This document shows positions 1 through 64,000 of a stretch of DNA of 64,000 nt, in pieces (the stretch's first letter is position 1; the number at the start of each line of letters is the position of its first letter). A model generated the notes under the pieces. It saw only the letters and a list, made by a program, of their open reading frames with translations, was not told the origin of the DNA and did not search any database. Origin of the DNA: Saccharopolyspora gregorii (GTDB lineage Bacteria; Actinomycetota; Actinomycetes; Mycobacteriales; Pseudonocardiaceae); assembly GCF_024734405.1 (NCBI RefSeq), contig NZ_CP059556.1, positions 2,418,001-2,482,000 of the forward strand, given 5' to 3'. The position numbers and the translations under genes are program-made.

Positions 1-1
1 C

Positions 2-115
2 CGGAAACCCGGGGCTCGGCGGGAGATCGTCCGGGAACTCCGGCGCCCCGGCGGAGGAACCGCCATCGCCCACACCCTCGTCGAACGCGCCGCCCCGGAT
101 GATTCATGCTGGTGA
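2..115 (+). CDS. C-terminal tail of an unidentified protein (partial)
   Basis: An open frame enters from the left edge and ends at a TGA at 113-115. It reads as about 37 residues, including a plausible Arg-rich helix (REIVRELRRPGGG) followed by TAIAHTLVERA. Third positions are mostly G or C, which fits coding DNA, but the piece is too short to assign to a family. It could equally be non-coding GC-rich DNA. The 167 bases between its stop and dapA hold no other gene and presumably carry the dapA promoter. Confidence 0.3.
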   Translation, partial: RKPGARREIVRELRRPGGGTAIAHTLVERAAPDDSCW

Positions 116-282
116 CACCCGTCCCCGCGGCGAAGTGCCCGGAACGCGCCGCCCTGGGACGGTGGGTCGAGACCTGAACGCCGGAACCGGCGCCCCCGCG
201 CAGCGATGCGGGCGGGCCGGGCGGTTCCGACGGTCCGGCGCCGGGATCGGCCGAACGACACGGACTTGAGGAAGGCAGCGCC

Positions 283-1137
283 ATGACGACCACACTCGGA
301 ACCCTGCTCACCGCGATCGTCACCCCGTTCGACGACGAGCTGAAAGTGGACGAGGACGCGTTCGTCGCGCTGCTGCACCACGTGATCGACAGCGGTTCCG
401 ACGGCGTGGTGGTCTGCGGCACCACCGGCGAGGCGGCGACGCTCACCAACGAGGAGCACCTGCGGCTCGTCGAGATCGCCTGCGCCGAACGGCCCGAGGG
501 CGTCACGATCCTCGGCTCGACCGGCTCCAACGACACCGCGCAGGCGTGCGCGATGACGGAGCGGGTGACGGAGCTCGGCGTGGACGGCGTGCTGTCGGTG
601 ACGCCGTACTACAACCGGCCGAACCGGCGCGGGCTGGTGCGGCACTACACCGAGATCGCGCAGGCCACCGACAAGCCGGTCGTGCTCTACAACGTCCCGT
701 CCCGCACCGCGATCGACGTGCCGAACGATCTGCTCGCCGAGCTCGCCCAGATCGAGCGCGTCGACTACGTGAAGCAGGCCAACGACGACAACCTGGCGCT
801 GATCGACGGGCTCGGCGTCTACTCGGGCAACAACGAGACCTTCGCGCGCGCCCTCGACATGGGCGGCGTCGGCGGCATCGTGGTGGCCAGCCACGTGGCC
901 GGCCCGCAGATGCGGCGGATGATCGACGAGCCGGAGAACCGGGCCGAGCTGGACGCCGCGCTGAAGGACCTGTTCGCGGCGCTGTCGGTGACGACGAACC
1001 CGATCCCGGTGAAGGCGGCGCTGAACCTGCTCGGCCACCGCGTCGGCGGCCCGCGGCTGCCGCTGGTGGAGGCCGACGAGGCCGAGACCGCCGTCGTCCG
1101 CAACGCCCTCATCGCAGCCGGCTTCCTCGAACCCTGA
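283..1137 (+). CDS. dapA: 4-hydroxy-tetrahydrodipicolinate synthase
   Basis: This 284-residue protein condenses pyruvate with aspartate semialdehyde in the lysine/diaminopimelate pathway, in the cytoplasm. It is a typical single-domain TIM-barrel enzyme of normal family length (about 290). Visible motifs are the substrate loop GTTGEAATL, the TPYYNRPN segment with the catalytic Tyr, LYNVPSRT with the carboxylate-binding Arg, and the Schiff-base Lys in VDYVKQAND. The ATG start follows a GAGGAAGG ribosome site. It is transcribed alone: a strong hairpin terminator lies 8 bases past the stop. Actinomycetes often carry several DapA-like proteins, and a related aldolase such as N-acetylneuraminate lyase is the main alternative, but the motif set favours DapA. 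Confidence 0.9.
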   Translation: MTTTLGTLLTAIVTPFDDELKVDEDAFVALLHHVIDSGSDGVVVCGTTGEAATLTNEEHLRLVEIACAERPEGVTILGSTGSNDTAQACAMTERVTELGVDGVLSVTPYYNRPNRRGLVRHYTEIAQATDKPVVLYNVPSRTAIDVPNDLLAELAQIERVDYVKQANDDNLALIDGLGVYSGNNETFARALDMGGVGGIVVASHVAGPQMRRMIDEPENRAELDAALKDLFAALSVTTNPIPVKAALNLLGHRVGGPRLPLVEADEAETAVVRNALIAAGFLEP

Positions 1138-1144
1138 CCCACCC

Positions 1145-1172
1145 GAAGCGCCCCGCCCGCCCGGGGCGCTTC
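1145..1172 (+). terminator. Intrinsic terminator of dapA
   Basis: A perfect 10-bp stem (GAAGCGCCCC pairing with GGGGCGCTTC) closes an 8-base loop immediately after the dapA stop. There is no long U-tract, which is usual for actinomycete terminators. Confidence 0.75.
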
Positions 1173-1204
1173 AACATCCGGTCACATCTCCCGCTTTCCG
1201 CTTG

Positions 1205-1356
1205 TCAGCGGCGAAGCCGCTGAGCGGCGACCACCTCATCAGCCCGACCACCCGCGGGTTCTCAGCGGTCTTCTCGCGAGGACAGCGTTTTCTCCTGTGG
1301 CGGAGCCACCGGTGAAAACGATCCCGCAGCGAGAAGACCGCTGAGGTTCCGCCACC
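1205..1356 (+). repeat. Structured intergenic repeat, copy A (full length)
   Basis: This element lies between the convergent 3' ends of dapA and the acyltransferase gene. It starts with a small hairpin (TCAGCGGC-gaa-GCCGCTGA, 1205-1223) and a spacer containing ACCACCCGCGGGTT. Then comes a long hairpin with a 16-bp outer stem (1262-1277 pairing with 1329-1344), an inner stem CGTTTTC/GAAAACG (1286-1292 with 1314-1320) and an apical GTGGC-gga-GCCAC. It ends in GGTTCCGCCACC. Related copies lie at 13851, 47509, 61513 (reverse) and 63716 (reverse). It carries no coding potential. A bidirectional terminator or a REP/MITE-like element is possible. Confidence 0.85.
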
Positions 1357-1386
1357 CGCCCCGACTCGCAGTCGGATCCGGGGGCA

Positions 1387-3192
1387 TCACTCGGTGATCA
1401 GTAGGTCTTCTAGTTGTTGTAGGGCGTTGCGGAGGTGGTCGGCGAACTTGTACATCTCCCCGGACACCGCCAGCGGCGTGCTCAGGTAGATGTTCAACCG
1501 GTCGGGCAGCAGCACGTAGGCCACCCCGATGCACTTGCCGCTGGTGGAGCCGAACCCGAAGTGCTGGATGTTCTTCGACGGCGCCGAGCTGGTGCTCAGG
1601 TAGTCGTCGCGCATGATCGTCCAGCCGGGGGAGTCGTAGAGCGCGAGCGGTGCCGCGTCCGCCTCGCCACCGCGGCGCTGGATCAGCTGCAGCTCCCACA
1701 GGTGCTGCTCGGGCGCGTCCCCGGCCTGGCACTGCTTGGCGCGCGCCACGTGCGCTTCGGCCGCGGCCCGGAACGCCGCGGTCTTCGCGGCCGCGTCGGC
1801 GTCCGGATCGTCGACGGTGCGCACGAAGTCGACGACCTGCGGGGTGACGACCCGCATCGCCTCGGTGCGCCCGTGCCGCCACTGCCGGGTGGCGATGGAT
1901 TCGTAGGTGGCGCCGATGCCCTTGGTGCGGTGGTGGGCGAGCTGGTACGCCAGCTGCACGAACGCGTCGGGGGACATGCCGAGCCGCTTGGCCCGTTCCG
2001 AGCCGAAGTCCTCGAAGGCGAGGACCTTGTTGGAGGTCTCGGCGGCGAAGGTGGCGAACGCGCCCGCCGCGTCGCGCACCTCGGCGCGCAGCGCGTCGTC
2101 GAGGACGAAGTCGAGGCGGGAGAAGTCGGGGACGCCGAGCGCGCGGGCGCCCGCGTTCGCCGCGTGCTGCTCCGGCGTCGAATCCAGCAGCCCGTCGACG
2201 AAGGCGAGGATGGTGGTGCCGTCCAGCTCGCAGTGCTCCACGTTGATCCCGGCCCGGCCGTCCTCGAACACCACCAGCGACACGGCCTTGTCGAACCAGC
2301 GGTTCCCGCTGTCGCCGTGCAGCAGCTGGTCGCAGGCCTCCTGCACGTCGGTGGGCGCGAAGTCCTCCAGGCACAGGCAGAACAGCGCCGACTCGATGGT
2401 CTCCAGCGCGTCGCCGTTGCCCAGTTCGAGCAGCCGCTGCCGGGTGTGCGCCCAGTCGGCGCGGGCCTTCGTGGTCAGGTGCCCGACGGCGGTCTCGATC
2501 GGGGCGCGCTGGGAACCGGCGTCGCGGATGGCCTCCAGACCGGTCGCGAGGTCGGCCAGGCCGTGCGGGGTGCCGTCGGCCGCGAGCACGTCGAGCCGGA
2601 ACGCGTTGCCGCGGAAGAACACCACGACGTGCCGGGCGTCCGACGGGCCGGGGTGCTCGGCCGAGTAGGGGGAGCGGACGGTGTCCTGCTGCTCCCCGGG
2701 GATGCGGGTGGTGGAGAACAGGTACTTGTGCTGCTCCATGGAGGAGGCGGCGCCGCGCTGGACCACCGGCGGCAGTTCCTCGGCGTCCACCGCCCGCTTG
2801 TGCGCGACGGCGCCCGCGATGAGCCCGGCGGCGCGTTGCACCTGCGTCAGCTCGGAGTCCTGGAACAGGAAGAAGAAGTTGGCGTTGAGCGCGATCCGGT
2901 CCCGCCTGCCGAGGTAGCGCGACGGCCAGAACCGGTCGAGCCAGCTGTGCGTGCCCTCGGCGGCGTCGAAGCGCCGCAGCTCGGCGTGCAGTTCGCGGGC
3001 CGGGCTGTCGGGCCGCAGGTACTCGGCGACGGCCTGCTCGGTGCGGGCGGTCTGGTCGGCGTCGAGCAGCGGGGCGCACCACTCCAGGAAGCGGGCGCAG
3101 CTGCTCTCCAGGGTGGGCAGCGGCACGCGTGGCAGCCGGTCCTCGTTGCCGAAGGTGCGGGTGGACCAGTCGTGGTCGTCGTTCACGGTCAT
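1387..3192 (-). CDS. Choline/carnitine O-acyltransferase family protein
   Basis: This 601-residue protein is full length for the choline/carnitine acyltransferase family, which moves acyl groups between CoA and the hydroxyl of a quaternary-ammonium alcohol. The catalytic His motif EHCELDG is present (H320, D324), as are the N-terminal family signature WLDRFWPSRYLGRRDRIALN near 84-103 and a C-terminal GSTSGK segment. The family is common in eukaryotes and uncommon in bacteria. The ATG at 3192 is chosen because the frame upstream runs into the preceding gene. It is the last gene of a three-gene minus-strand operon, 47 nt after the methyltransferase. From context I infer that it acylates a hydroxylated, N-methylated product of the two upstream enzymes; the true acceptor is unknown. 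Confidence 0.85.
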   Translation of the reverse strand: MTVNDDHDWSTRTFGNEDRLPRVPLPTLESSCARFLEWCAPLLDADQTARTEQAVAEYLRPDSPARELHAELRRFDAAEGTHSWLDRFWPSRYLGRRDRIALNANFFFLFQDSELTQVQRAAGLIAGAVAHKRAVDAEELPPVVQRGAASSMEQHKYLFSTTRIPGEQQDTVRSPYSAEHPGPSDARHVVVFFRGNAFRLDVLAADGTPHGLADLATGLEAIRDAGSQRAPIETAVGHLTTKARADWAHTRQRLLELGNGDALETIESALFCLCLEDFAPTDVQEACDQLLHGDSGNRWFDKAVSLVVFEDGRAGINVEHCELDGTTILAFVDGLLDSTPEQHAANAGARALGVPDFSRLDFVLDDALRAEVRDAAGAFATFAAETSNKVLAFEDFGSERAKRLGMSPDAFVQLAYQLAHHRTKGIGATYESIATRQWRHGRTEAMRVVTPQVVDFVRTVDDPDADAAAKTAAFRAAAEAHVARAKQCQAGDAPEQHLWELQLIQRRGGEADAAPLALYDSPGWTIMRDDYLSTSSAPSKNIQHFGFGSTSGKCIGVAYVLLPDRLNIYLSTPLAVSGEMYKFADHLRNALQQLEDLLITE

Positions 3193-3239
3193 CCTAATGC
3201 GATCGGGCTTTCCGGTGTCCGGCTTGCTGGTGGTGCAAT

Positions 3240-4046
3240 TCAGTCGTGCGGGCGGGACAGGTGGAGCTCGGCGTAGAGCCGCCCGTCCGCTTCGAGACCG
3301 GTCGGGTCGACGCCGGCGGCGGTCAGCGTCGCCAGCATCTGCTCCTGCTCCTGCGGGGAGGCGAACCGGCGTTGCTCGAACACGCCCGCCACCCGGGTGG
3401 TGCGGTAGCCGAGCTCGGCGAGGCCGGCGGCGATCTCGTCGTACGGGAACATCCGCAGCACGAAGTGCGCCATCCACGGCTTGCGCGGCCCGGCGGCGTC
3501 GACGACGCGGCGCAGGGTGCGCTCGCCGACGTAGCCGAGGCAGCCGGTGGAGATCACCAGGTCGGCGCCGTGCAGCAGGTCCCGTTGCCGCGCATCGGGT
3601 TCCCGGGTCTCGAAGTCGGCGTGCACCGCCGCGTCGAGGTAACCGGCGGCGAGCCCGTAGTCCAGCGCCGGTCCGGCGGTGTCCAACCCGATGAACCGGG
3701 CCTCGCACCGCTCGCCGCGGGCGCGCAGCCAGTCCCGGTCGCGGGCCAGCAGCCGCTCGTGGTCGAGCTCGTCGGCGTCGCCGGTGTAGCGGGCGTAGAA
3801 CTCGTCGAGCGTCGCGTCCGCCCGGAGCAGCGCGGCGTTCACCCCGTACGAGCTGCCGACGTCCACGACGGTCGGCACCGGCACCCCGCGGGTGTGCCGG
3901 TACTCGTCGAGGAACTTGGCGAAGTACGGCTTGGCCAGTTGCGGGATCCGGTAGTCGAGGGGGCGCAGCGTGCGCGCGAAGTCCCGCGGATCGGGACGGG
4001 TGTAGATGTGGTCGAGCGTGATCTTCCCGGTCGAGTCGAACTGCAC
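3240..4046 (-). CDS. Class I SAM-dependent methyltransferase
   Basis: A 268-residue cytoplasmic protein with a Rossmann-type SAM-binding motif I (VVDVGSSYG, residues about 60-68), an acidic residue at the end of strand 2 (FIGLDTAG) and a later motif around DLVISTGCLGYVGE. Family and length fit a small-molecule class I methyltransferase, but the substrate cannot be read from the sequence. The GTG start at 4046 follows the oxygenase stop by 25 nt, with an AGGAGCAC ribosome site, so translation is probably linked to the upstream gene. Lying between a BesD-family oxygenase and a carnitine-acyltransferase homologue, a role in N-methylation of an amino-acid-derived intermediate is a reasonable inference. 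O-methylation is possible too. Confidence 0.75.
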   Translation of the reverse strand: MQFDSTGKITLDHIYTRPDPRDFARTLRPLDYRIPQLAKPYFAKFLDEYRHTRGVPVPTVVDVGSSYGVNAALLRADATLDEFYARYTGDADELDHERLLARDRDWLRARGERCEARFIGLDTAGPALDYGLAAGYLDAAVHADFETREPDARQRDLLHGADLVISTGCLGYVGERTLRRVVDAAGPRKPWMAHFVLRMFPYDEIAAGLAELGYRTTRVAGVFEQRRFASPQEQEQMLATLTAAGVDPTGLEADGRLYAELHLSRPHD

Positions 4047-4071
4047 CGGCGTGCTCCTCTGCGGCTGGGGG

Positions 4072-4941
4072 TCAGTCGAGCAGCGCGTCGCCGCGCACGG
4101 CGTTGCCCGCGGCCGCCAGGTGCTCGGGCAGGACGCGGCCGAAGATCTGCTTCGTGCGGGAGACGCTGCCGATGACGCCGGGGCGCTCGCTGTAGGCGAA
4201 GATCGCGGTGTGCCGGGCGCGGGTGCCGCCGACCTCGGTGACCCGGTGCAGCGAGAACCGGCCCTTGAACAGCTGCAGGTCGCCGGGCCGCAGCGCGAGC
4301 CCGCGCACCAGGTGCTCGCCGTCGCCGTCCAGCACGGCCCGCACGTCGTCGAAGTTCTCCTGCTCGGCGGAGCGGATGTCCTGGCAGTACTCGAAGCCAC
4401 CGCCGGATTCGGGTTCCTGCGTCAGCATGCTCACCGCGAACTCGTTGGTGTCGAAGTGCCACGGGTGGGACATGCCGGGGTTGACGACGTTGAGGGTGAG
4501 CCCGGCCAGCGGGTCGGCGAGCGGGTGGATCACCGGCAGGCCGACGCAGTCGGCGAGGAACCGCTGGAACCGCTCGTCGGTGTAGAGGCGGTGGATGATG
4601 GCGCCGGAGGGGATCTGGTCGCGGGCGACGAACGCGTTGCCGCGCCGCATGGTCTTGCGGCCCGGGTGCTCCGGCGGCAGTTCGGTGCGGACGTCGATGT
4701 TGTAGGCGTTGACGGTCTCGACGTCGTAGTGCGCGTCGGGGGCGATGGCGGCGCACTCGGCGCGGAGCTCGTCGCGGAGTTCCGGGCGGATGAAGTCGGT
4801 GAGCACGCTGCACCCGTGTTCGGCGAGGTCCCGCCGGGCCCGGCCGACGGCCTCGGCCCAGCCGGGGCCGCCCGGATCGGCGAGGGGGTAGCGGTCGGTG
4901 TCGACCACTCGCTCGACCAGCGGGGATTCGGATGCGCTCAT
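4072..4941 (-). CDS. Fe(II)/2-oxoglutarate-dependent oxygenase, BesD-like, with HxD facial triad
   Basis: A 289-residue protein resembling the BesD/HalD family, whose studied members halogenate or hydroxylate free amino acids. Metal-binding residues are visible: H162-F-D164 in the SHPWHFDTNEF segment and a distal H232 (SLHRVTEV), with R241 or R243 positioned for 2-oxoglutarate. Halogenases of this family have Gly in place of the Asp, leaving a halide site, so the intact HxD predicts a hydroxylase. The ATG at 4941 is preferred over an upstream in-frame ATG because GGAGAGGA sits just before it. It is the first gene of an operon with the methyltransferase and acyltransferase. A free amino acid substrate is inferred from the family, not seen. 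Confidence 0.8.
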   Translation of the reverse strand: MSASESPLVERVVDTDRYPLADPGGPGWAEAVGRARRDLAEHGCSVLTDFIRPELRDELRAECAAIAPDAHYDVETVNAYNIDVRTELPPEHPGRKTMRRGNAFVARDQIPSGAIIHRLYTDERFQRFLADCVGLPVIHPLADPLAGLTLNVVNPGMSHPWHFDTNEFAVSMLTQEPESGGGFEYCQDIRSAEQENFDDVRAVLDGDGEHLVRGLALRPGDLQLFKGRFSLHRVTEVGGTRARHTAIFAYSERPGVIGSVSRTKQIFGRVLPEHLAAAGNAVRGDALLD

Positions 4942-5080
4942 GGGGTCCTCTCCGCACGTCGAGTTCACCGACCCGGTCGAGCGGGTCCGGTGCACGCGAG
5001 CCGCGCCGCTGCGGTGTACTCCGGATCCAACGAATCTGGCACGGTGCGGTTGCTGTCGGGTGCACCGCGGCGCGGGGAAT

Positions 5081-5126
5081 CCGGAGCCTTTTTCCCGAGA
5101 AGATCAAATCAGCGGATTTGCTCCGG
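5081..5126. promoter_or_regulatory. Nested inverted repeats upstream of the oxygenase operon
   Basis: In the 271-base gap between the oxygenase start (4941) and the next stop (5213), CCGGAGC (5081-5087) pairs with GCTCCGG (5120-5126). Just inside the right arm lies the AT-rich palindrome CAAATC-agcg-GATTTG (5105-5120). It could be an operator for the oxygenase operon or part of a terminator for the membrane-protein gene upstream. I see no other feature in this gap. Confidence 0.3.
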
Positions 5127-5212
5127 CGGAAGGTGGGCGCCGCCGCCGGATCGTGTGATCGGGATCTTCTTGTGCGCGAGGCCCGCGGAGGGGTAAAGGG
5201 CCGCCCCGCTCG

Positions 5213-6535
5213 TCAGCGCCGTGCTCCGGAGGCGGTGGGGGTGAGCGCGAAGTCGTGCTCGCTGCGCCCGGCGGGTACCGACACCCGGCTCGCGGCGGGC
5301 GCCGCGCCCGGTGCGGCGGCGACCACGGTGACGAACCGGTCCGGCAGGTCGTGCACCTCGTACCAGCCCTCGGTGTCGGCGTCGACCCGCGCCAGCTGGT
5401 TGCCCGCCGCGTCGGTCACCGTCACCACCGCGCCGCGCGCGGGGAGGTCCCCGGCCAGCCGGATCGTGCCGGCCAGCGTCCGGTGGTGGGCGGGGCGCGG
5501 CGGCTCGAACGTCGGATCCACGATCGCGTCCCCGTCGTCGCGGTGCTCGTAGGAGCCCGCCTCGGCCACGGCCTCCGGATCGTTCTCCCGCTTGCGCTTC
5601 GCGTGCCACTGGGTCGCCGCGGTGAGCCCGACCCCGATCGCGCACCAGACGGCGAGCCCGGTGATCCCCGGCCAGGAGCGGGCGCCGTCGAAGTACAGGA
5701 CGCCGCGGATCGAATCGGCCGCCTGCCCCAGCGGCAGCAGCAGGTGGAAGAACTGGAAGAACGGCGGTACCAGCTCCTTCGGGATGGCCCCGCCGCTGGA
5801 GGGCATGCTCAGCAGCACGAACAGCGACATCGCCACCCCGGGGATGAACTGCTTGACCAGCGGCACCAGCCCGAACGTGGTCCAGCCGACCGCCTGGGTG
5901 AGCATGAACCCGAGCAGCAGCACGATCGGGTGCGGCGGGATCACGTTCAGGATCCGCCCGGCCGAGTAGCAGACCACGGCCGCGAACGCGCCGACGCCGA
6001 CCAGGCACAGCAGCTTCTGCCGGGTGGTCAGCTCCGCGCGCAGCAGCACCATCACCGTCACGTACGGCGGGATGTTCATCGCCAGCAGCAGGTAGAACAG
6101 CCCGGTGCCCATCACGTCGCCCGCGGCGGTGGGCACCAGGTCGACGGGCGTCAGCGCGTGCCCGGTGGCGGCGGCGACGGGCGCGAACATCTGCTGCAGG
6201 AACTGGACGAGCGCGGCGCCGTTGGCCTTGGCGTAGAACAGCTGCCCGCTGGCCGGGTCGTAGGCGGCGACGGCCTCGCGGTCGGTGATGGCCGACTTCG
6301 CGGCGGCGGCGTCCGGGACGGCGGTGACGTCCACGCCGCCGGGCAGCGCCGCGGCGAACTTCGCGTCGAGCTGCTGCGCGAGCTGCTCGCCGACGGCGAC
6401 CACCGGCACGTGGTGCGGGGCGGGCGCGTGGAACGGCAGCAGGTAGCACAGCACGAAGCCGAGGATGAAGAACAGCGGGAACCACAGCGACGAGGCCAGG
6501 GTGCGCACCAGCGATGTCGGCTGCTGCTCGGGCAC
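5213..6535 (-). CDS. Polytopic membrane protein (ABC-2/YhgE-like) with C-terminal Ig-like carboxypeptidase-regulatory domain
   Basis: A 440-residue membrane protein. An N-terminal transmembrane segment (LWFPLFFILGFVLCYLL, about 17-33) is followed by an extracellular region of about 130 residues. A block of about five membrane helices follows (roughly 170-330), resembling the ABC-2/YhgE (phage infection protein) type. After a charged cytoplasmic linker comes a soluble C-terminal segment (LAGTIRLAGDLPARGAVVTVTDAAGN) typical of a carboxypeptidase-regulatory-like beta-sandwich. The GTG at 6535 follows AAGGAG by 6 bases. It is divergent from a TetR gene, with a perfect palindrome between them, so it is probably the regulator's target. 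Efflux or envelope-stress roles are possible; the function is not established. Confidence 0.7.
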   Translation of the reverse strand: MPEQQPTSLVRTLASSLWFPLFFILGFVLCYLLPFHAPAPHHVPVVAVGEQLAQQLDAKFAAALPGGVDVTAVPDAAAAKSAITDREAVAAYDPASGQLFYAKANGAALVQFLQQMFAPVAAATGHALTPVDLVPTAAGDVMGTGLFYLLLAMNIPPYVTVMVLLRAELTTRQKLLCLVGVGAFAAVVCYSAGRILNVIPPHPIVLLLGFMLTQAVGWTTFGLVPLVKQFIPGVAMSLFVLLSMPSSGGAIPKELVPPFFQFFHLLLPLGQAADSIRGVLYFDGARSWPGITGLAVWCAIGVGLTAATQWHAKRKRENDPEAVAEAGSYEHRDDGDAIVDPTFEPPRPAHHRTLAGTIRLAGDLPARGAVVTVTDAAGNQLARVDADTEGWYEVHDLPDRFVTVVAAAPGAAPAASRVSVPAGRSEHDFALTPTASGARR

Positions 6536-6761
6536 GACTTGCTCCTTGTCTCGGTGACGGTCGTGTGCAGGCGGGGCGGATGGGCACGTGCGCCTGCGGC
6601 CGGTGGCGGAGCGGGTTCGCCGAGCCGCCGCCTGCCCGGTCCGGTCCTCGGCCGGCTGCGCCGAGCGGATCGACCCGGCCGGGCCGCTGTCGGGGCCCGG
6701 CTCGTGGTCGCCGCGCGGGGGCGAGGTCGCGGAGCTCCGTGCTCCGGCAGCGTACCAGTAG

Positions 6762-6784
6762 CTGCATTCGATGCAAGAATGCAG
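6762..6784. promoter_or_regulatory. Probable TetR operator (CTGCATTC-N7-GAATGCAG)
   Basis: A perfect 8-bp inverted repeat with a 7-base spacer lies in the 381-base gap between the divergent membrane-protein and TetR genes. It is AT-rich against its surroundings and its size suits a TetR dimer. The rest of the gap contains no gene that I can support. Confidence 0.6.
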
Positions 6785-6916
6785 ATAGTGCAACTTTCGT
6801 CCGTGCTGCGGTGCTTTGTCCGGAAGGGGCGGAGTTCCCGGCCGTGCGCGGCACCGCACTACGATGGTCGGTCCGACGTGCGGCCGCCGCGACGGATCCA
6901 CGAGGAGTAGCCCAGG

Positions 6917-7543
6917 ATGCCCAGAACGACGACGCCCGACGACGCCCCGCCACCAGCGCCGGAAGGCCTGCGGGAGCGCAAGAAGCGCGCCACCCGGCAG
7001 GCGTTGCAGCAAGCCGCGGTCCGGCTGTTCCGCGAGCACGGCGCGATCTCGGTCACCGTCGAGGACATCTGCGCCGCCGCCGAGGTCTCCCCGCGCACCT
7101 TCTTCAACTACTTCGCCGCGAAGGAGGAGGTGCTGGTCCCGTGGGACCCGCAGACCATCGCGGGCACCCCGCAGCGCGTCGTGGACCGGCCGAGCGTGGA
7201 GCCGCTGCTGCGCGTGGTGCACGTCGTGCTCGGCGAGGCGATCGACACCGCGATGGCCGCCCCCACGTGGCGCGACCAGGCGCTGGTGCTGCGCGACCAC
7301 CCGGAGCTGGTGAGCCGGGTGGCGCTGGCCTCGCGGGACCTGGAGCTGGCGCTGGCCGACGGGCTGTCCCGCCGCGTCGGCGAGGCGCAGGACGACGCCT
7401 ACGTGCGGTTGCTGGCGGCGACCGCGGTGACCGCGCTGCGGGTGGCGATCCAGTGCTGGCACCGGGCCGATCAGGAGGCCGACCTGCACGACCACCTCGA
7501 CGCGGGGTTCGCGCGGTTGGCACGCGGGTTCGCGGCGGACTGA
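6917..7543 (+). CDS. TetR/AcrR family transcriptional regulator
   Basis: A 208-residue one-component repressor. The N-terminal helix-turn-helix is clear: RKKRATRQALQQAAVRLFREHGAISVTVEDI, then AAAEVSPRTFFNYFAAKEEVL (about residues 21-72). The FFNYF recognition helix is characteristic of this family. The C-terminal ligand domain is helical and divergent, as expected. It is transcribed away from the membrane-protein gene, and the palindrome at 6762-6784 lies about 130 bases upstream of its ATG, so it probably regulates itself and that gene. The inducer is unknown. Confidence 0.9.
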   Translation: MPRTTTPDDAPPPAPEGLRERKKRATRQALQQAAVRLFREHGAISVTVEDICAAAEVSPRTFFNYFAAKEEVLVPWDPQTIAGTPQRVVDRPSVEPLLRVVHVVLGEAIDTAMAAPTWRDQALVLRDHPELVSRVALASRDLELALADGLSRRVGEAQDDAYVRLLAATAVTALRVAIQCWHRADQEADLHDHLDAGFARLARGFAAD

Positions 7544-7623
7544 TCCGGGCGGGGCGCGGGAAACCCCTCGACTCCCTCCGTCACTCTTGCGGGTGAGTAT
7601 CGAACACGTGTAGTCACCTGATC

Positions 7624-9567
7624 ATGGGTGCAGTCGCCGACGAAGCCGCAGGACGGGCGGAGTGCTCGCTCCGGATCAGGCCGAAGCGCTTCATCCTCGA
7701 ACTCTCCGCGGCCGTCGTGCTCGCCGCGGTGGTGAGCCTCGCCGTGCAGCTGCCCCTCGCCCGCCTCGGCCTCAGCGAACCCACCGAACTGCCCGAGCTC
7801 GCCGCCACCGCCGGTGCCGCGCTGCTGCTCGTCCTGCTGCTCGGCGGCGCCCGGTTCGCCGACCGCGTCCCCGCCCGGCTGCGGCTGCCCGCGATTTGGG
7901 TGGCGCTGCCCGCGCTGGCCACCACCGTGCTCGCCTGGCCGCTGGAACCGACCCGGCTGTACTACGGCGGCGTGTCCGTCGACCAGATGTTCCGGATGCA
8001 GTACCTGACCCGGCTCGCCGACTCGCCGGTGCCGGCGGACATGAACTACCCGGGCATCGCGCCCTACTACCCGGCGGGCTGGTTCTGGCTGGGCGGTCGC
8101 TTCGCCGACCTCACCGGGCAGCCCGCGTGGGCCGCGTACAAACCGTTCGCGCTGCTGACCATCGCCGTCACCGCCGCCGTCGCGTTCACCCTGTGGAGCA
8201 CCGTGGTGCGCAGGCGGGTAGCCGTGCTGTGCGCGGTCGCCACCACGCTCAGCGGCTTCCTGCACGGCTTTGACGAGCCGTACGCGTGGATGTCGGTGGC
8301 CTGGCTCGCGCCGGTCGCCGTCGCCGCCTGGCACGTACTGCGCTGCCGGGAGCACCCGCACCGCGCCGCGCACCTCGGCATCGGGCTGTTCCTCGGCTTC
8401 ACGGCCATCACCTACGCGCTGTACCTCGCGTTCGCCACCGCCGTGCTCGTCGGGATGGCCGCCGTCGTCGCCACCGCCCGCATCCGCGCCGGAGGCGGCG
8501 TCGCCCGCGTCGCAGGCCCGCTGGTGCTGCGGCTCGCCGCCGTCGGCGCGATCGGCGGGGTCGTGGCGCTGACCGCGTGGGCGCCGTTCCTGCTCGCGAA
8601 GCTCGGCGGAGCCGGGGGTGCGGGCGCGGCGAACCGGTACCTGCCCGCGGAATCGGTGCCGCCGTTCCCGTTCCTCGAACCCACCCCGTTCGGCGCGCTG
8701 TGCCTCGCCGGGTTCTGCTGGCTGGTGCTCGCGTGCCGCCGCGACGAGACGGCGGCGGCGCTGCTCGTGCTCACCGGCGCCACCTACGCGTGGTTCGCGC
8801 TCTCCGCGCTCGCCGTCGCGGCGGGCACCACGCTGCTCGCGTTCCGCACCACCGCCGCGCTGGAGGTGCTGCTCGCCGCCGCAGGCGTGCTCGGACTGCT
8901 CGACCTGTGGCGGCGCGGCCTGCCCCGGCTGCGGGAGCGGTGGCGCGCGCGGGTCGCGGCGCTCGCCGTGCTGCTCGGCCTCGCCGGATCGATCAGCACC
9001 GTGGAGACCGCGCTGGCCACCAGCATCGCCGAGGCCGCGGGTCCCGCCTACGAGGACTACTACCCGACGGGCTCCAACGCGCAGCGCAGGCAGGACCCCG
9101 CGCAGCCCGGGGCGTGGAACGACGAGCTGGCCACCGCGCTCGCCGGAACCACCGGCCGCCCGCCCGCCCGGATCACGCTGCTCACCACGTACCACCCGAT
9201 CATGTCGTTCGCGCCCTACTGGGGTTTCCAGCAGGAGACCCCGCACTACGCCAACCCGCTCGCGCACTACGAGGAGCGCGCCGCGCTGATCCGCGGCTGG
9301 GCAGGCGCCGCCGGGCCCGACGAGCTCGCCGCGATGCTGCACCGCAGCCCGTACCCGCCGCCGAACGCGTTCCTGCTGCGCCGCGAGGACGACGGGCTGC
9401 ACCTGACGCTGTCGCACGACGCGTTCCCGCACCAGCCCAACGTGCAGATCTACGACGTGCGCTTCGGCCCGGCGCTGTTCGACTCCCCGCGCTTCGTCCG
9501 CCGGGACGTCGGTCCCTTCGCCGTCATCGCGCTGACCGACCCCGGGGGAACCCGTTCGTCCCGGTGA
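7624..9567 (+). CDS. aftA: Galactan 5-O-arabinofuranosyltransferase (AftA-like)
   Basis: This 647-residue membrane glycosyltransferase (GT-C type) is expected to add the first arabinofuranose from decaprenyl-phospho-arabinose to the galactan chain of arabinogalactan, at the outer face of the membrane. About 11-13 hydrophobic segments occupy residues 20-460. The loop after them carries acidic residues usual for GT-C enzymes (GGVSVDQMFRMQYLTRLAD). A C-terminal extracytoplasmic domain follows (about 465-647, with YEDYYPTGSNAQRRQDP). Length matches AftA homologues of about 640 residues. A palindrome ACACGTGT lies at 7604-7611, just before the ATG; no strong ribosome site is seen. The gene stands alone, as aftA often does outside the emb cluster, and supports a mycolata/Pseudonocardiales origin. 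Confidence 0.8.
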   Translation: MGAVADEAAGRAECSLRIRPKRFILELSAAVVLAAVVSLAVQLPLARLGLSEPTELPELAATAGAALLLVLLLGGARFADRVPARLRLPAIWVALPALATTVLAWPLEPTRLYYGGVSVDQMFRMQYLTRLADSPVPADMNYPGIAPYYPAGWFWLGGRFADLTGQPAWAAYKPFALLTIAVTAAVAFTLWSTVVRRRVAVLCAVATTLSGFLHGFDEPYAWMSVAWLAPVAVAAWHVLRCREHPHRAAHLGIGLFLGFTAITYALYLAFATAVLVGMAAVVATARIRAGGGVARVAGPLVLRLAAVGAIGGVVALTAWAPFLLAKLGGAGGAGAANRYLPAESVPPFPFLEPTPFGALCLAGFCWLVLACRRDETAAALLVLTGATYAWFALSALAVAAGTTLLAFRTTAALEVLLAAAGVLGLLDLWRRGLPRLRERWRARVAALAVLLGLAGSISTVETALATSIAEAAGPAYEDYYPTGSNAQRRQDPAQPGAWNDELATALAGTTGRPPARITLLTTYHPIMSFAPYWGFQQETPHYANPLAHYEERAALIRGWAGAAGPDELAAMLHRSPYPPPNAFLLRREDDGLHLTLSHDAFPHQPNVQIYDVRFGPALFDSPRFVRRDVGPFAVIALTDPGGTRSSR

Positions 9568-9601
9568 TCGGGGCGGTGGGCCGTTCACCCGAGGCGGATC
9601 G

Positions 9602-9620
9602 TCAGGTTAGCCTTGCCTCA
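9602..9620. promoter_or_regulatory. Iron box (IdeR/DmdR1-type operator)
   Basis: The 19 bases TCAGGTTAGCCTTGCCTCA match the DtxR/IdeR consensus TTAGGTTAGGCTAACCTAA at about 15 positions, including the core GGTTAG and CCT arm. It ends 29 bases before the start of a siderophore-interacting protein, the usual position for iron-dependent repression. Confidence 0.75.
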
Positions 9621-9649
9621 GAGAGACGAATCGCGATGAGGAGGGCCGA

Positions 9650-10468
9650 ATGGCTGGAGCGGGCAAGCCCAGGCCGATCAAGCGGCTGCGAGTGCTGCGC
9701 AAGGAACAGCTCACCCCGCACATGATCCGCATCGTGGCGGGCGGGGACGGCATCCGGGCTTACCAGCACAACGAGTTCACCGACGCGTACGTGAAGGTGA
9801 TCTTCCCGGTGGCCGGCGTGGCGTACCCGGAACCGCTGGACATGGGCGTCATCACCGCGGAGCTGCCGCGCGAGCAGTGGCCCAGCACCCGCACCTACAC
9901 GGTCCGGTACTACGACGCCGACGCGGGCGAGCTCACCATCGACTTCGTGCACCACGGCGACACCGGCCTCGCCGGGCCGTGGGCGGCGAACGCGGCGGTC
10001 GGCGACGAGCTGCTGCTCGCGGGGCCGGGCGGCGCTTACGCGCCGGACCCGGCCGCGGACTGGCACCTGCTGGTCGGTGACGAGAGCGCGCTGCCCGCGA
10101 TCGCCGCCGCGCTGGAGGCGCTGCCCGCGGGCGCGCAGGCGCGGGCCGTGGTCCTGGTGGACGACGTGCAGGAGCAGCAGCCGCTGGCGACCAAGGCCGA
10201 CGCGCAGGTCCGCTGGCTGCACCGCGCGGCGGGCGACGACGTGGCGACCGCGGTGCGGGAGCTGGAGTTCCCGCCCGGCGACGTGCACGCCTTCGTGCAC
10301 GGCGAGGCCGGGTTCGTGCGGGAGCTGCGCCGCTACCTGCTCGACGAGCGCGGCGTCACCAAGGACCGGCTGTCGATCTCCGGGTACTGGCGCCAGGGCA
10401 AGAACGACGAGCAGTGGCGCCAGGAGAAGGCCGCCGAACGCGCCGCCGAGCAGGCCGCGACGGCCTGA
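9650..10468 (+). CDS. Siderophore-interacting protein (ferric-siderophore reductase, SIP family)
   Basis: A 272-residue cytoplasmic flavoprotein of the SIP/ViuB family, which reduces imported ferric siderophores to release iron. The FAD-binding N-terminal domain shows STRTYTVRYYDADAGELTIDF with the conserved R-x-Y-T/S segment near residues 82-96. Next comes the HGDTGLAGPWA loop, then a C-terminal NAD(P)H-binding region with LLVGDESALPAI and the terminal LSISGYWRQGKND, a SIP hallmark. The ATG follows GATGAGGAGG. An iron box lies just upstream, so expression should rise under iron limitation through IdeR/DmdR1. No siderophore transporter or synthase lies beside it here. Confidence 0.92.
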   Translation: MAGAGKPRPIKRLRVLRKEQLTPHMIRIVAGGDGIRAYQHNEFTDAYVKVIFPVAGVAYPEPLDMGVITAELPREQWPSTRTYTVRYYDADAGELTIDFVHHGDTGLAGPWAANAAVGDELLLAGPGGAYAPDPAADWHLLVGDESALPAIAAALEALPAGAQARAVVLVDDVQEQQPLATKADAQVRWLHRAAGDDVATAVRELEFPPGDVHAFVHGEAGFVRELRRYLLDERGVTKDRLSISGYWRQGKNDEQWRQEKAAERAAEQAATA

Positions 10469-10502
10469 CCGCCCCTCGGCCCGCCGCGGGCGGGTCGGGC
10501 GG
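10469..10502 (+). terminator. Terminator after the SIP gene
   Basis: GC-rich nested inverted repeats (CCGCCC at 10469-10474 with GGGCGG at 10497-10502, and GCCCGC/GCGGGC inside) start just after the stop codon. Confidence 0.5.
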
Positions 10503-10600
10503 CACGAGGGTGGTGGACGTCCCGGGATCGGCACGGGGGCGTCCACCGGCGCGGGAAACGGGTACTACTACTCATGCGCCCCGCGCCGAAGGAGGCGATC

Positions 10601-10960
10601 ATGAGTGCTCGCAGTCGTTCGCCCAGGAGGAGCAGCATGACCGAGCAGAAGCGATCCCCGATCCAGGCGTTCCGCCGCCTGCTGGTCAACCCGGTGTCGC
10701 TGGGCTACCTGGCCCTGGTCGCCGCCGTCTGGGCCTGGGTGCTGGTGATGACGTTCCTGGTGCCGCACCCGGACGCGAGCCTCGCCGGGGTGTGGGGCTT
10801 CCTGGTGACCGCGCCGACCTCGCTGCTGTTCCTGGGCATGTCGAGCCCGTTGGTGTGGGTGGGCGTGGCCGTCGCGGCGGTGTTCCAGGCCCTGCTGCTC
10901 GGCGCCGCGTACCGCGGGATCACCGGCCTCGTCCGCCGGGCCGGGACCAGCGCCGCCTGA
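10601..10960 (+). CDS. Small membrane protein, SCO4225-like
   Basis: A 119-residue protein with a basic N-terminus and two or three hydrophobic segments (LGYLALVAAVWAWVLVMTFLV, then FLVTAPTSLLFLGM and LVWVGVAVAAVFQALLLGAAY). It resembles the small SCO4225-type membrane proteins of actinomycetes, whose role is unknown. The ATG at 10601 is chosen over an in-frame ATG at 10574 because AAGGAGG lies 6 bases before it. It stands alone between the SIP terminator and a region of decayed genes. Confidence 0.65.
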   Translation: MSARSRSPRRSSMTEQKRSPIQAFRRLLVNPVSLGYLALVAAVWAWVLVMTFLVPHPDASLAGVWGFLVTAPTSLLFLGMSSPLVWVGVAVAAVFQALLLGAAYRGITGLVRRAGTSAA

Positions 10961-11124
10961 GCGGGGCGTTCACCGCGGCAGCCCGGGCCCGGACGGTCCC
11001 TGAGGCGAGGCAGCCCTTCGTGCACAGCCCCGTTCGGGCCGGGCGAGGGGGCTTCGCGGCCCTCGCGCTGTGCTGGACCGCCTCGAACCGCGGCCGGCCG
11101 ACGCCCTGTCCCGGTGAGCGGGCA

Positions 11125-11566
11125 TCACGAGGTGGAATTCGGCTCCACCACGAGGAATCCGTGATCGCGATCCGCGGGGAGCACGCCGTTTCCGGGGCGG
11201 CACAGGAACTCCACCACCGGTGTGCTGGTGTGGTAGCAGACCACCGACGAGTCGACGCCGAAGACGCCCGCTGGGTCCAGGAAGAACGGCAGCTCGGCGA
11301 GCCGCAGCACGTCCCCATCCGGGCGCGCAGTTCGTCGAGCAACGAGCCGAAGTCGGCGGTGCGTGCACGACTGCGTCGAGCAGGGTGAGCACGGGCGCCA
11401 GCCGCGGGTCGGCATCACCGGCGATCAGCAGGGCGCGCCGAGCACCTTCGAGCAACCGGGACACCGCGTAGTCGCGGGTCTCCCCGAGCTGCCTGCGGCC
11501 GCTGCTGCGCAGGAATACCGCGAGCAGCAGGATTTCCTCGCCGTCGTCGACGTCACCAGTGCTCAT
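11125..11566 (-). pseudogene. Frameshifted remnant of a hypothetical protein
   Basis: Read on the minus strand from the ATG at 11566, a good coding frame (MSTGDVDDGEEILLLAVFL...) runs to about 11356. It then continues one frame over (DFGSLLDELRA) for about 12 codons, and shifts again near 11320 into a frame reading RPDGDVLRLAELPFF to VVEPNSTS, ending at 11125. Joined, the three pieces give a coherent protein of about 145 residues that I do not recognise. Two shifts in 40 bases suggest decay, though sequencing error cannot be excluded. Its start overlaps the end of the nitroreductase remnant by 14 bases, so the two were once coupled. Confidence 0.55.
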
Positions 11567-11814
11567 GCCGCACGACCTCCGAGTCGTCGCGGCGCACCGA
11601 CCGCTGGTGTTCCCCGTCCGGACGGCCGATCGGCACTACCAGCACCGGGGCGATGCGGCCCGGGAGGTCGACCGACCTGCGGACGGGTCCGGCGAGGAAG
11701 CTGCTGACGGGGCAGCCGCCGAGTCCGAGGGGGTCGCGTCGTCGATCGGTTCACCGGTGAAGCGCCGGGTCCCAGTGCGCCCGGCGCGCTCGCGATGTCG
11801 TGTTCGGTGGTCAT
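11553..11814 (-). pseudogene. Nitroreductase remnant with internal deletion
   Basis: The minus strand starts with ATG at 11814 behind a GGAGG site (MTTEHDIAS). A second frame reads TGTRRFTGEPIDDATP, the N-terminal signature of flavin-dependent nitroreductases. A third frame then carries a typical nitroreductase C-terminus (LGLGGCPVSSF, then VLVVPIGRPDGEH) and ends at 11553. The roughly 110-140 residues expected between the two are missing, so the gene lost its centre and gained frameshifts. The 240 bases upstream (11815-12055) show no gene that I can support. Confidence 0.6.
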
Positions 11815-12055
11815 CCTCCGTCCCCCGTCCGCCCGGCGTCCTGGGCCGCTGCCCACGACGTCCGCTCGGGCATTCGGTCGTCGAACCACCGGGTGGTGGA
11901 GGGGGAACAGGTCGCGACGGTGCGATCGGCGTTCGCCGGACTGGTGGTTCCAGCGCGGTCCGCGATTCCGGTGCGGTGCGGCCGAATTCGATGCACGGCC
12001 CGTCGATCTTCGATGTGGGTGCTGTCCCGCACCGGGCGGCCCGACTCGCCCGCGG

Positions 12056-12886
12056 TCAGGCGTCGGTTCCGGCGGCGCTCGCCTCCTGCGGCTCCACTTG
12101 GGCGAGGCGGGCCCGCAGCGACGCGGTCACCGCGCGGTACGAGTCGCTGCCCAGCACCAGCCGCAGCGGGGCGGGCCGCTGCTCCGCGCTGTCGATGACG
12201 CGGGCCGCGATCTTCACCGGGTCGCCGACGATCGGCACCGGCGCGCCCTCCCGGAGGCCGCGCACGAAGGCGGCGGGTGTGCCGTCGTAGGCGGCGAGCG
12301 GTGCGCCGGTGCGCAGGCTGGAACCCGCGAACGCGGTGCGCGCCCCGCCCGGTTCGACCAGCGTCACCTCCGCGCCGAACGGGGCGACCTCCTGGGCCAG
12401 CGCCTCGAAGAAGCCCTCCACGCCCCACTTGCTCGCGTGGTACAGCGAAGCGCCCGCGTGTGCGGCGATGCCCGCGACCGAGGAGATCGGGATCAGCCGT
12501 CCGCCGCCCTGCGCCCGCAGGTGCGGCAGCGCGGCCCGCGCCGTCTGGATGGAGCCGAGCAGGTTGGTGGTGATCTGGTGCAGCACCTGCTCGTCGCTGA
12601 CCTCCTCGGCCGCGCCGAACAGGCCGTAACCGGCGTTGACGACCACCACGTCGATGCGGCCGAGGTCGGCGAACGCGGCGTCCACGACCTCCCGGATCCG
12701 GGGCAGGTCGGTGACGTCGAGGTGGGCGAGCCGGAACCGGTCGCCGTGGGCGTCGCGGAGGTCGTCGGCGGAACCCTCGCGGCGGACGGTGCCCGCCACC
12801 CGGTCGCCGCGGGCCAGCAGTTGCTCCGCCAGCTGCCGCCCGAATCCGCTGTTGACGCCGGTGATGAGCCAAGTGCGCGTTGTCAT
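12056..12886 (-). CDS. Short-chain dehydrogenase/reductase (SDR)
   Basis: A 276-residue classical SDR acting in the cytoplasm with NAD(P)H. The cofactor motif is TGVNSGFGR (residues 8-16), the structural NAG motif is VNAGYG, and the catalytic Ser and Tyr-x-x-x-Lys are S in ISSVAG and YHASK. The C-terminal half is typical of the SDRs often annotated as oxidoreductase or short-chain dehydrogenase in actinomycetes. The ATG at 12886 is the first that keeps the Rossmann fold at the N-terminus. It is divergent from an XRE regulator 101 bases away, a common pairing in which the regulator controls the dehydrogenase. A paralogue of identical length lies at 16336-17166. Confidence 0.88.
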   Translation of the reverse strand: MTTRTWLITGVNSGFGRQLAEQLLARGDRVAGTVRREGSADDLRDAHGDRFRLAHLDVTDLPRIREVVDAAFADLGRIDVVVVNAGYGLFGAAEEVSDEQVLHQITTNLLGSIQTARAALPHLRAQGGGRLIPISSVAGIAAHAGASLYHASKWGVEGFFEALAQEVAPFGAEVTLVEPGGARTAFAGSSLRTGAPLAAYDGTPAAFVRGLREGAPVPIVGDPVKIAARVIDSAEQRPAPLRLVLGSDSYRAVTASLRARLAQVEPQEASAAGTDA

Positions 12887-12987
12887 GGCACCGAGCCTCG
12901 CCGCCCGCGGGCGCGCCCGGCAGCCCCCGCTGTTCCTGGTAGTGCGGGGGACACCCACCGCGCCGCCGCGGCGGCATACTGGAGCGC

Positions 12988-13812
12988 ATGGGCAACGCGC
13001 TCGGCGACTTCCTGCGGGCCAGGCGGGAACTGGTCACCCCGGCCGAAGTGGGCCTGGCGCCCGGCACCGGCCTGCGCCGGGTGCCGGGGCTGCGCCGCGA
13101 GGAGGTCGCGACCCTCGCGGGGATCAGCGTCGAGTACTACCTGCGCTTGGAGCAGGGCCGGGACCGCAGCCCGTCGCCGCAGGTCATCGAGGCGATCGCC
13201 GGGGTGCTGCAACTGGACGCCGAAGGCGTCGAGCACCTGACCGCGCTCGCGAGCCCCCGGCCGCGCCGCCGCGCGCGGCGGGAACCGCAGGTACCGCGCG
13301 GGCTGGAGCTGCTGCTGCGCACGCTCAACGTGCCCGCGCTGGTGTGCACCAAGTACGGCGAGGTGCTGGCGGTGAACGCGCTCTCCCGGGAACTGCTGCC
13401 GAGCGCGGCACCGGGTACGAACCGGCTGCGCGCCCTGTTCACCGAACCGGAGGCGCAGCACCGCGTCCCCGATTGGGAGGAGCACGCCGCCGACGCGGTC
13501 GCGCACCTGCGCGCGCAGAGCGGCGCCGACGTCGAGGACGAGCGGCTGCATGCGCTGATCGGCGAGCTGTCGATGAAGAGCGAGCGGTTCCGCACCCTGT
13601 GGGCGCGGCACGACGTGCGCCGGGCCCACGGCAGCCGGTTCCGCGTCCGGCACGCGAAGCTCGGCGAGGTGGAGCTGCTGGCGGAGAAGTTCACCGTTCC
13701 CGGCGACGGCGGCCTCGAAGCGCTGCTGCTGCACGCCGAACCCGGCACCGCCTCCGCCACGGCCCTCGCCCGGCTCCGCGACCTGGTGGACCTGCGAACC
13801 GACCCCGAGTGA
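12988..13812 (+). CDS. Helix-turn-helix regulator with MmyB-like ligand domain
   Basis: A 274-residue cytoplasmic regulator. The N-terminal XRE domain carries RRVPGLRREEVATLAGISVEYYLRLEQGRD (about 29-58), the signature of the MmyB-type group. The C-terminal part (about 105-270) matches the MmyB-like PAS-type ligand domain, which in a studied relative binds fatty acids (ALVCTKYGEVLAVNALSREL; RFRTLWARHDV). Divergent transcription from the SDR at 12886 suggests it controls that gene. Residues 87-93 are an Arg-rich linker. The 215 bases after it hold the decayed repeat copy B. Confidence 0.9.
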   Translation: MGNALGDFLRARRELVTPAEVGLAPGTGLRRVPGLRREEVATLAGISVEYYLRLEQGRDRSPSPQVIEAIAGVLQLDAEGVEHLTALASPRPRRRARREPQVPRGLELLLRTLNVPALVCTKYGEVLAVNALSRELLPSAAPGTNRLRALFTEPEAQHRVPDWEEHAADAVAHLRAQSGADVEDERLHALIGELSMKSERFRTLWARHDVRRAHGSRFRVRHAKLGEVELLAEKFTVPGDGGLEALLLHAEPGTASATALARLRDLVDLRTDPE

Positions 13813-13850
13813 ACCGCGCTGTCCTCGCTCCCCTAGGCGGGCCGGTCCTG

Positions 13851-13915
13851 TCAGCGGCGAAACCGCTGAGCCGCCGGCCACCTGATCAGCCGGACTCCGG
13901 CGGGTTCCCAGCGGT
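13851..13915 (+). repeat. Structured intergenic repeat, copy B (decayed)
   Basis: The small hairpin (TCAGCGG with CCGCTGA, 13851-13869) and the CCACCTGATCAGCCGGAC spacer match the start of copies A and C. The following GGCGGGTTCCCAGCGG still resembles the left stem, but the right stem and the terminal GGTTCCGCCACC are gone. Confidence 0.6.
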
Positions 13916-14027
13916 TCCCCTGCTCGCGGAGCACGCGGCCGCGATCCGCGCCACGAGGTGACGCGCGGGGACCGCCGGGGCGCCCGGGTAGGGTCGGGGA
14001 TCCACCGCGGCGAGGGAAGGGACCGGC

Positions 14028-14399
14028 TTGGGCGAGCGGATGCAGATCGGCGAAGTGGCCGAGCGCACGGGGCTGTCGCTGCGGACGATCCGCTACTACG
14101 AAGAGGTCGGCCTGGTCGTCCCGAGCGACCGCAGCCCCGGCGGTTTCCGCCTCTACACCGACCCGGACGTCGACCGGCTGCGGCTGATCATGCGGATGAA
14201 GCCGCTGGGCTTCCAGCTCGACGAGATGCGCGAGCTGCTGGCGATCCTCGACCCGAAGGACGGCGACCCGGAGATCGCCGACCCGGACGCCCGGCTGGCC
14301 GAGTTCACCGCGGGTGCCGAGCAGGCCTGCGAGAAGCTGCGCGCCAAGCTGCGCATCGCCGAGGAGTTCGCCGAAGTGCTGCGCGCCCACCGGGCGTGA
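14028..14399 (+). CDS. MerR family transcriptional regulator
   Basis: A 123-residue MerR-type activator. The winged helix is clear: MQIGEVAERTGLSLRTIRYYEEVGLVVPSDRSPGGFRLY, then DRLRLIMRMKPLGFQLDEMRELL. After it comes a short coiled coil with one Cys (EQACEKLRAKLRI) but no Cys pair for metal binding. The TTG at 14028 is preferred because GGAAGGGA lies 6 bases before it; the ATG at 14040 is the alternative. It precedes the SulP transporter, an arrangement repeated in many actinomycetes, and probably controls it through the intergenic site near 14449. Confidence 0.88.
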   Translation: MGERMQIGEVAERTGLSLRTIRYYEEVGLVVPSDRSPGGFRLYTDPDVDRLRLIMRMKPLGFQLDEMRELLAILDPKDGDPEIADPDARLAEFTAGAEQACEKLRAKLRIAEEFAEVLRAHRA

Positions 14400-14448
14400 T
14401 CCCGCCCTCATCGGGTTCCGGGGGTGGGAGTCCGCGCGACGGTCTCGT

Positions 14449-14468
14449 CTAACGTAAGGGGAGAGTTG
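14449..14468. promoter_or_regulatory. Candidate MerR-type promoter element
   Basis: CTAACGTAAGGGGAGAGTTG lies between the MerR and SulP genes, in an AT-richer patch of a very GC-rich gap. ACGTTA-type sequences are frequent in actinomycete MerR sites. The dyad is imperfect, so this is a suggestion only. Confidence 0.3.
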
Positions 14469-14551
14469 CGGGTCGCCCGCCGCACCGCTGCCCCTTCCGG
14501 CGGCACGAAACCTCCGCGCCCCCCGCGGCGCCCGAGCACGTCTGGACCCCC

Positions 14552-16039
14552 GTGTCGAACTCCGCCGCCCCCACCTGGGCACGCCCGTCGTGGCTGTCGC
14601 CGAAGGTCGCCCGCACCGAGATCCTCGGTGGACTGGTCGTCGCGCTGGCGCTGATCCCGGAGGCGATCTCGTTCTCCATCATCGCCGGGGTCGACCCGAG
14701 CGTCGGCCTGTTCGCCTCGTTCACGATGGCGGTGGTGATCTCGATCGTCGGCGGTCGCCCTGCGATGATCTCCGCGGCGACCGGGGCGATCGCGCTGGTC
14801 GTCGCGCCGATCAGCCGCGAGCACGGGCTCGGCTTCCTGGTCGCCACCGTCATCCTCGGCGGGATCTTCCAGGTGGTCCTCGGCTCGCTCGGCGTGGCGA
14901 AGCTGATGCGGTTCGTGCCGCGCAGCGTGATGGTCGGCTTCGTCAACGCACTCGCCATCCTGATCTTCACCGCGCAGGTGCCGGAGCTGATCGGCGTGCC
15001 GTGGGCGGTGTACCCGCTGTTCGCCGCCGGGCTCGCCATCATGGTGCTGTTCCCGAGGCTCACCAAGGTGGTCCCGGCGCCGCTGGTGGCGATCGTCGCG
15101 CTGACCGCCACCACGATCGCCGCCGGGATCGCGGTGCCGACCGTCGGGGACAAGGGCGCGCTGCCGTCCGCGCTGCCCGTGCCCGGGCTGCCCGCGGTGC
15201 CGCTCACCCTGGAGACCCTGCGGCTCATCGCGCCGTACGCGCTGGCCTTCGCGCTCGTCGGGCTGATGGAATCGCTGATGACGGCGAAGCTCGTGGACGA
15301 CATCACCGACACCCGCTCGAACAAGACCCGCGAATCCATCGGGCAGGGCGTCGCGAACATCGTCACCGGTCTGTTCGGCGGCATGGGCGGCTGCGCGATG
15401 ATCGGTCAGACGATGATCAACGTGAAGACGGCGGGCTCCCGCACCCGGCTGTCCACGTTCCTCGCCGGGGCGTTCCTGCTGGTGCTGTGCCTGGTGTTCG
15501 GGCCGGTCGTGTCGCGGATGCCGATGGCGGTGCTGGTGGCGGTCATGGTGCTCGTCGCGTTCGGCACGTTCGACTGGCACAGCATCGCGCCGCGCACGCT
15601 GAAGCGGCTGCCCGCGGGGGAGAGCATCGTGATGGTGGTGACGGTGGCCGTGGTGGTGGCCACCGACAACCTCGCCGTCGGCGTCGTCGTCGGCTCGATC
15701 ACCGCGATGGTGATCTTCGCGCGCCGGGTGGCGCACCTGGTGGAGGTCAGCGCCGTCACCGACCCGGACGGGCGGCAGGTGGTGTACGCGGTGCGCGGGG
15801 AGCTGTTCTTCGCCTCCAGCAACGAACTGGTGTCCCGGTTCGACTACGCCGCCGACCCGGAGCACGTGACGATCGACCTGTCGGCCGCGCACATCTGGGA
15901 CGCCTCGACGGTGGCCGCGCTCGACGCGATCACCACCAAGTACGGGTCCCGCGGCAAGCAGGTGGAGATCACCGGCCTGAACGAGCCCAGCGCCACCCTG
16001 CACGGCAGGCTCACCGGCAGGCTGACCCCCGCGGGATGA
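14552..16039 (+). CDS. SulP-family anion transporter with C-terminal STAS domain
   Basis: A 495-residue inner-membrane transporter of the SulP (SLC26) family. About 10-12 transmembrane segments span residues 20-385, beginning with EILGGLVVALALIPEAISFSIIAGVDP, the family signature, and including AATGAIALVV. A C-terminal STAS domain follows (about 400-490: VYAVRGELFFASSN, HVTIDLSAAHIWDASTVAALD), a cytoplasmic regulatory module. Likely substrates are sulfate, bicarbonate or another anion; the sequence does not decide. The start is GTG at 14552. MerR lies 153 bases upstream on the same strand. A palindromic repeat begins 5 bases after the stop and may act as terminator. Confidence 0.9.
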   Translation: MSNSAAPTWARPSWLSPKVARTEILGGLVVALALIPEAISFSIIAGVDPSVGLFASFTMAVVISIVGGRPAMISAATGAIALVVAPISREHGLGFLVATVILGGIFQVVLGSLGVAKLMRFVPRSVMVGFVNALAILIFTAQVPELIGVPWAVYPLFAAGLAIMVLFPRLTKVVPAPLVAIVALTATTIAAGIAVPTVGDKGALPSALPVPGLPAVPLTLETLRLIAPYALAFALVGLMESLMTAKLVDDITDTRSNKTRESIGQGVANIVTGLFGGMGGCAMIGQTMINVKTAGSRTRLSTFLAGAFLLVLCLVFGPVVSRMPMAVLVAVMVLVAFGTFDWHSIAPRTLKRLPAGESIVMVVTVAVVVATDNLAVGVVVGSITAMVIFARRVAHLVEVSAVTDPDGRQVVYAVRGELFFASSNELVSRFDYAADPEHVTIDLSAAHIWDASTVAALDAITTKYGSRGKQVEITGLNEPSATLHGRLTGRLTPAG

Positions 16040-16043
16040 CCGA

Positions 16044-16092
16044 GGTCAATGGCCCATTCGCCCAGGGAACCGGGGTGAATGGGCCATTCACC
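16044..16092. repeat. Inverted GGTGAATGGCCC-type repeat
   Basis: The left arm GGTCAATGGCCCATTCGCC (16044-16062) pairs with GGTGAATGGGCCATTCACC (16074-16092) with two mismatches around an 11-base loop. Each arm is itself nearly palindromic. Sequence relatives with a GAGTGG core lie at 38714-38768 and 38814-38862. The stop codon of the LysR remnant lies inside the right arm. Confidence 0.7.
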
Positions 16093-16324
16093 TGGTGATC
16101 AGGGTCGGCAGTTCGTCGTGCAGCGCCCGGACGAAGGCCCGCGCGGCGGGGGAGGGGCGGGCCTGCCGCTCGAACAGCGGGCCGCCCGCGGCGTCCTCGG
16201 CGGCACCGATCTGGCGGGAGATCGCGGATTGCGTGTACCCGAGGGCTTCCGCGGTCGCGGTGAACGACCCGCGGCGGGCGACCTCGACGAGCACCCGCAG
16301 CCCGGTGAGCGTCAACTCCGACAT
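16088..16324 (-). pseudogene. Truncated LysR-type regulator (DNA-binding domain only)
   Basis: The 78 residues hold a complete LysR helix-turn-helix (LTLTGLRVLVEVARRGSFTATAEALGYTQSAISRQIGAAED) up to GPLFERQARPSPAARAFV. Normal family members have about 300 residues with a ligand-binding domain that is absent here. The frame ends at a TGA formed by the palindromic repeat at 16074-16092. It starts 12 bases after the stop of the SDR at 16336, on the same strand. A free LysR DNA-binding domain could still act, but a remnant is more likely. Confidence 0.65.
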
Positions 16325-16335
16325 GCCGTCCAGTA

Positions 16336-17166
16336 TCAGTGCCGGGCGCCGGTGAACTCGGCGTCGGCCGCGCCCGCCGACTCGCGCTGCGCCTCCCACC
16401 CGGCGAGCCGCTCGCGCACCGCGGTCGTGACCAGCTCGTAGGCGTCGGAGTTCAGCAGCAGCCGCAGCGGCGGCGCCGGGGACACGGCCGCCTCGATGAT
16501 CGCGTGCGCGATGCCGGAGGGGCTGCCGACCATCTCCTCTACCGGCGTCGGCGCCCGGTCCGCGGGCCCGCCGCGGTACGGCTCGCCGGCCGGGACCCGC
16601 TCGGCGACGTCGAAGAAACCGGTGCGGACCTGGCCGGGCTCCACCAGCACCGTCCTGATCCCGAACGGTTCCACCTCCTTCGCCAGTGCCTCGAAGTAGC
16701 CCTCCACGCCCCACTTCGTCGCGTGGTAGATCGCGAAGCCGGGGAAGGCGAGGTGACCGCCCATGCTGGACAGCTGCACGAACACCCCGCCGCCCTGCGC
16801 CCGCAGGTGCGGGACCGCGCGCCGGGCCAGCTGGATGGACGCGGTCAGGTTGGTGCCGATCATCTGCTCGACCTGCTCGTCGGCGAGGTCCTCGCCCGCA
16901 CCGAACACGCCGTAACCGGCGTTGGACACGAGCACGTCGATGCGGCCGAGCTCGGCGAACGCCTCGGCGAGGACCTGCTCGACGCGGGCGGTGTCGGTGA
17001 CGTCCAGGCTCCACCGCCGCAACCGGTCGCCGTGCTCCCTGGCGAGGTCGTCGAGCCGTTCGGGCCTGCGCAGGGTGGCGGCGACCCGGTCGCCGCGCCG
17101 CAGCGCCTGCTCGACGAGTTCGCGGCCGAAGCCGCGGGAACCGCCGGTGATGAACCACGTGGTCAT
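16336..17166 (-). CDS. Short-chain dehydrogenase/reductase (SDR)
   Basis: A 276-residue classical SDR and a close paralogue of the one at 12056-12886. It has the cofactor motif TGGSRGFGR (7-15), NAGYGVFGAGED, catalytic Ser in LSSMGG, and YHATK. The ATG at 17166 follows GGAGGAAG. The LysR remnant lies just downstream and may once have regulated it, so this copy may have lost its own control gene. Cytoplasmic; substrate unknown. Confidence 0.87.
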   Translation of the reverse strand: MTTWFITGGSRGFGRELVEQALRRGDRVAATLRRPERLDDLAREHGDRLRRWSLDVTDTARVEQVLAEAFAELGRIDVLVSNAGYGVFGAGEDLADEQVEQMIGTNLTASIQLARRAVPHLRAQGGGVFVQLSSMGGHLAFPGFAIYHATKWGVEGYFEALAKEVEPFGIRTVLVEPGQVRTGFFDVAERVPAGEPYRGGPADRAPTPVEEMVGSPSGIAHAIIEAAVSPAPPLRLLLNSDAYELVTTAVRERLAGWEAQRESAGAADAEFTGARH

Positions 17167-17310
17167 GCTGATCTGCTTCCTCCACTGGGTGGGAGGGCGA
17201 GGTGGTTCCCGGGCCACCACGCCGCCCTCCGCGGACACCACCCAGCCTCCGCCCGCCGACCCATGCCCACAAGCGAGGTTTCCGCACCTCGGCCATGCGG
17301 GAACCGCATG

Positions 17311-18603
17311 TCACACCACGCTGATCGCCCCGGTGAGGACGGCGAAGGCGATGTAGGCGACGGAGGCCAGCAGCACCCAGGGCAGCGCGAAGCGCTGGAA
17401 CTCGCCGAGGTCCCGCTTGACCAGGCCGAGCAGCACCCACAGCGGTGCCGAGGTCGGGCCGATCGAGTGCATCATCTGCCCGATCGCGCCCGCCCGGGCG
17501 ATCTCCACCGCCGGGATCCCGTAGTGCCCCGCGGATTCGGCGAGCACCGGCAGCACGCCGAAGAAGTACGCGTCGTTCGACATGAAGAAGCTCAGCGGCA
17601 GGCTGATCACCGCGGTGAACAGCGGCAGCAGGTTGCCCATCGACGCCGGCACCACCGACAGCAGCGCGTCCGCCATCGCCTTCGTCATGCCGGTGTCGGT
17701 CATGATGCCGGTGAAGATCCCGGCGCCCAGCACCAGCATCACGACCGGGACCGCGCTGCTCGCGTGCTTCTTGACGACCTCGGCCTGGTCCGCGAGCCGC
17801 GGGTGGTTGACGACGAGGGCGACGACGAACGCGAGCATGAACAGGTTCACCAGCTCGGCGACGCCGAACACCAGCAGCACCAGCAGCAGCACCGTGAGCC
17901 CGGCGTTGAACCAGGTCCGCCAGGTGCGCCCGTCGCGGTCCACCCGCTGTTCGGCGATCTCGGCGGCGAACTCCTCGATGACGGCGCGGTCGATGCGCTT
18001 GCGCTGAGCGCGCCCCAGCAGCCAGGAGATCGTGATGATGGCCAGCGAGGTCAGCGCCATCGGCGCGATCATGTGCACGAAGTAGTCGGTGGAGTCCAGG
18101 TGCAGCACGCTGATCCCGCGGGTCGCCGCCCCGCCCCACGGCGTGGTGCCGGAGATGGTGCCCAGCGCCATCGTCGCGATCGCGGCCAGCACCAGCGGGT
18201 TGATGCCCAGCCGAAGGTAGATCGGCAGGAACGCCGAGCACAGGATCATGTAGCTGGTGGTGCCGTCCCCGTCGAGCGCCACCAGCAGCGCGAGCACGGC
18301 GGTGCCGACGCAGATGCGCGCCGGATCGCCCTGCGAGAGGCGGATGATGCCCCGCGAGATCGGGTCGAACAGCTTCGCGTCCATCATCACGCCGAAGTAC
18401 AGCACCGCGAACAGCAGCAGGATCGCGGTCGGGGCGACGATCTCCAGGCCGTTCAGCATCATCTCGTCGAGGCGTCCGCCGAACCCGGCGGCCACGGCGA
18501 ACACGACGGGGGTGGCCATGATGGCGACGAAGGCGGTCAGGTAGCGGCGCATCACCAGCGCCATGAAGACGCCGAGGGTGGCGAAGCCCAGGACGGCGAG
18601 CAT
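17311..18603 (-). CDS. CitMHS-family citrate/tricarboxylate transporter
   Basis: A 430-residue membrane protein with about 11-12 transmembrane segments, of the CitMHS family of secondary transporters. Characterised relatives co-import citrate with a divalent metal ion and protons. Family features include LFAVLYFGVMMDAKLFDP (about 60-82), the DGDGTTSY motif (about 109-116) and FFMSNDAYFFGVLPV near residue 335-349. The ATG at 18603 follows AAAGGAG. It lies downstream of the racemase/dehydrogenase pair on the same strand, behind a 15-bp terminator-like hairpin at 18627-18662. It may import the hydroxy-acid substrate of those enzymes; that link is inferred. Confidence 0.85.
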   Translation of the reverse strand: MLAVLGFATLGVFMALVMRRYLTAFVAIMATPVVFAVAAGFGGRLDEMMLNGLEIVAPTAILLLFAVLYFGVMMDAKLFDPISRGIIRLSQGDPARICVGTAVLALLVALDGDGTTSYMILCSAFLPIYLRLGINPLVLAAIATMALGTISGTTPWGGAATRGISVLHLDSTDYFVHMIAPMALTSLAIITISWLLGRAQRKRIDRAVIEEFAAEIAEQRVDRDGRTWRTWFNAGLTVLLLVLLVFGVAELVNLFMLAFVVALVVNHPRLADQAEVVKKHASSAVPVVMLVLGAGIFTGIMTDTGMTKAMADALLSVVPASMGNLLPLFTAVISLPLSFFMSNDAYFFGVLPVLAESAGHYGIPAVEIARAGAIGQMMHSIGPTSAPLWVLLGLVKRDLGEFQRFALPWVLLASVAYIAFAVLTGAISVV

Positions 18604-18626
18604 CGTTGCTCCTTTGCTGCTCCCGG

Positions 18627-18662
18627 CGGTGGTGCGGGCGCGACGGGGCGCCCGCACCACCG
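18627..18662 (-). terminator. Strong hairpin between the racemase-like gene and the CitMHS gene
   Basis: A 15-bp perfect stem (CGGTGGTGCGGGCGC with its complement) closes a 6-base loop. It lies 55 bases after the racemase-like stop and only 23 bases before the CitMHS start codon, so it may act as an attenuator as well as a terminator. Confidence 0.6.
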
Positions 18663-18717
18663 GGGGAGCGGGGGTCGTGGCGAGGGGTGCGGCCGAGCCG
18701 CGGCCGGCGGGCCGGGC

Positions 18718-19344
18718 TCAGGCCGCGCCGAGCAGCTGCGTCCGCAGCGAGCGCGCGGCGAGCAGCGGCGGGCTCAGCACTTCCGTGCCGAGGTCCGCGG
18801 CGAGCGCGGCGGCGTGCGGGCTCAGCGAGTACTGCGCGAGCAGCACCAGGTCGGCCGCGGGCAGGTGCGGGCGCACCGCCACGGCGAGGGAATCGGCGCC
18901 GGCCGGCTGCGCGAGCGCGGGCAGGACTCGTGCCTCGGGAGCCGCGATGTCCAGCCGCCCGGCCGATTCCGCGAGCGCGCTGTCCAATGAGGACACCAAA
19001 ACGGCGGTGGTCCGGCCGCGGCGGGCGAGTTCGGCGAACGCGGCGTCGTCGGCGCCCCGCACCGGTGCGGACCACAGCTGCCGGGCGAGCCCGGCGACCG
19101 GCCCGTACATCGAGCAGCTCAGCTGCACCGCCTCCGCCCCGCCGTCCACGGCGTGCCGGATCAGCCCCAGCATCCGCCTGCGCAGCGCCGGGGTGAGCCC
19201 GCCCGCCGCGTCGGCCTCGGAGACCAGCCGGTCGTCCAGCAGGTTCCAGGCCGTCGCTTCCGGGAACGCCTCGCGCAGCGCCGCGTTCGCCGGTTCCACC
19301 GCGGCGGGCGCGGCGTGCACGAACGCCACGAGCGGGCGGGTCAT
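18718..19344 (-). CDS. Aspartate/glutamate racemase family protein
   Basis: A 208-residue cytoplasmic protein of the Asp/Glu/hydantoin racemase fold. The two-Cys pattern is only partly kept: QLSCSMYGPVAGL in the middle holds the first Cys region, while the second catalytic position, usually a Cys in a G-C motif, is replaced around LVLLAQYSLSP. Racemase activity is therefore doubtful, and a lyase or isomerase role such as on maleate- or malonate-like acids is possible. Its ATG overlaps the stop of the dehydrogenase gene by 4 bases (ATGA), showing coupled translation. Catabolism of a hydroxy-dicarboxylic acid is the likely setting. Confidence 0.65.
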   Translation of the reverse strand: MTRPLVAFVHAAPAAVEPANAALREAFPEATAWNLLDDRLVSEADAAGGLTPALRRRMLGLIRHAVDGGAEAVQLSCSMYGPVAGLARQLWSAPVRGADDAAFAELARRGRTTAVLVSSLDSALAESAGRLDIAAPEARVLPALAQPAGADSLAVAVRPHLPAADLVLLAQYSLSPHAAALAADLGTEVLSPPLLAARSLRTQLLGAA

Positions 19345-20435
19345 CTCGCGTCCGCGATGGCGGCGGCGACAGCGGCGGCGAACGCCGTCGTCCCGGCGGA
19401 ACCGCCCATGTCCGAGGTGCAGGTCCCGGCGGCGACGGTGCGCGCGATACCCGCGTCGAGCGCCGCGGCGGCGGCGCGCAGGCCCGCGTCCTGGTGCCGG
19501 TCTCCCAGCCACTGCAACAACATCGAGCTGGACAGCATCATGGCGATCGGGTTCGCGAGGTCCTTGCCCGCGATGTCGGGGGCGGAGCCGTGCGCGGCCT
19601 GCGCCATGCCCTGCCGGTCCGAGACGTTGATCGACGGCGCGATGCCCAGCGAACCGGCCAGCTCGCCGGTGAGGTCGGAGAGGATGTCGCCGAACATGTT
19701 CTCGGTGACGATCACGTCGAACTCGGGGGCGCGGCGCAGCAGGTGCACCGTCATCGCGTCGATGTGGTAGTCGTCCACGGTGACGTCGGGGTACTGCTCG
19801 GCGATCTCCCGGCAGACGTCGCGGAACAGGCCGGTGGTCAGCCGCAGCACGTTCGCCTTGTGCACGATGGTCAGCTTGCCGCGGCGCCCGCGGGCCAGCT
19901 GGAAGGCGGTGTGCGCGATCCGCTCCACGGCGGGCCGGGTGATGATGCCGTGCGCGATCGCCACGTCCGGGGTGGGCATGAACTCGCCGGTGCCCGCGTG
20001 GGTGTTGCGGTCGGCGTAGAAGCCCTCGGTGTTCTCCCGCACGATCACCAGGTCGGTGCCGGGGACCATCGCCTTCGCGCCCTCGAAGGACTTGGCGGGG
20101 CGGATGTTCGCGTACAGCCCGAAGCGGGTGCGGATGGTGCCGCTGGGGTTGAGCCGCGAGCGGTGCGGTTCCGGGTAGGCGGCGCTGTCGTGCGGCCCGA
20201 GCAGCCAGGCGTCGAGCTCGTCGAGCGCGGCCAGCGTGGACTCCGGCGAGGGCGTGCCGTGCTCCTCGATGGCGTCCCGGCCCAGCGGCAGCGGCACCCA
20301 CTCGACGGCCGGGGCCCCGGCGGCGGTGAGCGCGGCGTCCACGGCGCGGGTGGCGGCCGGCACGATCTCCGGTCCGATCCCGTCGCCTTCGAGCAGGCCG
20401 AGTCGGTAGGTGCGGGCGGATCGGGGTGCGGTCAT
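19341..20435 (-). CDS. Isocitrate/isopropylmalate dehydrogenase family (beta-decarboxylating) enzyme
   Basis: A 364-residue NAD(P)-dependent dehydrogenase of the family that oxidises and decarboxylates 2-hydroxy acids (isocitrate, isopropylmalate, tartrate, homoisocitrate). It shows LLEGDGIGPEIV at the N-terminus, the substrate Arg loop around TIRTRFGLYANIRP, VIVRENTEGFYADR, the catalytic Lys in VHKANVL, metal-binding Asp in TENMFGDILSDL, and HGSAPDIAGKDLANP. A tartrate- or malate-type substrate is more likely than isopropylmalate because no leucine genes are near. It heads an operon with the racemase-like gene. A GAGGTTATAACCTC palindrome 38 bases upstream is a likely operator. Confidence 0.85.
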   Translation of the reverse strand: MTAPRSARTYRLGLLEGDGIGPEIVPAATRAVDAALTAAGAPAVEWVPLPLGRDAIEEHGTPSPESTLAALDELDAWLLGPHDSAAYPEPHRSRLNPSGTIRTRFGLYANIRPAKSFEGAKAMVPGTDLVIVRENTEGFYADRNTHAGTGEFMPTPDVAIAHGIITRPAVERIAHTAFQLARGRRGKLTIVHKANVLRLTTGLFRDVCREIAEQYPDVTVDDYHIDAMTVHLLRRAPEFDVIVTENMFGDILSDLTGELAGSLGIAPSINVSDRQGMAQAAHGSAPDIAGKDLANPIAMMLSSSMLLQWLGDRHQDAGLRAAAAALDAGIARTVAAGTCTSDMGGSAGTTAFAAAVAAAIADAR

Positions 20436-20473
20436 GGATCTCTCCTCGGGTGGTGCGTTCCCGCGACATCCTG

Positions 20474-20487
20474 GAGGTTATAACCTC
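20474..20487. promoter_or_regulatory. Perfect palindrome GAGGTTATAACCTC, likely GntR operator
   Basis: This 14-bp perfect dyad lies in the 287-base gap between the divergent dehydrogenase and aldehyde dehydrogenase genes. A partial second copy (TTATAACG) lies at 20556-20563. The tandem-wHTH GntR regulator at 22646-23509 is the obvious candidate to bind it. Confidence 0.55.
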
Positions 20488-20722
20488 GCTCGGTCAAGAC
20501 CTGGAACCAGGGAGGTTCAGCCGAGCTGAGCAGCGGACTAGTGCGTGCGCAGTGCTTATAACGAATCGGATCGCGGTGGGCGCCGAGTTGGTACTTGTGC
20601 GTTGAGAAAAACCATCCGGTCGATTAGCGTCCTGCTCCGCCGGGACACCGCGGACCGCCGCGACCGGGCCGCGAACCCCGGAACCCGCACCCTCAGAACC
20701 CCTCCTGGAACGGAGCAGCCCC

Positions 20723-22099
20723 GTGACCATCCTGTCGATCGACCCGGCCACCGAGGCCGAACTGGCGCGGTACGAGGTGGACGGTCCCGCCGAAGTGGAC
20801 GCGGCCCTCGCGGCCGCCGCGACCGCCCAGCGGGCCTGGCGCCGGACGCCGCTCGCCGAGCGCACCGCGCTGCTGCGCGAGATCGCCCGCGTGCTGCGCG
20901 CCGGGCGGAAGCGCTACGCCCGGCTGATCACCGCCGAGATGGGCAAGCCGATCGCCGAAGCCGCCGCCGAGGTCGACAAGTGCGCGCTCACCTGCGAGCA
21001 CTACGCCGAGCACGCCGCGGAGCTCCTCGCCGACCGTCCTGTTCGGACGGACGACGGCGAGGCGCTGGTCGTGTGCGAACCGCTCGGCGTGGTCCTCGCG
21101 GTGATGCCGTGGAACTACCCGTTCTGGCAGTTCTTCCGGTTCGCAGCCCCCGCGCTGGCCGCCGGGAACGGCGCGATCCTCAAGCACGCCAACAACGTTC
21201 CGCAGTGCGCGCTCGCGATCGGCGAGGTGCTGCGCGACGCGGGCGCGCCCGCGGGGCTGTGCCGGGCGCTGCTGGTCGAGGTGCCGGTCGTCGCCGAGCT
21301 CATCGCCGACGACCGGATCGCCGCGGTCACCCTCACCGGATCCACCGAGGTCGGCGCGATCGTCGCCGGACAGGCCGGGAACGCGCTGAAGAAGCAGGTG
21401 CTCGAACTCGGCGGCTCCGACCCGTTCCTGGTGCTCGCCGACGCGGACGTGCCCGCCGCGGCCGCCGCCGCGGTGCGGGCCCGGTTCACCAACGTCGGCC
21501 AGTCCTGCGTCAACGCCAAGCGGTTCCTGGTGGCCGAGCCGATCGCCGAGGAGTTCGCCGCCGCCTTCACCGCGGCCGCCGAAGCGCTGCCCGTCGGCGA
21601 TCCCACCGACCCGGCCACCCGGATCGGCCCGATGACCCGCGCGAACCTGCGCGACGCCCTGCACGACCAGGTGCTGCGCACGATCGCCGCGGGCGCGCGG
21701 CTGCGCACCGGCGGCGAACCGGTGCCGGGGCCCGGTTTCCACTACCCGCCGACTGTGCTGGACCACGTCGAACCGGGCATGGCCGCGTTCGACGAGGAGA
21801 CCTTCGGACCGGTCGCGGCGATCACCCGCGTCGCCGGTGCCGAGCAAGCGGTGGAACTGGCCAACCGCACCGAGTTCGGCCTCGGCGCCGCGGTGTGGAC
21901 CCGCGACCTCGCGCTGGCGCGGCGCATCGCCGCCGAGATCGACGCGGGCGCGGTGTTCGTCAACGGCGTCGTCGCCTCCGACCCGCGGCTGCCGTTCGGC
22001 GGGGTGAAGAAGTCCGGTTACGGCCGCGAACTGGGTGCCGAGGGCATCCGCGAGTTCGTCAACGTCAAGACCCTCTGGATCCGCGAGGAGCGCGCCTGA
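20723..22099 (+). CDS. NAD(P)-dependent aldehyde dehydrogenase (succinate-semialdehyde type)
   Basis: A 458-residue cytoplasmic aldehyde dehydrogenase. Visible are MPWNYPFWQF (cofactor pocket), LTGSTEVGAIVAG, the general-base Glu in LELGGSDPFLV, the nucleophile Cys in GQSCVNAKRF, and EETFGPVAAI. The LGGSDPFLV and GQSCVNAKR forms are usual for the short GabD/Sad group acting on succinate semialdehyde or similar. Its TGA overlaps the ATG of the cupin gene. It is divergent from the dehydrogenase/racemase operon and probably shares control by the downstream GntR. The natural aldehyde is not defined. Confidence 0.88.
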   Translation: MTILSIDPATEAELARYEVDGPAEVDAALAAAATAQRAWRRTPLAERTALLREIARVLRAGRKRYARLITAEMGKPIAEAAAEVDKCALTCEHYAEHAAELLADRPVRTDDGEALVVCEPLGVVLAVMPWNYPFWQFFRFAAPALAAGNGAILKHANNVPQCALAIGEVLRDAGAPAGLCRALLVEVPVVAELIADDRIAAVTLTGSTEVGAIVAGQAGNALKKQVLELGGSDPFLVLADADVPAAAAAAVRARFTNVGQSCVNAKRFLVAEPIAEEFAAAFTAAAEALPVGDPTDPATRIGPMTRANLRDALHDQVLRTIAAGARLRTGGEPVPGPGFHYPPTVLDHVEPGMAAFDEETFGPVAAITRVAGAEQAVELANRTEFGLGAAVWTRDLALARRIAAEIDAGAVFVNGVVASDPRLPFGGVKKSGYGRELGAEGIREFVNVKTLWIREERA

Positions 22100-22515
22100 T
22101 GCCCGAGCACGAGACCTTCCCCGCCGCCGTGCTGCGGCCGGCCGAGCTGTCCGCGTTCTCCCGCGGCGGCGGTGCCCGCACCATCCCGCTGGTCACCCGG
22201 GAGCGCGGCGCCACCACGTTCCTCAACGGGCAGACCCTGTTCGAGGGCGGGGCGGGCATCCCGCTGCACACGCACGACTGCCCGGAGAGCGTGGTGATCC
22301 TCGAAGGTGATGCGATCGCCGAGATCGACGGCGTCGAGCACGAGCTCACCGCCTTCGACACCACCTACGTCGACGCGGGGGTGCCGCACCGGTTCCGCAA
22401 CGCCTCGGCGACCGCGCCGATGCGCATCCTGTGGACCTACGCCTCCGTCGACGCCACCCGAACCCTGGTGGCCACGGGAGAAACCCGGCGCGTCGACGCG
22501 GAGCACGGGGCCTGA
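22099..22515 (+). CDS. Small cupin-domain protein
   Basis: A 138-residue single-domain cupin. Motif 1 is GIPLHTHDCPESVVILEGDA (about residues 51-70, with metal-binding His, His and Glu) and motif 2 includes DTTYVDAGVPHRFRN with the last His. It starts inside the aldehyde dehydrogenase stop (TGATG overlap), so both are made together. Cupins in such operons often act as isomerases, dioxygenases or sugar/acid-binding proteins; the exact role cannot be told. Confidence 0.8.
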   Translation: MPEHETFPAAVLRPAELSAFSRGGGARTIPLVTRERGATTFLNGQTLFEGGAGIPLHTHDCPESVVILEGDAIAEIDGVEHELTAFDTTYVDAGVPHRFRNASATAPMRILWTYASVDATRTLVATGETRRVDAEHGA

Positions 22516-22645
22516 CGCCTGCCTCGTCCGGAACCTCGCCACCGGGCTGGCGCCGCGGGATCCCGACCGTCGGGGCGGGAACCGGCGCCGGCGCCGAAGT
22601 AGGCTCGCTCGGCACACCGCCCCCTCGCGGAAGGACCGGGAGCTC

Positions 22646-23509
22646 ATGGCGACGCCCCTCGTCGAGCAGATCGCGGCGCGCATCGCGGAGCACATCCGCG
22701 AGGAGCGGCTCGTGCCGGGCACCCGCCTGGTGGAGCGGGCGCTCGCGGAGCGCCTCGCGGTGTCGCGCTCGCCGGTGCGCGGCGCGCTGCGGCTGCTCGC
22801 CGCCGACGGCGTGGTGGCGGCGGGGGAGCGCGGCGGCTACGCGGTGCTGCGGGTTCCGGACGCCGCACCGGTGGCCGAGGACGGGGACGGCGTCGAGGCG
22901 ACCTACCTGCGGATCGCGGGGGACCGGTTGGACGGGCGGCTGCCGGAGCGGGTGACCGAGAGCGGGCTCGCCCGCGAGTACGGGCTCACGCCCGCGCAGC
23001 TGTCCCGGATCCTGCAGCGGATCGGTGCCGAGGGCTGGATCGAGCGGATGCCCGGCTACGGCTGGCGGTTCCGGCCGATGCTCACCTCGCAGGGCTCGTA
23101 CCGGGACAGCTACCGGTTCCGGTTGACGATCGAACCGGCCGCGCTGCTCGAACCGGATTTCCAGCTGGACGAGGACGCGGTGCGGGAGGTGCGCGCGCAG
23201 CAGCAGCACCTCGTGGACGGCGCGATCCGGGAGGTCGGCGACGCGGAGCTGTTCGACCGCAACAGCGCGTTCCACGAGGTGCTGGTGCAGTGCTCGGGCA
23301 ACGCGTTCTTCATCGACTCGCTGCGCCGGGTGGACCGGTTGCGCCGGTTGGTGGAGTACCGGCGGACGCTGCCGCGGGACCGCGCGGTGGTGCGCTGCCG
23401 CGAGCACGTGGAGATCGCGGACCTGCTGCTGGCGGGGCGCCGGGCGGAGGCGGCGGAGCGGCTGCGCGAGCACCTGGGCTCGGTCGGCGCCGAGAAGGCG
23501 GGGGAGTAG
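22646..23509 (+). CDS. GntR-family regulator with two winged helices and an FCD domain
   Basis: A 287-residue regulator with an unusual N-terminus. The first GntR winged helix spans residues 1-72 (LVEQIAARIAEHIREERLVPGTRLVERALAERLAVSRSPVRGALRLL). A second helix-turn-helix follows at about 88-152 (RITESG-like region with LAREYGLTPAQLSRILQRIGAEGWIERMPGYGW). The all-helical FCD ligand domain starts near residue 160 and contains FHEVLVQCSGNAFF with metal-site histidines and REHVEIADLLL. It lies on the same strand as the aldehyde dehydrogenase and cupin genes. It probably represses both arms of the locus, with an organic acid as inducer. Confidence 0.85.
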   Translation: MATPLVEQIAARIAEHIREERLVPGTRLVERALAERLAVSRSPVRGALRLLAADGVVAAGERGGYAVLRVPDAAPVAEDGDGVEATYLRIAGDRLDGRLPERVTESGLAREYGLTPAQLSRILQRIGAEGWIERMPGYGWRFRPMLTSQGSYRDSYRFRLTIEPAALLEPDFQLDEDAVREVRAQQQHLVDGAIREVGDAELFDRNSAFHEVLVQCSGNAFFIDSLRRVDRLRRLVEYRRTLPRDRAVVRCREHVEIADLLLAGRRAEAAERLREHLGSVGAEKAGE

Positions 23510-23588
23510 TGCCGGTCGCGCTCCGTGTTCGGTCCGGTCCGGGGTGGCGCGCGGAGAACTTCGCATTCGTCCTGTTCACGTGGTATTT

Positions 23589-23609
23589 GCGATGTGCCCG
23601 CAACATCGC
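23589..23609. promoter_or_regulatory. Inverted repeat and promoter region upstream of asnB
   Basis: GCGATGT-N7-ACATCGC is a perfect 7-bp dyad in an AT-rich gap, followed by a TATGAT-like -10 box at 23616-23621, about 107 bases before the asnB start. An operator for the asparagine synthetase promoter is plausible. Confidence 0.4.
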
Positions 23610-23727
23610 GACATCTATGATTTACATCACTCGGCGTCACACTTTTGCTCCGCAGTGAGCGCGGGTCCCGGCCACTAGCGTCCATTTCGTTAGTTTGAGC
23701 AGCTATCTAAATGGGTGAGGTGGTCGT

Positions 23728-25557
23728 ATGTGCGGCATCACGGGCTGGGTCTCCTACGGGCGTGATCTCGGTACCCAGGACCGAGTGCTGCGGGACATGA
23801 CCGAAACGATGGCCTGCCGCGGCCCGGACGCCGCGGGCACCTGGGTCGCACCGCACGCCGCGCTCGGGCACCGGCGGCTCGCCGTCATCGACCTGCCCGG
23901 TGGCGCGCAGCCCATGGAGGTCGCCACGCCCGACGGCGCGGTCGCCATGGTCTACTCCGGCGAGGCCTACAACTTCACCGAGCTCCGCGCCGAACTGCGC
24001 GGGCGCGGGCACCGGTTCGACACCGACTCCGACACCGAGGTCGTGCTTCGCGGATACCTGGAGTGGGGCGAGCAGCTCGCCGAACACCTCAACGGCATGT
24101 ACGCCTTCGCGATCTGGGACGAGCGCACCGAGAAGCTCGTGATGATCCGCGACCGGATGGGCATCAAGCCGTTCTACTACTACGAGACCGCCGACGGCGT
24201 GCTGTTCGGCTCCGAGCCCAAGGCGATCCTGGCGAACCCGGACGCCGAACCGGTCGTCGGCCTCGACGGGTTGCGCGAGATCTTCTCGTTCGCCAAGACG
24301 CCCGGCTTCGCGGTGTGGGAGGGGATGCGGGAGCTCAAGCCCGGCCACCTCGCCATCGTCGACCGCAACGGGCTGCGCGAGCGCTGCTACTGGCAGCTGG
24401 AGGTCGGCGACCACACCGACGACCGCGACGCCACCGTCGCGCACGTGCGGGAGCTGCTCGACGACATCATCGCCCGTCAACTCGTCGCCGACGTGCCGCG
24501 CTGCACCCTGCTCTCCGGCGGGCTCGATTCCTCGGCGATGACGGCGATCGCGGCGCTGCAGCTCGCGGAGCAGGGCGAGACGGTGCGCAGCTTCGCCGTC
24601 GACTTCCCCAACCAGGCCGAGAACTTCCGCGCCATCGACGTCGCCCCCACCCAGGACACGCCGTTCGTGCACGCCGTGGCCGAACACGTGCGCAGCGACC
24701 ACGACGACATCATGCTCGACGGCGCGGCCCTGTCCGACCCGGCGGTGCGCGCCGCCGCCGTCGCCGCCCGGGACCTCCCGATCGGTCTCGGCGATCGGGA
24801 CAACTCGCTGTACCTGCTGTTCAAGGCGATCCGCGAACAGTCCACAGTGGCCTTGTCCGGGGAATCGGCGGACGAGATCTTCGGCGGCTACCCGTGGTTC
24901 CACGACGAGCGCAAGCGCGACGCGGACACCTTCCCGTGGCTCGTCGACTCGCCGCTGACCCCGTCCGGGCTGCTCGACCCCGGCCTGAGCGCGCAGCTGG
25001 ACCTCGGTTCCTACATCGGTGACAACTACCGGGACGCCGTCGCCGCCGCGCCGCTCAAGGACGGCGAAACCGGGCAGGAGAAGCGGATGCGGCAGGTCTG
25101 CTACATGCACCTGACCCGCATGGTGCAGACCCTGCTGGACCGTAAGGACCGGATGAGCATGGCCGTGGGCCTCGAAGTGCGGGTGCCGTTCTGCGACCAC
25201 CGGCTGGTGCAGTACGTGTTCAACACCCCGTGGGCGCTGAAGACCTTCGACGGCAGGGAGAAGAGCATCCTGCGCGGCGCCACCCGGGACACGCTGCCGG
25301 AATCGGTGGCCAACCGGAAGAAGAGCGGCTATCCGGGCAGCTTCGACCCGAACTACCTCCGCGCCATCCAGGCGCAGGCCGCGGAGCTGATCGCGACCGA
25401 CCACCGGGTGCTGGAGTTCTACGACGCGGATCGGCTCAAGGCCGCCACCACCGCCGACGGGGCGACCATCACCCACGAGCAGCGCGGCGCGATCGAACGG
25501 TCCCTGGACTTCGCCACCTGGCTGGACCAGCGGAACCCGGTGCTCAAGCTGTCGTGA
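23728..25557 (+). CDS. asnB: Asparagine synthase (glutamine-hydrolysing)
   Basis: This 609-residue enzyme makes asparagine from aspartate, ATP and glutamine-derived ammonia in the cytoplasm. The N-terminal class II glutaminase domain begins with the nucleophile Cys2 (MCGITGW) and extends to about residue 200, with CRGPDAAG and YSGEAYNFTELR. The C-terminal synthetase domain has the ATP PP-loop SGGLDSSAMTA (about 262-272), GESADEIFGGYPW and MGLEVRVPFCDHRLV-type motifs. Length is normal for the actinomycete enzyme. It is monocistronic, with a strong terminator 10 bases after the stop. A natural-product amidotransferase is the less likely alternative. Confidence 0.93.
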   Translation: MCGITGWVSYGRDLGTQDRVLRDMTETMACRGPDAAGTWVAPHAALGHRRLAVIDLPGGAQPMEVATPDGAVAMVYSGEAYNFTELRAELRGRGHRFDTDSDTEVVLRGYLEWGEQLAEHLNGMYAFAIWDERTEKLVMIRDRMGIKPFYYYETADGVLFGSEPKAILANPDAEPVVGLDGLREIFSFAKTPGFAVWEGMRELKPGHLAIVDRNGLRERCYWQLEVGDHTDDRDATVAHVRELLDDIIARQLVADVPRCTLLSGGLDSSAMTAIAALQLAEQGETVRSFAVDFPNQAENFRAIDVAPTQDTPFVHAVAEHVRSDHDDIMLDGAALSDPAVRAAAVAARDLPIGLGDRDNSLYLLFKAIREQSTVALSGESADEIFGGYPWFHDERKRDADTFPWLVDSPLTPSGLLDPGLSAQLDLGSYIGDNYRDAVAAAPLKDGETGQEKRMRQVCYMHLTRMVQTLLDRKDRMSMAVGLEVRVPFCDHRLVQYVFNTPWALKTFDGREKSILRGATRDTLPESVANRKKSGYPGSFDPNYLRAIQAQAAELIATDHRVLEFYDADRLKAATTADGATITHEQRGAIERSLDFATWLDQRNPVLKLS

Positions 25558-25566
25558 GCACCGGGC

Positions 25567-25595
25567 GGGGCGCCCGCGGTGCGCGCGGGCGCCCC
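25567..25595 (+). terminator. Terminator of asnB
   Basis: GGGGCGCCCGC pairs perfectly with GCGGGCGCCCC (11 bp) around a 7-base loop, followed by GTTCT. Confidence 0.8.
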
Positions 25596-25687
25596 GTTCT
25601 CCGGGCGGTGGGCGGAAATCCGGGCTTGAGTGTGCCGCAGGGGCACGGAGTGGGATGGGGTTACGACAGCCCGAGAGGAGCCCACCC

Positions 25688-26914
25688 GTGTCCACCGACA
25701 CCGTCCCGCGCCCGTCCGCACCACCGGCGCGACCCACCCCGCTCGCCGAGCGGGCGATCGCCCCGGACCTGGCCCGGGGCATGATGCTGCTGCTCATCGC
25801 ACTGGCCCACGTGCCGTGGTTCCTGTACACCGCGGGCACCGGTGCCGCGCTGCTGCACCCGGCGGGCGGTGGGCTCGCCGACCGGATCGTGCAGGCGGCC
25901 ACGATCGTCGTGGTGGACGCCCGCACGCACACGATGTTCGCGTTCCTGTTCGCCTACGGGATCGGACAGCTGCACGCCCGGCGGATCGCGGCGGGCGCCT
26001 CGCCGCGCGAGGCGCGCGGGCTGTTGCACCGCAGGCACCTGTGGATGTTCGGGTTCGGCCTGGTACACGCCGCGCTGCTGTGGCACGGCGACATCCTCGC
26101 CACCTACGGCGTGATGGGACTGGTGTTCGTGCCGCTGTTCCTCGGCCGCGGGGACCGCGCGCTGCGGGTGTGGATCGGGGTCCTGGTGGCGCTCGGCGTC
26201 GCGGTGTGCGCGATCTCGGTGATGGCGGGCCCGGTGCCGCCGTCGGTGGGTCCGCGTCCGGAGCGGTTCCCGATCACCGAGACCGGCTACCTCGCGTCCG
26301 CGCTGCTGCGGTTGGCGAACTGGGCGCCCACGCCGCTGGCAGGAATCGCCACGCTCGCGCTGCCGACCGCGTTCCTGCTGGGGCTGCTCGCTTCCCGGCA
26401 CCGCGTCCTGGAGGAGCCCGCCCGGCACCTGCCGCTGTTGCGGCGCACCGCCTTCTTCGGCATCGCCGCGGGCTGGGCGGCGGGCGTTCCGCTGGCGCTG
26501 CACCACGTCGGCGTGCTGGGGCTGCCGAACCTGGCGGTCTTCGGCACGGTCCACTTCTTCGCCGGGATCCCCGCCGGGGTCGGTTACGCCGCCCTGTTCG
26601 GCCTCGTCGCGCACCGGATCACCGCGCGCGGTGCGAGCCCGGCCAGGCCGGTGCGCGCGTTGGTCGCGTTGGGGCGGCGCTCGCTCAGCGGGTACCTGGC
26701 GCAGTCGGCGGTGTTCGTGCCGCTGCTCTCGGCGTGGGGATTCGCGGCGGGGGCGCACCTGTCGAGCTGGTCGGCGGCGCTCGTCGGCGTCGCCACGTGG
26801 GTGCTGACCGCGGTGCTGGCGCGGCTCTCGGAACGAGCGGGCGTGCGCGGACCTGCGGAAACCTTGCTGCGCAGGCTCAGCTACCGGGAGCCGCGGCGGC
26901 GGACCGCGGTCTGA
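25688..26914 (+). CDS. DUF418-domain membrane protein
   Basis: A 408-residue polytopic membrane protein with about 9-10 transmembrane segments. It starts RAIAPDLARGMMLLLIALAHVPWFL and contains the LLHRRHLWMFGFGLVHAALLWHGDILATYGVMGLV segment typical of DUF418/acyltransferase-3-like membrane proteins. The C-terminal DUF418 part includes RRSLSGYLAQSAVFVPLLSAWGFA. The GTG at 25688 follows GAGAGGAG. No function is established for the family; proposed roles are in envelope or small-molecule transport. It is alone, facing a bidirectional terminator. Confidence 0.8.
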   Translation: MSTDTVPRPSAPPARPTPLAERAIAPDLARGMMLLLIALAHVPWFLYTAGTGAALLHPAGGGLADRIVQAATIVVVDARTHTMFAFLFAYGIGQLHARRIAAGASPREARGLLHRRHLWMFGFGLVHAALLWHGDILATYGVMGLVFVPLFLGRGDRALRVWIGVLVALGVAVCAISVMAGPVPPSVGPRPERFPITETGYLASALLRLANWAPTPLAGIATLALPTAFLLGLLASRHRVLEEPARHLPLLRRTAFFGIAAGWAAGVPLALHHVGVLGLPNLAVFGTVHFFAGIPAGVGYAALFGLVAHRITARGASPARPVRALVALGRRSLSGYLAQSAVFVPLLSAWGFAAGAHLSSWSAALVGVATWVLTAVLARLSERAGVRGPAETLLRRLSYREPRRRTAV

Positions 26915-26918
26915 TGCC

Positions 26919-26958
26919 CGTCGCGGTGCGCGGTTCGAACGGGCCGCGCACCGCGACG
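26919..26958. terminator. Bidirectional terminator between DUF418 and the XRE-cupin remnant
   Basis: A 15-bp perfect stem (26919-26933 with 26944-26958) around a 10-base loop lies between two converging stop codons. Confidence 0.8.
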
Positions 26959-26962
26959 TCGG

Positions 26963-27330
26963 TCAGGAGACGACGTTGCGGAGGAACGTGGTGGTCCCCG
27001 CTGCGTCGTTGACGTAGGAGTACCGCTGCGCGCTGGAGTAGATCGCGTAGTCGCCCGCGTCCACGACCGCCACCTCGTCCTCGCGCTCGATGCGCAGCCG
27101 CCCGGCCGTCACGAAGACCATCTCGTGCCAGCCGGCGGGGTCCGGTTCGGCGTCGTAGCGGTCACCGGCGGCGAGGCTCCAGGTCCACAGCTGCGCCTGG
27201 TCGCGAGCGGGCGCGCTGCCGAGCAGCACCGCGCGGCTGCCGGCCTCGGCACCGCGCCCCGCGGTGGCCTCGATCCTGCCGGGCGGGGCGGACGGCGGGC
27301 TGACGACCTCGACGAGGGTGGCGCCCAGGG
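26963..27330 (-). pseudogene. C-terminal half of an XRE-cupin regulator (N-terminus deleted)
   Basis: The minus-strand frame from about 27319 to its stop at 26963 encodes a cupin sensor region: TLVEVVSPPSAPPGRIE, LWTWSLAAGDRYDAEPDPAGWHEMVFVTAGRLRIE, then DAGDYAIYSSAQRYSYVND. This is the C-terminal half of the common XRE-plus-cupin regulators. The helix-turn-helix half is missing. Beyond 27330 the same frame is only antisense to an EamA fragment. The two genes were once divergent neighbours and a deletion has joined their insides. Confidence 0.7.
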
Positions 27331-27617
27331 TGTGGCTGGTGGCGGCGCTCGGGCTCGGCGCGGCGAGCTGCCTGATCCAGATCGCGATGAACTGGGCGCA
27401 GCGCGAGGTCCCGCCGACGCGCGCCACGATCATCTACGCGGGCGAACCCGTGTGGGGCGGGATCTTCGGTCGCCTGGCGGGGGATCGGCTGCCGGGGCTC
27501 GCGCTCGTCGGCGCCGCGCTGATCATCATCGGCACCCTGGTCAGCGAGCTGAAACCACGCCTGAAGTCCGAAGTGGACACTCCTGCCGCCGAACTGTCCG
27601 AGTCCACCACCCGCTGA
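27330..27617 (+). pseudogene. C-terminal fragment of an EamA/DMT-family exporter
   Basis: From about 27330 the plus strand reads VWLVAALGLGAASCLIQIAMNWAQREVPPTRATIIYAGEPVWGGIFGRLAGDRL and a last membrane helix, LALVGAALIIIGTLVSEL. This is the final third of a drug/metabolite transporter of the EamA type; the first roughly 200 residues are missing. It abuts the XRE-cupin remnant, with which it was once divergent. A free start codon is lacking, so expression is unlikely. Confidence 0.7.
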
Positions 27618-27792
27618 CCGGCGCGGCCCCGCTCCGGCCCGGACGTCCCCGGGTTCCGGGGCACATCGGCGGTCCGCCCCGGCCGCGGCTGGCGGGGTCG
27701 AGGCCGCGACCGGCACGATCGCGCGGCCGGGTGGAGTAGGTGACGCGACCCGGCGGACCGCGTTCCGCCCCGACGATCGTCGCGCTCGCGCG

Positions 27793-28047
27793 TCAGCCGC
27801 CGATCTCCTCGCCGAAGCGGAGCAGGGAGCGGAAGAAGTCGATCGGGGCGCTCAGCACCGAGCGGGCCCCGTCGCCGAGAGCTCCCCACCAGTGGTTCAC
27901 CCCGCCCGCCGCGCCGCTCGGATCCTTCGCGATCACCGCCAGCAGCACGACCGACCCCAGCAGCACCAGCACGATCACCAGCCCGATCAGGCATCCGGTG
28001 TTGCGCAGCCGCTTGCGCCAGGACCCGCGCGCGGAACGTTCGGACAT
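27793..28047 (-). CDS. Small single-pass membrane protein
   Basis: An 84-residue protein with a basic N-terminus (RGSWRKRLRNTG), one strong transmembrane helix (CLIGLVIVLVLLGSVVLLAVIA, about 19-40) and a short outer segment. GAAGGTGG precedes the ATG. I do not recognise a family. It stands alone between the EamA remnant and a long terminator; the 175 bases downstream hold nothing I can identify. Confidence 0.55.
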   Translation of the reverse strand: MSERSARGSWRKRLRNTGCLIGLVIVLVLLGSVVLLAVIAKDPSGAAGGVNHWWGALGDGARSVLSAPIDFFRSLLRFGEEIGG

Positions 28048-28266
28048 GGCAGCCCACCTTCGTCGAGTGGCACCGGACCCTAGAGCAACCGCGGCCCCGT
28101 GGGCAGACCCGCGACCGAATCGCCGCCGGATCGTCCCGCGCTGCCCGGCGGAGGCCGGTGGTACCGCTGCCGACCGCCGTCGCAGCAGTGCCGTTCCGCC
28201 GCGAACGCCCGGCCGTCGCGCTGAGGACGAGGTTCCGGCCGGTGGCCGATCGAGCCCCGACGTGGT

Positions 28267-28301
28267 GCGGTCCCGCTCGCCGAATCGGCGAGCGGGACCG
28301 C
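28267..28301 (-). terminator. Terminator of the LLM/DUF1185/aldehyde dehydrogenase operon
   Basis: A 17-bp perfect inverted repeat (28267-28283 with 28285-28301) with almost no loop lies 23 bases past the aldehyde dehydrogenase stop. It is one of the strongest hairpins in the window. Confidence 0.85.
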
Positions 28302-28323
28302 GCGGTGGAACCCGGCGGAGCCG

Positions 28324-29814
28324 TCAGGAACCCAGCACGAACGGGTCCCGGGCCGGGCTCTCGTCGGTGTTGATCCACACGCTCTTGAGCCGGGTGTACT
28401 CGCGCAGCACCTCGGTGCCGTGCTCGATGCCGACCCCGCTCTGCTTGAACCCGGAGCGCGGCGACATCGGCGACATCGCCCGGTAGGTGTTCACCCACAC
28501 CGTCCCGGCCTCCAGCACCGAGGCGAGCCGGTGCGCCCGCGCCAGGTCCCGCGTCCACACCCCGGCGGCCAGCCCGTAGGAGGTGTCGTTGGCGAGCGCC
28601 ACCACCTCCTCCTCGGTGTCGAACGGCATCACCGTCAGCACCGGGCCGAAGATCTCCTCCTGGCAGACCCGCATCCCGTTGTCGGTGTCCACGAACACGG
28701 TGGGGGAGTAGAAGTAGCCGTCCAGGCCCACGTCCGGCCGTTCGCCGCCGGTGAGCACCCGGCCGCCCTCGTCGCGGCCGATCCGCACGTACTCCTCGAT
28801 CTTGTCCCGCTGCTCCGCGAACGCGACCGGGCCGAGCTCGGTCTCCGGCTCCAGCGGGTCGCCGATCTTGATGCTGGCGGCGCGGGCCGCGACCTTCTCC
28901 AGCACCTCGTCGTAGACCTCGCGCTGCAGGAACACCCGGCTGCCCGCGATGCAGGTCTGCCCGGCCGCGGCGAAGATCCCGGCGACGATGCCCATCGCGG
29001 CGCTGTCGGTGTCGGCGTCGGCGAACACGATGTTCGGCGACTTGCCGCCCAGCTCCAGCGTCACCGGCACGAACCGGGAACCGCAGGCGGCGGAGATCCG
29101 CGAACCGGTCGCGGTGCTGCCGGTGAAGCTGAGCTTCGCGACCTGCGGGTGCTGCACCAGCGCGTCCCCGGCGTCCGCGCCGAACCCGGTGACCACGTTG
29201 ACCACGCCCGGCGGGAAACCGGCCTGCTCGAACAGCGGCACCAGCTTCAGCAGCGACGCCGAGGTGTGCTCGGACGGCTTGATCACCACGGTGTTGCCCG
29301 CGGCCAGCGCGGGCGCGATCTTCGCGGTGGTCAGCATCAGCGGCGAGTTCCACGGGGTGATCGCCCCGACCACGCCCACCGGCTCGCGCTGGGTGTAGTT
29401 GAGCAGCTTGGTGCTGTTCGCGGGGATGACCTCGCCGTGGATCTTGTCGGCGTAACCGGCGTAGTAGTAGAAGTACTCCGGGATCCCGGCCAGCTGGGAC
29501 CGCATCTCGCGCAGCAGCTTGCCGTTGTCCAGGGTCTCGGTGCGGGCCAGGTCCTCGGCGTTCTCCGCGACGAGGTCGCCGAGCCTGCGCAGCAGCCGCC
29601 CGCGCGCGGTCTGCGACAGATCCCGCCAGGACGGCGCCTCGAACGCCGCCCGCGCGGCGCGCACCGCGCGGTCCACGTCGGCCTCGGTGCCGCGCGCCGC
29701 CTCGTACCAGGGCCGCGCGGTGGTCGGGTTGGTGCTGGCGAAGTAGCCGCCGTCGGCCGGGGCGACCCACTCGCCTGCGATGTAGTGCTCGTAGCGGGGG
29801 AGTTCGGTGCTCAT
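28324..29814 (-). CDS. Aldehyde dehydrogenase family protein
   Basis: A 496-residue NAD(P)-dependent aldehyde dehydrogenase of full family length. It has TPWNSPLMLTTAKIAPALAAGN (cofactor), FTGSTATGSRI, general base Glu in LELGGKSPNIV, nucleophile Cys in GQTCIAGSRV, and EEIFGPVL. The YYYAGYADKIHGEVIP segment is typical of the betaine-aldehyde/hydroxymuconic-type group. Its ATG lies 1 base after the hydrolase stop, so it is the last gene of a five-gene operon. By analogy with the Rut pathway it may oxidise a semialdehyde formed after ring opening; this is inference from context. Confidence 0.9.
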   Translation of the reverse strand: MSTELPRYEHYIAGEWVAPADGGYFASTNPTTARPWYEAARGTEADVDRAVRAARAAFEAPSWRDLSQTARGRLLRRLGDLVAENAEDLARTETLDNGKLLREMRSQLAGIPEYFYYYAGYADKIHGEVIPANSTKLLNYTQREPVGVVGAITPWNSPLMLTTAKIAPALAAGNTVVIKPSEHTSASLLKLVPLFEQAGFPPGVVNVVTGFGADAGDALVQHPQVAKLSFTGSTATGSRISAACGSRFVPVTLELGGKSPNIVFADADTDSAAMGIVAGIFAAAGQTCIAGSRVFLQREVYDEVLEKVAARAASIKIGDPLEPETELGPVAFAEQRDKIEEYVRIGRDEGGRVLTGGERPDVGLDGYFYSPTVFVDTDNGMRVCQEEIFGPVLTVMPFDTEEEVVALANDTSYGLAAGVWTRDLARAHRLASVLEAGTVWVNTYRAMSPMSPRSGFKQSGVGIEHGTEVLREYTRLKSVWINTDESPARDPFVLGS

Positions 29815-29815
29815 C

Positions 29816-30553
29816 TCAACGCTCCACGGTCGTGCGGGTGAGGTGCGTGCGGATCTCGGTGACCAGCCGGTCCGGTCGTTCCAGCGGCAGCAGGTGCCGG
29901 ACACCGGGGACGACGACGGCGTGCGCGTCCGGGATGGTCGCGGCCAGGTGCTCGGTCATCGCGGGCGTCGAACCGGGGTCCTCGGCGCCGGTGATCGCCA
30001 GCGTCGGCGCGGTGATCCCCGGCAGCAGCGGGGCGAGCTCCCGGTCCGCGGTCGCGAAGATCCGGTAGCAGGCCAGGTAGGAGTCCAGGTCGTTGCCCAG
30101 CAGGGTGGTGCGCAGCCGGTCGGCCAGTTCCGGTTCGCGCGCCTGCCATTCCGGGCTCATCCACCGCTGCACGGCGGCCTCGGCGGTGCCGGCGAAGTCC
30201 TGCGCCACGCCGCGCAGCCGGTCGCCGACCGCGGCCGACTGTTCCGGGCTGCGCGCGGCCACCGAGCTCACCAGCACCAGCGACCGCACCAGCTCGGGGC
30301 GGCGCACCGCGAGGCACTGCGCCACCAGCGCGCCGAGGGAGAACCCGACCAGGTGGGCGGGACCGTCCAGCCGCCGCGCCACCGCCGCGGCGAGGTCGTC
30401 GAGCCCCGCGTCCGGCTCGACGGCCCCGCCCGCGCCGTGCCCGGGCAGGTCCGGGGCCAGCACCGGGTTGTCCCGGGCCAGCTCCGGCGTGCACCGGTCC
30501 CACATGCGGTGGTCCAGGCCGACGCCGTGCAGCAGGACCAGCTGGTCGGTCAT
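29816..30553 (-). CDS. Alpha/beta-fold hydrolase (RutD-like position)
   Basis: A 245-residue cytoplasmic hydrolase. The oxyanion motif is LLHGVGLDHRMW (about 7-18), the nucleophile elbow is VGFSLGALVA (Ser near 93), the Asp is in TGAEDPGST, and the catalytic His is in PGVRHLLPLERP. Its ATG overlaps the upstream DUF1185 stop by 4 bases. Hydrolases of this type act as 3-oxoadipate enol-lactonases or as RutD-like aminoacrylate hydrolases. Beside a flavin monooxygenase, an amide or enol-ester product of ring opening is a sensible substrate guess. Confidence 0.82.
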   Translation of the reverse strand: MTDQLVLLHGVGLDHRMWDRCTPELARDNPVLAPDLPGHGAGGAVEPDAGLDDLAAAVARRLDGPAHLVGFSLGALVAQCLAVRRPELVRSLVLVSSVAARSPEQSAAVGDRLRGVAQDFAGTAEAAVQRWMSPEWQAREPELADRLRTTLLGNDLDSYLACYRIFATADRELAPLLPGITAPTLAITGAEDPGSTPAMTEHLAATIPDAHAVVVPGVRHLLPLERPDRLVTEIRTHLTRTTVER

Positions 30554-31101
30554 CGCTCGCTCGACAGCGGGGCGAGCCGCGCCTGCGGGCGGCCCTGCGC
30601 CGCCGCGGCCAGCCCGACCACGATCTCGTCGGCGCGCGGTGCGTCGGCCAGCCGCACCTCGATGCTCTGGTGGTGCGAGCGGATCGTCGCGTCGGTGATG
30701 TGCTTGAGCGGGATGTCGAAGGTGGTGCCGGCCGCCGCGCGCTTCTCCACCGCGGGCAGCAGCGTGGTGGCGCTCGCGGCCTGCCGGAAGTGGTCGCCGA
30801 ACTTCAAGGTGTGGATCAGTGCCGACCCGTGCTCGACCTCGCCGTCCAGCCCGACGACGGCGGCCTTGCCGTATGCCTCGATCGGCTCGCCCAGCGCCTC
30901 CACCACGCGGGGTGCGAGCAGCGCGCCCAGCGGGGACGCGAACTCCTCGATGCCCGGTGCGAGGTCTTCGACGAATCCGCGGCCGGCCCACGGGTTCTGT
31001 AGCACCGCCAGCACCACAGCGGTGCGCGCTCGCGGGTCCACCGGGCGGCCGCCTTCGGTGAGCACGTCCTCGGTGTAGCTCACGATCTTGCGGATGTTCA
31101 T
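30550..31101 (-). CDS. DUF1185 (amino acid synthesis family) protein, copy 1
   Basis: A 183-residue protein of PF06684. The first structure of this family showed a variant of the Bacillus chorismate mutase fold, which forms trimers like YjgF/RutC proteins. Conserved pieces are VVLAVLQNPWAGRGFVEDL (about 29-47), AYGKAAVVGLDGEVEHGSALIHTLKFG (about 77-103) and the region near ADEIVV. Start and stop overlap both neighbours by 4 bases (ATGA, GTGA). It is about 40% similar by eye to copy 2 next to it, so the two may form a mixed complex. No reaction is established for the family. Confidence 0.85.
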   Translation of the reverse strand: MNIRKIVSYTEDVLTEGGRPVDPRARTAVVLAVLQNPWAGRGFVEDLAPGIEEFASPLGALLAPRVVEALGEPIEAYGKAAVVGLDGEVEHGSALIHTLKFGDHFRQAASATTLLPAVEKRAAAGTTFDIPLKHITDATIRSHHQSIEVRLADAPRADEIVVGLAAAAQGRPQARLAPLSSER

Positions 31102-31700
31102 CGGTCCTCCAGGTCTGCCAGCCGCACCACCGGGTCGGTCTTGCGGTCGCCGATGCGGGCGTTGGGGCGCGGTCCGGTCGACGCGGCCGCGATGACGACG
31201 ATCTCGTCGGCGGCGGGCGCGTCCGGGATGCGCACCGGGATGGTCTGGTAGTGCGAGCGGGTGGCGGCGTCGGTCTTGTGCCAGATCGGCACGGTCAGCG
31301 TGGTCCCGGCGGGCCCGCGCTCGTCGGAGAACACGATGACCGCGGTGCCGCCCGCCAGTTCCCGCAGCACGTTGCCGAAGTACGGGGTGTGGATCAGCGC
31401 CGCGCCGTGCTCGATCTCGCCGTCCAGGCCGACGATGGCGGCCTTGCCGAACGCGGTGATCTCGGCCTCGCCGCCGTTCGCCGTGGTCAGCGCCGCGGTG
31501 AGCTCGTCGTGCAGGGTGCGGGCCAGGCCGGGCGCGATCCGCTCCACCTCCGCGGAGAGGTCCGCGACGTGGCCGCGGCCCGCCCACGGGTTCGGGATCA
31601 CCGCGGCCGCGGCGGCCCGGTGCGCGGTGGACTCCACCGGGGAACCCAGCTCGCGCAGCACCGTCTCCGTCGTCGTGACGACCTTGCGCGGCCCGCTCAC
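31098..31700 (-). CDS. DUF1185 (amino acid synthesis family) protein, copy 2
   Basis: A 200-residue paralogue of the preceding protein: AAAAVIPNPWAGRGHVADL, AFGKAAIVGLDGEIEHGAALIHTPYFGN and DAPAADEIVVIAAAS match copy 1 in order. The GTG at 31700 overlaps the LLM oxygenase stop (GTGA), and its own end overlaps copy 1. Two DUF1185 genes in direct succession between an LLM monooxygenase and an alpha/beta hydrolase suggest that both act on the product of the monooxygenase. The role is inferred from position only. Confidence 0.85.
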   Translation of the reverse strand: MSGPRKVVTTTETVLRELGSPVESTAHRAAAAAVIPNPWAGRGHVADLSAEVERIAPGLARTLHDELTAALTTANGGEAEITAFGKAAIVGLDGEIEHGAALIHTPYFGNVLRELAGGTAVIVFSDERGPAGTTLTVPIWHKTDAATRSHYQTIPVRIPDAPAADEIVVIAAASTGPRPNARIGDRKTDPVVRLADLEDR

Positions 31701-32827
31701 GAGCCGGCGCCCTGGAAGCGCGGCATGACCTTCTCGGTGAACAGTTCGAGGCTGCGCATCGCGTGCTCGTGGCGCAGGCCGGGGTGCGTGGTCCACAGCA
31801 GCAGGTGCTCCAGGTTCAGCTCCTCCTGCAGCTCCTCGATCTTGCCCGCCACGTGCTCGGGGGTGCCGACGAGCAGGTTGCGCTGCTCCAGGAACTCGAA
31901 GGACAGCTCGTGGGCGTCGGTGAGCTCCTCGCCGGCCTCCATCAGGTTGCCCAGCCCGCGCCAGTGGGTGATCCACTTGTAGGAGGTCAGCAGCGCCTCC
32001 TCGAACTGGGCGCGGGCCTGCTCCATGGTGTCGGCGACGAACACGTCGCGGACCAGCCCGATCCCCTCGCCCAGCGCCAGGTCCCGGCCCGCCGCCTGCG
32101 CGGAGTCCCGGTACAGCTGGAAGCGGTCCTTGAGCGCCGAGATCGGCGGCAGCCAGAACAGGCCCTGCACACCCTGCTGGGCGGCGGTCTGGATGGACCG
32201 CGGGCTGTCGATCACCTGCCACAGCGGCGGGTGCGGGCGCTGGTAGGGGCGCGGGGTGACGGCGAGCTTGGTGATCACGCCGTCCTCGGTGAACTCCGGG
32301 GTGGCCGGCGAGAGCGGGTGCTCCCAGCGCACGCCTGGGGCCGGGAAGGTGTAGAAGCGCCCGTCGTGCGAGAAGAACTCGTTCGACCACGCCTTCTGCA
32401 GGATCTCCACGGTCTCGTCGAACAACGCCCGGTTCTGCTCCTGGTCGCGCGGGTCGGCGAGCGTGTTGAGGTTCAGCGCCTCCCGCCCGTAGAGCCCGCG
32501 GCCCAGGCCGACCTCGACGCGGCCGCCGGAGAGCTGGTCGAGCTGCGCGATGTCCTCGGCCAGCCGCAGCGGGTGCCAGAACGTGGCGATGTTCGCGGCC
32601 TGCCCGATGCGGATGTTCTCGGTGCGGGCCGCGATGTCCGCGCCCATCAGCACCGGGTTCGCGATCAGCTCGTAGCCCTCGTGGCCGAAGTGGTGCTCGG
32701 TGTACCAGATGGACCAGAACCCGGCCTGGTCCGCGTACCGCGCGAACTCCCGGGTCTCGTTCATGACCTGGTCGTACTCGCCGAACCGCCCGGGTGCGCC
32801 GAGGTTGTGGAAGATGGAGAAACGCAT
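31697..32827 (-). CDS. LLM-class flavin-dependent monooxygenase
   Basis: A 376-residue luciferase-like TIM-barrel enzyme that uses reduced flavin and oxygen. It begins MRFSIFHNLGAPG and has the signature WYTEHHFGHEGYELIANPVL (about 42-61), AEDIAQLDQLSGGRVEVGLGRG (about 91-112), and RPHPPLWQVIDSPRSIQTAA later. GGAGG lies 6 bases before the ATG. It heads the five-gene minus-strand operon. The flavin reductase at 34924 on the opposite strand can supply FMNH2, as RutF does for RutA. Oxidative opening of an N-heterocycle is the leading hypothesis, since the divergent operon carries an NCS1 nucleobase-type permease. Confidence 0.88.
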   Translation of the reverse strand: MRFSIFHNLGAPGRFGEYDQVMNETREFARYADQAGFWSIWYTEHHFGHEGYELIANPVLMGADIAARTENIRIGQAANIATFWHPLRLAEDIAQLDQLSGGRVEVGLGRGLYGREALNLNTLADPRDQEQNRALFDETVEILQKAWSNEFFSHDGRFYTFPAPGVRWEHPLSPATPEFTEDGVITKLAVTPRPYQRPHPPLWQVIDSPRSIQTAAQQGVQGLFWLPPISALKDRFQLYRDSAQAAGRDLALGEGIGLVRDVFVADTMEQARAQFEEALLTSYKWITHWRGLGNLMEAGEELTDAHELSFEFLEQRNLLVGTPEHVAGKIEELQEELNLEHLLLWTTHPGLRHEHAMRSLELFTEKVMPRFQGAGS

Positions 32828-32933
32828 GTCTGCCTCCACGTCGAGGAGAGGGATCCGCACCGGACGGTGCGCGAGTGCCGCGGAGACCGGACGGGCGCGG
32901 GGATCGCGCCGCCGGGCGGGCGTGCTCGGGGGA

Positions 32934-32961
32934 CCACCGCCGGGAGAACTCCCCGCGGTGG
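32934..32961 (-). terminator. Terminator after the GntR gene
   Basis: CCACCGC pairs with GCGGTGG and GGGAG with CTCCC, separated by one C-C mismatch, around a 2-base AA loop. It lies between the GntR stop and the LLM operon start. Confidence 0.55.
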
Positions 32962-32992
32962 CCGGTCTTCTCTTGCCGGGGCCGAAGCCGGA

Positions 32993-33682
32993 TCACTCCG
33001 GGGCGGGCTGCTCCCGGTGGGTCATGGCCTCGCGCTCGCTGCACCGGACGTGGTCGCGCATGGCCTGCTCGGCGCCGAAGGCGTCCTTGTCCACGATCCG
33101 CTTGAACACCTCGTGGTGCTCGTGCAGCGAGGCGCCCAGCCGTCCCGGGTGGCGCAACGTGTTCATCACGACCCGGTGGTAGGCGAGCTGGTTCATCAGC
33201 ATCTGGTAGTGCTCGGCGAGCCTGCTGTTGTCCGCGCCCTGGATGACCAGGCCGTGGAAGTCGTGCACCAGCTGGGCGTAGCGCTCCACGTCGCCGTCGG
33301 CGACGGCGCGTTCGGACTCGGCGAGGTTGTCGCGCAGCAGATCGACCTCCGCGACGCGGCCCCGCTGCGCCAGCAGCTGCACGCCGAGCCCCTCCAGCAC
33401 CGCCTTCAGCTGGAACAGCTCGCCGAGTTCGCGCCGGGACGGTTCGCGCACGAAGCTGCCGACGCGGGGGACGACCTCGACCAGGCCTTCGGTCTGGAGC
33501 TGCTGGAGGGCTTCCCTGATGGGAGTCCGGCTCGTGCCGTAGGTCTCGGCGAGGGTGCCTTCCGACAGCAGCGCACCGGGCTGGTGCTCGCCGCGGATGA
33601 TCGCCTCGCGCAAACCGTCCAGCACTCGGGCCCGAGCGCCCCGGGCTTGCATACCAGCGGCCCGTGTTCCGGTCTCTTGCAT
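32993..33682 (-). CDS. GntR/FCD-family transcriptional regulator
   Basis: A 229-residue regulator. The GntR winged helix (about 14-80) shows LREAIIRGEHQPGALLSEGTLAETYGTSRTPIREALQQLQTEGLVEVVPRVGSFV. The FCD domain follows, with VHDFHGLVIQGADN, LHEHHEVFKRIVDKDAFGAEQAM and histidines that usually bind a metal. The ATG at 33682 is chosen; a GTG at 33691 in the same frame is possible. It sits between the two divergent catabolic operons and probably controls both, with the ring-derived substrate as inducer. Confidence 0.9.
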   Translation of the reverse strand: MQETGTRAAGMQARGARARVLDGLREAIIRGEHQPGALLSEGTLAETYGTSRTPIREALQQLQTEGLVEVVPRVGSFVREPSRRELGELFQLKAVLEGLGVQLLAQRGRVAEVDLLRDNLAESERAVADGDVERYAQLVHDFHGLVIQGADNSRLAEHYQMLMNQLAYHRVVMNTLRHPGRLGASLHEHHEVFKRIVDKDAFGAEQAMRDHVRCSEREAMTHREQPAPE

Positions 33683-33789
33683 GGCAGGCACGCTAGCCAG
33701 CCCGTGCTGGGCAGGTCAATGGGAACCCGTGATTTTTCGCGGTAGCGCCTGGTGATCGATGATCTGAGCAGTGGATCCCAGGTGGATTC

Positions 33790-33818
33790 TTGACAGTGAC
33801 CTGGTCCACTCGTAGCGT
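33790..33818 (+). promoter_or_regulatory. Candidate promoter of the SnoaL/flavin-reductase operon
   Basis: TTGACA (33790-33795), a 17-base spacer and TAGCGT (33813-33818) form a sigma70-like promoter upstream of the plus-strand genes. The spacer holds AGTGACCTGGTCCACT (33795-33810), an imperfect dyad that the adjacent GntR could bind. Confidence 0.45.
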
Positions 33819-33879
33819 CCCGCTGACATACAAGCAGGCTCGGTCGGACGGGCACTCGATCCGGACGGGGGACGAAGCG

Positions 33880-34458
33880 TTGGTCGATGCGGCGGAACCC
33901 GGAACCGGTGACCTGGCCAGGGCGGTGGACGTGCTGGCCGCGGAACTGGAACTGCTCACCGGCCACCGGCCGGTGCGGCGGCGACTCGTTCCCGGCCAGG
34001 CTCACGTGCACCGGATCGCGCTGACCTGGTGCGGCCGCCGGGACGAACCGGAGGTGTGCCTCCAGGTCCTCGCCCACCCGGCCGCCACCGGCACCGACCC
34101 CGGCTGGCTGCCCGCGGAAGCGGGTGCGCTGGCCGAATCGGTCGACATCAAGGCCCGGGCCGAGCGGTTCAAGGACCGCGACGCCGGGATCGCGGCCTGG
34201 ACCGGGCGGACCGGGCCGGGCTACCACCTCGTGCTGCTCGACATCGCGGGCGATCGGACCCGCGCCGAGCTGGACGGCAGGTGCGCGGCGTTGGAGGCCG
34301 GGTACCTCGACGGCGCCGGCTGGATGCGCTTGTACACCGACGGAAAGTTCGGCGAGGGGTCGTTCACCCGAGTCGTGGAGCGCGTGCGCAACGACGTGCG
34401 CAGCCGCCTGGGCATCCCCGGCGGGCGCGCGCCGAACAGGAACCAGGGCCTGTGCTGA
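33880..34458 (+). CDS. Hypothetical protein
   Basis: A 192-residue protein, read from a TTG at 33880 that follows GGGGGA. An in-frame TTG at 33790 is the -35 box of the candidate promoter and is rejected. It has no signal peptide or membrane segment. A charged region (LAESVDIKARAERFKDRDAGIAAW) and ending RVRNDVRSRLGIPGG suggest a soluble alpha/beta protein. I do not recognise a family. It is the first gene of the operon with the SnoaL-like protein, flavin reductase and permease, 28 bases before the next start, so it probably takes part in the same pathway. Confidence 0.6.
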   Translation: MVDAAEPGTGDLARAVDVLAAELELLTGHRPVRRRLVPGQAHVHRIALTWCGRRDEPEVCLQVLAHPAATGTDPGWLPAEAGALAESVDIKARAERFKDRDAGIAAWTGRTGPGYHLVLLDIAGDRTRAELDGRCAALEAGYLDGAGWMRLYTDGKFGEGSFTRVVERVRNDVRSRLGIPGGRAPNRNQGLC

Positions 34459-34486
34459 CCCTGGACGGGCATCGAAGGAGTGACAC

Positions 34487-34927
34487 ATGGCCGCAGGACA
34501 GGACTCGCCGCGCAAGCAGCGGATTCGCGCAGCGTGGACCGCGTGCTGGGACCGCGGGGACGTCGACGCGCTCGACGAGCTGCTGGCCCCGGGCTACGCG
34601 CGGACCTCGGCGTCCGACGGCGCGGTGCAGGACCGCGCCGGCTTTAAGGAATCCATCCTGACCACCAGGGACGCGTTCCCCGACCTCACCACCGAGGTGG
34701 AGGAACTGGTGGAGGAGGGCGACCGGGTGGTGATCCGCTGGCGCAGCCGCGGCACCCACACCGAGACCTTCCTGGACGTGCCGCCCACCGGCCGCGCCGT
34801 CGAGGTCGTCGGCGTCACCTTCGCCACCTTCGACGGCGACCGGGTGACCGCGGAATGGGTCACCTGGGACCCGCGCCAGCTGCTGCGGGCGCTGGGCATC
34901 ATCTCGATCGGGGAGGGACAGCGATGA
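34487..34927 (+). CDS. SnoaL-like / ester-cyclase family protein
   Basis: A 146-residue protein with the cone-shaped NTF2/SnoaL-like fold: RIRAAWTACWDRGDVDALDELLAPGYARTS at the start, GFKESILTTRDAFPDLTTEVEELVEEGDRVVIRWRSRGTHTETFLDVPPTGR, then a closing strand. Members include polyketide cyclases and small hydrolases or isomerases. GAAGGAG precedes the ATG at 34487. Its end overlaps the flavin reductase start. A role as hydrolase or binding protein for a ring-opened product is possible. Confidence 0.82.
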   Translation: MAAGQDSPRKQRIRAAWTACWDRGDVDALDELLAPGYARTSASDGAVQDRAGFKESILTTRDAFPDLTTEVEELVEEGDRVVIRWRSRGTHTETFLDVPPTGRAVEVVGVTFATFDGDRVTAEWVTWDPRQLLRALGIISIGEGQR

Positions 34928-35433
34928 GCACGTCGACCGAGCAGGCCGTCGACCCCGCCGCGGTGCGCGAGGTGCACCGCCGCTTCGTCACCGGCGTCAC
35001 CGTGGTGACCGCGATGGACGGCGACGTGCCGCGCGGGCTCGCCGTGAACGCGTTCTGCAGCGTCTCGCTGGAACCGCCGATGGTCATGGTCTGCGTGCAG
35101 ACCACCTCCAGCACCTACCCGGCGCTGGTGCGCGCGGACCACCTCGGCATCAACATCCTCGCCGCCGACCAGCTGCCGGTCGCGGGAGTCTTCGCCTCCA
35201 AGAGCACCGACAAGTTCGCCGAGGTCGACTGGTCGCCCGGCCCGCACGGATCGCCGCTGCTGACCGGATCGGCGGCCTCCGTCGAGGTGGAGATCGGCGA
35301 ACGGCTGCGCGCCGCCACTCACACCGTGTTCGTCGGCCGCATCGTGCAGGCCGAGCACCGCGACGTCGACCCGCTGGTGTACCGGGCGGGGAAGTTCTTC
35401 GCGCCCGCTGACATGACCCCGCTCAGCCCCTGA
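34924..35433 (+). CDS. Flavin reductase (RutF/HpaC-like)
   Basis: A 169-residue split-barrel flavin reductase that makes FMNH2 or FADH2 for a two-component monooxygenase. Motifs are RRFVTGVTVVTAMDGDVPRGLAVNAFCSVSLEPPMVMVCV (about 19-58), GINILAADQ and the C-terminal YRAGKFFAP. The ATG overlaps the upstream stop (ATGA). The partner is almost certainly the LLM monooxygenase of the divergent operon (31697-32827). Confidence 0.9.
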   Translation: MSTSTEQAVDPAAVREVHRRFVTGVTVVTAMDGDVPRGLAVNAFCSVSLEPPMVMVCVQTTSSTYPALVRADHLGINILAADQLPVAGVFASKSTDKFAEVDWSPGPHGSPLLTGSAASVEVEIGERLRAATHTVFVGRIVQAEHRDVDPLVYRAGKFFAPADMTPLSP

Positions 35434-35512
35434 TCCCGATCCCCCTCGTGCGAGGCCGGCCCAGGTCCGCCCCGCACCCCGAGCCGTTCCGGCTCTCAGC
35501 ACTGGAGAGACC

Positions 35513-36940
35513 ATGACGCACGAGTCAGCGCCGACTCCGCAGCCCGCGTACGGCGAATCGGTGACGACGGTCGAGCCGTTCGGCGTCGACCACATCCCCG
35601 ACTCCGAACGCCACGGCAAGCCGAGTTCCCAGTTCTTCGTCTGGTTCGCGGCCAACCTCAACTTCCCGATCATGATGCTCGGGTTCAACGCCATCGCGCT
35701 CGGCCTCAGCTTCACCGCCGCCGTCACCGCGGTCGCCGCCGGTGCCCTCGCCGGGTCGCTGCTGATGGCCACCATGTCCCGGATGGGCGTGCGGCTCGGC
35801 GTGCCGCAGCAGATCCAGGCCCGCGGCCCGCTCGGGTTCCTCGGCAACTTCATCCCGGTCGCCTACATCAACGTCTTCGCCGGGGTCGGCTGGGCGTCGG
35901 TGACGGTGATCCTCGGCGGCAAGGCCATCGCCGAGCTGCTGCCGGTGCCGTTCTGGGTGGGGTCGCTGCTGCTGACGCTGGTGCAGCTGGTGGTGGCGAT
36001 CTACGGCTACAACATGATCCACTACCTGGAGCGGATCCTGGCGTTCGTGCTGCTCGCCCTGTTCCTGCTCATCACCGTGGTCGCGCTGGCGCGTGGTGCG
36101 GGCACCTTCCACGCCGACACCGCCGCAGACGGCTACATCGGCGGGTGGGGCGGGTGGATCACCTTCGCCGGTGCGTTCTTCGCGTTCCTGGTGGCGTGGT
36201 CGCCGTTCGCCTCCGACTACTCCCGCTACCTGCCGGACACCAAGCGCAGCGGCAAGCTGACCGCGCTGTTCACCGGCCTCGGTACCTTCATCACCGTGTT
36301 CTGGCTGGGCGTCGTCGGCGCGCTGCTGGGCAACAGCGCCACCACCAGCGATTCGATCGCGGCGCTGCACCAGCTCACCGGGCCGTTCGCGGTGCCCGCG
36401 CTGGCCGCGGTGATCCTCTCGGCGCTGTCGCAGAACTTCCTCAACGTCTACGGCGGGGCGATCTCGCTGCAGACGCTGCGGGTGCCGCTGACCCGGCCGC
36501 AGGGCGTGGCGTTGATCTGCGTGCTCGGCTTCCTGATCAGCCTGTGGGGCGAGACGGGGATCGAGGCGAAGTTCGAGGTCTTCCTGAGCCTGACCGCGTA
36601 CTTCATCGCGCCGTTCGCCGCAGTGCTGCTGCTGGACTACTACGTGGGCGGGCGTTCGGACCGCAGCCGCATCGGCGAGCTCTACGACCGGAGCCGCGTC
36701 GTCGGCTGGGGCTTCGTGGCCTGGGCCGCCGGGGTGCTGCTGTCGGTGCCGTTCTGGCACTCGGCGCTCTACACCGGACCGATCGCCGCGGCGCACCCGG
36801 AGTGGGGTTCGCTCGGCAACTACGTCGCCGCGGCGGTGGCCGCGATCGCGTACCTGGCCACCCGCCGGTTGCCGTACCTGTGGGTGCGCGGTTCGGCGCG
36901 GCGCACCGGTGACGAGGTTCCGGCGACGTCGAAGTCCTGA
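35513..36940 (+). CDS. NCS1-family permease (purine/cytosine permease-like)
   Basis: A 475-residue inner-membrane transporter with about 12 transmembrane segments. NCS1 features are HGKPSSQFFVWFAANLNFPIMMLGFNAIALGL (first helix region), GVPQQIQARGPLGFLGN, SVTVILGGKAIAELL and FLVAWSPFASDYSRYLP. The family imports nucleobases, hydantoins and related N-heterocycles with Na+ or H+. It is the last gene of the plus-strand operon and is followed by a 14-bp-stem terminator. The substrate is presumably what the LLM enzyme oxidises. Confidence 0.92.
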   Translation: MTHESAPTPQPAYGESVTTVEPFGVDHIPDSERHGKPSSQFFVWFAANLNFPIMMLGFNAIALGLSFTAAVTAVAAGALAGSLLMATMSRMGVRLGVPQQIQARGPLGFLGNFIPVAYINVFAGVGWASVTVILGGKAIAELLPVPFWVGSLLLTLVQLVVAIYGYNMIHYLERILAFVLLALFLLITVVALARGAGTFHADTAADGYIGGWGGWITFAGAFFAFLVAWSPFASDYSRYLPDTKRSGKLTALFTGLGTFITVFWLGVVGALLGNSATTSDSIAALHQLTGPFAVPALAAVILSALSQNFLNVYGGAISLQTLRVPLTRPQGVALICVLGFLISLWGETGIEAKFEVFLSLTAYFIAPFAAVLLLDYYVGGRSDRSRIGELYDRSRVVGWGFVAWAAGVLLSVPFWHSALYTGPIAAAHPEWGSLGNYVAAAVAAIAYLATRRLPYLWVRGSARRTGDEVPATSKS

Positions 36941-36960
36941 CGCCCCGCGGGGCGCGAACC

Positions 36961-36994
36961 CGGCCCTGCGGCGGACGATCCCGCCGCAGGGCCG
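36961..36994 (+). terminator. Terminator after the NCS1 permease
   Basis: CGGCCCTGCGGCGG pairs perfectly (14 bp) with its complement around a 6-base loop, 20 bases past the stop. It separates the permease operon from the RibBA-like gene. Confidence 0.85.
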
Positions 36995-37048
36995 GACTTC
37001 CGGTACGCGGTCCGATGTGGACGGACCGAGTCGCAGCGAGGAGGAAGC

Positions 37049-38068
37049 ATGACCACCACCACCGCCGACGCCGGCCCGGCGGCACCGGCCCGGCCCGCCG
37101 ACCCGGTGGCCGCCGCGCTCGGCGGGCTCGCCGCCGGGCGGGCCGTCGTCGTGCTCGACGACACCGGGCAGGAGGACGCCGCGCACCTCGTGCTCGCCGC
37201 CGAGCACGCCACGCCGCCGCTGGTCGCGTTCGCGGTCCGGCACACCTCCGGCCTGCTCCGCGCGGCGATCGACGCCGGGCGCGCCGACGCGCTGCGGTTG
37301 CCGCCGATGACCCGCGCCGGGGTGCGTCCCGGCGGCGCGGTTCCCTCGGTGGCGGTGGACGCGGTCCGCGGCGTGGGCACCGGGATCTCGGCGGCCGACC
37401 GGGCGCGCACCATCGCGGCGCTCGCCGATCCGCGCACCGGGCCGGACGACCTGGCGCGGCCCGGCCACGTGGTCCCGCTGCGGGTGGACGCCGGGGGCGT
37501 GCTCGGCCACCGGGGGCCCGCGGAGGCCGCCGCCGACCTGGCCGCGCTCGCCGGGCTGCACCGCGCGGTCGCGTTCGGCGAGCTCGTCGGCCTGGACGAC
37601 CCGACCCGCCTGGCGGGGGCGGCCGAAGCCCGGCTGTTCGCGCTGGAGCACGAGCTGGCGGTGGTGTCCGTCGACGAGGTCGCCGAGCACCGGATGCGGC
37701 GGGACGGCCTGGTCGAGCGGGGCGCGGAAGCGCGGTTGCCGTTGCCGGCGGGGACTTTCCGCGCCGTCGGCTACCGCGCCCGCGACGGTCGGGAACACCT
37801 GGCGCTGGTGCGCGGCACGCCGCGGGGCGCGTCGCCGGTGCACGTCCACCGGGAGTGCGCCCTCGGCGAGGTCGCGGCCGGGCTGCACTGCACCTGCCGC
37901 GCCGAGCTGGACGCGGCGCTGGCGGCCGTGGCCGGGCGGGACGACGGCGTGGTCGTCCTGCTGCGCGCGGGCGGGCGCGCCGGGTCCTGCGGTTCAGCCA
38001 CCGGGGCGCGGGAGGCGCGGGAACTGGAACTCGTCGCCGAGGCGATCCTCGCCGACCTGCGCGGCTAG
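37049..38068 (+). CDS. Degenerate RibBA-like protein (DHBP synthase / GTP cyclohydrolase II homologue)
   Basis: A 339-residue protein, shorter than the usual 400-420. Residues about 15-205 match 3,4-dihydroxy-2-butanone-4-phosphate synthase (AFAVRHTSGLL, LARPGHVVPLR, AAADLAALAGL). The acidic catalytic loop, normally DDEDRENEGD, reads DDTGQEDAAH and has lost a key Glu and the GD. Residues about 225-310 match GTP cyclohydrolase II, keeping the three zinc Cys (HRECALGEVAAGLHCTC). The catalytic block that should follow (HEGRGIGL onward, about 60 residues) is missing. It is unlikely to make riboflavin. It may have a new, perhaps regulatory or catabolic, role, or be decaying. Confidence 0.75.
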   Translation: MTTTTADAGPAAPARPADPVAAALGGLAAGRAVVVLDDTGQEDAAHLVLAAEHATPPLVAFAVRHTSGLLRAAIDAGRADALRLPPMTRAGVRPGGAVPSVAVDAVRGVGTGISAADRARTIAALADPRTGPDDLARPGHVVPLRVDAGGVLGHRGPAEAAADLAALAGLHRAVAFGELVGLDDPTRLAGAAEARLFALEHELAVVSVDEVAEHRMRRDGLVERGAEARLPLPAGTFRAVGYRARDGREHLALVRGTPRGASPVHVHRECALGEVAAGLHCTCRAELDAALAAVAGRDDGVVVLLRAGGRAGSCGSATGAREARELELVAEAILADLRG

Positions 38069-38568
38069 GGCGCGGTCACCAGGTCCTCGGCCGGGGCGAT
38101 GTTCAGCAGCCGCAACCGGCAGACCTGGCGCACGTAGCGGCTGGCGCGGCCGTCGCACGGCATCACCAGGGTCGGCCGGGTCAGCGTCCGCCCGTTGTAG
38201 CGGGTGGCCAGCAGCGCCGAGCACGCCCCGAACTCCGGGTCGACCTCCGCCAGCGACAGCACCACCTGGAACCCGTCCTCCGAGGTCGCGAGCACCACCA
38301 CGTTGAGCAGCCCCATCTTGTGCCGCCCGTCCAGCCGGGGTGCCGCCGTCACGAGCACCTCGTGCAGCGGAACCCCGCGCACCAGGTGCACCTGGTCGCA
38401 GCGCCGGGTGCGGTAGTGGACCCGCCGCTGCACGGTCGCCCGCGCGTCCAGCTCGGCGGTGTCGAGCACCAGCTCCCCGCCCACGTCACCGGTGATCAGC
38501 AGCTGCCCCGGGGCCGGCGCGGCCCGCTGCTCCGGGATGCGCGGCCGAGCGTCCGCAGGCGGTTCCAT
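38065..38568 (-). CDS. Molybdopterin-dependent oxidoreductase-like domain protein
   Basis: A 167-residue protein resembling the molybdopterin-binding fold of sulfite-oxidase/YedY-type proteins. It has HLVRGVPLHEVLVTAAPRLDGRHKMGLLNVVVLATSEDGFQVVLSLAEVDPEFGACSALL, a Gly-rich LVMPCDGRASRYVRQVCRL and a final strand. It is only about half the length of the catalytic enzymes. The Cys that binds molybdenum is not evident in its usual place, so it may be a stand-alone, non-catalytic module. The stop overlaps the RibBA-like stop by 4 bases in convergent orientation. No signal peptide is seen. Confidence 0.6.
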   Translation of the reverse strand: MEPPADARPRIPEQRAAPAPGQLLITGDVGGELVLDTAELDARATVQRRVHYRTRRCDQVHLVRGVPLHEVLVTAAPRLDGRHKMGLLNVVVLATSEDGFQVVLSLAEVDPEFGACSALLATRYNGRTLTRPTLVMPCDGRASRYVRQVCRLRLLNIAPAEDLVTAP

Positions 38569-38701
38569 GCGCTTCACGTTAGGACGCGCCCGGTCGCCCC
38601 CACATCGCCCGAACGGGCGAGCCCCCACACCGCGAAAGCGGACGGCATCCGCACGCCACACCCGCACCTGCGGAACATTTCCCGGGAATTCCGCATCACC
38701 T

Positions 38702-38862
38702 GCGAAAAGCTCACCAGGTGAGTGGCCCACTCGCCCCGGCGCACTGGTCGAGCGGGCCACTCACCTGGAGAACGTTCCACGGATAACTACTGGTGCTTGC
38801 GAAAAGCTCACCGGGTGAGTGGCCCGCTCGCCCCGGCGCACTGGTCGAGCGGGCCACTCACC
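38702..38862. repeat. Tandem pair of GGTGAGTGGCCC-type inverted repeats
   Basis: Two units of about 97 bases lie head to tail, each led by GCGAAAAGCTCACC (38702 and 38799). In unit 1, CCAGGTGAGTGGCCCACTCG pairs with the right arm ending at 38768 with one wobble. In unit 2, GGTGAGTGGCCCGCTCG (38814-38830) pairs perfectly with 38846-38862. Both have the same CCCCGGCGCACTGGT-type loop. The element at 16044 is related but has AATGG in place of AGTGG in both arms. Confidence 0.75.
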
Positions 38863-38874
38863 TGCCGGGGTCCC

Positions 38875-39000
38875 GCAGGTGACGTCCAGCGCGAGCTCCG
38901 GCGGCGCCGCCGCGAGCGATCCGGCGGTGGCGGCGAGCAGGCAGCCGATCAGCAACACCCGGCGGCGGCCGGTGCGGTCGCCGGCCCGGGCGAGCGCGCG
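38875..39000 (-). pseudogene. Fragment of an MFS transporter
   Basis: The minus strand reads ALARAGDRTGRRRVLLIGCLLAATAGSLAAAPPELAL, the loop 2-3 signature of major facilitator transporters. Nothing on either side continues the protein. It starts directly next to the tandem palindromes. The rest of the 934-base gap between 38568 and 39503 holds only this fragment, the palindromes and GC-rich sequence with no credible gene. Confidence 0.5.
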
Positions 39001-39502
39001 CACCCCACGGCAGCGAGAACGTGTTGGCATGGAGGGACATCTGCACGGCGAAGTGGATGAAGGTGCGCAGCAGCACCGCCGGGTCCCGCAGCGGTTCGAC
39101 GTCGTGCAGCCGGACCTCGCCGAGCGCGGCGGGTCCACCGAGGCGCAAGCGGTCCGGCAGCTCGCCACCACCTGGAACCTGGGGACCTTCCTCGGCCTCT
39201 GCCGCGAGTCGGGATGGCGGAACCGCGGCGGTCCCTCCGCCGCGGCGCTTCCTCGGTGCGGCCGGCGATACCTGATGCCCGTCCGGCGCACGGCGGCGTC
39301 GCCGTGCTCGCGGGGCCGGCGCTGAGCACCCGTGGCGATGCCGGGTGGCGCGCGTGGTCGGTGGCTCGTCGGCTCCGCCGCTGACAGGAGGACCCGCCGC
39401 GCGCGGACCGGCCCGGTTCTCGGAAATGGTCCGGTCGGGGTGCGGACCAGGGCATGATGGCTCGGCGAGAGAGCGGTTGCCCCCACCGGTTCGGAGCGAG
39501 TC

Positions 39503-40159
39503 ATGCAGATCGTCGTCCTCGGCGCGACCGGGCGGACCGGCGGCGCCGCCGTCGAGCACGCCCTCGACCGCGGGTACGGGGTGACCGCGTACGCGCGGAA
39601 CCCCGACGCGATCACCCCGCGCCCCGGGCTGGCGGTCGTCGGGGGAGCGGTCGACGACGGCCCGGCGATGACGGCGGCCTTCGCCGGGCACGACGCCGTC
39701 GTCTCCTGCCTCGGCGCCCGCGTCGGAGCCGGATACCTGTGGCACGGCACCGATTTCCAGCGGCGCAGCCTGCCGCGCGTCATCGACGCGCTCGACGCGG
39801 CGGCGGTGCCCCGGTTCGTGCTGCTGTCCTCGCTGGGCATCGGGGACACGGCCCGGAAGCAGTCGTTCGTGCCGCGGCTGTTCGCCCGCACCCTCGCGAA
39901 GCGGCTGTTCGACGACAAGCTCGCCGCCGAGCGGGACCTGCCGCGGTGCGCGGCGGACTGGACCGCGGTCTACCCGGTGACGTTGAAGTCCGGCCCGGCC
40001 GACGAGGACCGCGAGCTCGCCCCGCTGGACGAGGTGACCGCGGTTCTCGGCAGGCCGGTGCTGACCTTCGCCACCGTCGCGGCCGCCCTGATCGACCTGG
40101 TGCCGGAGCAGGGCGGTCCGCGGCGGCTCGTCCTCACCGCGCGCGGGGCCTGGCGCTGA
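39503..40159 (+). CDS. NAD(P)-binding atypical SDR (NmrA/SDR_a5-like)
   Basis: A 218-residue cytoplasmic protein. The N-terminal Rossmann motif is VVLGATGRTGGAAVEHAL (3-20), with YARNP and AVVGGAVDDGPAM placing it in the NmrA-like atypical SDRs. The usual YxxxK is replaced, as in many relatives, by a RFVLLSSLGIGD core. Such proteins act as NADPH sensors, epimerases or reductases. It ends one base before the convergent MFS gene. Start context is ordinary. Confidence 0.82.
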   Translation: MQIVVLGATGRTGGAAVEHALDRGYGVTAYARNPDAITPRPGLAVVGGAVDDGPAMTAAFAGHDAVVSCLGARVGAGYLWHGTDFQRRSLPRVIDALDAAAVPRFVLLSSLGIGDTARKQSFVPRLFARTLAKRLFDDKLAAERDLPRCAADWTAVYPVTLKSGPADEDRELAPLDEVTAVLGRPVLTFATVAAALIDLVPEQGGPRRLVLTARGAWR

Positions 40160-40160
40160 C

Positions 40161-41441
40161 CTACTTCTCGACGCGCTGGACGTGCGCGTCGCCTTCGCCG
40201 GTGCTCAGGACGAGTTCGGCGGTGCCGCGGCGGCCGCTCGTCTCGGGCGCGGCGAACCACGCGGCCAGCGCCAGCACCGCGGTCAGCCCGGTCACCGCGA
40301 ACGCGGCTCGGTAGGAGATGAGGTCGGCGAGCACCCCGGTGACCAGCGGCCCGAGGATCGACCCGACGTCCGCGCTCATCTGGAACGCGGCCAGCACCGG
40401 CCCGCCCTTGCCCTTCGCACCGACGAGGTCGGCGACGGCCGCGTTCTGCGCCGGGTTCAGCAGCCCCGCACCGACCCCGGCGACCAGCGACACCGCCAGG
40501 AACACCGGCACCGAACCGCTGAAGCCCAGCGCCGCGGTGCCGAGCCCCGACACGGCCAGCCCGACGAGCACCAGCGGTTTCCGGCCGTGCAGGTCGGAGA
40601 GCCGCCCGGACACCATGATCACGGCGGCGTTGCCGACGGCGAACACCGACAGCGCCACGCCACCCATCGCCTGCGTGGAGCGCAGCGCTTCGACGACGAA
40701 CAGCGGGATCAGCGCGATCCGCACCCCGTACACCGCCCAGCCCATGCTGAAGTTCGACAGCATCGCCGCCCGGTAGGTGCGCGAGCGCAGCGCTTCCCGG
40801 ACCGTCATCGCCGGGACGTCGTCCTTCACCGGTGCCGCCAGCGTCGACTTCCGCAGCAGCAGCCAGCCGATGAACGCGGCGAGGAACAGCGCCGCCCCGT
40901 AGGTCAGGAACGGCATCCGCAGCGAGAAGCCCACCATGACGCTGCCGATGATCGGCCCGGAGATGTTGCCCAGCAGGAAGCTCGTCGCCCACAACCCGGA
41001 CGCGCGCCCGCGCTGCTGCGGCGGCGCGAGCCGCACCAGCAGCGCCACCACCGAGACGGTGAACATGGTGGAGCCGATGCCGCCGAGCGCGCGGAACACC
41101 AGCAGCTGCCAGTACGAGGTGGCGAACGCGCAGGCCGCGCTGCTGACGCCGACGATGCTGATGCCCCACACGTAGATCGGCCGCTCGCCGAACCAGGCGA
41201 CGAGCCGCCCGCTGGCGGGGGCGAAGGCCAGGCGCATGAACGCGAACGCGCTGACGATGAACGACGCCGCCGTCACGCCCACGTCGAAGGAGGTCGCGAA
41301 GGCCGGCAGCGCGGGCGAGACGATGCCCATGCCGATCGCGACGATGAAGCTGCCGCCGACCAGGATCCAGATCTCGCGGGGCAACCGGGTTCCACTGCCG
41401 GGACCGCCCGACGCCTGGCTCGACGACTCACCTGACACCAC
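40161..41441 (-). CDS. MFS transporter (drug-efflux type)
   Basis: A membrane protein of about 426 residues with 12 transmembrane segments in two halves. Motif A appears twice in altered form: ASGRLVAWFGERPIYVWG between helices 2 and 3, and VSGRLSDLHGRKPLVLVG between helices 8 and 9. LNPAQNAAVADLVG and SILGPLVTGVLADL are typical of actinomycete exporters. A Ser/Gly-rich N-terminal tail precedes helix 1 (IWILVGGSFIVAIGMGIVSPALPAFA). The start is uncertain: GTG at 41441 or 41438, or TTG at 41480. No regulator is adjacent, so the substrate cannot be guessed. Confidence 0.85.
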   Translation of the reverse strand: MVSGESSSQASGGPGSGTRLPREIWILVGGSFIVAIGMGIVSPALPAFATSFDVGVTAASFIVSAFAFMRLAFAPASGRLVAWFGERPIYVWGISIVGVSSAACAFATSYWQLLVFRALGGIGSTMFTVSVVALLVRLAPPQQRGRASGLWATSFLLGNISGPIIGSVMVGFSLRMPFLTYGAALFLAAFIGWLLLRKSTLAAPVKDDVPAMTVREALRSRTYRAAMLSNFSMGWAVYGVRIALIPLFVVEALRSTQAMGGVALSVFAVGNAAVIMVSGRLSDLHGRKPLVLVGLAVSGLGTAALGFSGSVPVFLAVSLVAGVGAGLLNPAQNAAVADLVGAKGKGGPVLAAFQMSADVGSILGPLVTGVLADLISYRAAFAVTGLTAVLALAAWFAAPETSGRRGTAELVLSTGEGDAHVQRVEK

Positions 41442-41531
41442 TGCCTCGCTTCCGCTGGATGATCCGGGCTTCCCGGCCAAGAGGGCTCAACCGCGCCCGG
41501 GGCCAGCGCATTCCCAGCAGGTGGTGGGCCC

Positions 41532-41923
41532 TTGACAACTCGCGGCGGACGCGTCGACGCCCGGTTGCGGATCCACGGGGGTGATCTGGCGTGGCGGCCC
41601 GGAGGGCGACCGGGTGATCCGCGGGTCGGAGCCGGTGGAGATCGGGCCCGGGCGTGATCGCGCACCCGTTCCCCAGCCCGGGGACGGCGCTGTTCCTCGC
41701 CGAGCTGCCGGGTCCGTACCACCGGCTCCCGGCGGCGGCGCGCGAGCGGACGCGGGCGCTGGCGCGGTGGGCGGCGCGCTTCGACGAACCGGAGCGCGAG
41801 GACCGCGGCGCGGTCCGCTACGAGCGGGTGGGCGGCCCGCCCCGCCGGCCGCGACGGGCCGTCACGGGTGGATCCGGGGGTCCTCGGTGGGGTCGGTGTA
41901 GGGCTGCGGGCAGCCCTCGGTGA
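41532..41923 (+). pseudogene. Frameshifted remnant of a hypothetical protein
   Basis: Three short frames in series read like one protein: TTRGGRVDARLRIHGGDLAWRP, then EGDRVIRGSEPVEIGPG, then VIAHPFPSPGTALFLAELPGPYHRLP to AAARERTRALARWAARFDEPERED. All have the GC-rich third positions of coding DNA. Two single-base shifts (near 41595 and 41650) would restore one frame. I do not recognise the family. The last part runs into the end of the convergent VanY-like gene, where the true stop is lost. Confidence 0.4.
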
Positions 41924-42437
41924 CGGCCAGCGGGCGGAGTTCGAAGTGCCACGGCTCGTTGGCGTAGATCTGGCAGAGCCCGTGGTCGTCACCGTGCCGG
42001 ACCAGCCAGTCCGAGGCGTCGTACGGACCGATGTCCACGGCCTGGCCGGACACGTGCGCGGAGGTCTCGGCGGTGGCGACCCAGCGCGCGGCCTCGGCGC
42101 GGGAACCGTAGGTGGTGACGGCGTCCTGCAACATCCGTTCCTGGAGGCCCGGTGATCGCCAGCCGCTGTTGACGCGGAACCGCAGTCCCTCGTCCTCGGC
42201 CTCGGTCGCGGCGGCCCGCAGCGCCTCCAGCAGGTCCTCGTCGAGCTTCCCGACGGCGGGTTCGGCGTCGTCGAACACCGACACCTCCCGGTCGTCGGGG
42301 ATCGCGCCGTCCTCGGCGGTGGGTTCGCCGCGCAGCGCGGGAGAAGCGGCGATCGTCACCGCGACGCCGAGGGCGCCGAGCAGCGCGACGGCGGAGGCGG
42401 TGGTGATCCGGTTCCGGAGGTGCGGTGTCGTGGTCAT
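41862..42437 (-). CDS. D-alanyl-D-alanine carboxypeptidase, VanY-like
   Basis: A 191-residue exported zinc peptidase. An N-terminal membrane anchor or signal (ITTASAVALLGALGVAVTIAA, about 11-31) is followed by an acidic linker and a VanY/peptidase M15 domain. Zinc and catalytic residues are visible in SGWRSPGLQERML, SAHVSGQAVDIGPYDASDWL (His and Asp ligands) and NEPWHFEL (Glu and His). It would trim the terminal D-Ala of peptidoglycan stem peptides outside the cell. It is divergent from a VanR/VanS-like two-component pair 86 bases away, the arrangement expected for a cell-wall stress or glycopeptide response. Confidence 0.88.
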   Translation of the reverse strand: MTTTPHLRNRITTASAVALLGALGVAVTIAASPALRGEPTAEDGAIPDDREVSVFDDAEPAVGKLDEDLLEALRAAATEAEDEGLRFRVNSGWRSPGLQERMLQDAVTTYGSRAEAARWVATAETSAHVSGQAVDIGPYDASDWLVRHGDDHGLCQIYANEPWHFELRPLAVTEGCPQPYTDPTEDPRIHP

Positions 42438-42523
42438 GCCACCAGCGAAGACCCCGCGCCGTTGCCACCGCGTATTCGTTTTCGCATATGCCGGCGATAC
42501 GTCCGCCGAACTAGCATTCCCCC

Positions 42524-43201
42524 ATGCGAGTGCTGATCGTCGAGGACGAGCGCTACCTGGCCGAGGCGATCCGGGACGGCCTGCGGCTGGAGGCGATCGC
42601 CGCCGACGTGGCCGGGGACGGCGACACCGCGCTGGAGCTGCTGCAGGTCAACTCCTACGATCTCGCGGTCCTCGACCGGGACGTCCCCGGCCCGTCCGGG
42701 GACGACGTGGCGCGGTGGATCGTCGGCTCGGGCAGCGGGATCCCCATCCTGATGCTCACCGCCGCGGATCGGTTGCACGACAAGGAGACCGGCTTCGAGC
42801 TCGGCGCCGACGACTACTTGACGAAACCGTTCGCGCTGCGGGAGCTGGTGCTGCGGCTGCGCGCGCTGGACCGCAGGCGGGAGCGGTCCCGGCCGCCGGT
42901 GCGGGAGATCGCAGGGCTGCGGCTGGACCCGTTCCGGCGCGAGGTGTTCCGCGACGGCAGGCACGTCGCGCTCACCCGCAAGCAGTTCGCGGTGCTGGAA
43001 GTCCTCGTCGGCGCGGAGGGCGGCGTGGTCAGCGCGGAGGAGCTGCTGGCGCGGGCCTGGGACGAGAACGCCGACCCGTTCACCAACGCGGTCCGCATCA
43101 CGGTGTCCGCGCTGCGCAAACGGCTCGGCGAACCCTGGCTGATCGCGACCGTCCCCGGCGTCGGCTACCGGATCGAGGCCGCGGTGGACGACCGTGGCTA
43201 G
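42524..43201 (+). CDS. OmpR/VanR-like response regulator
   Basis: A 225-residue two-domain regulator. The receiver domain (1-115) has acidic pocket E8-D9, phospho-acceptor D51 (VLDRDVPG), Thr in MLTAAD and Lys in YLTKPF. The C-terminal winged helix (about 130-220) shows ALTRKQFAVLEVLVGAEGGVVSAEELLARAWDENADPFTNAVRITVSALRKRLG, the OmpR signature. Its TAG lies inside the histidine kinase start region (8-base overlap), so both are co-translated. It probably activates the divergent VanY-like gene. Confidence 0.93.
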   Translation: MRVLIVEDERYLAEAIRDGLRLEAIAADVAGDGDTALELLQVNSYDLAVLDRDVPGPSGDDVARWIVGSGSGIPILMLTAADRLHDKETGFELGADDYLTKPFALRELVLRLRALDRRRERSRPPVREIAGLRLDPFRREVFRDGRHVALTRKQFAVLEVLVGAEGGVVSAEELLARAWDENADPFTNAVRITVSALRKRLGEPWLIATVPGVGYRIEAAVDDRG

Positions 43202-44279
43202 GCGCCCCGGGATGAGCGCCCGGTTCAAGCTGGCCGTGAGCTACGCCGGGTTCCTCGTCGTCGCGAGCGCCCTGCTGCTCGCCGTGGTGTGGGTGTTCCT
43301 GCTGCGCTACGTGCCGGAACAGGTGAACACGCCGGGCGGTTTCGTGCCGGGGCGCCGGGACCTGGTGCGCGCGTTCGCGCCGAAGGCGGCGCTGGTGCTG
43401 GCGGCCGTGCTGGTGTTCGGGCTGGCCGGCGGCTGGTTCCTCGCCGGGCGGATGTTGTCGCCGCTGCGCCGGATCGGCGCGGCCGCGCGGCTGGCGGCGG
43501 ACGGTTCGCTCTCGCACCGGATCCGGTTGCCGGGGCGGCGGGACGAGTTCCGGGACCTCGCCGACGTCTTCGACGCCATGCTCGCGCAGCTGGAGGCGCA
43601 CACCGCGGAACAGCGGCGGTTCGCCGCGAACGCCTCGCACGAGCTGCGCACCCCGCTGGCGATCTCGCGGACGCTGCTCGACGTGGCCAGCCACGACCCG
43701 GACCCGGACGTGGACGCGCTCGTCACCCGGCTGCGGCAGGTCAACACCAGGGCAGTGGAGCTGACGGAGGCCCTGCTGCTGCTCGCCCGCGCCGACCGGG
43801 GTTCCTTCAGCAGCGAACCGGTCGACCTGTCGTTGCTGGTGGACGAGGCGGTCGAGACGTCGCTGCCGCTGGCCGAGCGGCGCGGTGTCGAGCTCGACGC
43901 GGGCGGGGACGCGGCGTGGGCGTCCGGTTCGGCGGCGCTGCTGCTGCCGATGGTGACGAACCTCGTGCAGAACGCGCTCGTGCACAACCTGCCGGGCGGG
44001 GGTGCGGTGCGGGTGCGCACCGAGGCGCGGCCGGACGTCGCGGTGCTGCTGGTCGAGAACACCGGCGCGGTCCTCCCGCCGGAGGTGGTGGGGACGTTGA
44101 CCGAGCCGTTCCAGCGCGGCGCGGAGCGGGTGCGCGACGACGAGCACGCGGGCGTCGGGCTCGGCCTGGCGATCGTGCGCAGCGTCGTGCGCGCGCACCA
44201 CGGGAACCTCGACCTGGCGCCCCGGCCCGGAGGTGGTCTCCGCATCACCGCCGAACTGCCCGCGGCGCGGCCGAGCTGA
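43194..44279 (+). CDS. Sensor histidine kinase, VanS-like
   Basis: A 361-residue inner-membrane kinase. Two transmembrane helices (AVSYAGFLVVASALLLAVVWVFLL near 14-37; AALVLAAVLVFGLAGGWFLAG near 64-84) enclose only about 25 outer residues, so sensing may occur in or near the membrane. A HAMP domain (LSPLRRIGAAARLAADGSL) is followed by the phospho-acceptor NASHELRTPLAISRTLLDVA, the N box QNALVHN and a GVGLGLAIVRSVV G box. The GTG at 43194 overlaps the regulator gene; an ATG at 43212 is the alternative. Confidence 0.92.
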   Translation: MARRPGMSARFKLAVSYAGFLVVASALLLAVVWVFLLRYVPEQVNTPGGFVPGRRDLVRAFAPKAALVLAAVLVFGLAGGWFLAGRMLSPLRRIGAAARLAADGSLSHRIRLPGRRDEFRDLADVFDAMLAQLEAHTAEQRRFAANASHELRTPLAISRTLLDVASHDPDPDVDALVTRLRQVNTRAVELTEALLLLARADRGSFSSEPVDLSLLVDEAVETSLPLAERRGVELDAGGDAAWASGSAALLLPMVTNLVQNALVHNLPGGGAVRVRTEARPDVAVLLVENTGAVLPPEVVGTLTEPFQRGAERVRDDEHAGVGLGLAIVRSVVRAHHGNLDLAPRPGGGLRITAELPAARPS

Positions 44280-44327
44280 CCCGGCCGGTCTCCGGCCGCG
44301 GACCGGGCGGGAAGCGGAGTCCGGCGG

Positions 44328-45200
44328 TCAGCCGCGCAGGTCGAGGAGGTCGAACACCCGCATCCGGCCGGGTGCGGTGGCCGCGCAGGTCAACGGTCTC
44401 CCGGTGGCGACCCACCGCTCGCGCAGCCGCACCGCGACGTCCGGATCGGCGAGTTCCACCCGCCAGCCGGCGTCCCCGTCGGGTTCGACGGCGACGGGCC
44501 GCAGCTCGTCCACGCCGGTCGCCCCGGTGGCGGCCCGCGCGTGGTGCTGCGCGGCCTGCGCGGCCGGGGGCAGCGAGGTGCGGCCGCGCACCCAGCGGGC
44601 GTCGAGGTTCCCGGCGGCGTAGTCGCGCGCGGCCCCGACCGCGTCCACCGCCGGGATGCCGCCGAGGGCGTAGCCGTGCGGCAGCAGCACCAGCGCGGGC
44701 GCGAACCGGCAGCCGCCGAGGTGGCTGCACTCCCACGTGCCGCCGGGCGCCGCCGCGGCGAGGGCCGCGGCCACCGGTCGGCCGCGCACCGCGCAGCAGG
44801 TGTCGTGCCTGCCATGCGCGCACACCAGGTTCAGCGGCCCCGCGACGGGTTCGCCGGGTGCGTCCACCGCGTCGACCAGTTCGGCGGCCGAGGCGACCGC
44901 GCCGCCCCGGACGGATTCGCGTCCCGGCCGGGAGTCCACCCGGAACCAGCGGCGGACCGCTCCGCTCGCGTTGCGCCCGGGCCGGCGCACCAGCAGCACG
45001 CGCGCGCCCGCGTCGGCGGCCCACCCGGTGATCGCGGTGACGACGGCCGGGTCGAGCCCGGACCCGGTGAGCGCGTCCCGCCCCCACGGCCCGGGGTGTT
45101 CGAGGAGGAACCACCGCTGCGCGGGCGGCGCCGACCCCTCCAGCGGGTCGCCCGCGGCCTCGGCGACGAAGGAGCAGCGCGGCCAGTGGTGCCCGGTCAC
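44328..45200 (-). CDS. Sucrase-ferredoxin-like (thioredoxin-fold 2Fe-2S) protein
   Basis: A 290-residue cytoplasmic protein of the Suc_Fer-like family. It has WPRCSFVAEAAGDPLEGSA at the N-terminus, then the cluster-binding motifs C127-AHGRHDTCC (135-136) and C158-SHLGGC164 in the middle, followed by RFAPALVLLPHGYALGG. The remaining C-terminal 100 residues are family-typical. Members probably bind a [2Fe-2S] cluster and transfer electrons; no reaction is defined. The GTG overlaps the oxygenase stop by 4 bases (GTGA). It is the third gene after the repeat peptide and the JmjC oxygenase, so it may serve as their redox partner. That role is inferred. Confidence 0.82.
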   Translation of the reverse strand: MTGHHWPRCSFVAEAAGDPLEGSAPPAQRWFLLEHPGPWGRDALTGSGLDPAVVTAITGWAADAGARVLLVRRPGRNASGAVRRWFRVDSRPGRESVRGGAVASAAELVDAVDAPGEPVAGPLNLVCAHGRHDTCCAVRGRPVAAALAAAAPGGTWECSHLGGCRFAPALVLLPHGYALGGIPAVDAVGAARDYAAGNLDARWVRGRTSLPPAAQAAQHHARAATGATGVDELRPVAVEPDGDAGWRVELADPDVAVRLRERWVATGRPLTCAATAPGRMRVFDLLDLRG

Positions 45201-46453
45201 GGGAAGGCCGCGGGGACGAGCACGCCCTCCCGCAGCAGCCTGCGGACCAGCACGACCTGATCGGCCTCGTCCAGCCCGGGCAGCTCGCCCACCCGGAACG
45301 TGCCGCCGGTGAGCAGTTCGCGCACGGCGTCCGCGGTGCCCGCGGGCAGCGCGAGCCACCGGTCCGGCAGCTCCAGCACCACTTCGTCCGCGCCGTCGAC
45401 GACCCGGTGGTGCAGCCCGGCACGCCGCCGCACGGCGTCCCCGGCCGCCAGCCCGCCGGCGAACTCGGCGGTGGCGACCGGCCGCACCGGTTCGGGACGC
45501 CCGCCGGACCAGACCCGGCCGCGGACGCGGCGCGCGACGTCGTCGGCGGGCACCTCCCGCAGCGCGCGGGTGAGCGCGGCGCGCACCGCGTCGAGGTGCG
45601 GGGCGAGCTCCACGGGGTCGGCGACGTCGACGCCCAGCGGCAGCGAGGCCCGCAGCTCCGGGTCCCGCGCGCAGAGCGCGGTCAGCGCCTCCACCAGCGC
45701 GAACCGGGTCAGCACGTGCACGCCCACCGTCAGGTGCGCCGACACGTCGCCGAGCGCGGTCGCGGCGTGCAGCCACCCGCGCGGCAGGTACATCGCATCG
45801 CCCGGCTCCAGCACCGCGTCGATCTCCGGAGCCTCGTCGCGCGCGCGTGCGGTGACGGCCGACGCGTGGTCGTTCCACGGCTGGTCGCGCAGCGGGTCCG
45901 GGTGCACGGGCGCGTGCACCGTCCAGTGCTTGCGCCCGGCGAGCTGCAGCACGAACACGTCGTGCACGTCGTAGTGGGCGGCGAACCCGCGGGAGGACGG
46001 CGGCGTCACGTACGCGTTGGCCTGCACCGGATGGCCGAGTTCCGCGGCGAGGCCGGTGGTGAGGTCGATGACCCCGGACCAGGTCCGATGCAGCGCCTGC
46101 AGCACCACGGTGGTCCCGTCGGCGAACAGCGCGGCGACCCGGTCGTCGCGCACCTGGTCGCCGATCTCGGCGCCCACCCCGCCGGGCCCGGTGAACGATC
46201 CGGAATCGACGACCTCGCCCTGCTTGGCGAGGCGCAGGAACGGGGTGCGCAGGCCGCGGCGGGAGAGCAGCTCGTCGACGCCGTCGAGGTCGAGCACGTC
46301 CCGGAACGAGTCCGGGTCGGCGCCGCGCCGCAGCAGCGGTTCGCGGCCCCAGTGCCGCCGGGCGAACGCGTCCACGTCGGGCCCCACGACGCGGGAGAGC
46401 GCCGCCGCGGGTGCGGCGGCGCCCTCCACGGGGCTGCTCAGTTCAGCGGGCAC
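45197..46453 (-). CDS. JmjC/cupin-4 oxygenase (ribosomal-oxygenase-like)
   Basis: A 418-residue Fe(II)/2-oxoglutarate oxygenase. The N-terminal part reads VDAFARRHWGREPLLRRGADPDSF, as in the YcfD/MINA53/NO66 protein hydroxylases. The double-stranded beta-helix carries the metal triad H160-Y-D162 and H229 (GDAMYLPRGWLHAA), plus the 2-oxoglutarate Lys in RKHWTVHAP. A dimerisation/winged-helix C-terminus follows (about 330-418). Relatives hydroxylate Arg or His in proteins. The GTG at 46453 overlaps the end of the repeat-peptide gene by 11 bases. The three-repeat peptide, with one His per repeat, is the obvious candidate substrate; not proven. Confidence 0.85.
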   Translation of the reverse strand: MPAELSSPVEGAAAPAAALSRVVGPDVDAFARRHWGREPLLRRGADPDSFRDVLDLDGVDELLSRRGLRTPFLRLAKQGEVVDSGSFTGPGGVGAEIGDQVRDDRVAALFADGTTVVLQALHRTWSGVIDLTTGLAAELGHPVQANAYVTPPSSRGFAAHYDVHDVFVLQLAGRKHWTVHAPVHPDPLRDQPWNDHASAVTARARDEAPEIDAVLEPGDAMYLPRGWLHAATALGDVSAHLTVGVHVLTRFALVEALTALCARDPELRASLPLGVDVADPVELAPHLDAVRAALTRALREVPADDVARRVRGRVWSGGRPEPVRPVATAEFAGGLAAGDAVRRRAGLHHRVVDGADEVVLELPDRWLALPAGTADAVRELLTGGTFRVGELPGLDEADQVVLVRRLLREGVLVPAAFP

Positions 46454-46736
46454 CGCTGTCGGCTCCGCCGTCCGCCCCACCGTCGTGCTGGCCGGGCGTG
46501 CCGCGGCCGGTCCCCGAGTCGGCGGGCCCTTCGGCCGAGCCGTCGGCGCCCCCGTCGTGCTGGCCCGGTGTGCCGCGCCCGGCGCCGGAGTCGGCCGGGC
46601 CCTCGGCGCCTCCGTCGGCTCCGCCGTCCGCGCCGCCGTCGTGCTGGCCGGGCGTGCCGCCTCCGGCGCCGGAGTCGGCCGGGCCCTCCGGTCCACCGCT
46701 GCCCGAACTCCTGATGTCATCGTCGTCGAGAGCCAC
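46443..46736 (-). CDS. Three-repeat Gly/Asp/Ala-rich peptide, probable substrate of the adjacent oxygenase
   Basis: A 97-residue acidic peptide with a leader-like start (MALDDDDIRSSGSGG) and three imperfect repeats of 24-28 residues beginning at E17, E45 and E69. Each contains EGPADSG, then GTPGQHDGGADG, with spacers of ADGGA type. It has no Cys or aromatic residue and would be unfolded in solution. The GTG at 46736 is supported by a near-perfect ribosome site (GAGGAGG, 5 bases before). Its stop overlaps the JmjC start, so the two are coupled. It looks like a multi-core precursor or a protein-hydroxylase substrate. The real start and reading frame are secure from the ribosome site and overlap. 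Confidence 0.78.
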   Translation of the reverse strand: MALDDDDIRSSGSGGPEGPADSGAGGGTPGQHDGGADGGADGGAEGPADSGAGRGTPGQHDGGADGSAEGPADSGTGRGTPGQHDGGADGGADSGAR

Positions 46737-46813
46737 CTGAGCCTCCTCGGTAGTGCGCGGTCACCGCCAGTGCTCCTCCCGATTACCCGGCGCCGCGCGA
46801 AATATGCCGTGGA

Positions 46814-47488
46814 TCAGGGGACGCGGTGGCCGCGGAAGGTCACCGGCCTGCGGGTCCGGAAACCGAGCCGCTCGTAGAGCCCGAGGGCCGCGGTGTTGGT
46901 GTCGGTGACGTGCAGGAAGGCCCGTTCGCCGCGCGCGGCGATGCGCCCGGCCAGCGTGCGGACCAGCCGGGCCGCGTGCCCGCGCCCGCGCGCTCCGGGC
47001 GCGGTGCACACGGCGCTGATCTCCGTCCAGCCCGGCGGCCGGAGCCGTTCGCCCGCCATCGCCACCAGCGCGCCGTCCTCGTGGATGCCCAGGTAGGTGC
47101 CGAGCTCCCGGGTGCGCGGCCAGAACGGTCCCGGCTCGGTCCGGGCGACCAGGTCGAGCATCGCGGGCACGTCCGCGGCGCCCAGTTCGACCACGTCGGC
47201 GCCGGGACCGACGGGCGCGGGCTCGGCGGGGCCGATCAGCTGCCGGGCTTCGAGCGCGAACACCGGTTCCCAGCCGGGCGGCGGCACCGCTTCGGAGCTG
47301 AACATGTCGGCGAGCGCCCCGGAACCGAGCAGCCGCGCCAGGTCGTCCCACGCCGCCGGGCCCGGTTCGGCGACCGCCGCGAACGTCGTCACCCCGGGCA
47401 GGTACGTCGCCGCCGTCCCGCACCACCGAGCGAGGTGCGCGTGCCGCCCCCGCAACGACGCCAGCACCGGCTCATCCAGCACGTCCAC
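46814..47488 (-). CDS. GNAT-family N-acetyltransferase
   Basis: A 224-residue acetyltransferase. A divergent N-terminal part (about 1-100) is followed by a GNAT core: MLDLVARTEPGPFWPRT, YLGIHEDGALVAMAGER, the acetyl-CoA loop VCTAPGARGRGHAARLV (about 150-166) and FLHVTDTNTAALGLYERLGFRTRRPV. Typical FR47-like layout. The GTG at 47488 follows AAGGAAAGGA. Its upstream region runs straight into the structured repeat copy C, so the promoter is probably within or beyond that element. Substrate unknown. Confidence 0.85.
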   Translation of the reverse strand: MDVLDEPVLASLRGRHAHLARWCGTAATYLPGVTTFAAVAEPGPAAWDDLARLLGSGALADMFSSEAVPPPGWEPVFALEARQLIGPAEPAPVGPGADVVELGAADVPAMLDLVARTEPGPFWPRTRELGTYLGIHEDGALVAMAGERLRPPGWTEISAVCTAPGARGRGHAARLVRTLAGRIAARGERAFLHVTDTNTAALGLYERLGFRTRRPVTFRGHRVP

Positions 47489-47508
47489 CGCGCGTCCTTT
47501 CCTTCCTG

Positions 47509-47661
47509 TCAGCGGCGAAGCCGCTGAGCCGCCGACCACCTGAGCAACCGGACCACCCGCGGGTTCTCAGCTGCTTCCTCGCGAGGACAGCGTTTTCTCC
47601 TGTGGCGGAGCCACCGGTGAAAACGATCCCGCAGCGAGGAAGCAGCTGAGGTTCCGCCACC
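47509..47661 (+). repeat. Structured intergenic repeat, copy C (full length)
   Basis: The copy has the same order as copy A: small hairpin (47509-47527), ACCACCCGCGGGTTC spacer, 16-bp outer stem TCAGCTGCTTCCTCGC (47567-47582) pairing perfectly with 47634-47649, inner CGTTTTC/GAAAACG and GTGGC/GCCAC stems, and terminal GGTTCCGCCACC. The outer stem differs from copy A at several positions, and each change is matched by a change on the other side. It lies downstream of the GntR gene and 21 bases before the GNAT start. Confidence 0.85.
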
Positions 47662-47687
47662 CCAGGTACTCAGCAAACCTCGAACAT

Positions 47688-48380
47688 TCAGTCCCCATGC
47701 CAGTAGCCGAACACCGCGCTGAGGTGGCTCGCCATCGCGGCGCGCGCCGCGTCCGGGTCGTGCGCGGTGATGGCGTCGACGATGGCCTGGTGCGAGTCGC
47801 AGGCCTCCTGGTGGGCGGCGCGCAGGGTGAGGTTGTGCTCGCGCACCCGGATCAGCCCGCCGCGCAGCGAGGACAGCAGCAGGCTGAAGATCTCGTTGCC
47901 CGCCATGACGCTGACCAGCCGGTGGAACTCGAAGTCGGCGGCGACGGCGCGGGCCACGTCCTCGCCGCTGGCGCGCAGCTCCTCGTTGGCGGCGCTGAGC
48001 AGGAGAGCGGTCTCGGCGTCGCCGCGTTCGGCGGCGGCGCCCGCGGCGTGCACCTCGATCACCTCGCGCACCTCGTGGATGGAGCGGTAGTCGAGGTCGT
48101 TGTCCCGCAGGTACAGGAAGAGCGCTTCCTGCGCGCGTTCCGGCGCGACCGCGGTGATGCGCAGCCCGCTGCCGCCGCGGGAGGCGATCAGGCCGCGCCC
48201 GGTCAGGTTGCTCATGGCTTCGCGCAGCGCGGTCCGGGAGACGCCGTACTCGGTGGCGAGGTCGCGTTCGGCGGGCAGCCGGTCGCCGGGCCGCAGCCTG
48301 CCGTCCAGGATGCGCCGCAGCAGCCCCGCCACCACCTCGTCCGAGCGGCGGATCTCGCCGGGTGCGGTGTCCTCGGCCAC
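47688..48380 (-). CDS. GntR/FCD-family transcriptional regulator
   Basis: A 230-residue regulator. The winged helix (about 10-77) reads RRSDEVVAGLLRRILDGRLRPGDRLPAERDLATEYGVSRTALREAMSNLTGRGLIASRGGSGLRI. The FCD domain has VREVIEVHAAGAAAERG, FHRLVSVMAGNEIF and SHQAIVDAITAHDPDAARAAMASHL with metal-site His. The GTG at 48380 follows AAGGAG. It is divergent from the acid-sugar operon; the palindrome TTGGTCGACCAA at 48485 is of FadR/GntR type and probably its operator. Its likely inducer is the acid sugar or a phosphorylated product. Confidence 0.9.
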   Translation of the reverse strand: MAEDTAPGEIRRSDEVVAGLLRRILDGRLRPGDRLPAERDLATEYGVSRTALREAMSNLTGRGLIASRGGSGLRITAVAPERAQEALFLYLRDNDLDYRSIHEVREVIEVHAAGAAAERGDAETALLLSAANEELRASGEDVARAVAADFEFHRLVSVMAGNEIFSLLLSSLRGGLIRVREHNLTLRAAHQEACDSHQAIVDAITAHDPDAARAAMASHLSAVFGYWHGD

Positions 48381-48484
48381 TGGTCGTGCTCCTTCCCACG
48401 GAGGTCGCGTGCTCGCCGATCCTAGAGATCGGCCGGGGTGTGGACATCGGGCGCACCGGTTTGCTAGAAAACCTGTCATACCAA

Positions 48485-48496
48485 TTGGTCGACCAA
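48485..48496. promoter_or_regulatory. Probable GntR operator TTGGTCGACCAA
   Basis: A perfect 12-bp palindrome, overlapped on its left by CCAATTGG, fits the TGGTC-GACCA pattern of FadR-type regulators. It lies between the divergent GntR and VOC genes and only 11 bases before the first start codon, so binding would block the operon. Confidence 0.65.
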
Positions 48497-48506
48497 GGAG
48501 GTTCCG

Positions 48507-48542
48507 GTGCCCGCCACCGCCCACGAGGCCACCCGTGGCTGA
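48507..48542 (+). CDS. Eleven-codon leader open reading frame
   Basis: A GTG with a perfect AAGGAGG site 5 bases upstream opens an 11-residue frame (MPATAHEATRG) whose TGA overlaps the start of the VOC gene (GTGGCTGA). It could couple translation into the operon. Alternatively a single-base indel may have split the true VOC N-terminus. The ribosome site fits this frame, not the VOC GTG. Confidence 0.4.
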   Translation: MPATAHEATRG

Positions 48543-48957
48543 GCCGCCCGTCCCCGCGGGCCCGATCGACCACGTCGCGCTCATCACCGGCGACGCCGAC
48601 CGCACCGCCCGCTGGTACGCGCAGCACCTGGGCCTGCACGTCGTCCGGGACGAGTTCGTCGACGCGGTCGGGGTCCGGCTGGTCTGGCTCTACCCGCGCG
48701 GCTGCTCGCCCGGGGGCACCGCCGCCGGGCTCCAGCTGCTCGAACCGCACCGCCCCGGGCCGCCGCTGACCCACCTGCGGGAGCGCGGCGAAGGGCTGCA
48801 CCACTTCTGCTTCGCCATCGACGACCTCGACGCGGTGCTGCGCTCGGCCGGGCAGCCACCGGAGGACGCCTTCACCGGTGGATTCGGGCTGCCGTGCGCG
48901 TTCCTCGCCGAATCCGCGGGCGGCGAACTCGTCGAACTCGTCCAACGGCCGGCCTGA
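48535..48957 (+). CDS. VOC-family protein (glyoxalase/methylmalonyl-CoA-epimerase-like)
   Basis: A 140-residue protein of the vicinal-oxygen-chelate fold, with two beta-alpha-beta-beta-beta units. GPIDHVALITGDADRTARWYAQHLGLHVVRDEF is the first metal His region, GEGLHHFCFAIDDLDAVL the second, and the last strand includes GELVELVQ with the final Glu. The pattern resembles methylmalonyl-CoA epimerase-type isomerases. It is the first full gene of the acid-sugar operon and may act as an epimerase on the substrate. The GTG at 48535 lacks its own strong ribosome site and depends on the 11-codon leader. Confidence 0.8.
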   Translation: MAEPPVPAGPIDHVALITGDADRTARWYAQHLGLHVVRDEFVDAVGVRLVWLYPRGCSPGGTAAGLQLLEPHRPGPPLTHLRERGEGLHHFCFAIDDLDAVLRSAGQPPEDAFTGGFGLPCAFLAESAGGELVELVQRPA

Positions 48958-49040
48958 CCCCGCACGACCTTTCGCAACGACGCAAAAGGAATGGACAGCA
49001 GCATGCAACCGGACCACGCGCGTTCTCGCGCAGGTGCGCC

Positions 49041-50426
49041 GTGATCGCCGCGCGAGCCGCCGCCGCGGCACCGCTCACCGGGCACGACATCCGCCTCATG
49101 GCGGTCCTGCTCGGCGGGATCGTCTTCGTTGCCGTCGCCGTCAGCGCGCTCAAGCTGCACCCGGTGCTGGCGCTGCTCAGCGGCGGCGTGCTGGTGGGGC
49201 TGGCCGCCGGGCTCGGTGTCACCGGCACCGTCGAAGGGCTCACCACCGGCATCGGCAAGACGCTCGGCGAGACCGGGGTGCTGATCGCGCTGGGCGCCAT
49301 GTTCGGCGCGGTGCTGTCCGAATCCGGCGCGGCCTCGCGGATCGTGCAGACCCTGACCGGCGGGGTGGGCGTGCGGGGACTGCCCTGGGTGGTGCTCGCC
49401 GCGTCCGTCCTCATCGGACTCCCGATGTTCTTCGAGGTCGGGTTCGTGACGCTGATCCCGGTGGTGCTGCTGCTCGCGCGGCGCACCGGCATCGAGCTCA
49501 CGCTGCTCGCCTTCCCGCTGCTGGCCGGGCTGGACGCGGCGCAGTGCCTGCTGCCGCCGCACCCCGGTCCGGTCGGCGCGGCCGGAGCGCTCGGGTCCAG
49601 CATCGGACTGGTCCTGGTGCTCGGGCTGGTCGTCGCGGCCCCCGCCGTGCTGCTCACCGGCCCGTGGCTCGGTCGGCTGATGCGGCGCTGGGTGCGGGCG
49701 CGCCCGCCCGCCGGGCTGGAGCGGTTGTTCGCCGCCGACGGGAGCGACGTGCCGCGCCCGCCGGGACGCGCCCGCAGCTTCGCGGTGATCCTGCTGCCGG
49801 TGCTGCTCATGCTCGGCAAGGCCGCCACCGACCTGTTCTGGGCCGACGGCACCGGGCCGGTGCACGCGGTGGTCGAACTCGCCGGAGAACCGGCCATCGC
49901 CCTGCTGATCTCGGTGCTGGTGGCCGTCGTCGTGCTGGGCGGGCTGTCCGGCACGCCCCGCGAAGTGCGCGAGCGCTGGGTCGGCTCGTCGCTGGCGCCG
50001 ATCGCCGGGATCACGTTCATCGTCGGTGCGGCCGGCGGGTTCAGCCGCGTCATCGTCGAGTCCGGCACCGCCGACGCGGTGCTCGACCTGGCCTCCGGGG
50101 CCGGGGTGCCGACGCTGCTGCTGACCTTCGGCATCGCCGCGATCCTGGTCGCCGCGCTCGGCTCCGCCACGGTGGCGGGCGTGACCGCGGCGACGCTGGT
50201 GGCCCCCAGCGTCGGCGCGCTGGACCCGGTGCACCTGGCGCTGCTGGTGCTGGCCGCGGGCGCGGGATCCTCGTTCCTGCTGCACGTCAACAGCGCCGGT
50301 TTCTGGCTCAGCAAGGAGTACTTCGGTCTGACCGTCGGCGAGAACCTGCGGGTGTGGACGCTGAGCCACACCGTGCTGTCGGTGACCTCGATGGCCGGGG
50401 TGAGCCTGCTGTGGGTCCTGCTGTGA
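49041..50426 (+). CDS. GntP-family permease (gluconate/acid-sugar transporter)
   Basis: A 461-residue inner-membrane transporter with about 12-14 transmembrane segments. It shows LKLHPVLALLSGGVLVGLAAGLG, LGETGVLIALGAMFGAVLSESGAASRIVQTL, GLPMFFEVGFVTLIPVV and LLPPHPGPVGAAGAL, all GntP signatures, plus LGSATVAGVTAATLV and HVNSAGFWLSKEYFG near the end. GntP members import gluconate and four-carbon acid sugars such as threonate or erythronate. It sits between the VOC gene and the dehydrogenase of the same operon. Its substrate is probably the acid sugar metabolised by the next three genes. Confidence 0.92.
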   Translation: MIAARAAAAAPLTGHDIRLMAVLLGGIVFVAVAVSALKLHPVLALLSGGVLVGLAAGLGVTGTVEGLTTGIGKTLGETGVLIALGAMFGAVLSESGAASRIVQTLTGGVGVRGLPWVVLAASVLIGLPMFFEVGFVTLIPVVLLLARRTGIELTLLAFPLLAGLDAAQCLLPPHPGPVGAAGALGSSIGLVLVLGLVVAAPAVLLTGPWLGRLMRRWVRARPPAGLERLFAADGSDVPRPPGRARSFAVILLPVLLMLGKAATDLFWADGTGPVHAVVELAGEPAIALLISVLVAVVVLGGLSGTPREVRERWVGSSLAPIAGITFIVGAAGGFSRVIVESGTADAVLDLASGAGVPTLLLTFGIAAILVAALGSATVAGVTAATLVAPSVGALDPVHLALLVLAAGAGSSFLLHVNSAGFWLSKEYFGLTVGENLRVWTLSHTVLSVTSMAGVSLLWVLL

Positions 50427-50460
50427 GACACCGAATTCGCTGCTACCGAAGGGGAATCGC

Positions 50461-51558
50461 ATGACCACCTACCGGATCGCCGTGCTCGGCGGGGACGGGA
50501 TCGGGCCCGAGACCACCGCCGAAGCGCTCAAGGTCGCCGCGGCCGCCGCCGAACTGGGCGGGTTCGGCCTCGACTTCGAGGAGCTCGACGCGAGCGCCGG
50601 GCGCTGGCAGCGCACCGGCGTCGCCATGCCCGACGAGCAGTACGCGGCCTGCGCCGCCGCGGACGCCATCTACCTGGGCGCGATCGGCCTGCCCGAGGCG
50701 CGCCATCCGGACGGCCGCGAGGTCAACGGCGACGTCATCTTCCGGCTGCGCTTCGGCCTCGACCTCTACGCCGGGATCCGCCCGGTGCACTCGATCCCGG
50801 CGCTGCCGCAGCCGCTGACCCGCGGTGACGGCATCGACTACGTGGTGGTGCGGGAGAACGTCGAAGGCCTCTACGCCTCCCGCGAGGGCGGGACGAACGT
50901 GCGCGGCGAGGTCGCCACCGACACCATCGTGATCACCCGGCGGGGCACCGAGAAGGTGGTGCGGCAGGCCTTCGAGCTCGCCCGCTCCCGGCACGCGGCG
51001 AACCCGGCGCGCCCAGCGAAGGTGACCTGCGTGGACAAGGCCAACGTGCTGTCCAGCTACGCGTTCTTCCGCGAGGTCTTCGACTCGGTCGCCGACAAGT
51101 ACCCGGACGTGCAGCGCGACCACGCCTACGTGGACGCGATGACGGCCTACCAGGTGCAGCGCCCGCAGTCGCTGGACGTGCTGGTCGCCGAGAACATGTT
51201 CGGCGACATCATCTCCGACCTGGCCGCCGCCTCGGTCGGCGGGCTGGGGCTCTCCGGCAGCGGCGACGTCGGCGACGAGCACGGCCTGTTCCAGTCCTCG
51301 CACGGTTCCGCCCCGGACATCGCTGGGCAGGGCATCGCGAACCCGGTCGCCGCGGTGCTCTCGGCGGGACTCATGCTGGACTGGCTGGGCCGCCGCCGCG
51401 AGGACCCGGCGGCGGTGCGCGCGGGCGCGCTGGTCGAACGCGCGGTGGACACCGCGCTGCAGGACCCGTCCGGCCGCACCCCCGACCTCGGCGGCGCCGC
51501 CTCCACCGCGCAGGCTGGAGACGCGATCGTGCGCGCGCTGAAGGAGTTGGAGTTCTGA
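50461..51558 (+). CDS. Isocitrate/isopropylmalate dehydrogenase family enzyme (acid-sugar operon)
   Basis: A 365-residue beta-decarboxylating dehydrogenase. It has VLGGDGIGPETT, VIFRLRFGLDLYAGIRPV (substrate Arg), VVVRENVEGLYASREGG, the Lys motif VDKANVLSSYAFFREV, ENMFGDIISDL and HGSAPDIAGQGIANP. It is a paralogue of the protein at 19341 but clearly distinct. In characterised acid-sugar pathways a PdxA-like or 3-hydroxyacid dehydrogenase occupies this step. An IDH-type enzyme with a DUF1537 kinase suggests a tartrate- or erythronate-like variant. It starts behind GAAGGGG and ends 1 base before the kinase start. Confidence 0.86.
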   Translation: MTTYRIAVLGGDGIGPETTAEALKVAAAAAELGGFGLDFEELDASAGRWQRTGVAMPDEQYAACAAADAIYLGAIGLPEARHPDGREVNGDVIFRLRFGLDLYAGIRPVHSIPALPQPLTRGDGIDYVVVRENVEGLYASREGGTNVRGEVATDTIVITRRGTEKVVRQAFELARSRHAANPARPAKVTCVDKANVLSSYAFFREVFDSVADKYPDVQRDHAYVDAMTAYQVQRPQSLDVLVAENMFGDIISDLAAASVGGLGLSGSGDVGDEHGLFQSSHGSAPDIAGQGIANPVAAVLSAGLMLDWLGRRREDPAAVRAGALVERAVDTALQDPSGRTPDLGGAASTAQAGDAIVRALKELEF

Positions 51559-51559
51559 G

Positions 51560-53014
51560 ATGGCGATCTCCCGCGAGCGGTTGCTCGCCGACGCCCCCGA
51601 ACCGCGGGACGTCCCGGCCGCCGAGCTGACCGCGGCGGTCGCGGCCGGACGCCGGGTGGTGGTGCTCGACGACGATCCCACCGGCACGCAGAGCATCCGG
51701 GACCTGCCGGTGCTCACCGCCTGGACCCGCGAGGACCTGGAGTGGGCCTTCGCGCAGGAGACCCCGGGCTTCTTCGTGCTCACCAACACGCGCAGCCTCG
51801 CGCCGCAGGACGCGGCCCGGACCAACCGGGAGGTCGCGCGGGCCGCGCTCGACGTCGCCCGCGACCTCGGCGTCGACTGCGCCTTCGCCAGCCGCGGGGA
51901 TTCGACGCTGCGCGGGCACTTCCCGCTGGAGACCGACGTCCTCGGTGCGGAGAGCGCGGCCGCCGGGCAGGACGTGGACGGCGTGCTGCTGGTCCCCGCC
52001 CTGATCGAACCCGGGCGGATCACCGTCGACTCGGTGCACTGGATGCGGACCGCGGACGGGATGGTGCCGGTCGGCGAGACGGAGTTCGCCCGCGACCGCA
52101 CCTTCGGCTACCGCAGCTCCGACCTGCGGGACTGGGTGGCGGAGAAGACCGGTGGCCGGGTCCCGCGGGACGCGGTGACCGCGGTGCCGCTGGCCGAGCT
52201 GCGCTCCGGCGGGCCGGCGGCGGTCGCCCGCATCCTCGGCGGGATCACCGGCGGGTTGCCGGTCGTCGCCGACGCCGCCACCGACGAGGACCTGCGGGTG
52301 CTCGTCGCCGGGCTGCTGCGCGCCGAAGCGGACGGGAAGCGGTTCGTCTACCGCACCGGACCGTCGTTCGTGCGGGCGCGCACCGGGCAGCGGGCGCACC
52401 CGCCCGCGGACTCGGCGGACCTGCGCGCCGCCGAACCGGGCCCGGACGATCCGCGAGCGGGGTCGAGCCGCGGGCTGGTGGTCGTCGGCTCGCACGTCGG
52501 GCTCACCACCCGCCAGCTCGCCGCGCTGCTCGCCGACGGCCGCACCGCCGAGGCCGAGCTCGACGTGGCCCGGGTGCTCGATCCGGCGGCCTGCGCCGAG
52601 CACATCGCACAGGTCACCACGCGCGTCGTCGCGCTGCTGCGCGCCGGGGCTGCCGAGGACGTCGTGCTGCGCACCAGCCGCGAGCTGGTCGGCGGCCGCG
52701 ATGCCGAGCACAGCTTGGAGATCGCCCGCACCGTCAGCGCCGCCCTGGTCGCGGTGGTGCGGTCGGTGCTCGCGGAGGTCCGGCCCGCGTTCGTGCTGGC
52801 GAAGGGCGGCATCACCTCCTCGGACGTGGCCACCGGCGGGCTCGGCATCCGCCGGGCGTGGTCGCGCGGCACGCTGCTGCCCGGCACCGCCTCGATCTGG
52901 GAACCGGTGTCCGGTCCGGCGACCGGCGTGCCCTACGGCGTGTTCGCGGGGAACGTGGGCGACGAGCACGGCCTGCGCGATGCGGTGCGCAGGCTGCGGG
53001 AGGCCGCGTGCTGA
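51560..53014 (+). CDS. Four-carbon acid-sugar kinase family protein (DUF1537)
   Basis: A 484-residue cytoplasmic kinase of the family shown to phosphorylate threonate, erythronate and related acids. The N-terminal substrate domain has VVVLDDDPTGTQSIRDLPVL (about 33-52), TNTRSLAPQDA and ASRGDSTLRGHFPLE. The C-terminal nucleotide-binding domain has LVVVGSHVGLTTRQL, LAKGGITSSDVATGGLGI, and a closing VPYGVFAGNVGDEHGL. Length is slightly above the usual 420-470, the excess being an Arg/Asp-rich insert near residues 270-310. It is followed, with 7 bases of overlap, by the class II aldolase. Confidence 0.9.
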   Translation: MAISRERLLADAPEPRDVPAAELTAAVAAGRRVVVLDDDPTGTQSIRDLPVLTAWTREDLEWAFAQETPGFFVLTNTRSLAPQDAARTNREVARAALDVARDLGVDCAFASRGDSTLRGHFPLETDVLGAESAAAGQDVDGVLLVPALIEPGRITVDSVHWMRTADGMVPVGETEFARDRTFGYRSSDLRDWVAEKTGGRVPRDAVTAVPLAELRSGGPAAVARILGGITGGLPVVADAATDEDLRVLVAGLLRAEADGKRFVYRTGPSFVRARTGQRAHPPADSADLRAAEPGPDDPRAGSSRGLVVVGSHVGLTTRQLAALLADGRTAEAELDVARVLDPAACAEHIAQVTTRVVALLRAGAAEDVVLRTSRELVGGRDAEHSLEIARTVSAALVAVVRSVLAEVRPAFVLAKGGITSSDVATGGLGIRRAWSRGTLLPGTASIWEPVSGPATGVPYGVFAGNVGDEHGLRDAVRRLREAAC

Positions 53015-53841
53015 GCCGGGGGACGGCCACCCTGCGCGCCGCCGCCGACGGCGGGTGGGCGCTCGGCGCGTTCGCCACCTACAACCTGGAGCAGGTGCAG
53101 GCCGTGGTGCGGGCGGGGGAGCGGACCGGGGCACCGGTGCTGCTGCTCGCGGGATCGAGCCACTTCCGGCACGCGGGCCGGCTGCTGGCGACCGTCGCGC
53201 TGGCGGCCGCCGCGGACGCCGGCGCGGAGGTCGGCGTGCACCTGGACCACTGCCGGGACCTCGCCGAGCTGCGCTGGTGCGCCGAACTCGGCTACTCCTC
53301 GCTGATGTACGACGGGGCGCACGACCCGTACGAGGACAACGTGGTGGCGACCGCCGAAGCCGTCCGCATCGCCCACGACCACGGCGCCTGGCTGGAGGGC
53401 GAGCTGGGCGCGCTCGCCGGGGACGAGGACGTCTCCACCGGCGCCCGGTCCGCGGCGATGACCTCGCCGGAGCAGGCCGCGGACTTCGTCGGCCGCACCG
53501 GGGTGGACGCGCTGGCCGTCGCCGTCGGCAACGTGCACGGGTTCTCCCCGGACGCGCGGCTGGACCTGGACCGGCTGCGCGCGATCCGGGCCGCGGTGCC
53601 GGTGCCGCTGGTGCTGCACGGCGCGAGCGGCCTGCCCGCCGAGCAGATCCGGGGCGCGATCGACGCCGGCGTGGCGAAGATCAACGTGAACGCGGAGCTG
53701 CGCCGCGCCCACCTGGAGGCCGTCGCCGAGGCGCTGCCCGCGGCGCTGCCCGGATCGGACGCGGTCGCCGTGTGGCGGGCCGGTCGCGACGCGGTGGAGG
53801 AACGGGTGGTGGCCGCGATCCGCTCGTTCGGCCCGCGCTGA
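53008..53841 (+). CDS. Class II fructose-bisphosphate-aldolase-family protein
   Basis: A 277-residue zinc-dependent aldolase of the class II fructose/tagatose-bisphosphate type. Metal and active-site residues are HLDHCRDL (His and catalytic Asp), EGELGALAGDEDV (Glu), AVAVGNVHGFSP (His) and LVLHGASGLP (His), with KINVNAELRRAH binding phosphate. It would cleave or form a ketose phosphate that ends in dihydroxyacetone phosphate. The GTG at 53008 overlaps the kinase stop. It completes the operon: import by GntP, oxidation, phosphorylation by DUF1537, then cleavage. The order of steps is inferred. Confidence 0.88.
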   Translation: MLSRGTATLRAAADGGWALGAFATYNLEQVQAVVRAGERTGAPVLLLAGSSHFRHAGRLLATVALAAAADAGAEVGVHLDHCRDLAELRWCAELGYSSLMYDGAHDPYEDNVVATAEAVRIAHDHGAWLEGELGALAGDEDVSTGARSAAMTSPEQAADFVGRTGVDALAVAVGNVHGFSPDARLDLDRLRAIRAAVPVPLVLHGASGLPAEQIRGAIDAGVAKINVNAELRRAHLEAVAEALPAALPGSDAVAVWRAGRDAVEERVVAAIRSFGPR

Positions 53842-53918
53842 CCCGAATCCGCCGTGCGGGCGGGTGATCGGTCGCTGCGGCGGTGGGGTGCCGGCGGCTC
53901 CCGGCGAGGTGGGTGGAG

Positions 53919-54965
53919 TCAGCGGCGGGGGATTCCCGGGACGGTGAGCCGGTCGCCGTCGACGAGGGTGCCCGCCTGCTTGACGTGCCGGACGAACGGC
54001 GACACCTCCACGTCGTGCACGCCCGGCAGCGCGCCGATCCGGTCGGTGGTGAACTCGAAGAGGTCGTCGAAGTTCCGGCAGTGCGCCACGGCGTGCAGGT
54101 TGTGCGGCCCGGACACGGCCGCGGCGAACCCGACCTCCGGTTCCCGCGCCAGCGCGCGCCCCACGTCCTTCACCGCCGACGGGTGCACCCGCAGCCACAG
54201 GTTCGCCCGCGCGTGCAGGCCCAGCGCGGCCGCGGCGATCTCCACGTCGACGTGCACGACGCGCCGCTCCAGCAGCGCGTGCAGGCGGCGCGCGGCGCGG
54301 CCCGGGGTGAGGTCCGCGGCGGCCGCCAGGTCCACGAACCCCGCGCGGCCGTCCGCCGCCAGCGCGGCCAGCAGCCGTTCGTCCGAAGTGGACAACTCGA
54401 CCGGATCTCCAGCGGTGACGGGGTTCTCCGCGAACGGATTCCCCGCGGAACCGAGCTCCGCCTCCTCCCGCTCGGTCAGCGCGCCGCGCAGCGCCGCCCA
54501 GTGGTGCCCGCGGCCACCGACGAACTGCCGCAGCATCGCCGCCGCGCGGATGTCGAGCACCGCCGCGGTGCGCGGCAGCCGGCGGCCCAGCAGCTCCTCG
54601 CGCTGCTCCCGGGTCCGCGACCGCACCGCGCAGGTCACCTCGGACCCGGCGGCGCCCAGCGCCACCCAGCTCACGTCCTCCCGCTCCGCGAGCGCCTCGG
54701 CGATCGCCGCCGCGCTGCCCGGACGGCAGCGCAACCGCACCAGCCACCGGCTCTGCCCCAGCGCGCCCGGATCGACGATGCCCGCGACGCGCAGCACTCC
54801 CCCGGTGCGCAGGCGGTGGTAGCGGCGGCGCACCGCTCCCTCGGAGGCGCCGAGCGCCGCCGCGATCGACGCGAACGACGCCCGCGGGTCGATCTGCAGC
54901 GCGCGCAGCAGACGAACATCATCGGTGCTCACATCGGCGGATTCGCTCACCAGGGACGGTTCCAC
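53919..54965 (-). CDS. Lrp/AsnC-family regulator with two tandem AsnC units
   Basis: A 348-residue protein, twice the usual length, made of two Lrp-type halves. Half 1 (about 12-160) has STDDVRLLRALQIDPRASFASIAAALGASEGAVRRRYHRLRTGGVL and a RAM-like domain. Half 2 (about 185-345) repeats it: STSDERLLAALAADGRAGFVDLAAAADLTPGRAARRLHALLERRVV and a RAM domain ending EVSPFVRHVKQAGTLVDGDRL. Such double proteins occur in actinomycetes. The GTG at 54965 is used; GTG codons 15 and 36 nt downstream are alternatives. It is divergent from the SDR/amidohydrolase pair 66 bases away and likely controls them. Confidence 0.87.
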   Translation of the reverse strand: MEPSLVSESADVSTDDVRLLRALQIDPRASFASIAAALGASEGAVRRRYHRLRTGGVLRVAGIVDPGALGQSRWLVRLRCRPGSAAAIAEALAEREDVSWVALGAAGSEVTCAVRSRTREQREELLGRRLPRTAAVLDIRAAAMLRQFVGGRGHHWAALRGALTEREEAELGSAGNPFAENPVTAGDPVELSTSDERLLAALAADGRAGFVDLAAAADLTPGRAARRLHALLERRVVHVDVEIAAAALGLHARANLWLRVHPSAVKDVGRALAREPEVGFAAAVSGPHNLHAVAHCRNFDDLFEFTTDRIGALPGVHDVEVSPFVRHVKQAGTLVDGDRLTVPGIPRR

Positions 54966-55031
54966 GCGCGGAATCCTACGAATCCGGCCGCGGTACGTGC
55001 CCGGTCGACACGCCGGGAGCAGGCTCGGGGC

Positions 55032-55739
55032 ATGACTCCAGGAACGAACGGACCGACCGCGCTCATCGCAGGCGCCTCCCGCGGCCTCGGGCACGCGATG
55101 GCCGCCGAACTGCACGAACGGGGGTGGCACGTCATCGGCACCGTCCGGGACACCACCACCCGCACCCCGCTGCACGAGCTCGCCGAGCACTCCGGCGGGC
55201 GGGTGCGGGTCGAACGGCTCGACGTCACCGAACCCGAGCGGCTGCCCGCCCTGCGCGAGCGGCTCGCCGGGACGCGGCTCGACGTGCTGTTCGTCAACGC
55301 GGGCACCACGAACGACGTGCGCACCCCGATCGGCGAGGTCGGCACCACCGCCTTCGTCGACGTGATGGTGACCAACGCCCTCGGCCCGGTGCGGGTGCTC
55401 GACGCGCTCGCCGACCTCGTGACCCCGGAAGGGCTCCTCGGGGCGATGTCCTCCGGGCAGGGCAGCATCGCGAACGCCGGCACCGGATCCCGCGAGCTGT
55501 ACCGGGGGAGCAAGGCCGCCCTGAACATGTTCGTGCGCTGCCTCGCCGCCAGGGACTCGGCCGCGCGGCGGTCGTTCCTGCTGCTGGCGCCCGGCTGGAT
55601 CCGCACCGCGCTCGGCGGCCCGGACGCCCGCTACACGGTGGAGGAGAGCGCGCCGCTGCTGGTGGACGTGCTGCTGTCCAGGCTCGGCGAACCGGGCATC
55701 GCCTACCTGGACCGGTTCGGCGAAGCGGTGCCGTGGTGA
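55032..55739 (+). CDS. Short-chain dehydrogenase/reductase (csgA-like SDR)
   Basis: A 235-residue SDR. The cofactor motif is AGASRGLGHAMA (14-25), NAGTTNDV is the NAG motif, and the catalytic part is MSSGQGSIAN with YRGSKAALNMF (Tyr and Lys). LAPGWIRTALGGPDA follows. It belongs to the CsgA/C-factor-like SDR group. The stop overlaps the amidohydrolase start (GTGA). Under the divergent double-Lrp regulator the pair may act in breakdown of an aromatic or amino-acid-derived compound. Confidence 0.85.
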   Translation: MTPGTNGPTALIAGASRGLGHAMAAELHERGWHVIGTVRDTTTRTPLHELAEHSGGRVRVERLDVTEPERLPALRERLAGTRLDVLFVNAGTTNDVRTPIGEVGTTAFVDVMVTNALGPVRVLDALADLVTPEGLLGAMSSGQGSIANAGTGSRELYRGSKAALNMFVRCLAARDSAARRSFLLLAPGWIRTALGGPDARYTVEESAPLLVDVLLSRLGEPGIAYLDRFGEAVPW

Positions 55740-56743
55740 TCGGCGAGCAGACCGTGATCGCGGTCGAGGAGCACTGGGACCTGCCCGCCGCGACGGCCGC
55801 ACTGCGCGCGCGGCCCGCCGGCCTGCGCGACGACGCGCTGGTGTTGAGCGAGCACGGCGACCTCGCGGCGCGCCTGGACGATCTCGGGGACGCGCGGATC
55901 GCCGACATGGACGCGCAGGGCGTCGACGTGCAGGTGCTGTCCCCGGCGAACCCGCCCGGCACCGGCGCGCTGCCCGCGGCCGAAGCCGTCCCGCTGTGCC
56001 GCGACGCGAACGACGCCGCCGCCGAGGCCGTGCGCAGGCACCCGACCCGGTTCCGCGCCTTCGCGACGCTGCCGGTGGTCGCTCCCGCGGCGGCGGCCGA
56101 GGAACTGCGCCGCGCCGCGCGGCTCGGCCTGGTCGGTGCGGTGGTGCACGGCCGCGCCGCCGACGTGCCGCTCGACGACCCGCGCCACGACGAGCTGTTC
56201 GCCACCGCCGAAGAGCTCGGGCTGCCGCTGTTCCTGCATCCCGGCCCGCCCGCGCGCGACGTGCGCGAGGCCGCCTGCTCGGGGTTGGGGGACGCGGTCG
56301 GACTGGGACTGGCGACCTACGGCTGGGGCTGGCACGTCGACGCGGGGACCGCGGCGCTGCGGCTGGTGCTGCGCGGCACCTTCGACCGGTTCCCCGGGCT
56401 GCGGCTCGTGCTCGGGCACTGGGGCGAGCTGCTGCCGTTCTGGCTGAGCCGGGCCGATTCCCTGTCCGCGGCGGCGGGACTGCCGCGGACCGTCTCCGAG
56501 TACGTCCGCTCGCACGTGCACCTCACCTGCTCGGGGATGCTCGAACCGGCGCTGCTGCGGCACGTGCTGGCGGTGACCGCGGCGGACAGGCTGCTGTTCT
56601 CCACCGACCACCCGTTCCAACGGCCCACCGCCGCCGAGATCGCGCGCTTCCTCGGCGAGTTCGCCGACGAGGCGGACCGGCGCCGGTTCTGCTCCGGCAA
56701 CGCGGCCGAGCTCCTCGGCATCGGGGGACCGGCGGCGGCCTAG
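55736..56743 (+). CDS. Amidohydrolase-family protein (amidohydrolase 2 / decarboxylase type)
   Basis: A 335-residue TIM-barrel enzyme of the amidohydrolase-2 group, which includes metal-dependent decarboxylases and lactonases. It has VIAVEEHWD (in place of the usual HxH, as in gamma-resorcylate decarboxylase relatives), LPLFLHPGPPA, GHWGELLPFW with the His/Glu pair and LLFSTDHPFQRP with the catalytic Asp. The GTG overlaps the SDR stop. A decarboxylase for a hydroxybenzoate-like acid is likely, though a lactonase is possible. Its TAG overlaps the stop of the convergent membrane protein by 2-3 bases. Confidence 0.85.
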   Translation: MIGEQTVIAVEEHWDLPAATAALRARPAGLRDDALVLSEHGDLAARLDDLGDARIADMDAQGVDVQVLSPANPPGTGALPAAEAVPLCRDANDAAAEAVRRHPTRFRAFATLPVVAPAAAAEELRRAARLGLVGAVVHGRAADVPLDDPRHDELFATAEELGLPLFLHPGPPARDVREAACSGLGDAVGLGLATYGWGWHVDAGTAALRLVLRGTFDRFPGLRLVLGHWGELLPFWLSRADSLSAAAGLPRTVSEYVRSHVHLTCSGMLEPALLRHVLAVTAADRLLFSTDHPFQRPTAAEIARFLGEFADEADRRRFCSGNAAELLGIGGPAAA

Positions 56744-57195
56744 CGGAACGCCTCGAAGGTGAGGGCGGTGACGACGCCGTAGGCGAGGTGCGGGACCAGG
56801 TCCATCGCCCAGCTCTGCGCGGTCCACCCGCGCGGGTCCGTCACCCCGAGCGCCGTCATCGGCGCCGTGCTCGCCGCGTTGGCCGCGAGACCCGCTGCGA
56901 CCGCCAGCAGCGGCAGCGGGGCGCGCGGCAGTCCGGTCCGGACGCAGCCGTAGGCGGCGCCCACCCCCAGGCCGGCGCCGATGCCCAGCAGCGCACCGAG
57001 CCCGGAGCGGCGGTTGTGCACCGCCGACTCACCACCGGGCAGCGCGCCCAAGCGGTGCTCGGCCTCCTGCACGGTCCGCTCCGGGCTGGTGCTGCCCGGC
57101 CGGGCGCGCACCGCCATGTCCAGGTAGGTGGCCGTGTTCAGGGCGGTCGTCCCGGCCGCTCCGGCCAGGACGCCGCGGAACAGGTGGTGGTGCAC
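56740..57195 (-). CDS. Small membrane protein of unknown function
   Basis: A 151-residue protein with three or four hydrophobic segments (FRGVLAGAAGTTALNTATYLDMAV near the start; GALLGIGAGLGVGAAYGCV; LPLLAVAAGLAANAASTAP; LVPHLAYGVVTALTFEAFR). Glycine-zipper-like spacing occurs in the second segment. The GTG at 57195 is preceded by GGAGG. It is followed by no other gene on its strand and is 39 bases from the FAD/Rieske gene, with which it may be co-transcribed. I do not recognise a named family. Confidence 0.7.
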   Translation of the reverse strand: MHHHLFRGVLAGAAGTTALNTATYLDMAVRARPGSTSPERTVQEAEHRLGALPGGESAVHNRRSGLGALLGIGAGLGVGAAYGCVRTGLPRAPLPLLAVAAGLAANAASTAPMTALGVTDPRGWTAQSWAMDLVPHLAYGVVTALTFEAFR

Positions 57196-57234
57196 CGGAA
57201 CCTCCTCGGAGATCGAGCTCGTCGCGCCGCGCGG

Positions 57235-58725
57235 TCAGCGGTGCGGCGCTTTCGCGGGCAGCGGGTGCACGGCGGGACCTTCCAGCACCGCGCCGTCCAC
57301 GTCGAACCGCGAACCGTGGCACGGGCAGTCCCAGCTCCGCTCGTCGTCGTTGAACCGCAGCAGGCAGCCCAGGTGCGTGCACCGCAGCGACACGGCGTGC
57401 GCCGCGCCGTCCTCGTCGCGGTACACCCCGGTCAGGTCGGTGCCCTCCCGGACGACCCGGGCGGTGCCGGGCGCGACCTCATCGGCCGAGCCGACCTGGC
57501 CCGCGGTGAGCCGGTCGCCGACGAAGTCCGCGCCGACCTTCAGGTTCATCTTCGCCAACCGCCCCGCCGAGCGGGGCGACACCCGTTGCGGTGCGAAGAA
57601 CTCCGCCTCCGGCCGGGTGTGGTCCCGCACGATGCGATCAGTCAGCATCGCGGCGGCCGCCGTGCCGCCGCACAACCCCCACTTCATGAACCCGGTGGCG
57701 ACGAACATCCGCGTCGAGCCGGGCAGGTACGGGCCGCACAGGGGGAAGTGGTCGTAGGCGGTCGGGTCCTGCGCGGACCAGCGGTGGGTGATCTCGTCGA
57801 CCGGCCAGTGGCGGCGGGCGAACTCCTCGAGCGCCGCGTACGGCGGGTGCCCGTCGTGCGCGCCGGTGGGGTGGCTCTCCCCGCACACCACGACCAGGTC
57901 GCCGACCGACCGCAGCGACCGCTTCGGCGACCGGGCGTTGATCGCCAGCGGCAGCGGCGCGTGCGCACCGACGCGGGCGGCCACGCAGTACGAGCGCTCC
58001 GCCTCCAACCGCGCGAAGTACAGCCCGCGGTCCAGGATCGGGAAGTGCGTCGCCACGACCACCCGGTCCGCGCGCACGACGCCGCCGGAGGTGACGACCT
58101 CGCACGGCGAGCCCTGGTGCACGTCGAGCACCCGGGTGCCCTCGAACACCGCGGACCCGTCGCCGTGCACCGCGCGGGCCAGGCCGGCGAGGTAGTCGAC
58201 CGGCTGGAACTCGACCTGGTCGGCCAGTCGCACCGCGGCGTCGGTGGCGAACGGCAGCTCGGCGGAGTCCGCGAGTTCCACCGGCAGCCCGGCGTTCCGG
58301 GCGGCGTCGGCCTCCGCCCGCACCTCGTCGGCTTCGGCCGCGCTCGTCGCGTAGGTGCACGCGGGACGCCTGCGCAGCTCGCAGTCGATCCCCTCGGCGG
58401 ACGCGAGTTCGGCGACCAGCTCGACGGCGTCGGCGCAGACCGCGGCGTAGGCGGCGGCCGCGTCGGCACCGCGGTGCGCGCGGATCGTGGAGCACGTCGT
58501 GGACTGCAGCGCGGTCACCTTCGCGGTGCTGGACCCGGTCGCGCCGGAACCGGCCCGGTCCGCTTCGAGCACCGCGACCCGGACGCCCGCCCGCCGCAGC
58601 AGCAACGCCGTCGTCAAGCCGGTGATGCCCCCGCCGAGCACGGCGACGTCGAACCGCCGGTCGCCCGGCAGCGGCGGGTGGGGTTCGGGCCGCCGCGCGG
58701 TGTCCCACCACAGCGATCGCGACAT
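57235..58725 (-). CDS. FAD-dependent oxidoreductase with C-terminal Rieske [2Fe-2S] domain
   Basis: A 496-residue two-domain enzyme. Residues about 25-370 are a DAO-type FAD domain: VAVLGGGITGLTTALLLRRAGVRVAVLEAD, TGSSTAKVTALQ, and FVATGFMKWGLCGGTAAA. Residues about 415-490 are a Rieske domain with CTHLGC (C-x-H) and CPCHGSRFDVDG (C-x2-H), the full ligand set. The whole pattern matches the actinomycete FAD/Rieske proteins often annotated as glycine oxidase-like. AAGGAG lies 7 bases before the ATG. It is probably expressed together with the small membrane protein downstream. Substrate unknown. Confidence 0.88.
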   Translation of the reverse strand: MSRSLWWDTARRPEPHPPLPGDRRFDVAVLGGGITGLTTALLLRRAGVRVAVLEADRAGSGATGSSTAKVTALQSTTCSTIRAHRGADAAAAYAAVCADAVELVAELASAEGIDCELRRRPACTYATSAAEADEVRAEADAARNAGLPVELADSAELPFATDAAVRLADQVEFQPVDYLAGLARAVHGDGSAVFEGTRVLDVHQGSPCEVVTSGGVVRADRVVVATHFPILDRGLYFARLEAERSYCVAARVGAHAPLPLAINARSPKRSLRSVGDLVVVCGESHPTGAHDGHPPYAALEEFARRHWPVDEITHRWSAQDPTAYDHFPLCGPYLPGSTRMFVATGFMKWGLCGGTAAAAMLTDRIVRDHTRPEAEFFAPQRVSPRSAGRLAKMNLKVGADFVGDRLTAGQVGSADEVAPGTARVVREGTDLTGVYRDEDGAAHAVSLRCTHLGCLLRFNDDERSWDCPCHGSRFDVDGAVLEGPAVHPLPAKAPHR

Positions 58726-58765
58726 GGCGCACTCCTTCGCCCGGGTCTGGTCGTGGCCCAGGCTT

Positions 58766-58810
58766 CCCACCGGGCGGCCTCCGGCAAACCGGAGCGCGGC
58801 CACCGGTGGG
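58766..58810 (-). terminator. Terminator between TetR and the FAD/Rieske gene
   Basis: CCCACCGG (58766-58773) pairs with CCGGTGGG (58803-58810), with an inner TCCGG-caaa-CCGGA stem. It lies about 150 bases after the TetR stop on the minus strand. The rest of the 234-base gap is GC-rich with no gene. Confidence 0.5.
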
Positions 58811-58959
58811 CTGGCGGCCCGCATCCGGTTCGGGCGGGCACGGCGCGGCGGCGACCCGCTCCAGGGCGACTGCGCGGAGGTCGAGCACCGCGCGGTGGCG
58901 GTCCGACCCGCACCCGACGCCGCAGGTCGCCGCCTTCCCGCACGAGCTGTTCTCCCGCG

Positions 58960-59643
58960 TCAGCGACCGGCGGCGATGCCGGTGAGGACGAAGTCCAGGC
59001 CGTCGAGGAACTGCCGCCGGTCGTCGTGGCCGCGCAGCTGGTCGGCGACGGCCCGCGCGAACGGGAAGTCGTCCGGATCCAGCGCCTCCCAAGCGTTCGA
59101 CACCGAGTCGAGGAATTCGTCCCGGTCCACCTCGTGATCGGCGGCCACCGCGTTCGCCGCGTTCTGCCCGGCCGCGCCGAGCACGTAGTGCACCAGCGCC
59201 GAGGTGGCGGTGAACCAGCCGGATTCGGGGACGCCGAGCGCGCGCACTCGCCTGCCGAAGCTGTCGTAGATCCGCGGCGTGACGGCGCCGCGCGGGTTGC
59301 GGGAGAGCTCCGCGGTCAGCTGCGCGGCGAGCCACGGGTGCTCGTCGATCGCGTCGAACAGGCCGAGCGCGACCTCCCGGACCTGCTCCCGCGGCACGGC
59401 CGCGGTGGTGCCCGCGGCGAGGGCGGTGCTGATGACGGCCTCGGTGGCGGCGGCGAGCAGCGCGTCCTTGTTCGGCACGTGCCAGTAGATCGCGCCGGGC
59501 CCGGTGGCGAGGCGTTCGGTGAGGGCCTTGAACGTGAGCCCGCGCGCACCGGCGGAGTCGAGGAGCGCGACGGCGGTCTCGACGATGCGTTCCCTGGTGA
59601 GCCCGTCGGTGCGCCGCTGCGACCGCTGTTCCCGTGTGGCCAT
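58960..59643 (-). CDS. TetR/AcrR-family regulator (TetR_C class)
   Basis: A 227-residue repressor. The helix-turn-helix (about 13-60) shows LTRERIVETAVALLDSAGARGLTFKALTERLATGPGAIYWHVPNKDALLAAA. The IYWHVPNKDALL recognition region is close to the tetracycline-repressor class. The C-terminal ligand domain has LVHYVLGAAGQNAANAVAADHEVDRDEFLDSVSNAW. It is divergent from a TetX-like monooxygenase 72 bases away, and a near-perfect palindrome, TGGAATG-g-CATTCCA, lies between them. It very likely represses that gene and itself. Confidence 0.92.
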   Translation of the reverse strand: MATREQRSQRRTDGLTRERIVETAVALLDSAGARGLTFKALTERLATGPGAIYWHVPNKDALLAAATEAVISTALAAGTTAAVPREQVREVALGLFDAIDEHPWLAAQLTAELSRNPRGAVTPRIYDSFGRRVRALGVPESGWFTATSALVHYVLGAAGQNAANAVAADHEVDRDEFLDSVSNAWEALDPDDFPFARAVADQLRGHDDRRQFLDGLDFVLTGIAAGR

Positions 59644-59680
59644 GCCGCCATCTTGACACATCTGGAGCGCTGTTCCATAT

Positions 59681-59695
59681 TGGAATGGCATTCCA
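59681..59695. promoter_or_regulatory. Probable TetR operator TGGAATG-g-CATTCCA
   Basis: Perfect 7-bp arms around a single G lie 20 bases upstream of the monooxygenase start and 38 bases from the TetR start. The AT content is higher than the surroundings. Binding here would overlap both promoters. Confidence 0.7.
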
Positions 59696-59715
59696 TTGTC
59701 CCGGAGGAACCACCC

Positions 59716-60846
59716 ATGCGCCACCCCGTCACGATCATCGGAGCAGGACTCGGCGGCCTCGTGCTCGCCCGCGTGCTGCACGTCCACGACATCCCCGCCG
59801 TCGTCTTCGAAGCCGAACCGTCCCCGGACTCCCGGCCGCAGGGCGGCATGCTCGACATCCACGACCACAACGGCCAGCCCGCCCTCGACGCCGCCGGGCT
59901 GCTGGACCGGTTCCAGGACCTCGTGCTGGAGGGGCGCCAGGCGATGCGGCTGCTCGACCGGGACGGCGGGGTGCTGCTCGACGAACCCGACGACGGCACC
60001 GGCGGGCGGCCCGAGGTGCAACGCGGCGAGCTGCGGCGGCTGCTGCTCGACTCGCTGCCGGACGGCACCGTCCGCTGGGGCCGCAAGGTCGCCGCCGTCC
60101 GCCCCCGCGGCGACGGCCGCCACGAGGTGGTGTTCGCCGACGGCGCGGTGCACCTCGCGGACCTGCTGGTCGGCGCGGACGGCGCCTGGTCGAAGGTGCG
60201 CCCGCTGCTGTCCGGCGCCGAACCCCGCTACACCGGCAGGTCCTTCGTCGAGACCTACCTGCACGACGCCGACACCCGGTACCCGGCGGCCGCCAAAGCC
60301 GTCGGCGGTGGCGCGATGCTGGCGCTCGCGCCCGGCAAGGGCATCCAGGCCCACCGGGAGCGGGGCGACACCCTGCACACCTACGTGGCGCTGGAGCACC
60401 CCCGCGACTGGTTCGCCGCCGTCGACTTCACCGACGCCGCCGCGGCCACCGCGCGCATCGCCGCCGAATTCCCCGGCTGGGCACCGGAACTCACCGCGCT
60501 CATCACCGAATCCGACACCGCGCCCGTGCTGCGGCCGCTGCACGAACTGCCGGTGGGGCACCGGTGGGAGCGGGTGCCCGGCGTGACGCTGCTCGGCGAC
60601 GCCGCGCACCTCACCGTCCCCAACGGGGAGGGCGCGAACCTGGCGATGCTCGACGGAGCCGAGCTCGGCGCCGCCCTCGCCGCGCACCCCGGCGACGTCG
60701 AGACCGCGCTCGCCGAGCACGAGCGGGCGATGTTCACCCGCAGCGCCGAAGCGGCGACCGACGGCGCCGTGGCCCACGAGCTCATGTTCGGACCCGACGC
60801 GCCGCACGCCGTGGTCGACTTCTTCGCCGCAGCAGGGCAGGAATGA
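59716..60846 (+). CDS. TetX-like FAD-dependent monooxygenase
   Basis: A 376-residue class A flavoprotein monooxygenase. FAD-binding motifs are VTIIGAGLGGLVLARVLHVH (GxGxxG, 4-23), RPQGGMLDIHDHNGQPALDAAGL, LVGADGAWSKVRPLL (DG motif, about 155-169) and TLLGDAAHLTVPNGEGANLAMLDGAEL (GD motif, about 294-320). Order and spacing resemble TetX, which hydroxylates tetracyclines, but native substrates in actinomycetes are diverse. GGAGGAA precedes the ATG. TetR genes lie on both sides, the left one divergent with a shared palindrome. A role in inactivating or tailoring a polycyclic compound is inferred. Confidence 0.87.
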   Translation: MRHPVTIIGAGLGGLVLARVLHVHDIPAVVFEAEPSPDSRPQGGMLDIHDHNGQPALDAAGLLDRFQDLVLEGRQAMRLLDRDGGVLLDEPDDGTGGRPEVQRGELRRLLLDSLPDGTVRWGRKVAAVRPRGDGRHEVVFADGAVHLADLLVGADGAWSKVRPLLSGAEPRYTGRSFVETYLHDADTRYPAAAKAVGGGAMLALAPGKGIQAHRERGDTLHTYVALEHPRDWFAAVDFTDAAAATARIAAEFPGWAPELTALITESDTAPVLRPLHELPVGHRWERVPGVTLLGDAAHLTVPNGEGANLAMLDGAELGAALAAHPGDVETALAEHERAMFTRSAEAATDGAVAHELMFGPDAPHAVVDFFAAAGQE

Positions 60847-60849
60847 CCG

Positions 60850-60870
60850 CACCGTCCTAACCGGACGGTG
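60850..60870. promoter_or_regulatory. Palindrome CACCGTCC-N5-GGACGGTG upstream of the second TetR
   Basis: Perfect 8-bp arms around TAACC start 3 bases after the monooxygenase stop and end about 34 bases before the downstream TetR start. A partial repeat (CCGGACGGTAACC) follows at 60883-60895. It fits an autoregulatory operator. Confidence 0.6.
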
Positions 60871-60903
60871 GAGCGGGCGGGGCCGGACGGTAACCTTCGC
60901 GGC

Positions 60904-61488
60904 GTGGTGACCAAGCGGGACCCGGACCGCGAACCGACCCCGACCGAGCGGATCCGGCGCGAGCAGCTGATCGACGTGACGATCGACCTCATCGCGGCGA
61001 ACGGCCACCAGGGCACCTCCCTGGCCGGCATCGCGGCGGCCGCCGGCATCACCAAAGCCGCCGTGCTCTACCACTTCACCGCGAAGGACGCCCTGGTGCG
61101 GGCCGCGCACGAGACCGTGCTGGCCGCACTCGACCGCGCGGTCACCACCGCCGTCGACACCGCGGGCGCCGCCGACGGACCGGCCGCCTACGTCCGAGCG
61201 ACCCTCGGCCACCTGCGGGACCACCCGCGACACGTGCGGCTGATCATCGAAGCCGATGGCACAGGCGGCGCCGAGCGCACTCCCCGCGAGCGCTGGGCCC
61301 CGCTCGCCGGCATCGTCGACGCCGCCGCCCGCGCCCGCGCCGCCCCCGTCGACGCCCGCACCGCCGCCATCGCCCTCGGCGGCGCCATCGACGCCATCCT
61401 CACCGAACGCCTGCACACCCCCGACTACGACACCACCGAAGCAGCGGAACAACTAGTAGGAATGATCGAGGCGGTGCTGGGTCGCTGA
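60904..61488 (+). CDS. TetR/AcrR-family regulator
   Basis: A 194-residue regulator. The helix-turn-helix (about 16-65) reads RIRREQLIDVTIDLIAANGHQGTSLAGIAAAAGITKAAVLYHFTAKDALVRAA. The C-terminal ligand domain is Ala/Arg-rich (AARARAAPVDARTAAIALGGAIDAIL). The start is GTG at 60904 or 60907. It follows the TetX-like gene on the same strand after the dyad CACCGTCC/GGACGGTG. It is probably autoregulated and may control the hydrolase that converges from the right, or the monooxygenase. Confidence 0.9.
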   Translation: MVTKRDPDREPTPTERIRREQLIDVTIDLIAANGHQGTSLAGIAAAAGITKAAVLYHFTAKDALVRAAHETVLAALDRAVTTAVDTAGAADGPAAYVRATLGHLRDHPRHVRLIIEADGTGGAERTPRERWAPLAGIVDAAARARAAPVDARTAAIALGGAIDAILTERLHTPDYDTTEAAEQLVGMIEAVLGR

Positions 61489-61512
61489 GAGCTCGTTCTG
61501 CCTGGCGGGTGA

Positions 61513-61640
61513 GGTGGCGGAACCTCGGCGCTCCCTCGCTGCTGGATCGATGTCCCGAGTCCGCCACGAGGGGCCTCGCCGTCTTCTCGGGGCCGCTGAG
61601 AACCCGCGGGTGGCCGGGTCGCGTGCGTGCTGGCCGTTCA
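61513..61640 (-). repeat. Structured intergenic repeat, copy D (decayed, reverse orientation)
   Basis: The ends are conserved (GGTGGCGGAACC at 61513-61524 and GAGAACCCGCGGGTGG near 61598), but the outer stem has lost most of its pairing and the inner stems are changed. It sits between the convergent stops of the TetR and hydrolase genes, a position like those of copies A and E. Confidence 0.6.
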
Positions 61641-61648
61641 TCGGCGGA

Positions 61649-62548
61649 TCAGCTCGCCAGGACGTCGCGGACCGCCCGGGCCGCGACGTCCGGCCGGGAC
61701 CAGACGAGACCGGAGTGGCCGACGTCGTCCAGGCGGCGGAGCTCGGCGCGGGGGAGCGTGGCGATGAAGTCGGCGTAGAGCTCGTGCTTGGCGCGGGCGG
61801 CCGCGGCGGCACCGGCGCGGGCCTCCGGCGGGGAGAGCTCCGCGGCGAACGCGTCGGACCCCATCGCCGAGACGAGCACCAGCGGCAGGTCCGGGTCGGG
61901 ACCGGCGTCGCGGACCTCCTGGAACAGCTTCGGCAGGTTCATCGATTCGCGCAGCGACCGCAGGTGCGCGGCCGGGCTGAACCCCCGTGCCAGCAGTGGT
62001 TCCCGGACCTCCGCGGGCCAGTCGGCGAGCGCCCGGCCGACCGCGGCCCGGTACGCGTCCCGCATCGCCGGCAACCCGTCGGCGGGCAGCTCGACATCGG
62101 TGGTCCACGCCAGGAGCCGTTGCGCGGCCTCGGCGGGCAGGCGCTGCACGATCTCCTCGTGCGTCGGGTCGAGCAGCACCAGCCCGGCCACCTCGTCCGG
62201 GAACCGCTTCGCGTACAACCGCGCGTAGAGCCCGCCCAGCGAATGCCCTACCAGCACGCGCGGCCCCGGCACGTCCGCCACCTGCAGCAGCGCGCGCAGG
62301 TCGTCGGTGACGCGGGTGCCGCTGCGCGGCAGCTCCACCGGATCGCTCCAGCCGAGGCCGAGGCGATCCACCAGCACGCTCGTGGTGAACTCGGCGACCC
62401 GCTCGTGCAAGCGCAGGCCGTGCAGCCCGGACATCCCGCCACCGGCCAGGAACACCGCGGGCGGGCCGCCGCGACCGGAGCGGTGCAGCAGCATCTGGCC
62501 GGCGGGAACCGGGTAGCGCGTTCCCAGCGGAGCGGGTGCGTCGTCCAC
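61649..62548 (-). CDS. Alpha/beta-fold hydrolase
   Basis: A 299-residue hydrolase. The oxyanion region is AVFLAGGGMSGLHGL (about 31-45), the nucleophile Ser is in LVGHSLGGLYARLYA (about 99-113), Asp is in LVSAMGSDAF or LLDPTHEE, and the catalytic His is in DVGHSGLVW. A lid of about 80 residues (APDGL-type) separates core strands 6 and 7. GGGAGG precedes the GTG at 62548. It is alone between a decayed repeat and the DedA gene. An epoxide-hydrolase or esterase role is possible. Confidence 0.85.
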   Translation of the reverse strand: MDDAPAPLGTRYPVPAGQMLLHRSGRGGPPAVFLAGGGMSGLHGLRLHERVAEFTTSVLVDRLGLGWSDPVELPRSGTRVTDDLRALLQVADVPGPRVLVGHSLGGLYARLYAKRFPDEVAGLVLLDPTHEEIVQRLPAEAAQRLLAWTTDVELPADGLPAMRDAYRAAVGRALADWPAEVREPLLARGFSPAAHLRSLRESMNLPKLFQEVRDAGPDPDLPLVLVSAMGSDAFAAELSPPEARAGAAAAARAKHELYADFIATLPRAELRRLDDVGHSGLVWSRPDVAARAVRDVLAS

Positions 62549-62792
62549 GTCCGAACCTCCCGTAGTCCGCCGCCGATGCTCCCAGGCGACGCCGCGCACC
62601 CCGCGCCCGGGGTGATCGCGGACACACCTCGGGCCAGGAGGCTTTCCGTGCCGCTGCGGCATGGTTGGACACTGCTCCCGGACGAGGCGCGCTGGTCGGT
62701 TCGCCGATTCGCGACGGTCCGGGCCACCCGGGACCGCACGGCAGACGACCTCCTCTTCTCGTCGAGGGGGCAAGCCATCCAGAGGGAGAGAC

Positions 62793-63680
62793 ATGACCGG
62801 CATCGACCACGAGGGCCCGCAGCCCGGGCCGAACGGGGCCGCGGCCGACGCGGCGGGCGCAGCCACCGCGACCGCCGCGACCGCTACGACCGCTACCACC
62901 GGCGCGACCGCGGAGGACCGGGCCGCCGCGCCCGCCGCGAAGAAGCGCTTCCGCTGGCGCAGCAAGGACTACACGCCGGAAGAGCTCGCCGAAGCTCAGC
63001 AGCAGTGGCGCGACGCGATGCCGTGGGAGCACCCGATGTCGCGCGGCGACAAGTTCCTCGTCTTCGCCACGTTCGGCGTCGTGCTGCTGATGCTCGGCTC
63101 GATGCCGTTCCGCCCGTTACTGCTGGCCTCGCACCCGCTGGGGTTGAGCGCGGTCACCGGCAGCCTCTCCGCGATCGGCGCGGGTGCCGCGTTCGCCCGC
63201 ATCGGTGAGCTGGACCTGTGGCTGGTCGTGGCGGCCGGCGTGTTCGGCATGGTCAAGTTCGACTGGCTGTTCTGGCTCGCCGGACGCCGCTGGGGCGAGA
63301 AGATCATCCAGATGTGGGCGCCGGGCGAGTTCGGCAAGCGGTTCGTGGCCCGCGTCCGGTCCTGGCCGAGCTGGGCGATGCCGCTGGTCATCATCGCCGC
63401 GGCGCTGCCCGGCATCCCCGCGCCCGCGGTGTTCGCGGTGGCCGGGGTCAGCGGGATGGGCCTCGTCCGGTTCCTGATCTTCGACGCGATCGGTGCCGGG
63501 CTGATGGCGGGCCTGGTCGCCGGTCTCGGCTACGGGATCGGGCAGCACGCCGTGGACTTCGTGCTGATGATCGACGACTACGCGCTCTACATCACGCTGG
63601 CCCTGGTCGTCTGGGTCTCGATCCAGGCCGGGCGCAAGGCGAGCAAGGAGCAGCAGGAGAAAAAGCGCCAAGCCGCTTGA
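62793..63680 (+). CDS. DedA-family membrane protein with low-complexity N-terminus
   Basis: A 295-residue protein. Residues 1-55 are a cytoplasmic, low-complexity tail rich in Ala and Thr encoded by repeated GACCGC-type triplets. A VTT/DedA-type domain follows (about 85-280): FLVFATFGVVLLMLGSMPF, WLVVAAGVFGMVKFDWLFWLAGRRWG, then AMPLVIIAAALPGIPAPAVFAVAGVSGMG with the Pro-rich re-entrant loop. DedA proteins are implicated in lipid-carrier recycling and membrane homeostasis. AGAGGGAGAG precedes the ATG. It stands alone and is followed by repeat copy E. Confidence 0.82.
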   Translation: MTGIDHEGPQPGPNGAAADAAGAATATAATATTATTGATAEDRAAAPAAKKRFRWRSKDYTPEELAEAQQQWRDAMPWEHPMSRGDKFLVFATFGVVLLMLGSMPFRPLLLASHPLGLSAVTGSLSAIGAGAAFARIGELDLWLVVAAGVFGMVKFDWLFWLAGRRWGEKIIQMWAPGEFGKRFVARVRSWPSWAMPLVIIAAALPGIPAPAVFAVAGVSGMGLVRFLIFDAIGAGLMAGLVAGLGYGIGQHAVDFVLMIDDYALYITLALVVWVSIQAGRKASKEQQEKKRQAA

Positions 63681-63715
63681 TCGCGGAGGCGCCTACATCT
63701 GCTGCGTAGTGGTGG

Positions 63716-63858
63716 GGTGGCGGAACCTCAGCGGGATTCTCGCTGCGGGATCTTTTTCCCGAGTGGCTCCGCCACGAGGGAAAAAGCTGTCCTCGCGAGA
63801 ATCCCGCTGAGAACCCGCGGGTGGTCCCGTTGCTCTGGTGGTCGGCGGCTTCGCCGCG
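63716..63858 (-). repeat. Structured intergenic repeat, copy E (full length, reverse orientation)
   Basis: In reverse it has the same order as copies A and C: hairpin of GCGGC-gaa-GCCGC, ACCACCCGCGGGTTC spacer, and outer stem TCAGCGGGATTCTCGC with its perfect complement (63728-63743 with 63795-63810). The inner stem is CTTTTTCCC/GGGAAAAAG, extended relative to CGTTTTC/GAAAACG in A and C, around apical GTGGC/GCCAC, and the end is GGTTCCGCCACC. It lies between convergent stops of the DedA and acid phosphatase genes. Confidence 0.85.
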
Positions 63859-63901
63859 GACACGACCCGCCGAGCCCGAGCAGCTGGAGTCCGCCCCCGG
63901 A

Positions 63902-64000
63902 TCAGGGCAGGTAGTACATCGGGTTCGGGAGTTTGACGGGCTTTTCGGCGTGACCGCCCTGCAGGTCGCTGTGCTGGTCGCCGAGGTTCAGCACGATCGT
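63902..64000 (-). CDS. HAD-family acid phosphatase (class IIIB), C-terminal end (partial)
   Basis: The minus strand reads NLGDQHSDLQGGHAEKPVKLPNPMYYLP and ends in TGA at 63902. The GDQHSDLQGG plus KLPNPMYY ending is the C-terminal signature of HAD-superfamily class IIIB acid phosphatases, which are often exported. Only 32 residues are in the window; the Asp nucleophile and any signal peptide lie beyond its right edge. It converges with the DedA gene across repeat copy E. Confidence 0.75.
   Translation of the reverse strand, partial: TIVLNLGDQHSDLQGGHAEKPVKLPNPMYYLP

Follow-up and report, generated by a model that had tools for sequence, protein, structure and literature searches.

Asp-Gly-Ala repeat peptides encoded with a dedicated JmjC oxygenase in actinomycetes: a candidate enzyme-modified peptide system

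The pairing of an Asp-Gly-Ala repeat peptide with a dedicated JmjC oxygenase in many actinomycetes suggests a type of enzyme-modified peptide that has not been described so far. The explanation that is favoured here, with somewhat better than even chances, is a RiPP-like pair whose JmjC enzyme would hydroxylate Asp in the repeat peptide that belongs to it, together with a thioredoxin-like [2Fe-2S]-type partner where this is present. The locus lies in a window of 64,000 nt of the Saccharopolyspora gregorii genome (NZ_CP059556.1, positions 2,418,001 to 2,482,000), which is the whole stretch of DNA that was analysed. The minus-strand trio of repeat peptide, JmjC/cupin-4 oxygenase and Suc_Fer-like protein that had been proposed from the sequence is real and its span of 44328-46736 is correct. 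Its features, in window coordinates, are the following:

46742..46748, minus strand: ribosome-binding site GAGGAGG, 5 nt upstream of the peptide GTG; same motif in the five other same-genus genomes compared
46443..46736, minus strand: repeat peptide gene, 97 aa, GTG start, three repeats; homologues found, frame under selection
46710..46736, minus strand: acidic leader MALDDDDIR; a crude DDD[IM]-type pattern also occurs in most class A/B peptides
46605..46688, minus strand: repeat 1, EGPADSGAGGGTPGQHDGGADGGADGGA; D21, D33, G34, G35, A36, D37 and G38 invariant in 15 aligned peptides
46533..46604, minus strand: repeat 2, EGPADSGAGRGTPGQHDGGADGSA
46449..46532, minus strand: repeat 3, EGPADSGTGRGTPGQHDGGADGGADSGA
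45197..46453, minus strand: JmjC (cupin-4, PF08007) oxygenase, 418 aa from a probable GTG; PF08007 E 1.3e-26
44328..45200, minus strand: Suc_Fer-like (PF06999) thioredoxin-like [2Fe-2S] ferredoxin-type protein, 290 aa; PF06999 E 1.5e-12

Each of the three repeats contains GTPGQHDGGADG. The ribosome site described as near-perfect by the sequence-only reading is confirmed by motif and spacing, and both gene overlaps are borne out: the peptide stop (46445-46443) lies downstream of the probable JmjC GTG (46453-46451), giving an overlap of 11 nt, and the JmjC stop and the Suc_Fer GTG overlap as GTGA. A scan of the locus for promoters and terminators found none. In the S. gregorii genome, the JmjC protein and the peptide profile have a single match each.

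Several long open frames overlap at the locus, and the JmjC frame is open through the peptide region. For the six same-genus genomes, taken over all pairs, which are not independent of each other, pN/pS is 0.108 in the peptide frame versus 3.58 and 4.25 in the other two frames. These values rule out that the gene is read in another frame. Purifying selection acts on the peptide frame, and a genetically encoded precursor peptide under selection, one criterion for a RiPP, is present. For seven peptides tested, no Pfam or NCBIfam model covers any of them; the typed peptide of locus L130 reached a Pfam match of 12.9 bits, far below the cut-off of 29.9.

The conservation of the association was followed at 130 loci (after dropping the duplicates L031, L032 and L046) with identity bands given by the best local tblastn segment; 60 regions were chosen down the JmjC ranking, some weaker entries being skipped. 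Where the JmjC protein is at least 45% identical, a DGGAD-type repeat peptide is located directly upstream in 84 of 86 loci and a Suc_Fer gene directly downstream in 73, while the latter does not adjoin in 12 loci and one locus is not judgeable. The two loci without a repeat peptide (L095 and L096, from one genus) are also without an adjoining Suc_Fer gene. Behind JmjC genes missing this neighbour, no recurrent substitute gene was seen (eight loci, by eye). The peptide-oxygenase pair is thus supported; the Fe-S partner is usual but not obligatory. Measured from the position that corresponds to residue 1 of JmjC, the stop codon of the peptide is found at -64 to +59 nt (median +4) over the class A and B loci taken together.

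Below 45% identity (44 loci), 13 loci were classed A or B automatically and 15 more were assigned by eye to B or other short peptides; no peptide was recognised at the remaining 16. Candidate ORFs at these distant loci were sorted by how acidic they are, a choice that favours acidic ones; what counts as evidence is that members of a clade agree. More distant JmjC relatives are often, though not always, preceded by other Asp-containing peptides. The search for oxygenases without a nearby repeat peptide, which had been suggested as a way to refute the pairing, does not refute it within the subfamily.

In the reverse direction, a profile built from JmjC-associated peptides matches 58 of 393 genomes, with 56 of the 58 best matches at most 380 nt from a JmjC match and the other two weak and on simple repeats. 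The association is conserved both ways, and a candidate modifying enzyme encoded beside the precursor, a further RiPP criterion, is found in these 56 of 58 cases. JmjC itself was matched at E 0.001 in 133 of the 393 genomes, with at most four candidates scored per genome. Across the phylum, the peptide matches 10 of 296 genomes including that of S. gregorii, all 10 in the same class, to which an unstated share of the 296 belongs.

Families present in at least 8 of the 56 neighbourhoods are JmjC (56), Suc_Fer (44), additional frames of both, and a single other family (8 loci; ABC transporter ATPase-like by eye), which in 7 of 9 cases lies on the opposite strand. On the operon strand, no protease or exporter family occurs in at least 8 of the 56 neighbourhoods; one encoded away from the locus may exist. 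Such a dedicated protease or exporter is common in RiPP systems, but not obligatory; the absence of a conserved one nearby would be unusual for a secreted RiPP and counts against the proposed mechanism.

Asp is part of the motifs by which classes A and B are defined. The DDD[IM]-type leader, as found by a crude pattern, occurs in 59 of 85 class A peptides, being absent from 26, and in 9 of 12 class B peptides; the cores of the two classes differ, and a leader-plus-core layout may apply to both. The number of repeats, whose variation the sequence-only reading had suggested testing, differs between species. Class A cores hold 6-32 Asp, and some short peptides of distant relatives are poorer in it (4 in L029, 7 in L131). 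On a 124-row JmjC tree (quick LG+G4 with long branches, calculated without L031, L032, L046, L025, L101, L106 and the short-frame L071, L083 and L113), the class A label requires 2 changes versus a shuffled mean of 35.7.

The assignment of the oxygenase to the JmjC/cupin-4 proteins of the ribosomal-oxygenase type agrees with the PF08007 match and with the structure prediction (AlphaFold pLDDT 94.7), for which the best fold match is NO66 (Foldseek E 4e-29, TM 0.69, 24% identity over most of the length). The nearest solved structures are the protein hydroxylases NO66, MINA53 and YcfD. The catalytic residues are intact: H160, D162 and H229, which we take to be the iron triad, and K175, presumably the 2OG lysine, are invariant in 53 of 53 JmjC sequences. 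The predicted protein combines the JmjC fold with the HxD...H triad and 2OG lysine that the ribosomal oxygenase family requires. R123 is found in 48 of 53 sequences, with Glu in the other five, and H164 in 52 of 53; in the NO66 alignment they are opposite Ala and Ile, a difference that might suit an acidic substrate. Proteins of the NO66/YcfD family have a C-terminal winged helix. The domain at about 340-414 of the present JmjC is read as winged-helix-like from its predicted strand-helix order, the Foldseek comparison having covered the whole length and not this domain alone.

The sucrase-ferredoxin-like gene that had been recognised behind JmjC was verified with a PF06999 score of 48.4 bits (gathering cut-off 34.9). 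Its predicted structure (pLDDT 95.5) is consistent with a thioredoxin-like ferredoxin fold: the six best Foldseek rows are the Aquifex thioredoxin-like [2Fe-2S] ferredoxin with probabilities of 0.99-1.00, the best E being 0.017 and none below 0.001. A search of the sequence against the PDB gave one match at chance level (E 0.083). The cysteine motif is C-X8-C-X23-H-X-G-G-C. In an alignment of 45 Suc_Fer proteins (without L108), the motif ends in Asp in 37, in Cys in 7 including that of S. gregorii, and in Glu in one; His, the last residue of the bis-histidinyl motif C-X8-C-X24-75-H-X-G-G-H, occurs there in 0 of 45. The Suc_Fer-like family is also present in genomes without a JmjC match.

According to the sequence-only reading, His, Asp or Pro would be hydroxylated in each repeat. 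No His is found in 18 of 84 class A and 11 of 12 class B cores, and cores without Pro number 5 of 84 in class A and 9 of 12 in class B. These counts are lower bounds because some cores may be over-extended upstream; both residues were rejected as general targets. Asp is missing from no class A or B core, in part by construction because the class motifs contain it, and Gly and Ala are equally universal. Asp stays the best candidate target on these comparisons. Hydroxylation of aspartyl residues by a JmjC enzyme is exemplified by FIH acting on AnkyrinR, according to the part of the source consulted (PMC4543633), and the nearest solved JmjC relatives modify His or Arg in the literature excerpts available.

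For the favoured mechanism, a short acidic ribosomal peptide would be made, usually with a DDD[IM]-type leader followed by tandem Asp/Gly/Ala-rich cores. Because its stop overlaps or lies near the JmjC start, enzyme and substrate are probably produced together. The leader would be bound by the JmjC enzyme, which is built like the ribosomal oxygenases, perhaps through the C-terminal domain, for which the chances are about even. Several Asp side chains per molecule would then be hydroxylated, probably at C-3. Where it is present, the downstream [2Fe-2S]-type protein could move electrons, for example by keeping the iron reduced; this role is plausible at slightly less than even chances. That the repeat peptide is the JmjC substrate appears quite probable, and, if so, Asp is rather likely to be the modified residue; a biological use such as metal binding is less likely than not. 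Points counting against this mechanism are the Gly and Ala that are as universal in the cores as Asp, the Glu at position 123 in some JmjC sequences, the class A peptides lacking the leader motif, the loci without an adjoining ferredoxin, the action of the nearest solved relatives on His or Arg and the distant loci at which no peptide was recognised.

The peptide could also be a substrate with another target or chemistry: Gly might be alpha-hydroxylated, with cleavage of the backbone as a result, Asp might be oxidised further than the hydroxylated state, or His or Pro might be the hydroxylated residues in certain lineages. Gly and Ala being as universal in the cores as Asp, the unusual residue accepted by a cupin-like RiPP enzyme (PbsQ on ornithine, as given in the part of PMC12257519 consulted) and a ferredoxin-type partner that could permit further oxidation all speak for this possibility. 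It is nevertheless considered fairly unlikely, since among the universal residues side-chain modification by JmjC hydroxylases is reported for Asp alone in the literature excerpts available, and His is lacking in many cores. Improbable, too, is a metal-binding partner, in which unmodified Asp would chelate metal and the peptide would supply or buffer iron for the products of the genes that follow. The acidic, Asp-rich low-complexity cores and two partner proteins that are iron proteins by family would fit, but most members carry regular Asp repeats behind a separate leader, and the short distant peptides with few Asp are hard to see as a metal store.

Slightly less probable again is an ordinary bacterial ribosomal oxygenase that acts on a ribosomal protein, with the peptide ORF as a translational coupling leader or regulator. 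Its closest solved structures and the overlap of the peptide stop with the probable JmjC start would agree with this, yet the peptide sequence is conserved while its repeat number varies, neither of which a coupling leader needs, and JmjC is matched in only about a third of the genomes. An origin of the repeat ORF as a by-product of GC-rich repeats, i.e., no gene, would be in line with the overlapping long frames at the locus, but can practically be dismissed in view of the pN/pS contrast between frames, the conserved ribosome site and leader, and the position kept in nearly all close loci.

Compared with NO66, MINA53 and YcfD (PF08007), the RiPP-like JmjC proposed here is alike in fold over most of its length, in the iron triad and in the 2OG-type lysine, but it is encoded directly behind a short repeat peptide and is patchy within its class. 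Its H164, D165 and R123 are opposite I, E and A of NO66. Members of the NO66/YcfD family hydroxylate a ribosomal protein; no such substrate is known for the present JmjC. In biphenomycin-type clusters, a JmjC/cupin-like enzyme gene is likewise located within the cluster; PbsQ introduces a hydroxyl group into a side chain of a ribosomal peptide and BpmG is predicted to do so, the ornithine used by PbsQ first being made by an MNIO and an arginase (PMC12257519, in the part consulted). In contrast to the PbsQ system as described there, JmjC is the sole conserved oxygenase here and the core consists of Asp-Gly-Ala repeats. A PF08007 JmjC fused to an RRE-like fold, with closest bacterial homologues said to be in RiPP-like contexts, is mentioned briefly in mSystems 2025 (PMC12710340); the part consulted names no precursor family, taxa or ferredoxin partner, and the proteins may or may not be of the same family. 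The nitrilobacillin pathway has 3-hydroxyaspartate in a ribosomal peptide, as proposed here, but its modifier is an MNIO, a different enzyme family, acting on one Asp (Asp21) according to the excerpt available (PMC13060819). Apd1/Aim32 match the thioredoxin-like ferredoxin fold and have C-X8-C followed by H-X-G-G in common with the Suc_Fer-like family, but carry His at the last position instead of Asp, Cys or Glu (PMC11138216, in part). Among the matches listed from the open-licence literature, no description of the trio was found by title, and the 6 papers containing GGADGG-like strings were unrelated by title.

Tentatively, the system may represent a new RiPP class, so far from one bacterial class, in which a single JmjC with a C-terminal winged helix would be both leader reader and catalyst and would hydroxylate most or all Asp of tandem Asp-Gly-Ala repeats to yield a metal-binding poly(3-hydroxyaspartyl) peptide. 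Its electron partner would be a ferredoxin of a non-Apd1 ligand set, and the enzyme family would have changed to another substrate peptide on several occasions, among repeat classes A and B and the short classes D, E and F. If true, the system would be a compact means of hydroxylating a protein substrate made of repeats, would give a natural function to a large clade of actinobacterial cupin-4 proteins resembling ribosomal oxygenases, and might link RiPP enzymes in evolution with the ribosomal oxygenases shared with animals. As a lead only, coming mostly from one clade and from crude patterns with a few truncated loci, the leader motif and a JmjC C-terminus motif may co-vary among the 85 class A loci, both being present in 49, neither in 16 and one of them in 20.

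A repeat peptide, a JmjC/cupin-4 oxygenase and an Fe-S-type protein, which the sequence-only reading had claimed to form one operon, are indeed encoded in the window by three minus-strand genes with overlapping ends, two of which match the expected families:

46736-46443, minus strand: repeat peptide gene, 97 aa
46453-45197, minus strand: JmjC/cupin-4 gene, 418 aa, probable GTG start, PF08007 match (E 1.3e-26)
45200-44328, minus strand: Suc_Fer-like gene, 290 aa, PF06999 match (48.4 bits, cut-off 34.9)

The ribosome site of the peptide gene is GAGGAGG; the encoded product has MALDDDDIR as its leader and carries three EGPADSG...GTPGQHDGGADG-type repeats. The host genome, a single 6.34-Mb contig, contains one JmjC match. 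A GNAT acetyltransferase gene is located upstream of the trio on the same strand. Downstream, in convergent orientation, are genes for a response regulator and a histidine kinase (42524-44279, plus strand), which show no sign of belonging to the operon.

The JmjC protein was searched in 60 relatives (34 with a match), in one contig collection (16 loci) and in 393 genomes of the class (133 with a match). In total, 133 loci were read, leaving 130 after the removal of three duplicates, and in 86 of these the JmjC is at least 45% identical to that of the window. The search for such peptides beside cupin-4 genes, as proposed from the sequence, found a class A peptide (DGGAD or AD[GS]GA repeats) directly upstream of JmjC in 84 of the 86 loci. 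The Suc_Fer gene follows directly in 73, is absent there in 12, and in one locus the contig ends too early. In the two loci that lack the repeat peptide (L095, L096; one genus), an adjacent Suc_Fer gene is absent too; a different acidic ORF with a shared tail like GADLPEDQADGQGPTVEPGA is found upstream of their JmjC. Homologous oxygenases without a nearby repeat peptide, named in the sequence-only reading as a refuting outcome, are rare in this subfamily; below 45% identity, no peptide of classes A, B, D, E or F was recognised in 16 of 44 loci. Relative to the point matching residue 1 of the window's JmjC, the stop codon of the peptide is positioned at -64 to +59 nt (median +4) in loci of classes A and B. 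Class A cores contain 6 to 32 Asp and are 45 to 275 residues long; over-extension of the frame may account for some of the longest.

In the reverse direction, a profile of 15 peptides, all JmjC-associated, was run over the 393 genomes and matched 58, including the window's own. The best match was located within 380 nt of a JmjC match in 56 of them, a proximity that, by simple arithmetic, a position drawn at random from a genome of 4-6 Mb would show about once in several thousand cases. The other two matches (E 4e-4 and 1e-4) are weak; both hit simple repeats, in genomes that have no JmjC match, and one of them, as judged by eye, lies in a kinase gene with PASTA-like repeats that was matched in another frame. 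Across the phylum, 10 of 296 genomes matched, all from the window's own class. The trio is a real, widespread genetic system.

Summed over all pairs of six same-genus genomes, which are not independent pairs, the peptide frame has a pN/pS of 0.108 (469.9 synonymous differences on 1178.5 sites, 137.1 nonsynonymous on 3198.5), compared to 3.58 and 4.25 in the other two frames. The peptide sequence is maintained by selection. The window's peptide has no Pfam or NCBIfam match; among six further peptides from relatives none matches any NCBIfam model, and the single Pfam match is far below its cut-off.

Other peptide types often precede the more distant JmjC genes. Below 45% identity (44 loci), the automatic rule assigned one locus to class A and 12 to class B (DADGTD or DGDATD-type repeats, Suc_Fer present in 11 of 12); L021 and L100 were added to class B by eye. 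Class D peptides (35-38 aa, ending GGDNDGTDSSSDFI or near it) were found in all six members of their clade (L122, L123, L126, L128, L131, L132), and the one tested has no Pfam or NCBIfam match. The class E type, SGLL.GVE.L..AVDRGKANGAV[AT]DNDGND (L027, L028, L029), ends NGAV[AT]DNDGND, is followed by Suc_Fer behind JmjC and looks like a leader-core precursor. Class F, represented by L121 and L127, has an end like SDGGGTGKGDGND; L129 and L130 have peptides that resemble it more loosely. In a JmjC tree with 124 proteins, where three of six class D and two of three class E rows were labelled and class F was unlabelled, 2 label changes suffice for class A, compared to a mean of 35.7 after shuffling, and 10 for all labels combined, compared to a mean of 40.1. 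Peptide type therefore tracks enzyme phylogeny. A 45-aa ORF upstream of JmjC in genome G383 (locus L104), with the end PQFLICDPDPSDDCWIVCNPNYCY, contains Cys, is unlike the other peptides and is perhaps another RiPP precursor.

Across all 53 aligned JmjC members, H160, D162, H229 and K175 never vary; we take the first three to be the iron triad and K175 the 2OG lysine. At about 340-414, the AlphaFold model (pLDDT 94.7, pTM 0.91) shows a C-terminal domain of strands and helices, which can be read as winged-helix-like. Among solved structures, the closest are those of NO66 (E 4e-29, 24% identity), MINA53 and YcfD. R123 (Arg in 48, Glu in 5 of 53 members) and H164 (52 of 53) align with Ala and Ile of NO66, respectively, and might contact an acidic substrate.

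The peptide is likely the substrate of JmjC. Of the residues proposed for hydroxylation (His, Asp or Pro), two do not hold as general targets: His is missing in 18 of 84 distinct class A and 11 of 12 class B cores, and Pro in 5 and 9, respectively. Asp, Gly and Ala occur in every class A and B core, partly because the class motifs contain them. These motifs nevertheless describe the peptides at 84 of 86 loci in the subfamily, and Asp is also present in the short peptides of the other kinds. Given this distribution and the aspartyl hydroxylation of AnkyrinR by the JmjC enzyme FIH, as reported in PMC4543633, Asp would be the best general candidate. That the peptide is the substrate and is also hydroxylated at Asp is our best reading, held with moderate confidence.

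On the operon strand, neither a protease nor a transporter nor a second modifying enzyme was recurrent at a threshold of 8 or more among 56 neighbourhoods; the peptide may function intracellularly or rely on unlinked enzymes. A 2025 paper reported PF08007 JmjC proteins with fused RRE-like domains, whose closest bacterial homologues are said to occur in RiPP-like contexts, for which the available text gives no description (PMC12710340). The system is considered a putative RiPP-like class; cupin-type enzymes that hydroxylate peptides are already known. The literature matches listed contain no description of the trio or of this precursor family with the gene pair.

The Suc_Fer model (pLDDT 95.5) has its best fold matches among thioredoxin-like [2Fe-2S] ferredoxins (1m2a, probability 1.00, E 0.017; none below 0.001). 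Its site in the window reads C-X8-C-X23-H-X-G-G-C. According to PMC11138216, Apd1 and Aim32 carry His at the last position of the HXGGH motif, whereas 45 aligned operon members have Asp (37), Cys (7) or Glu (1), possibly a new [2Fe-2S] ligand set. In eight loci without Suc_Fer, no recurrent replacement gene was seen. Since the family extends beyond the operon (206 of 393 genomes at E 1e-10, some without a JmjC match, e.g., genome G074), Suc_Fer looks like a recruited partner.
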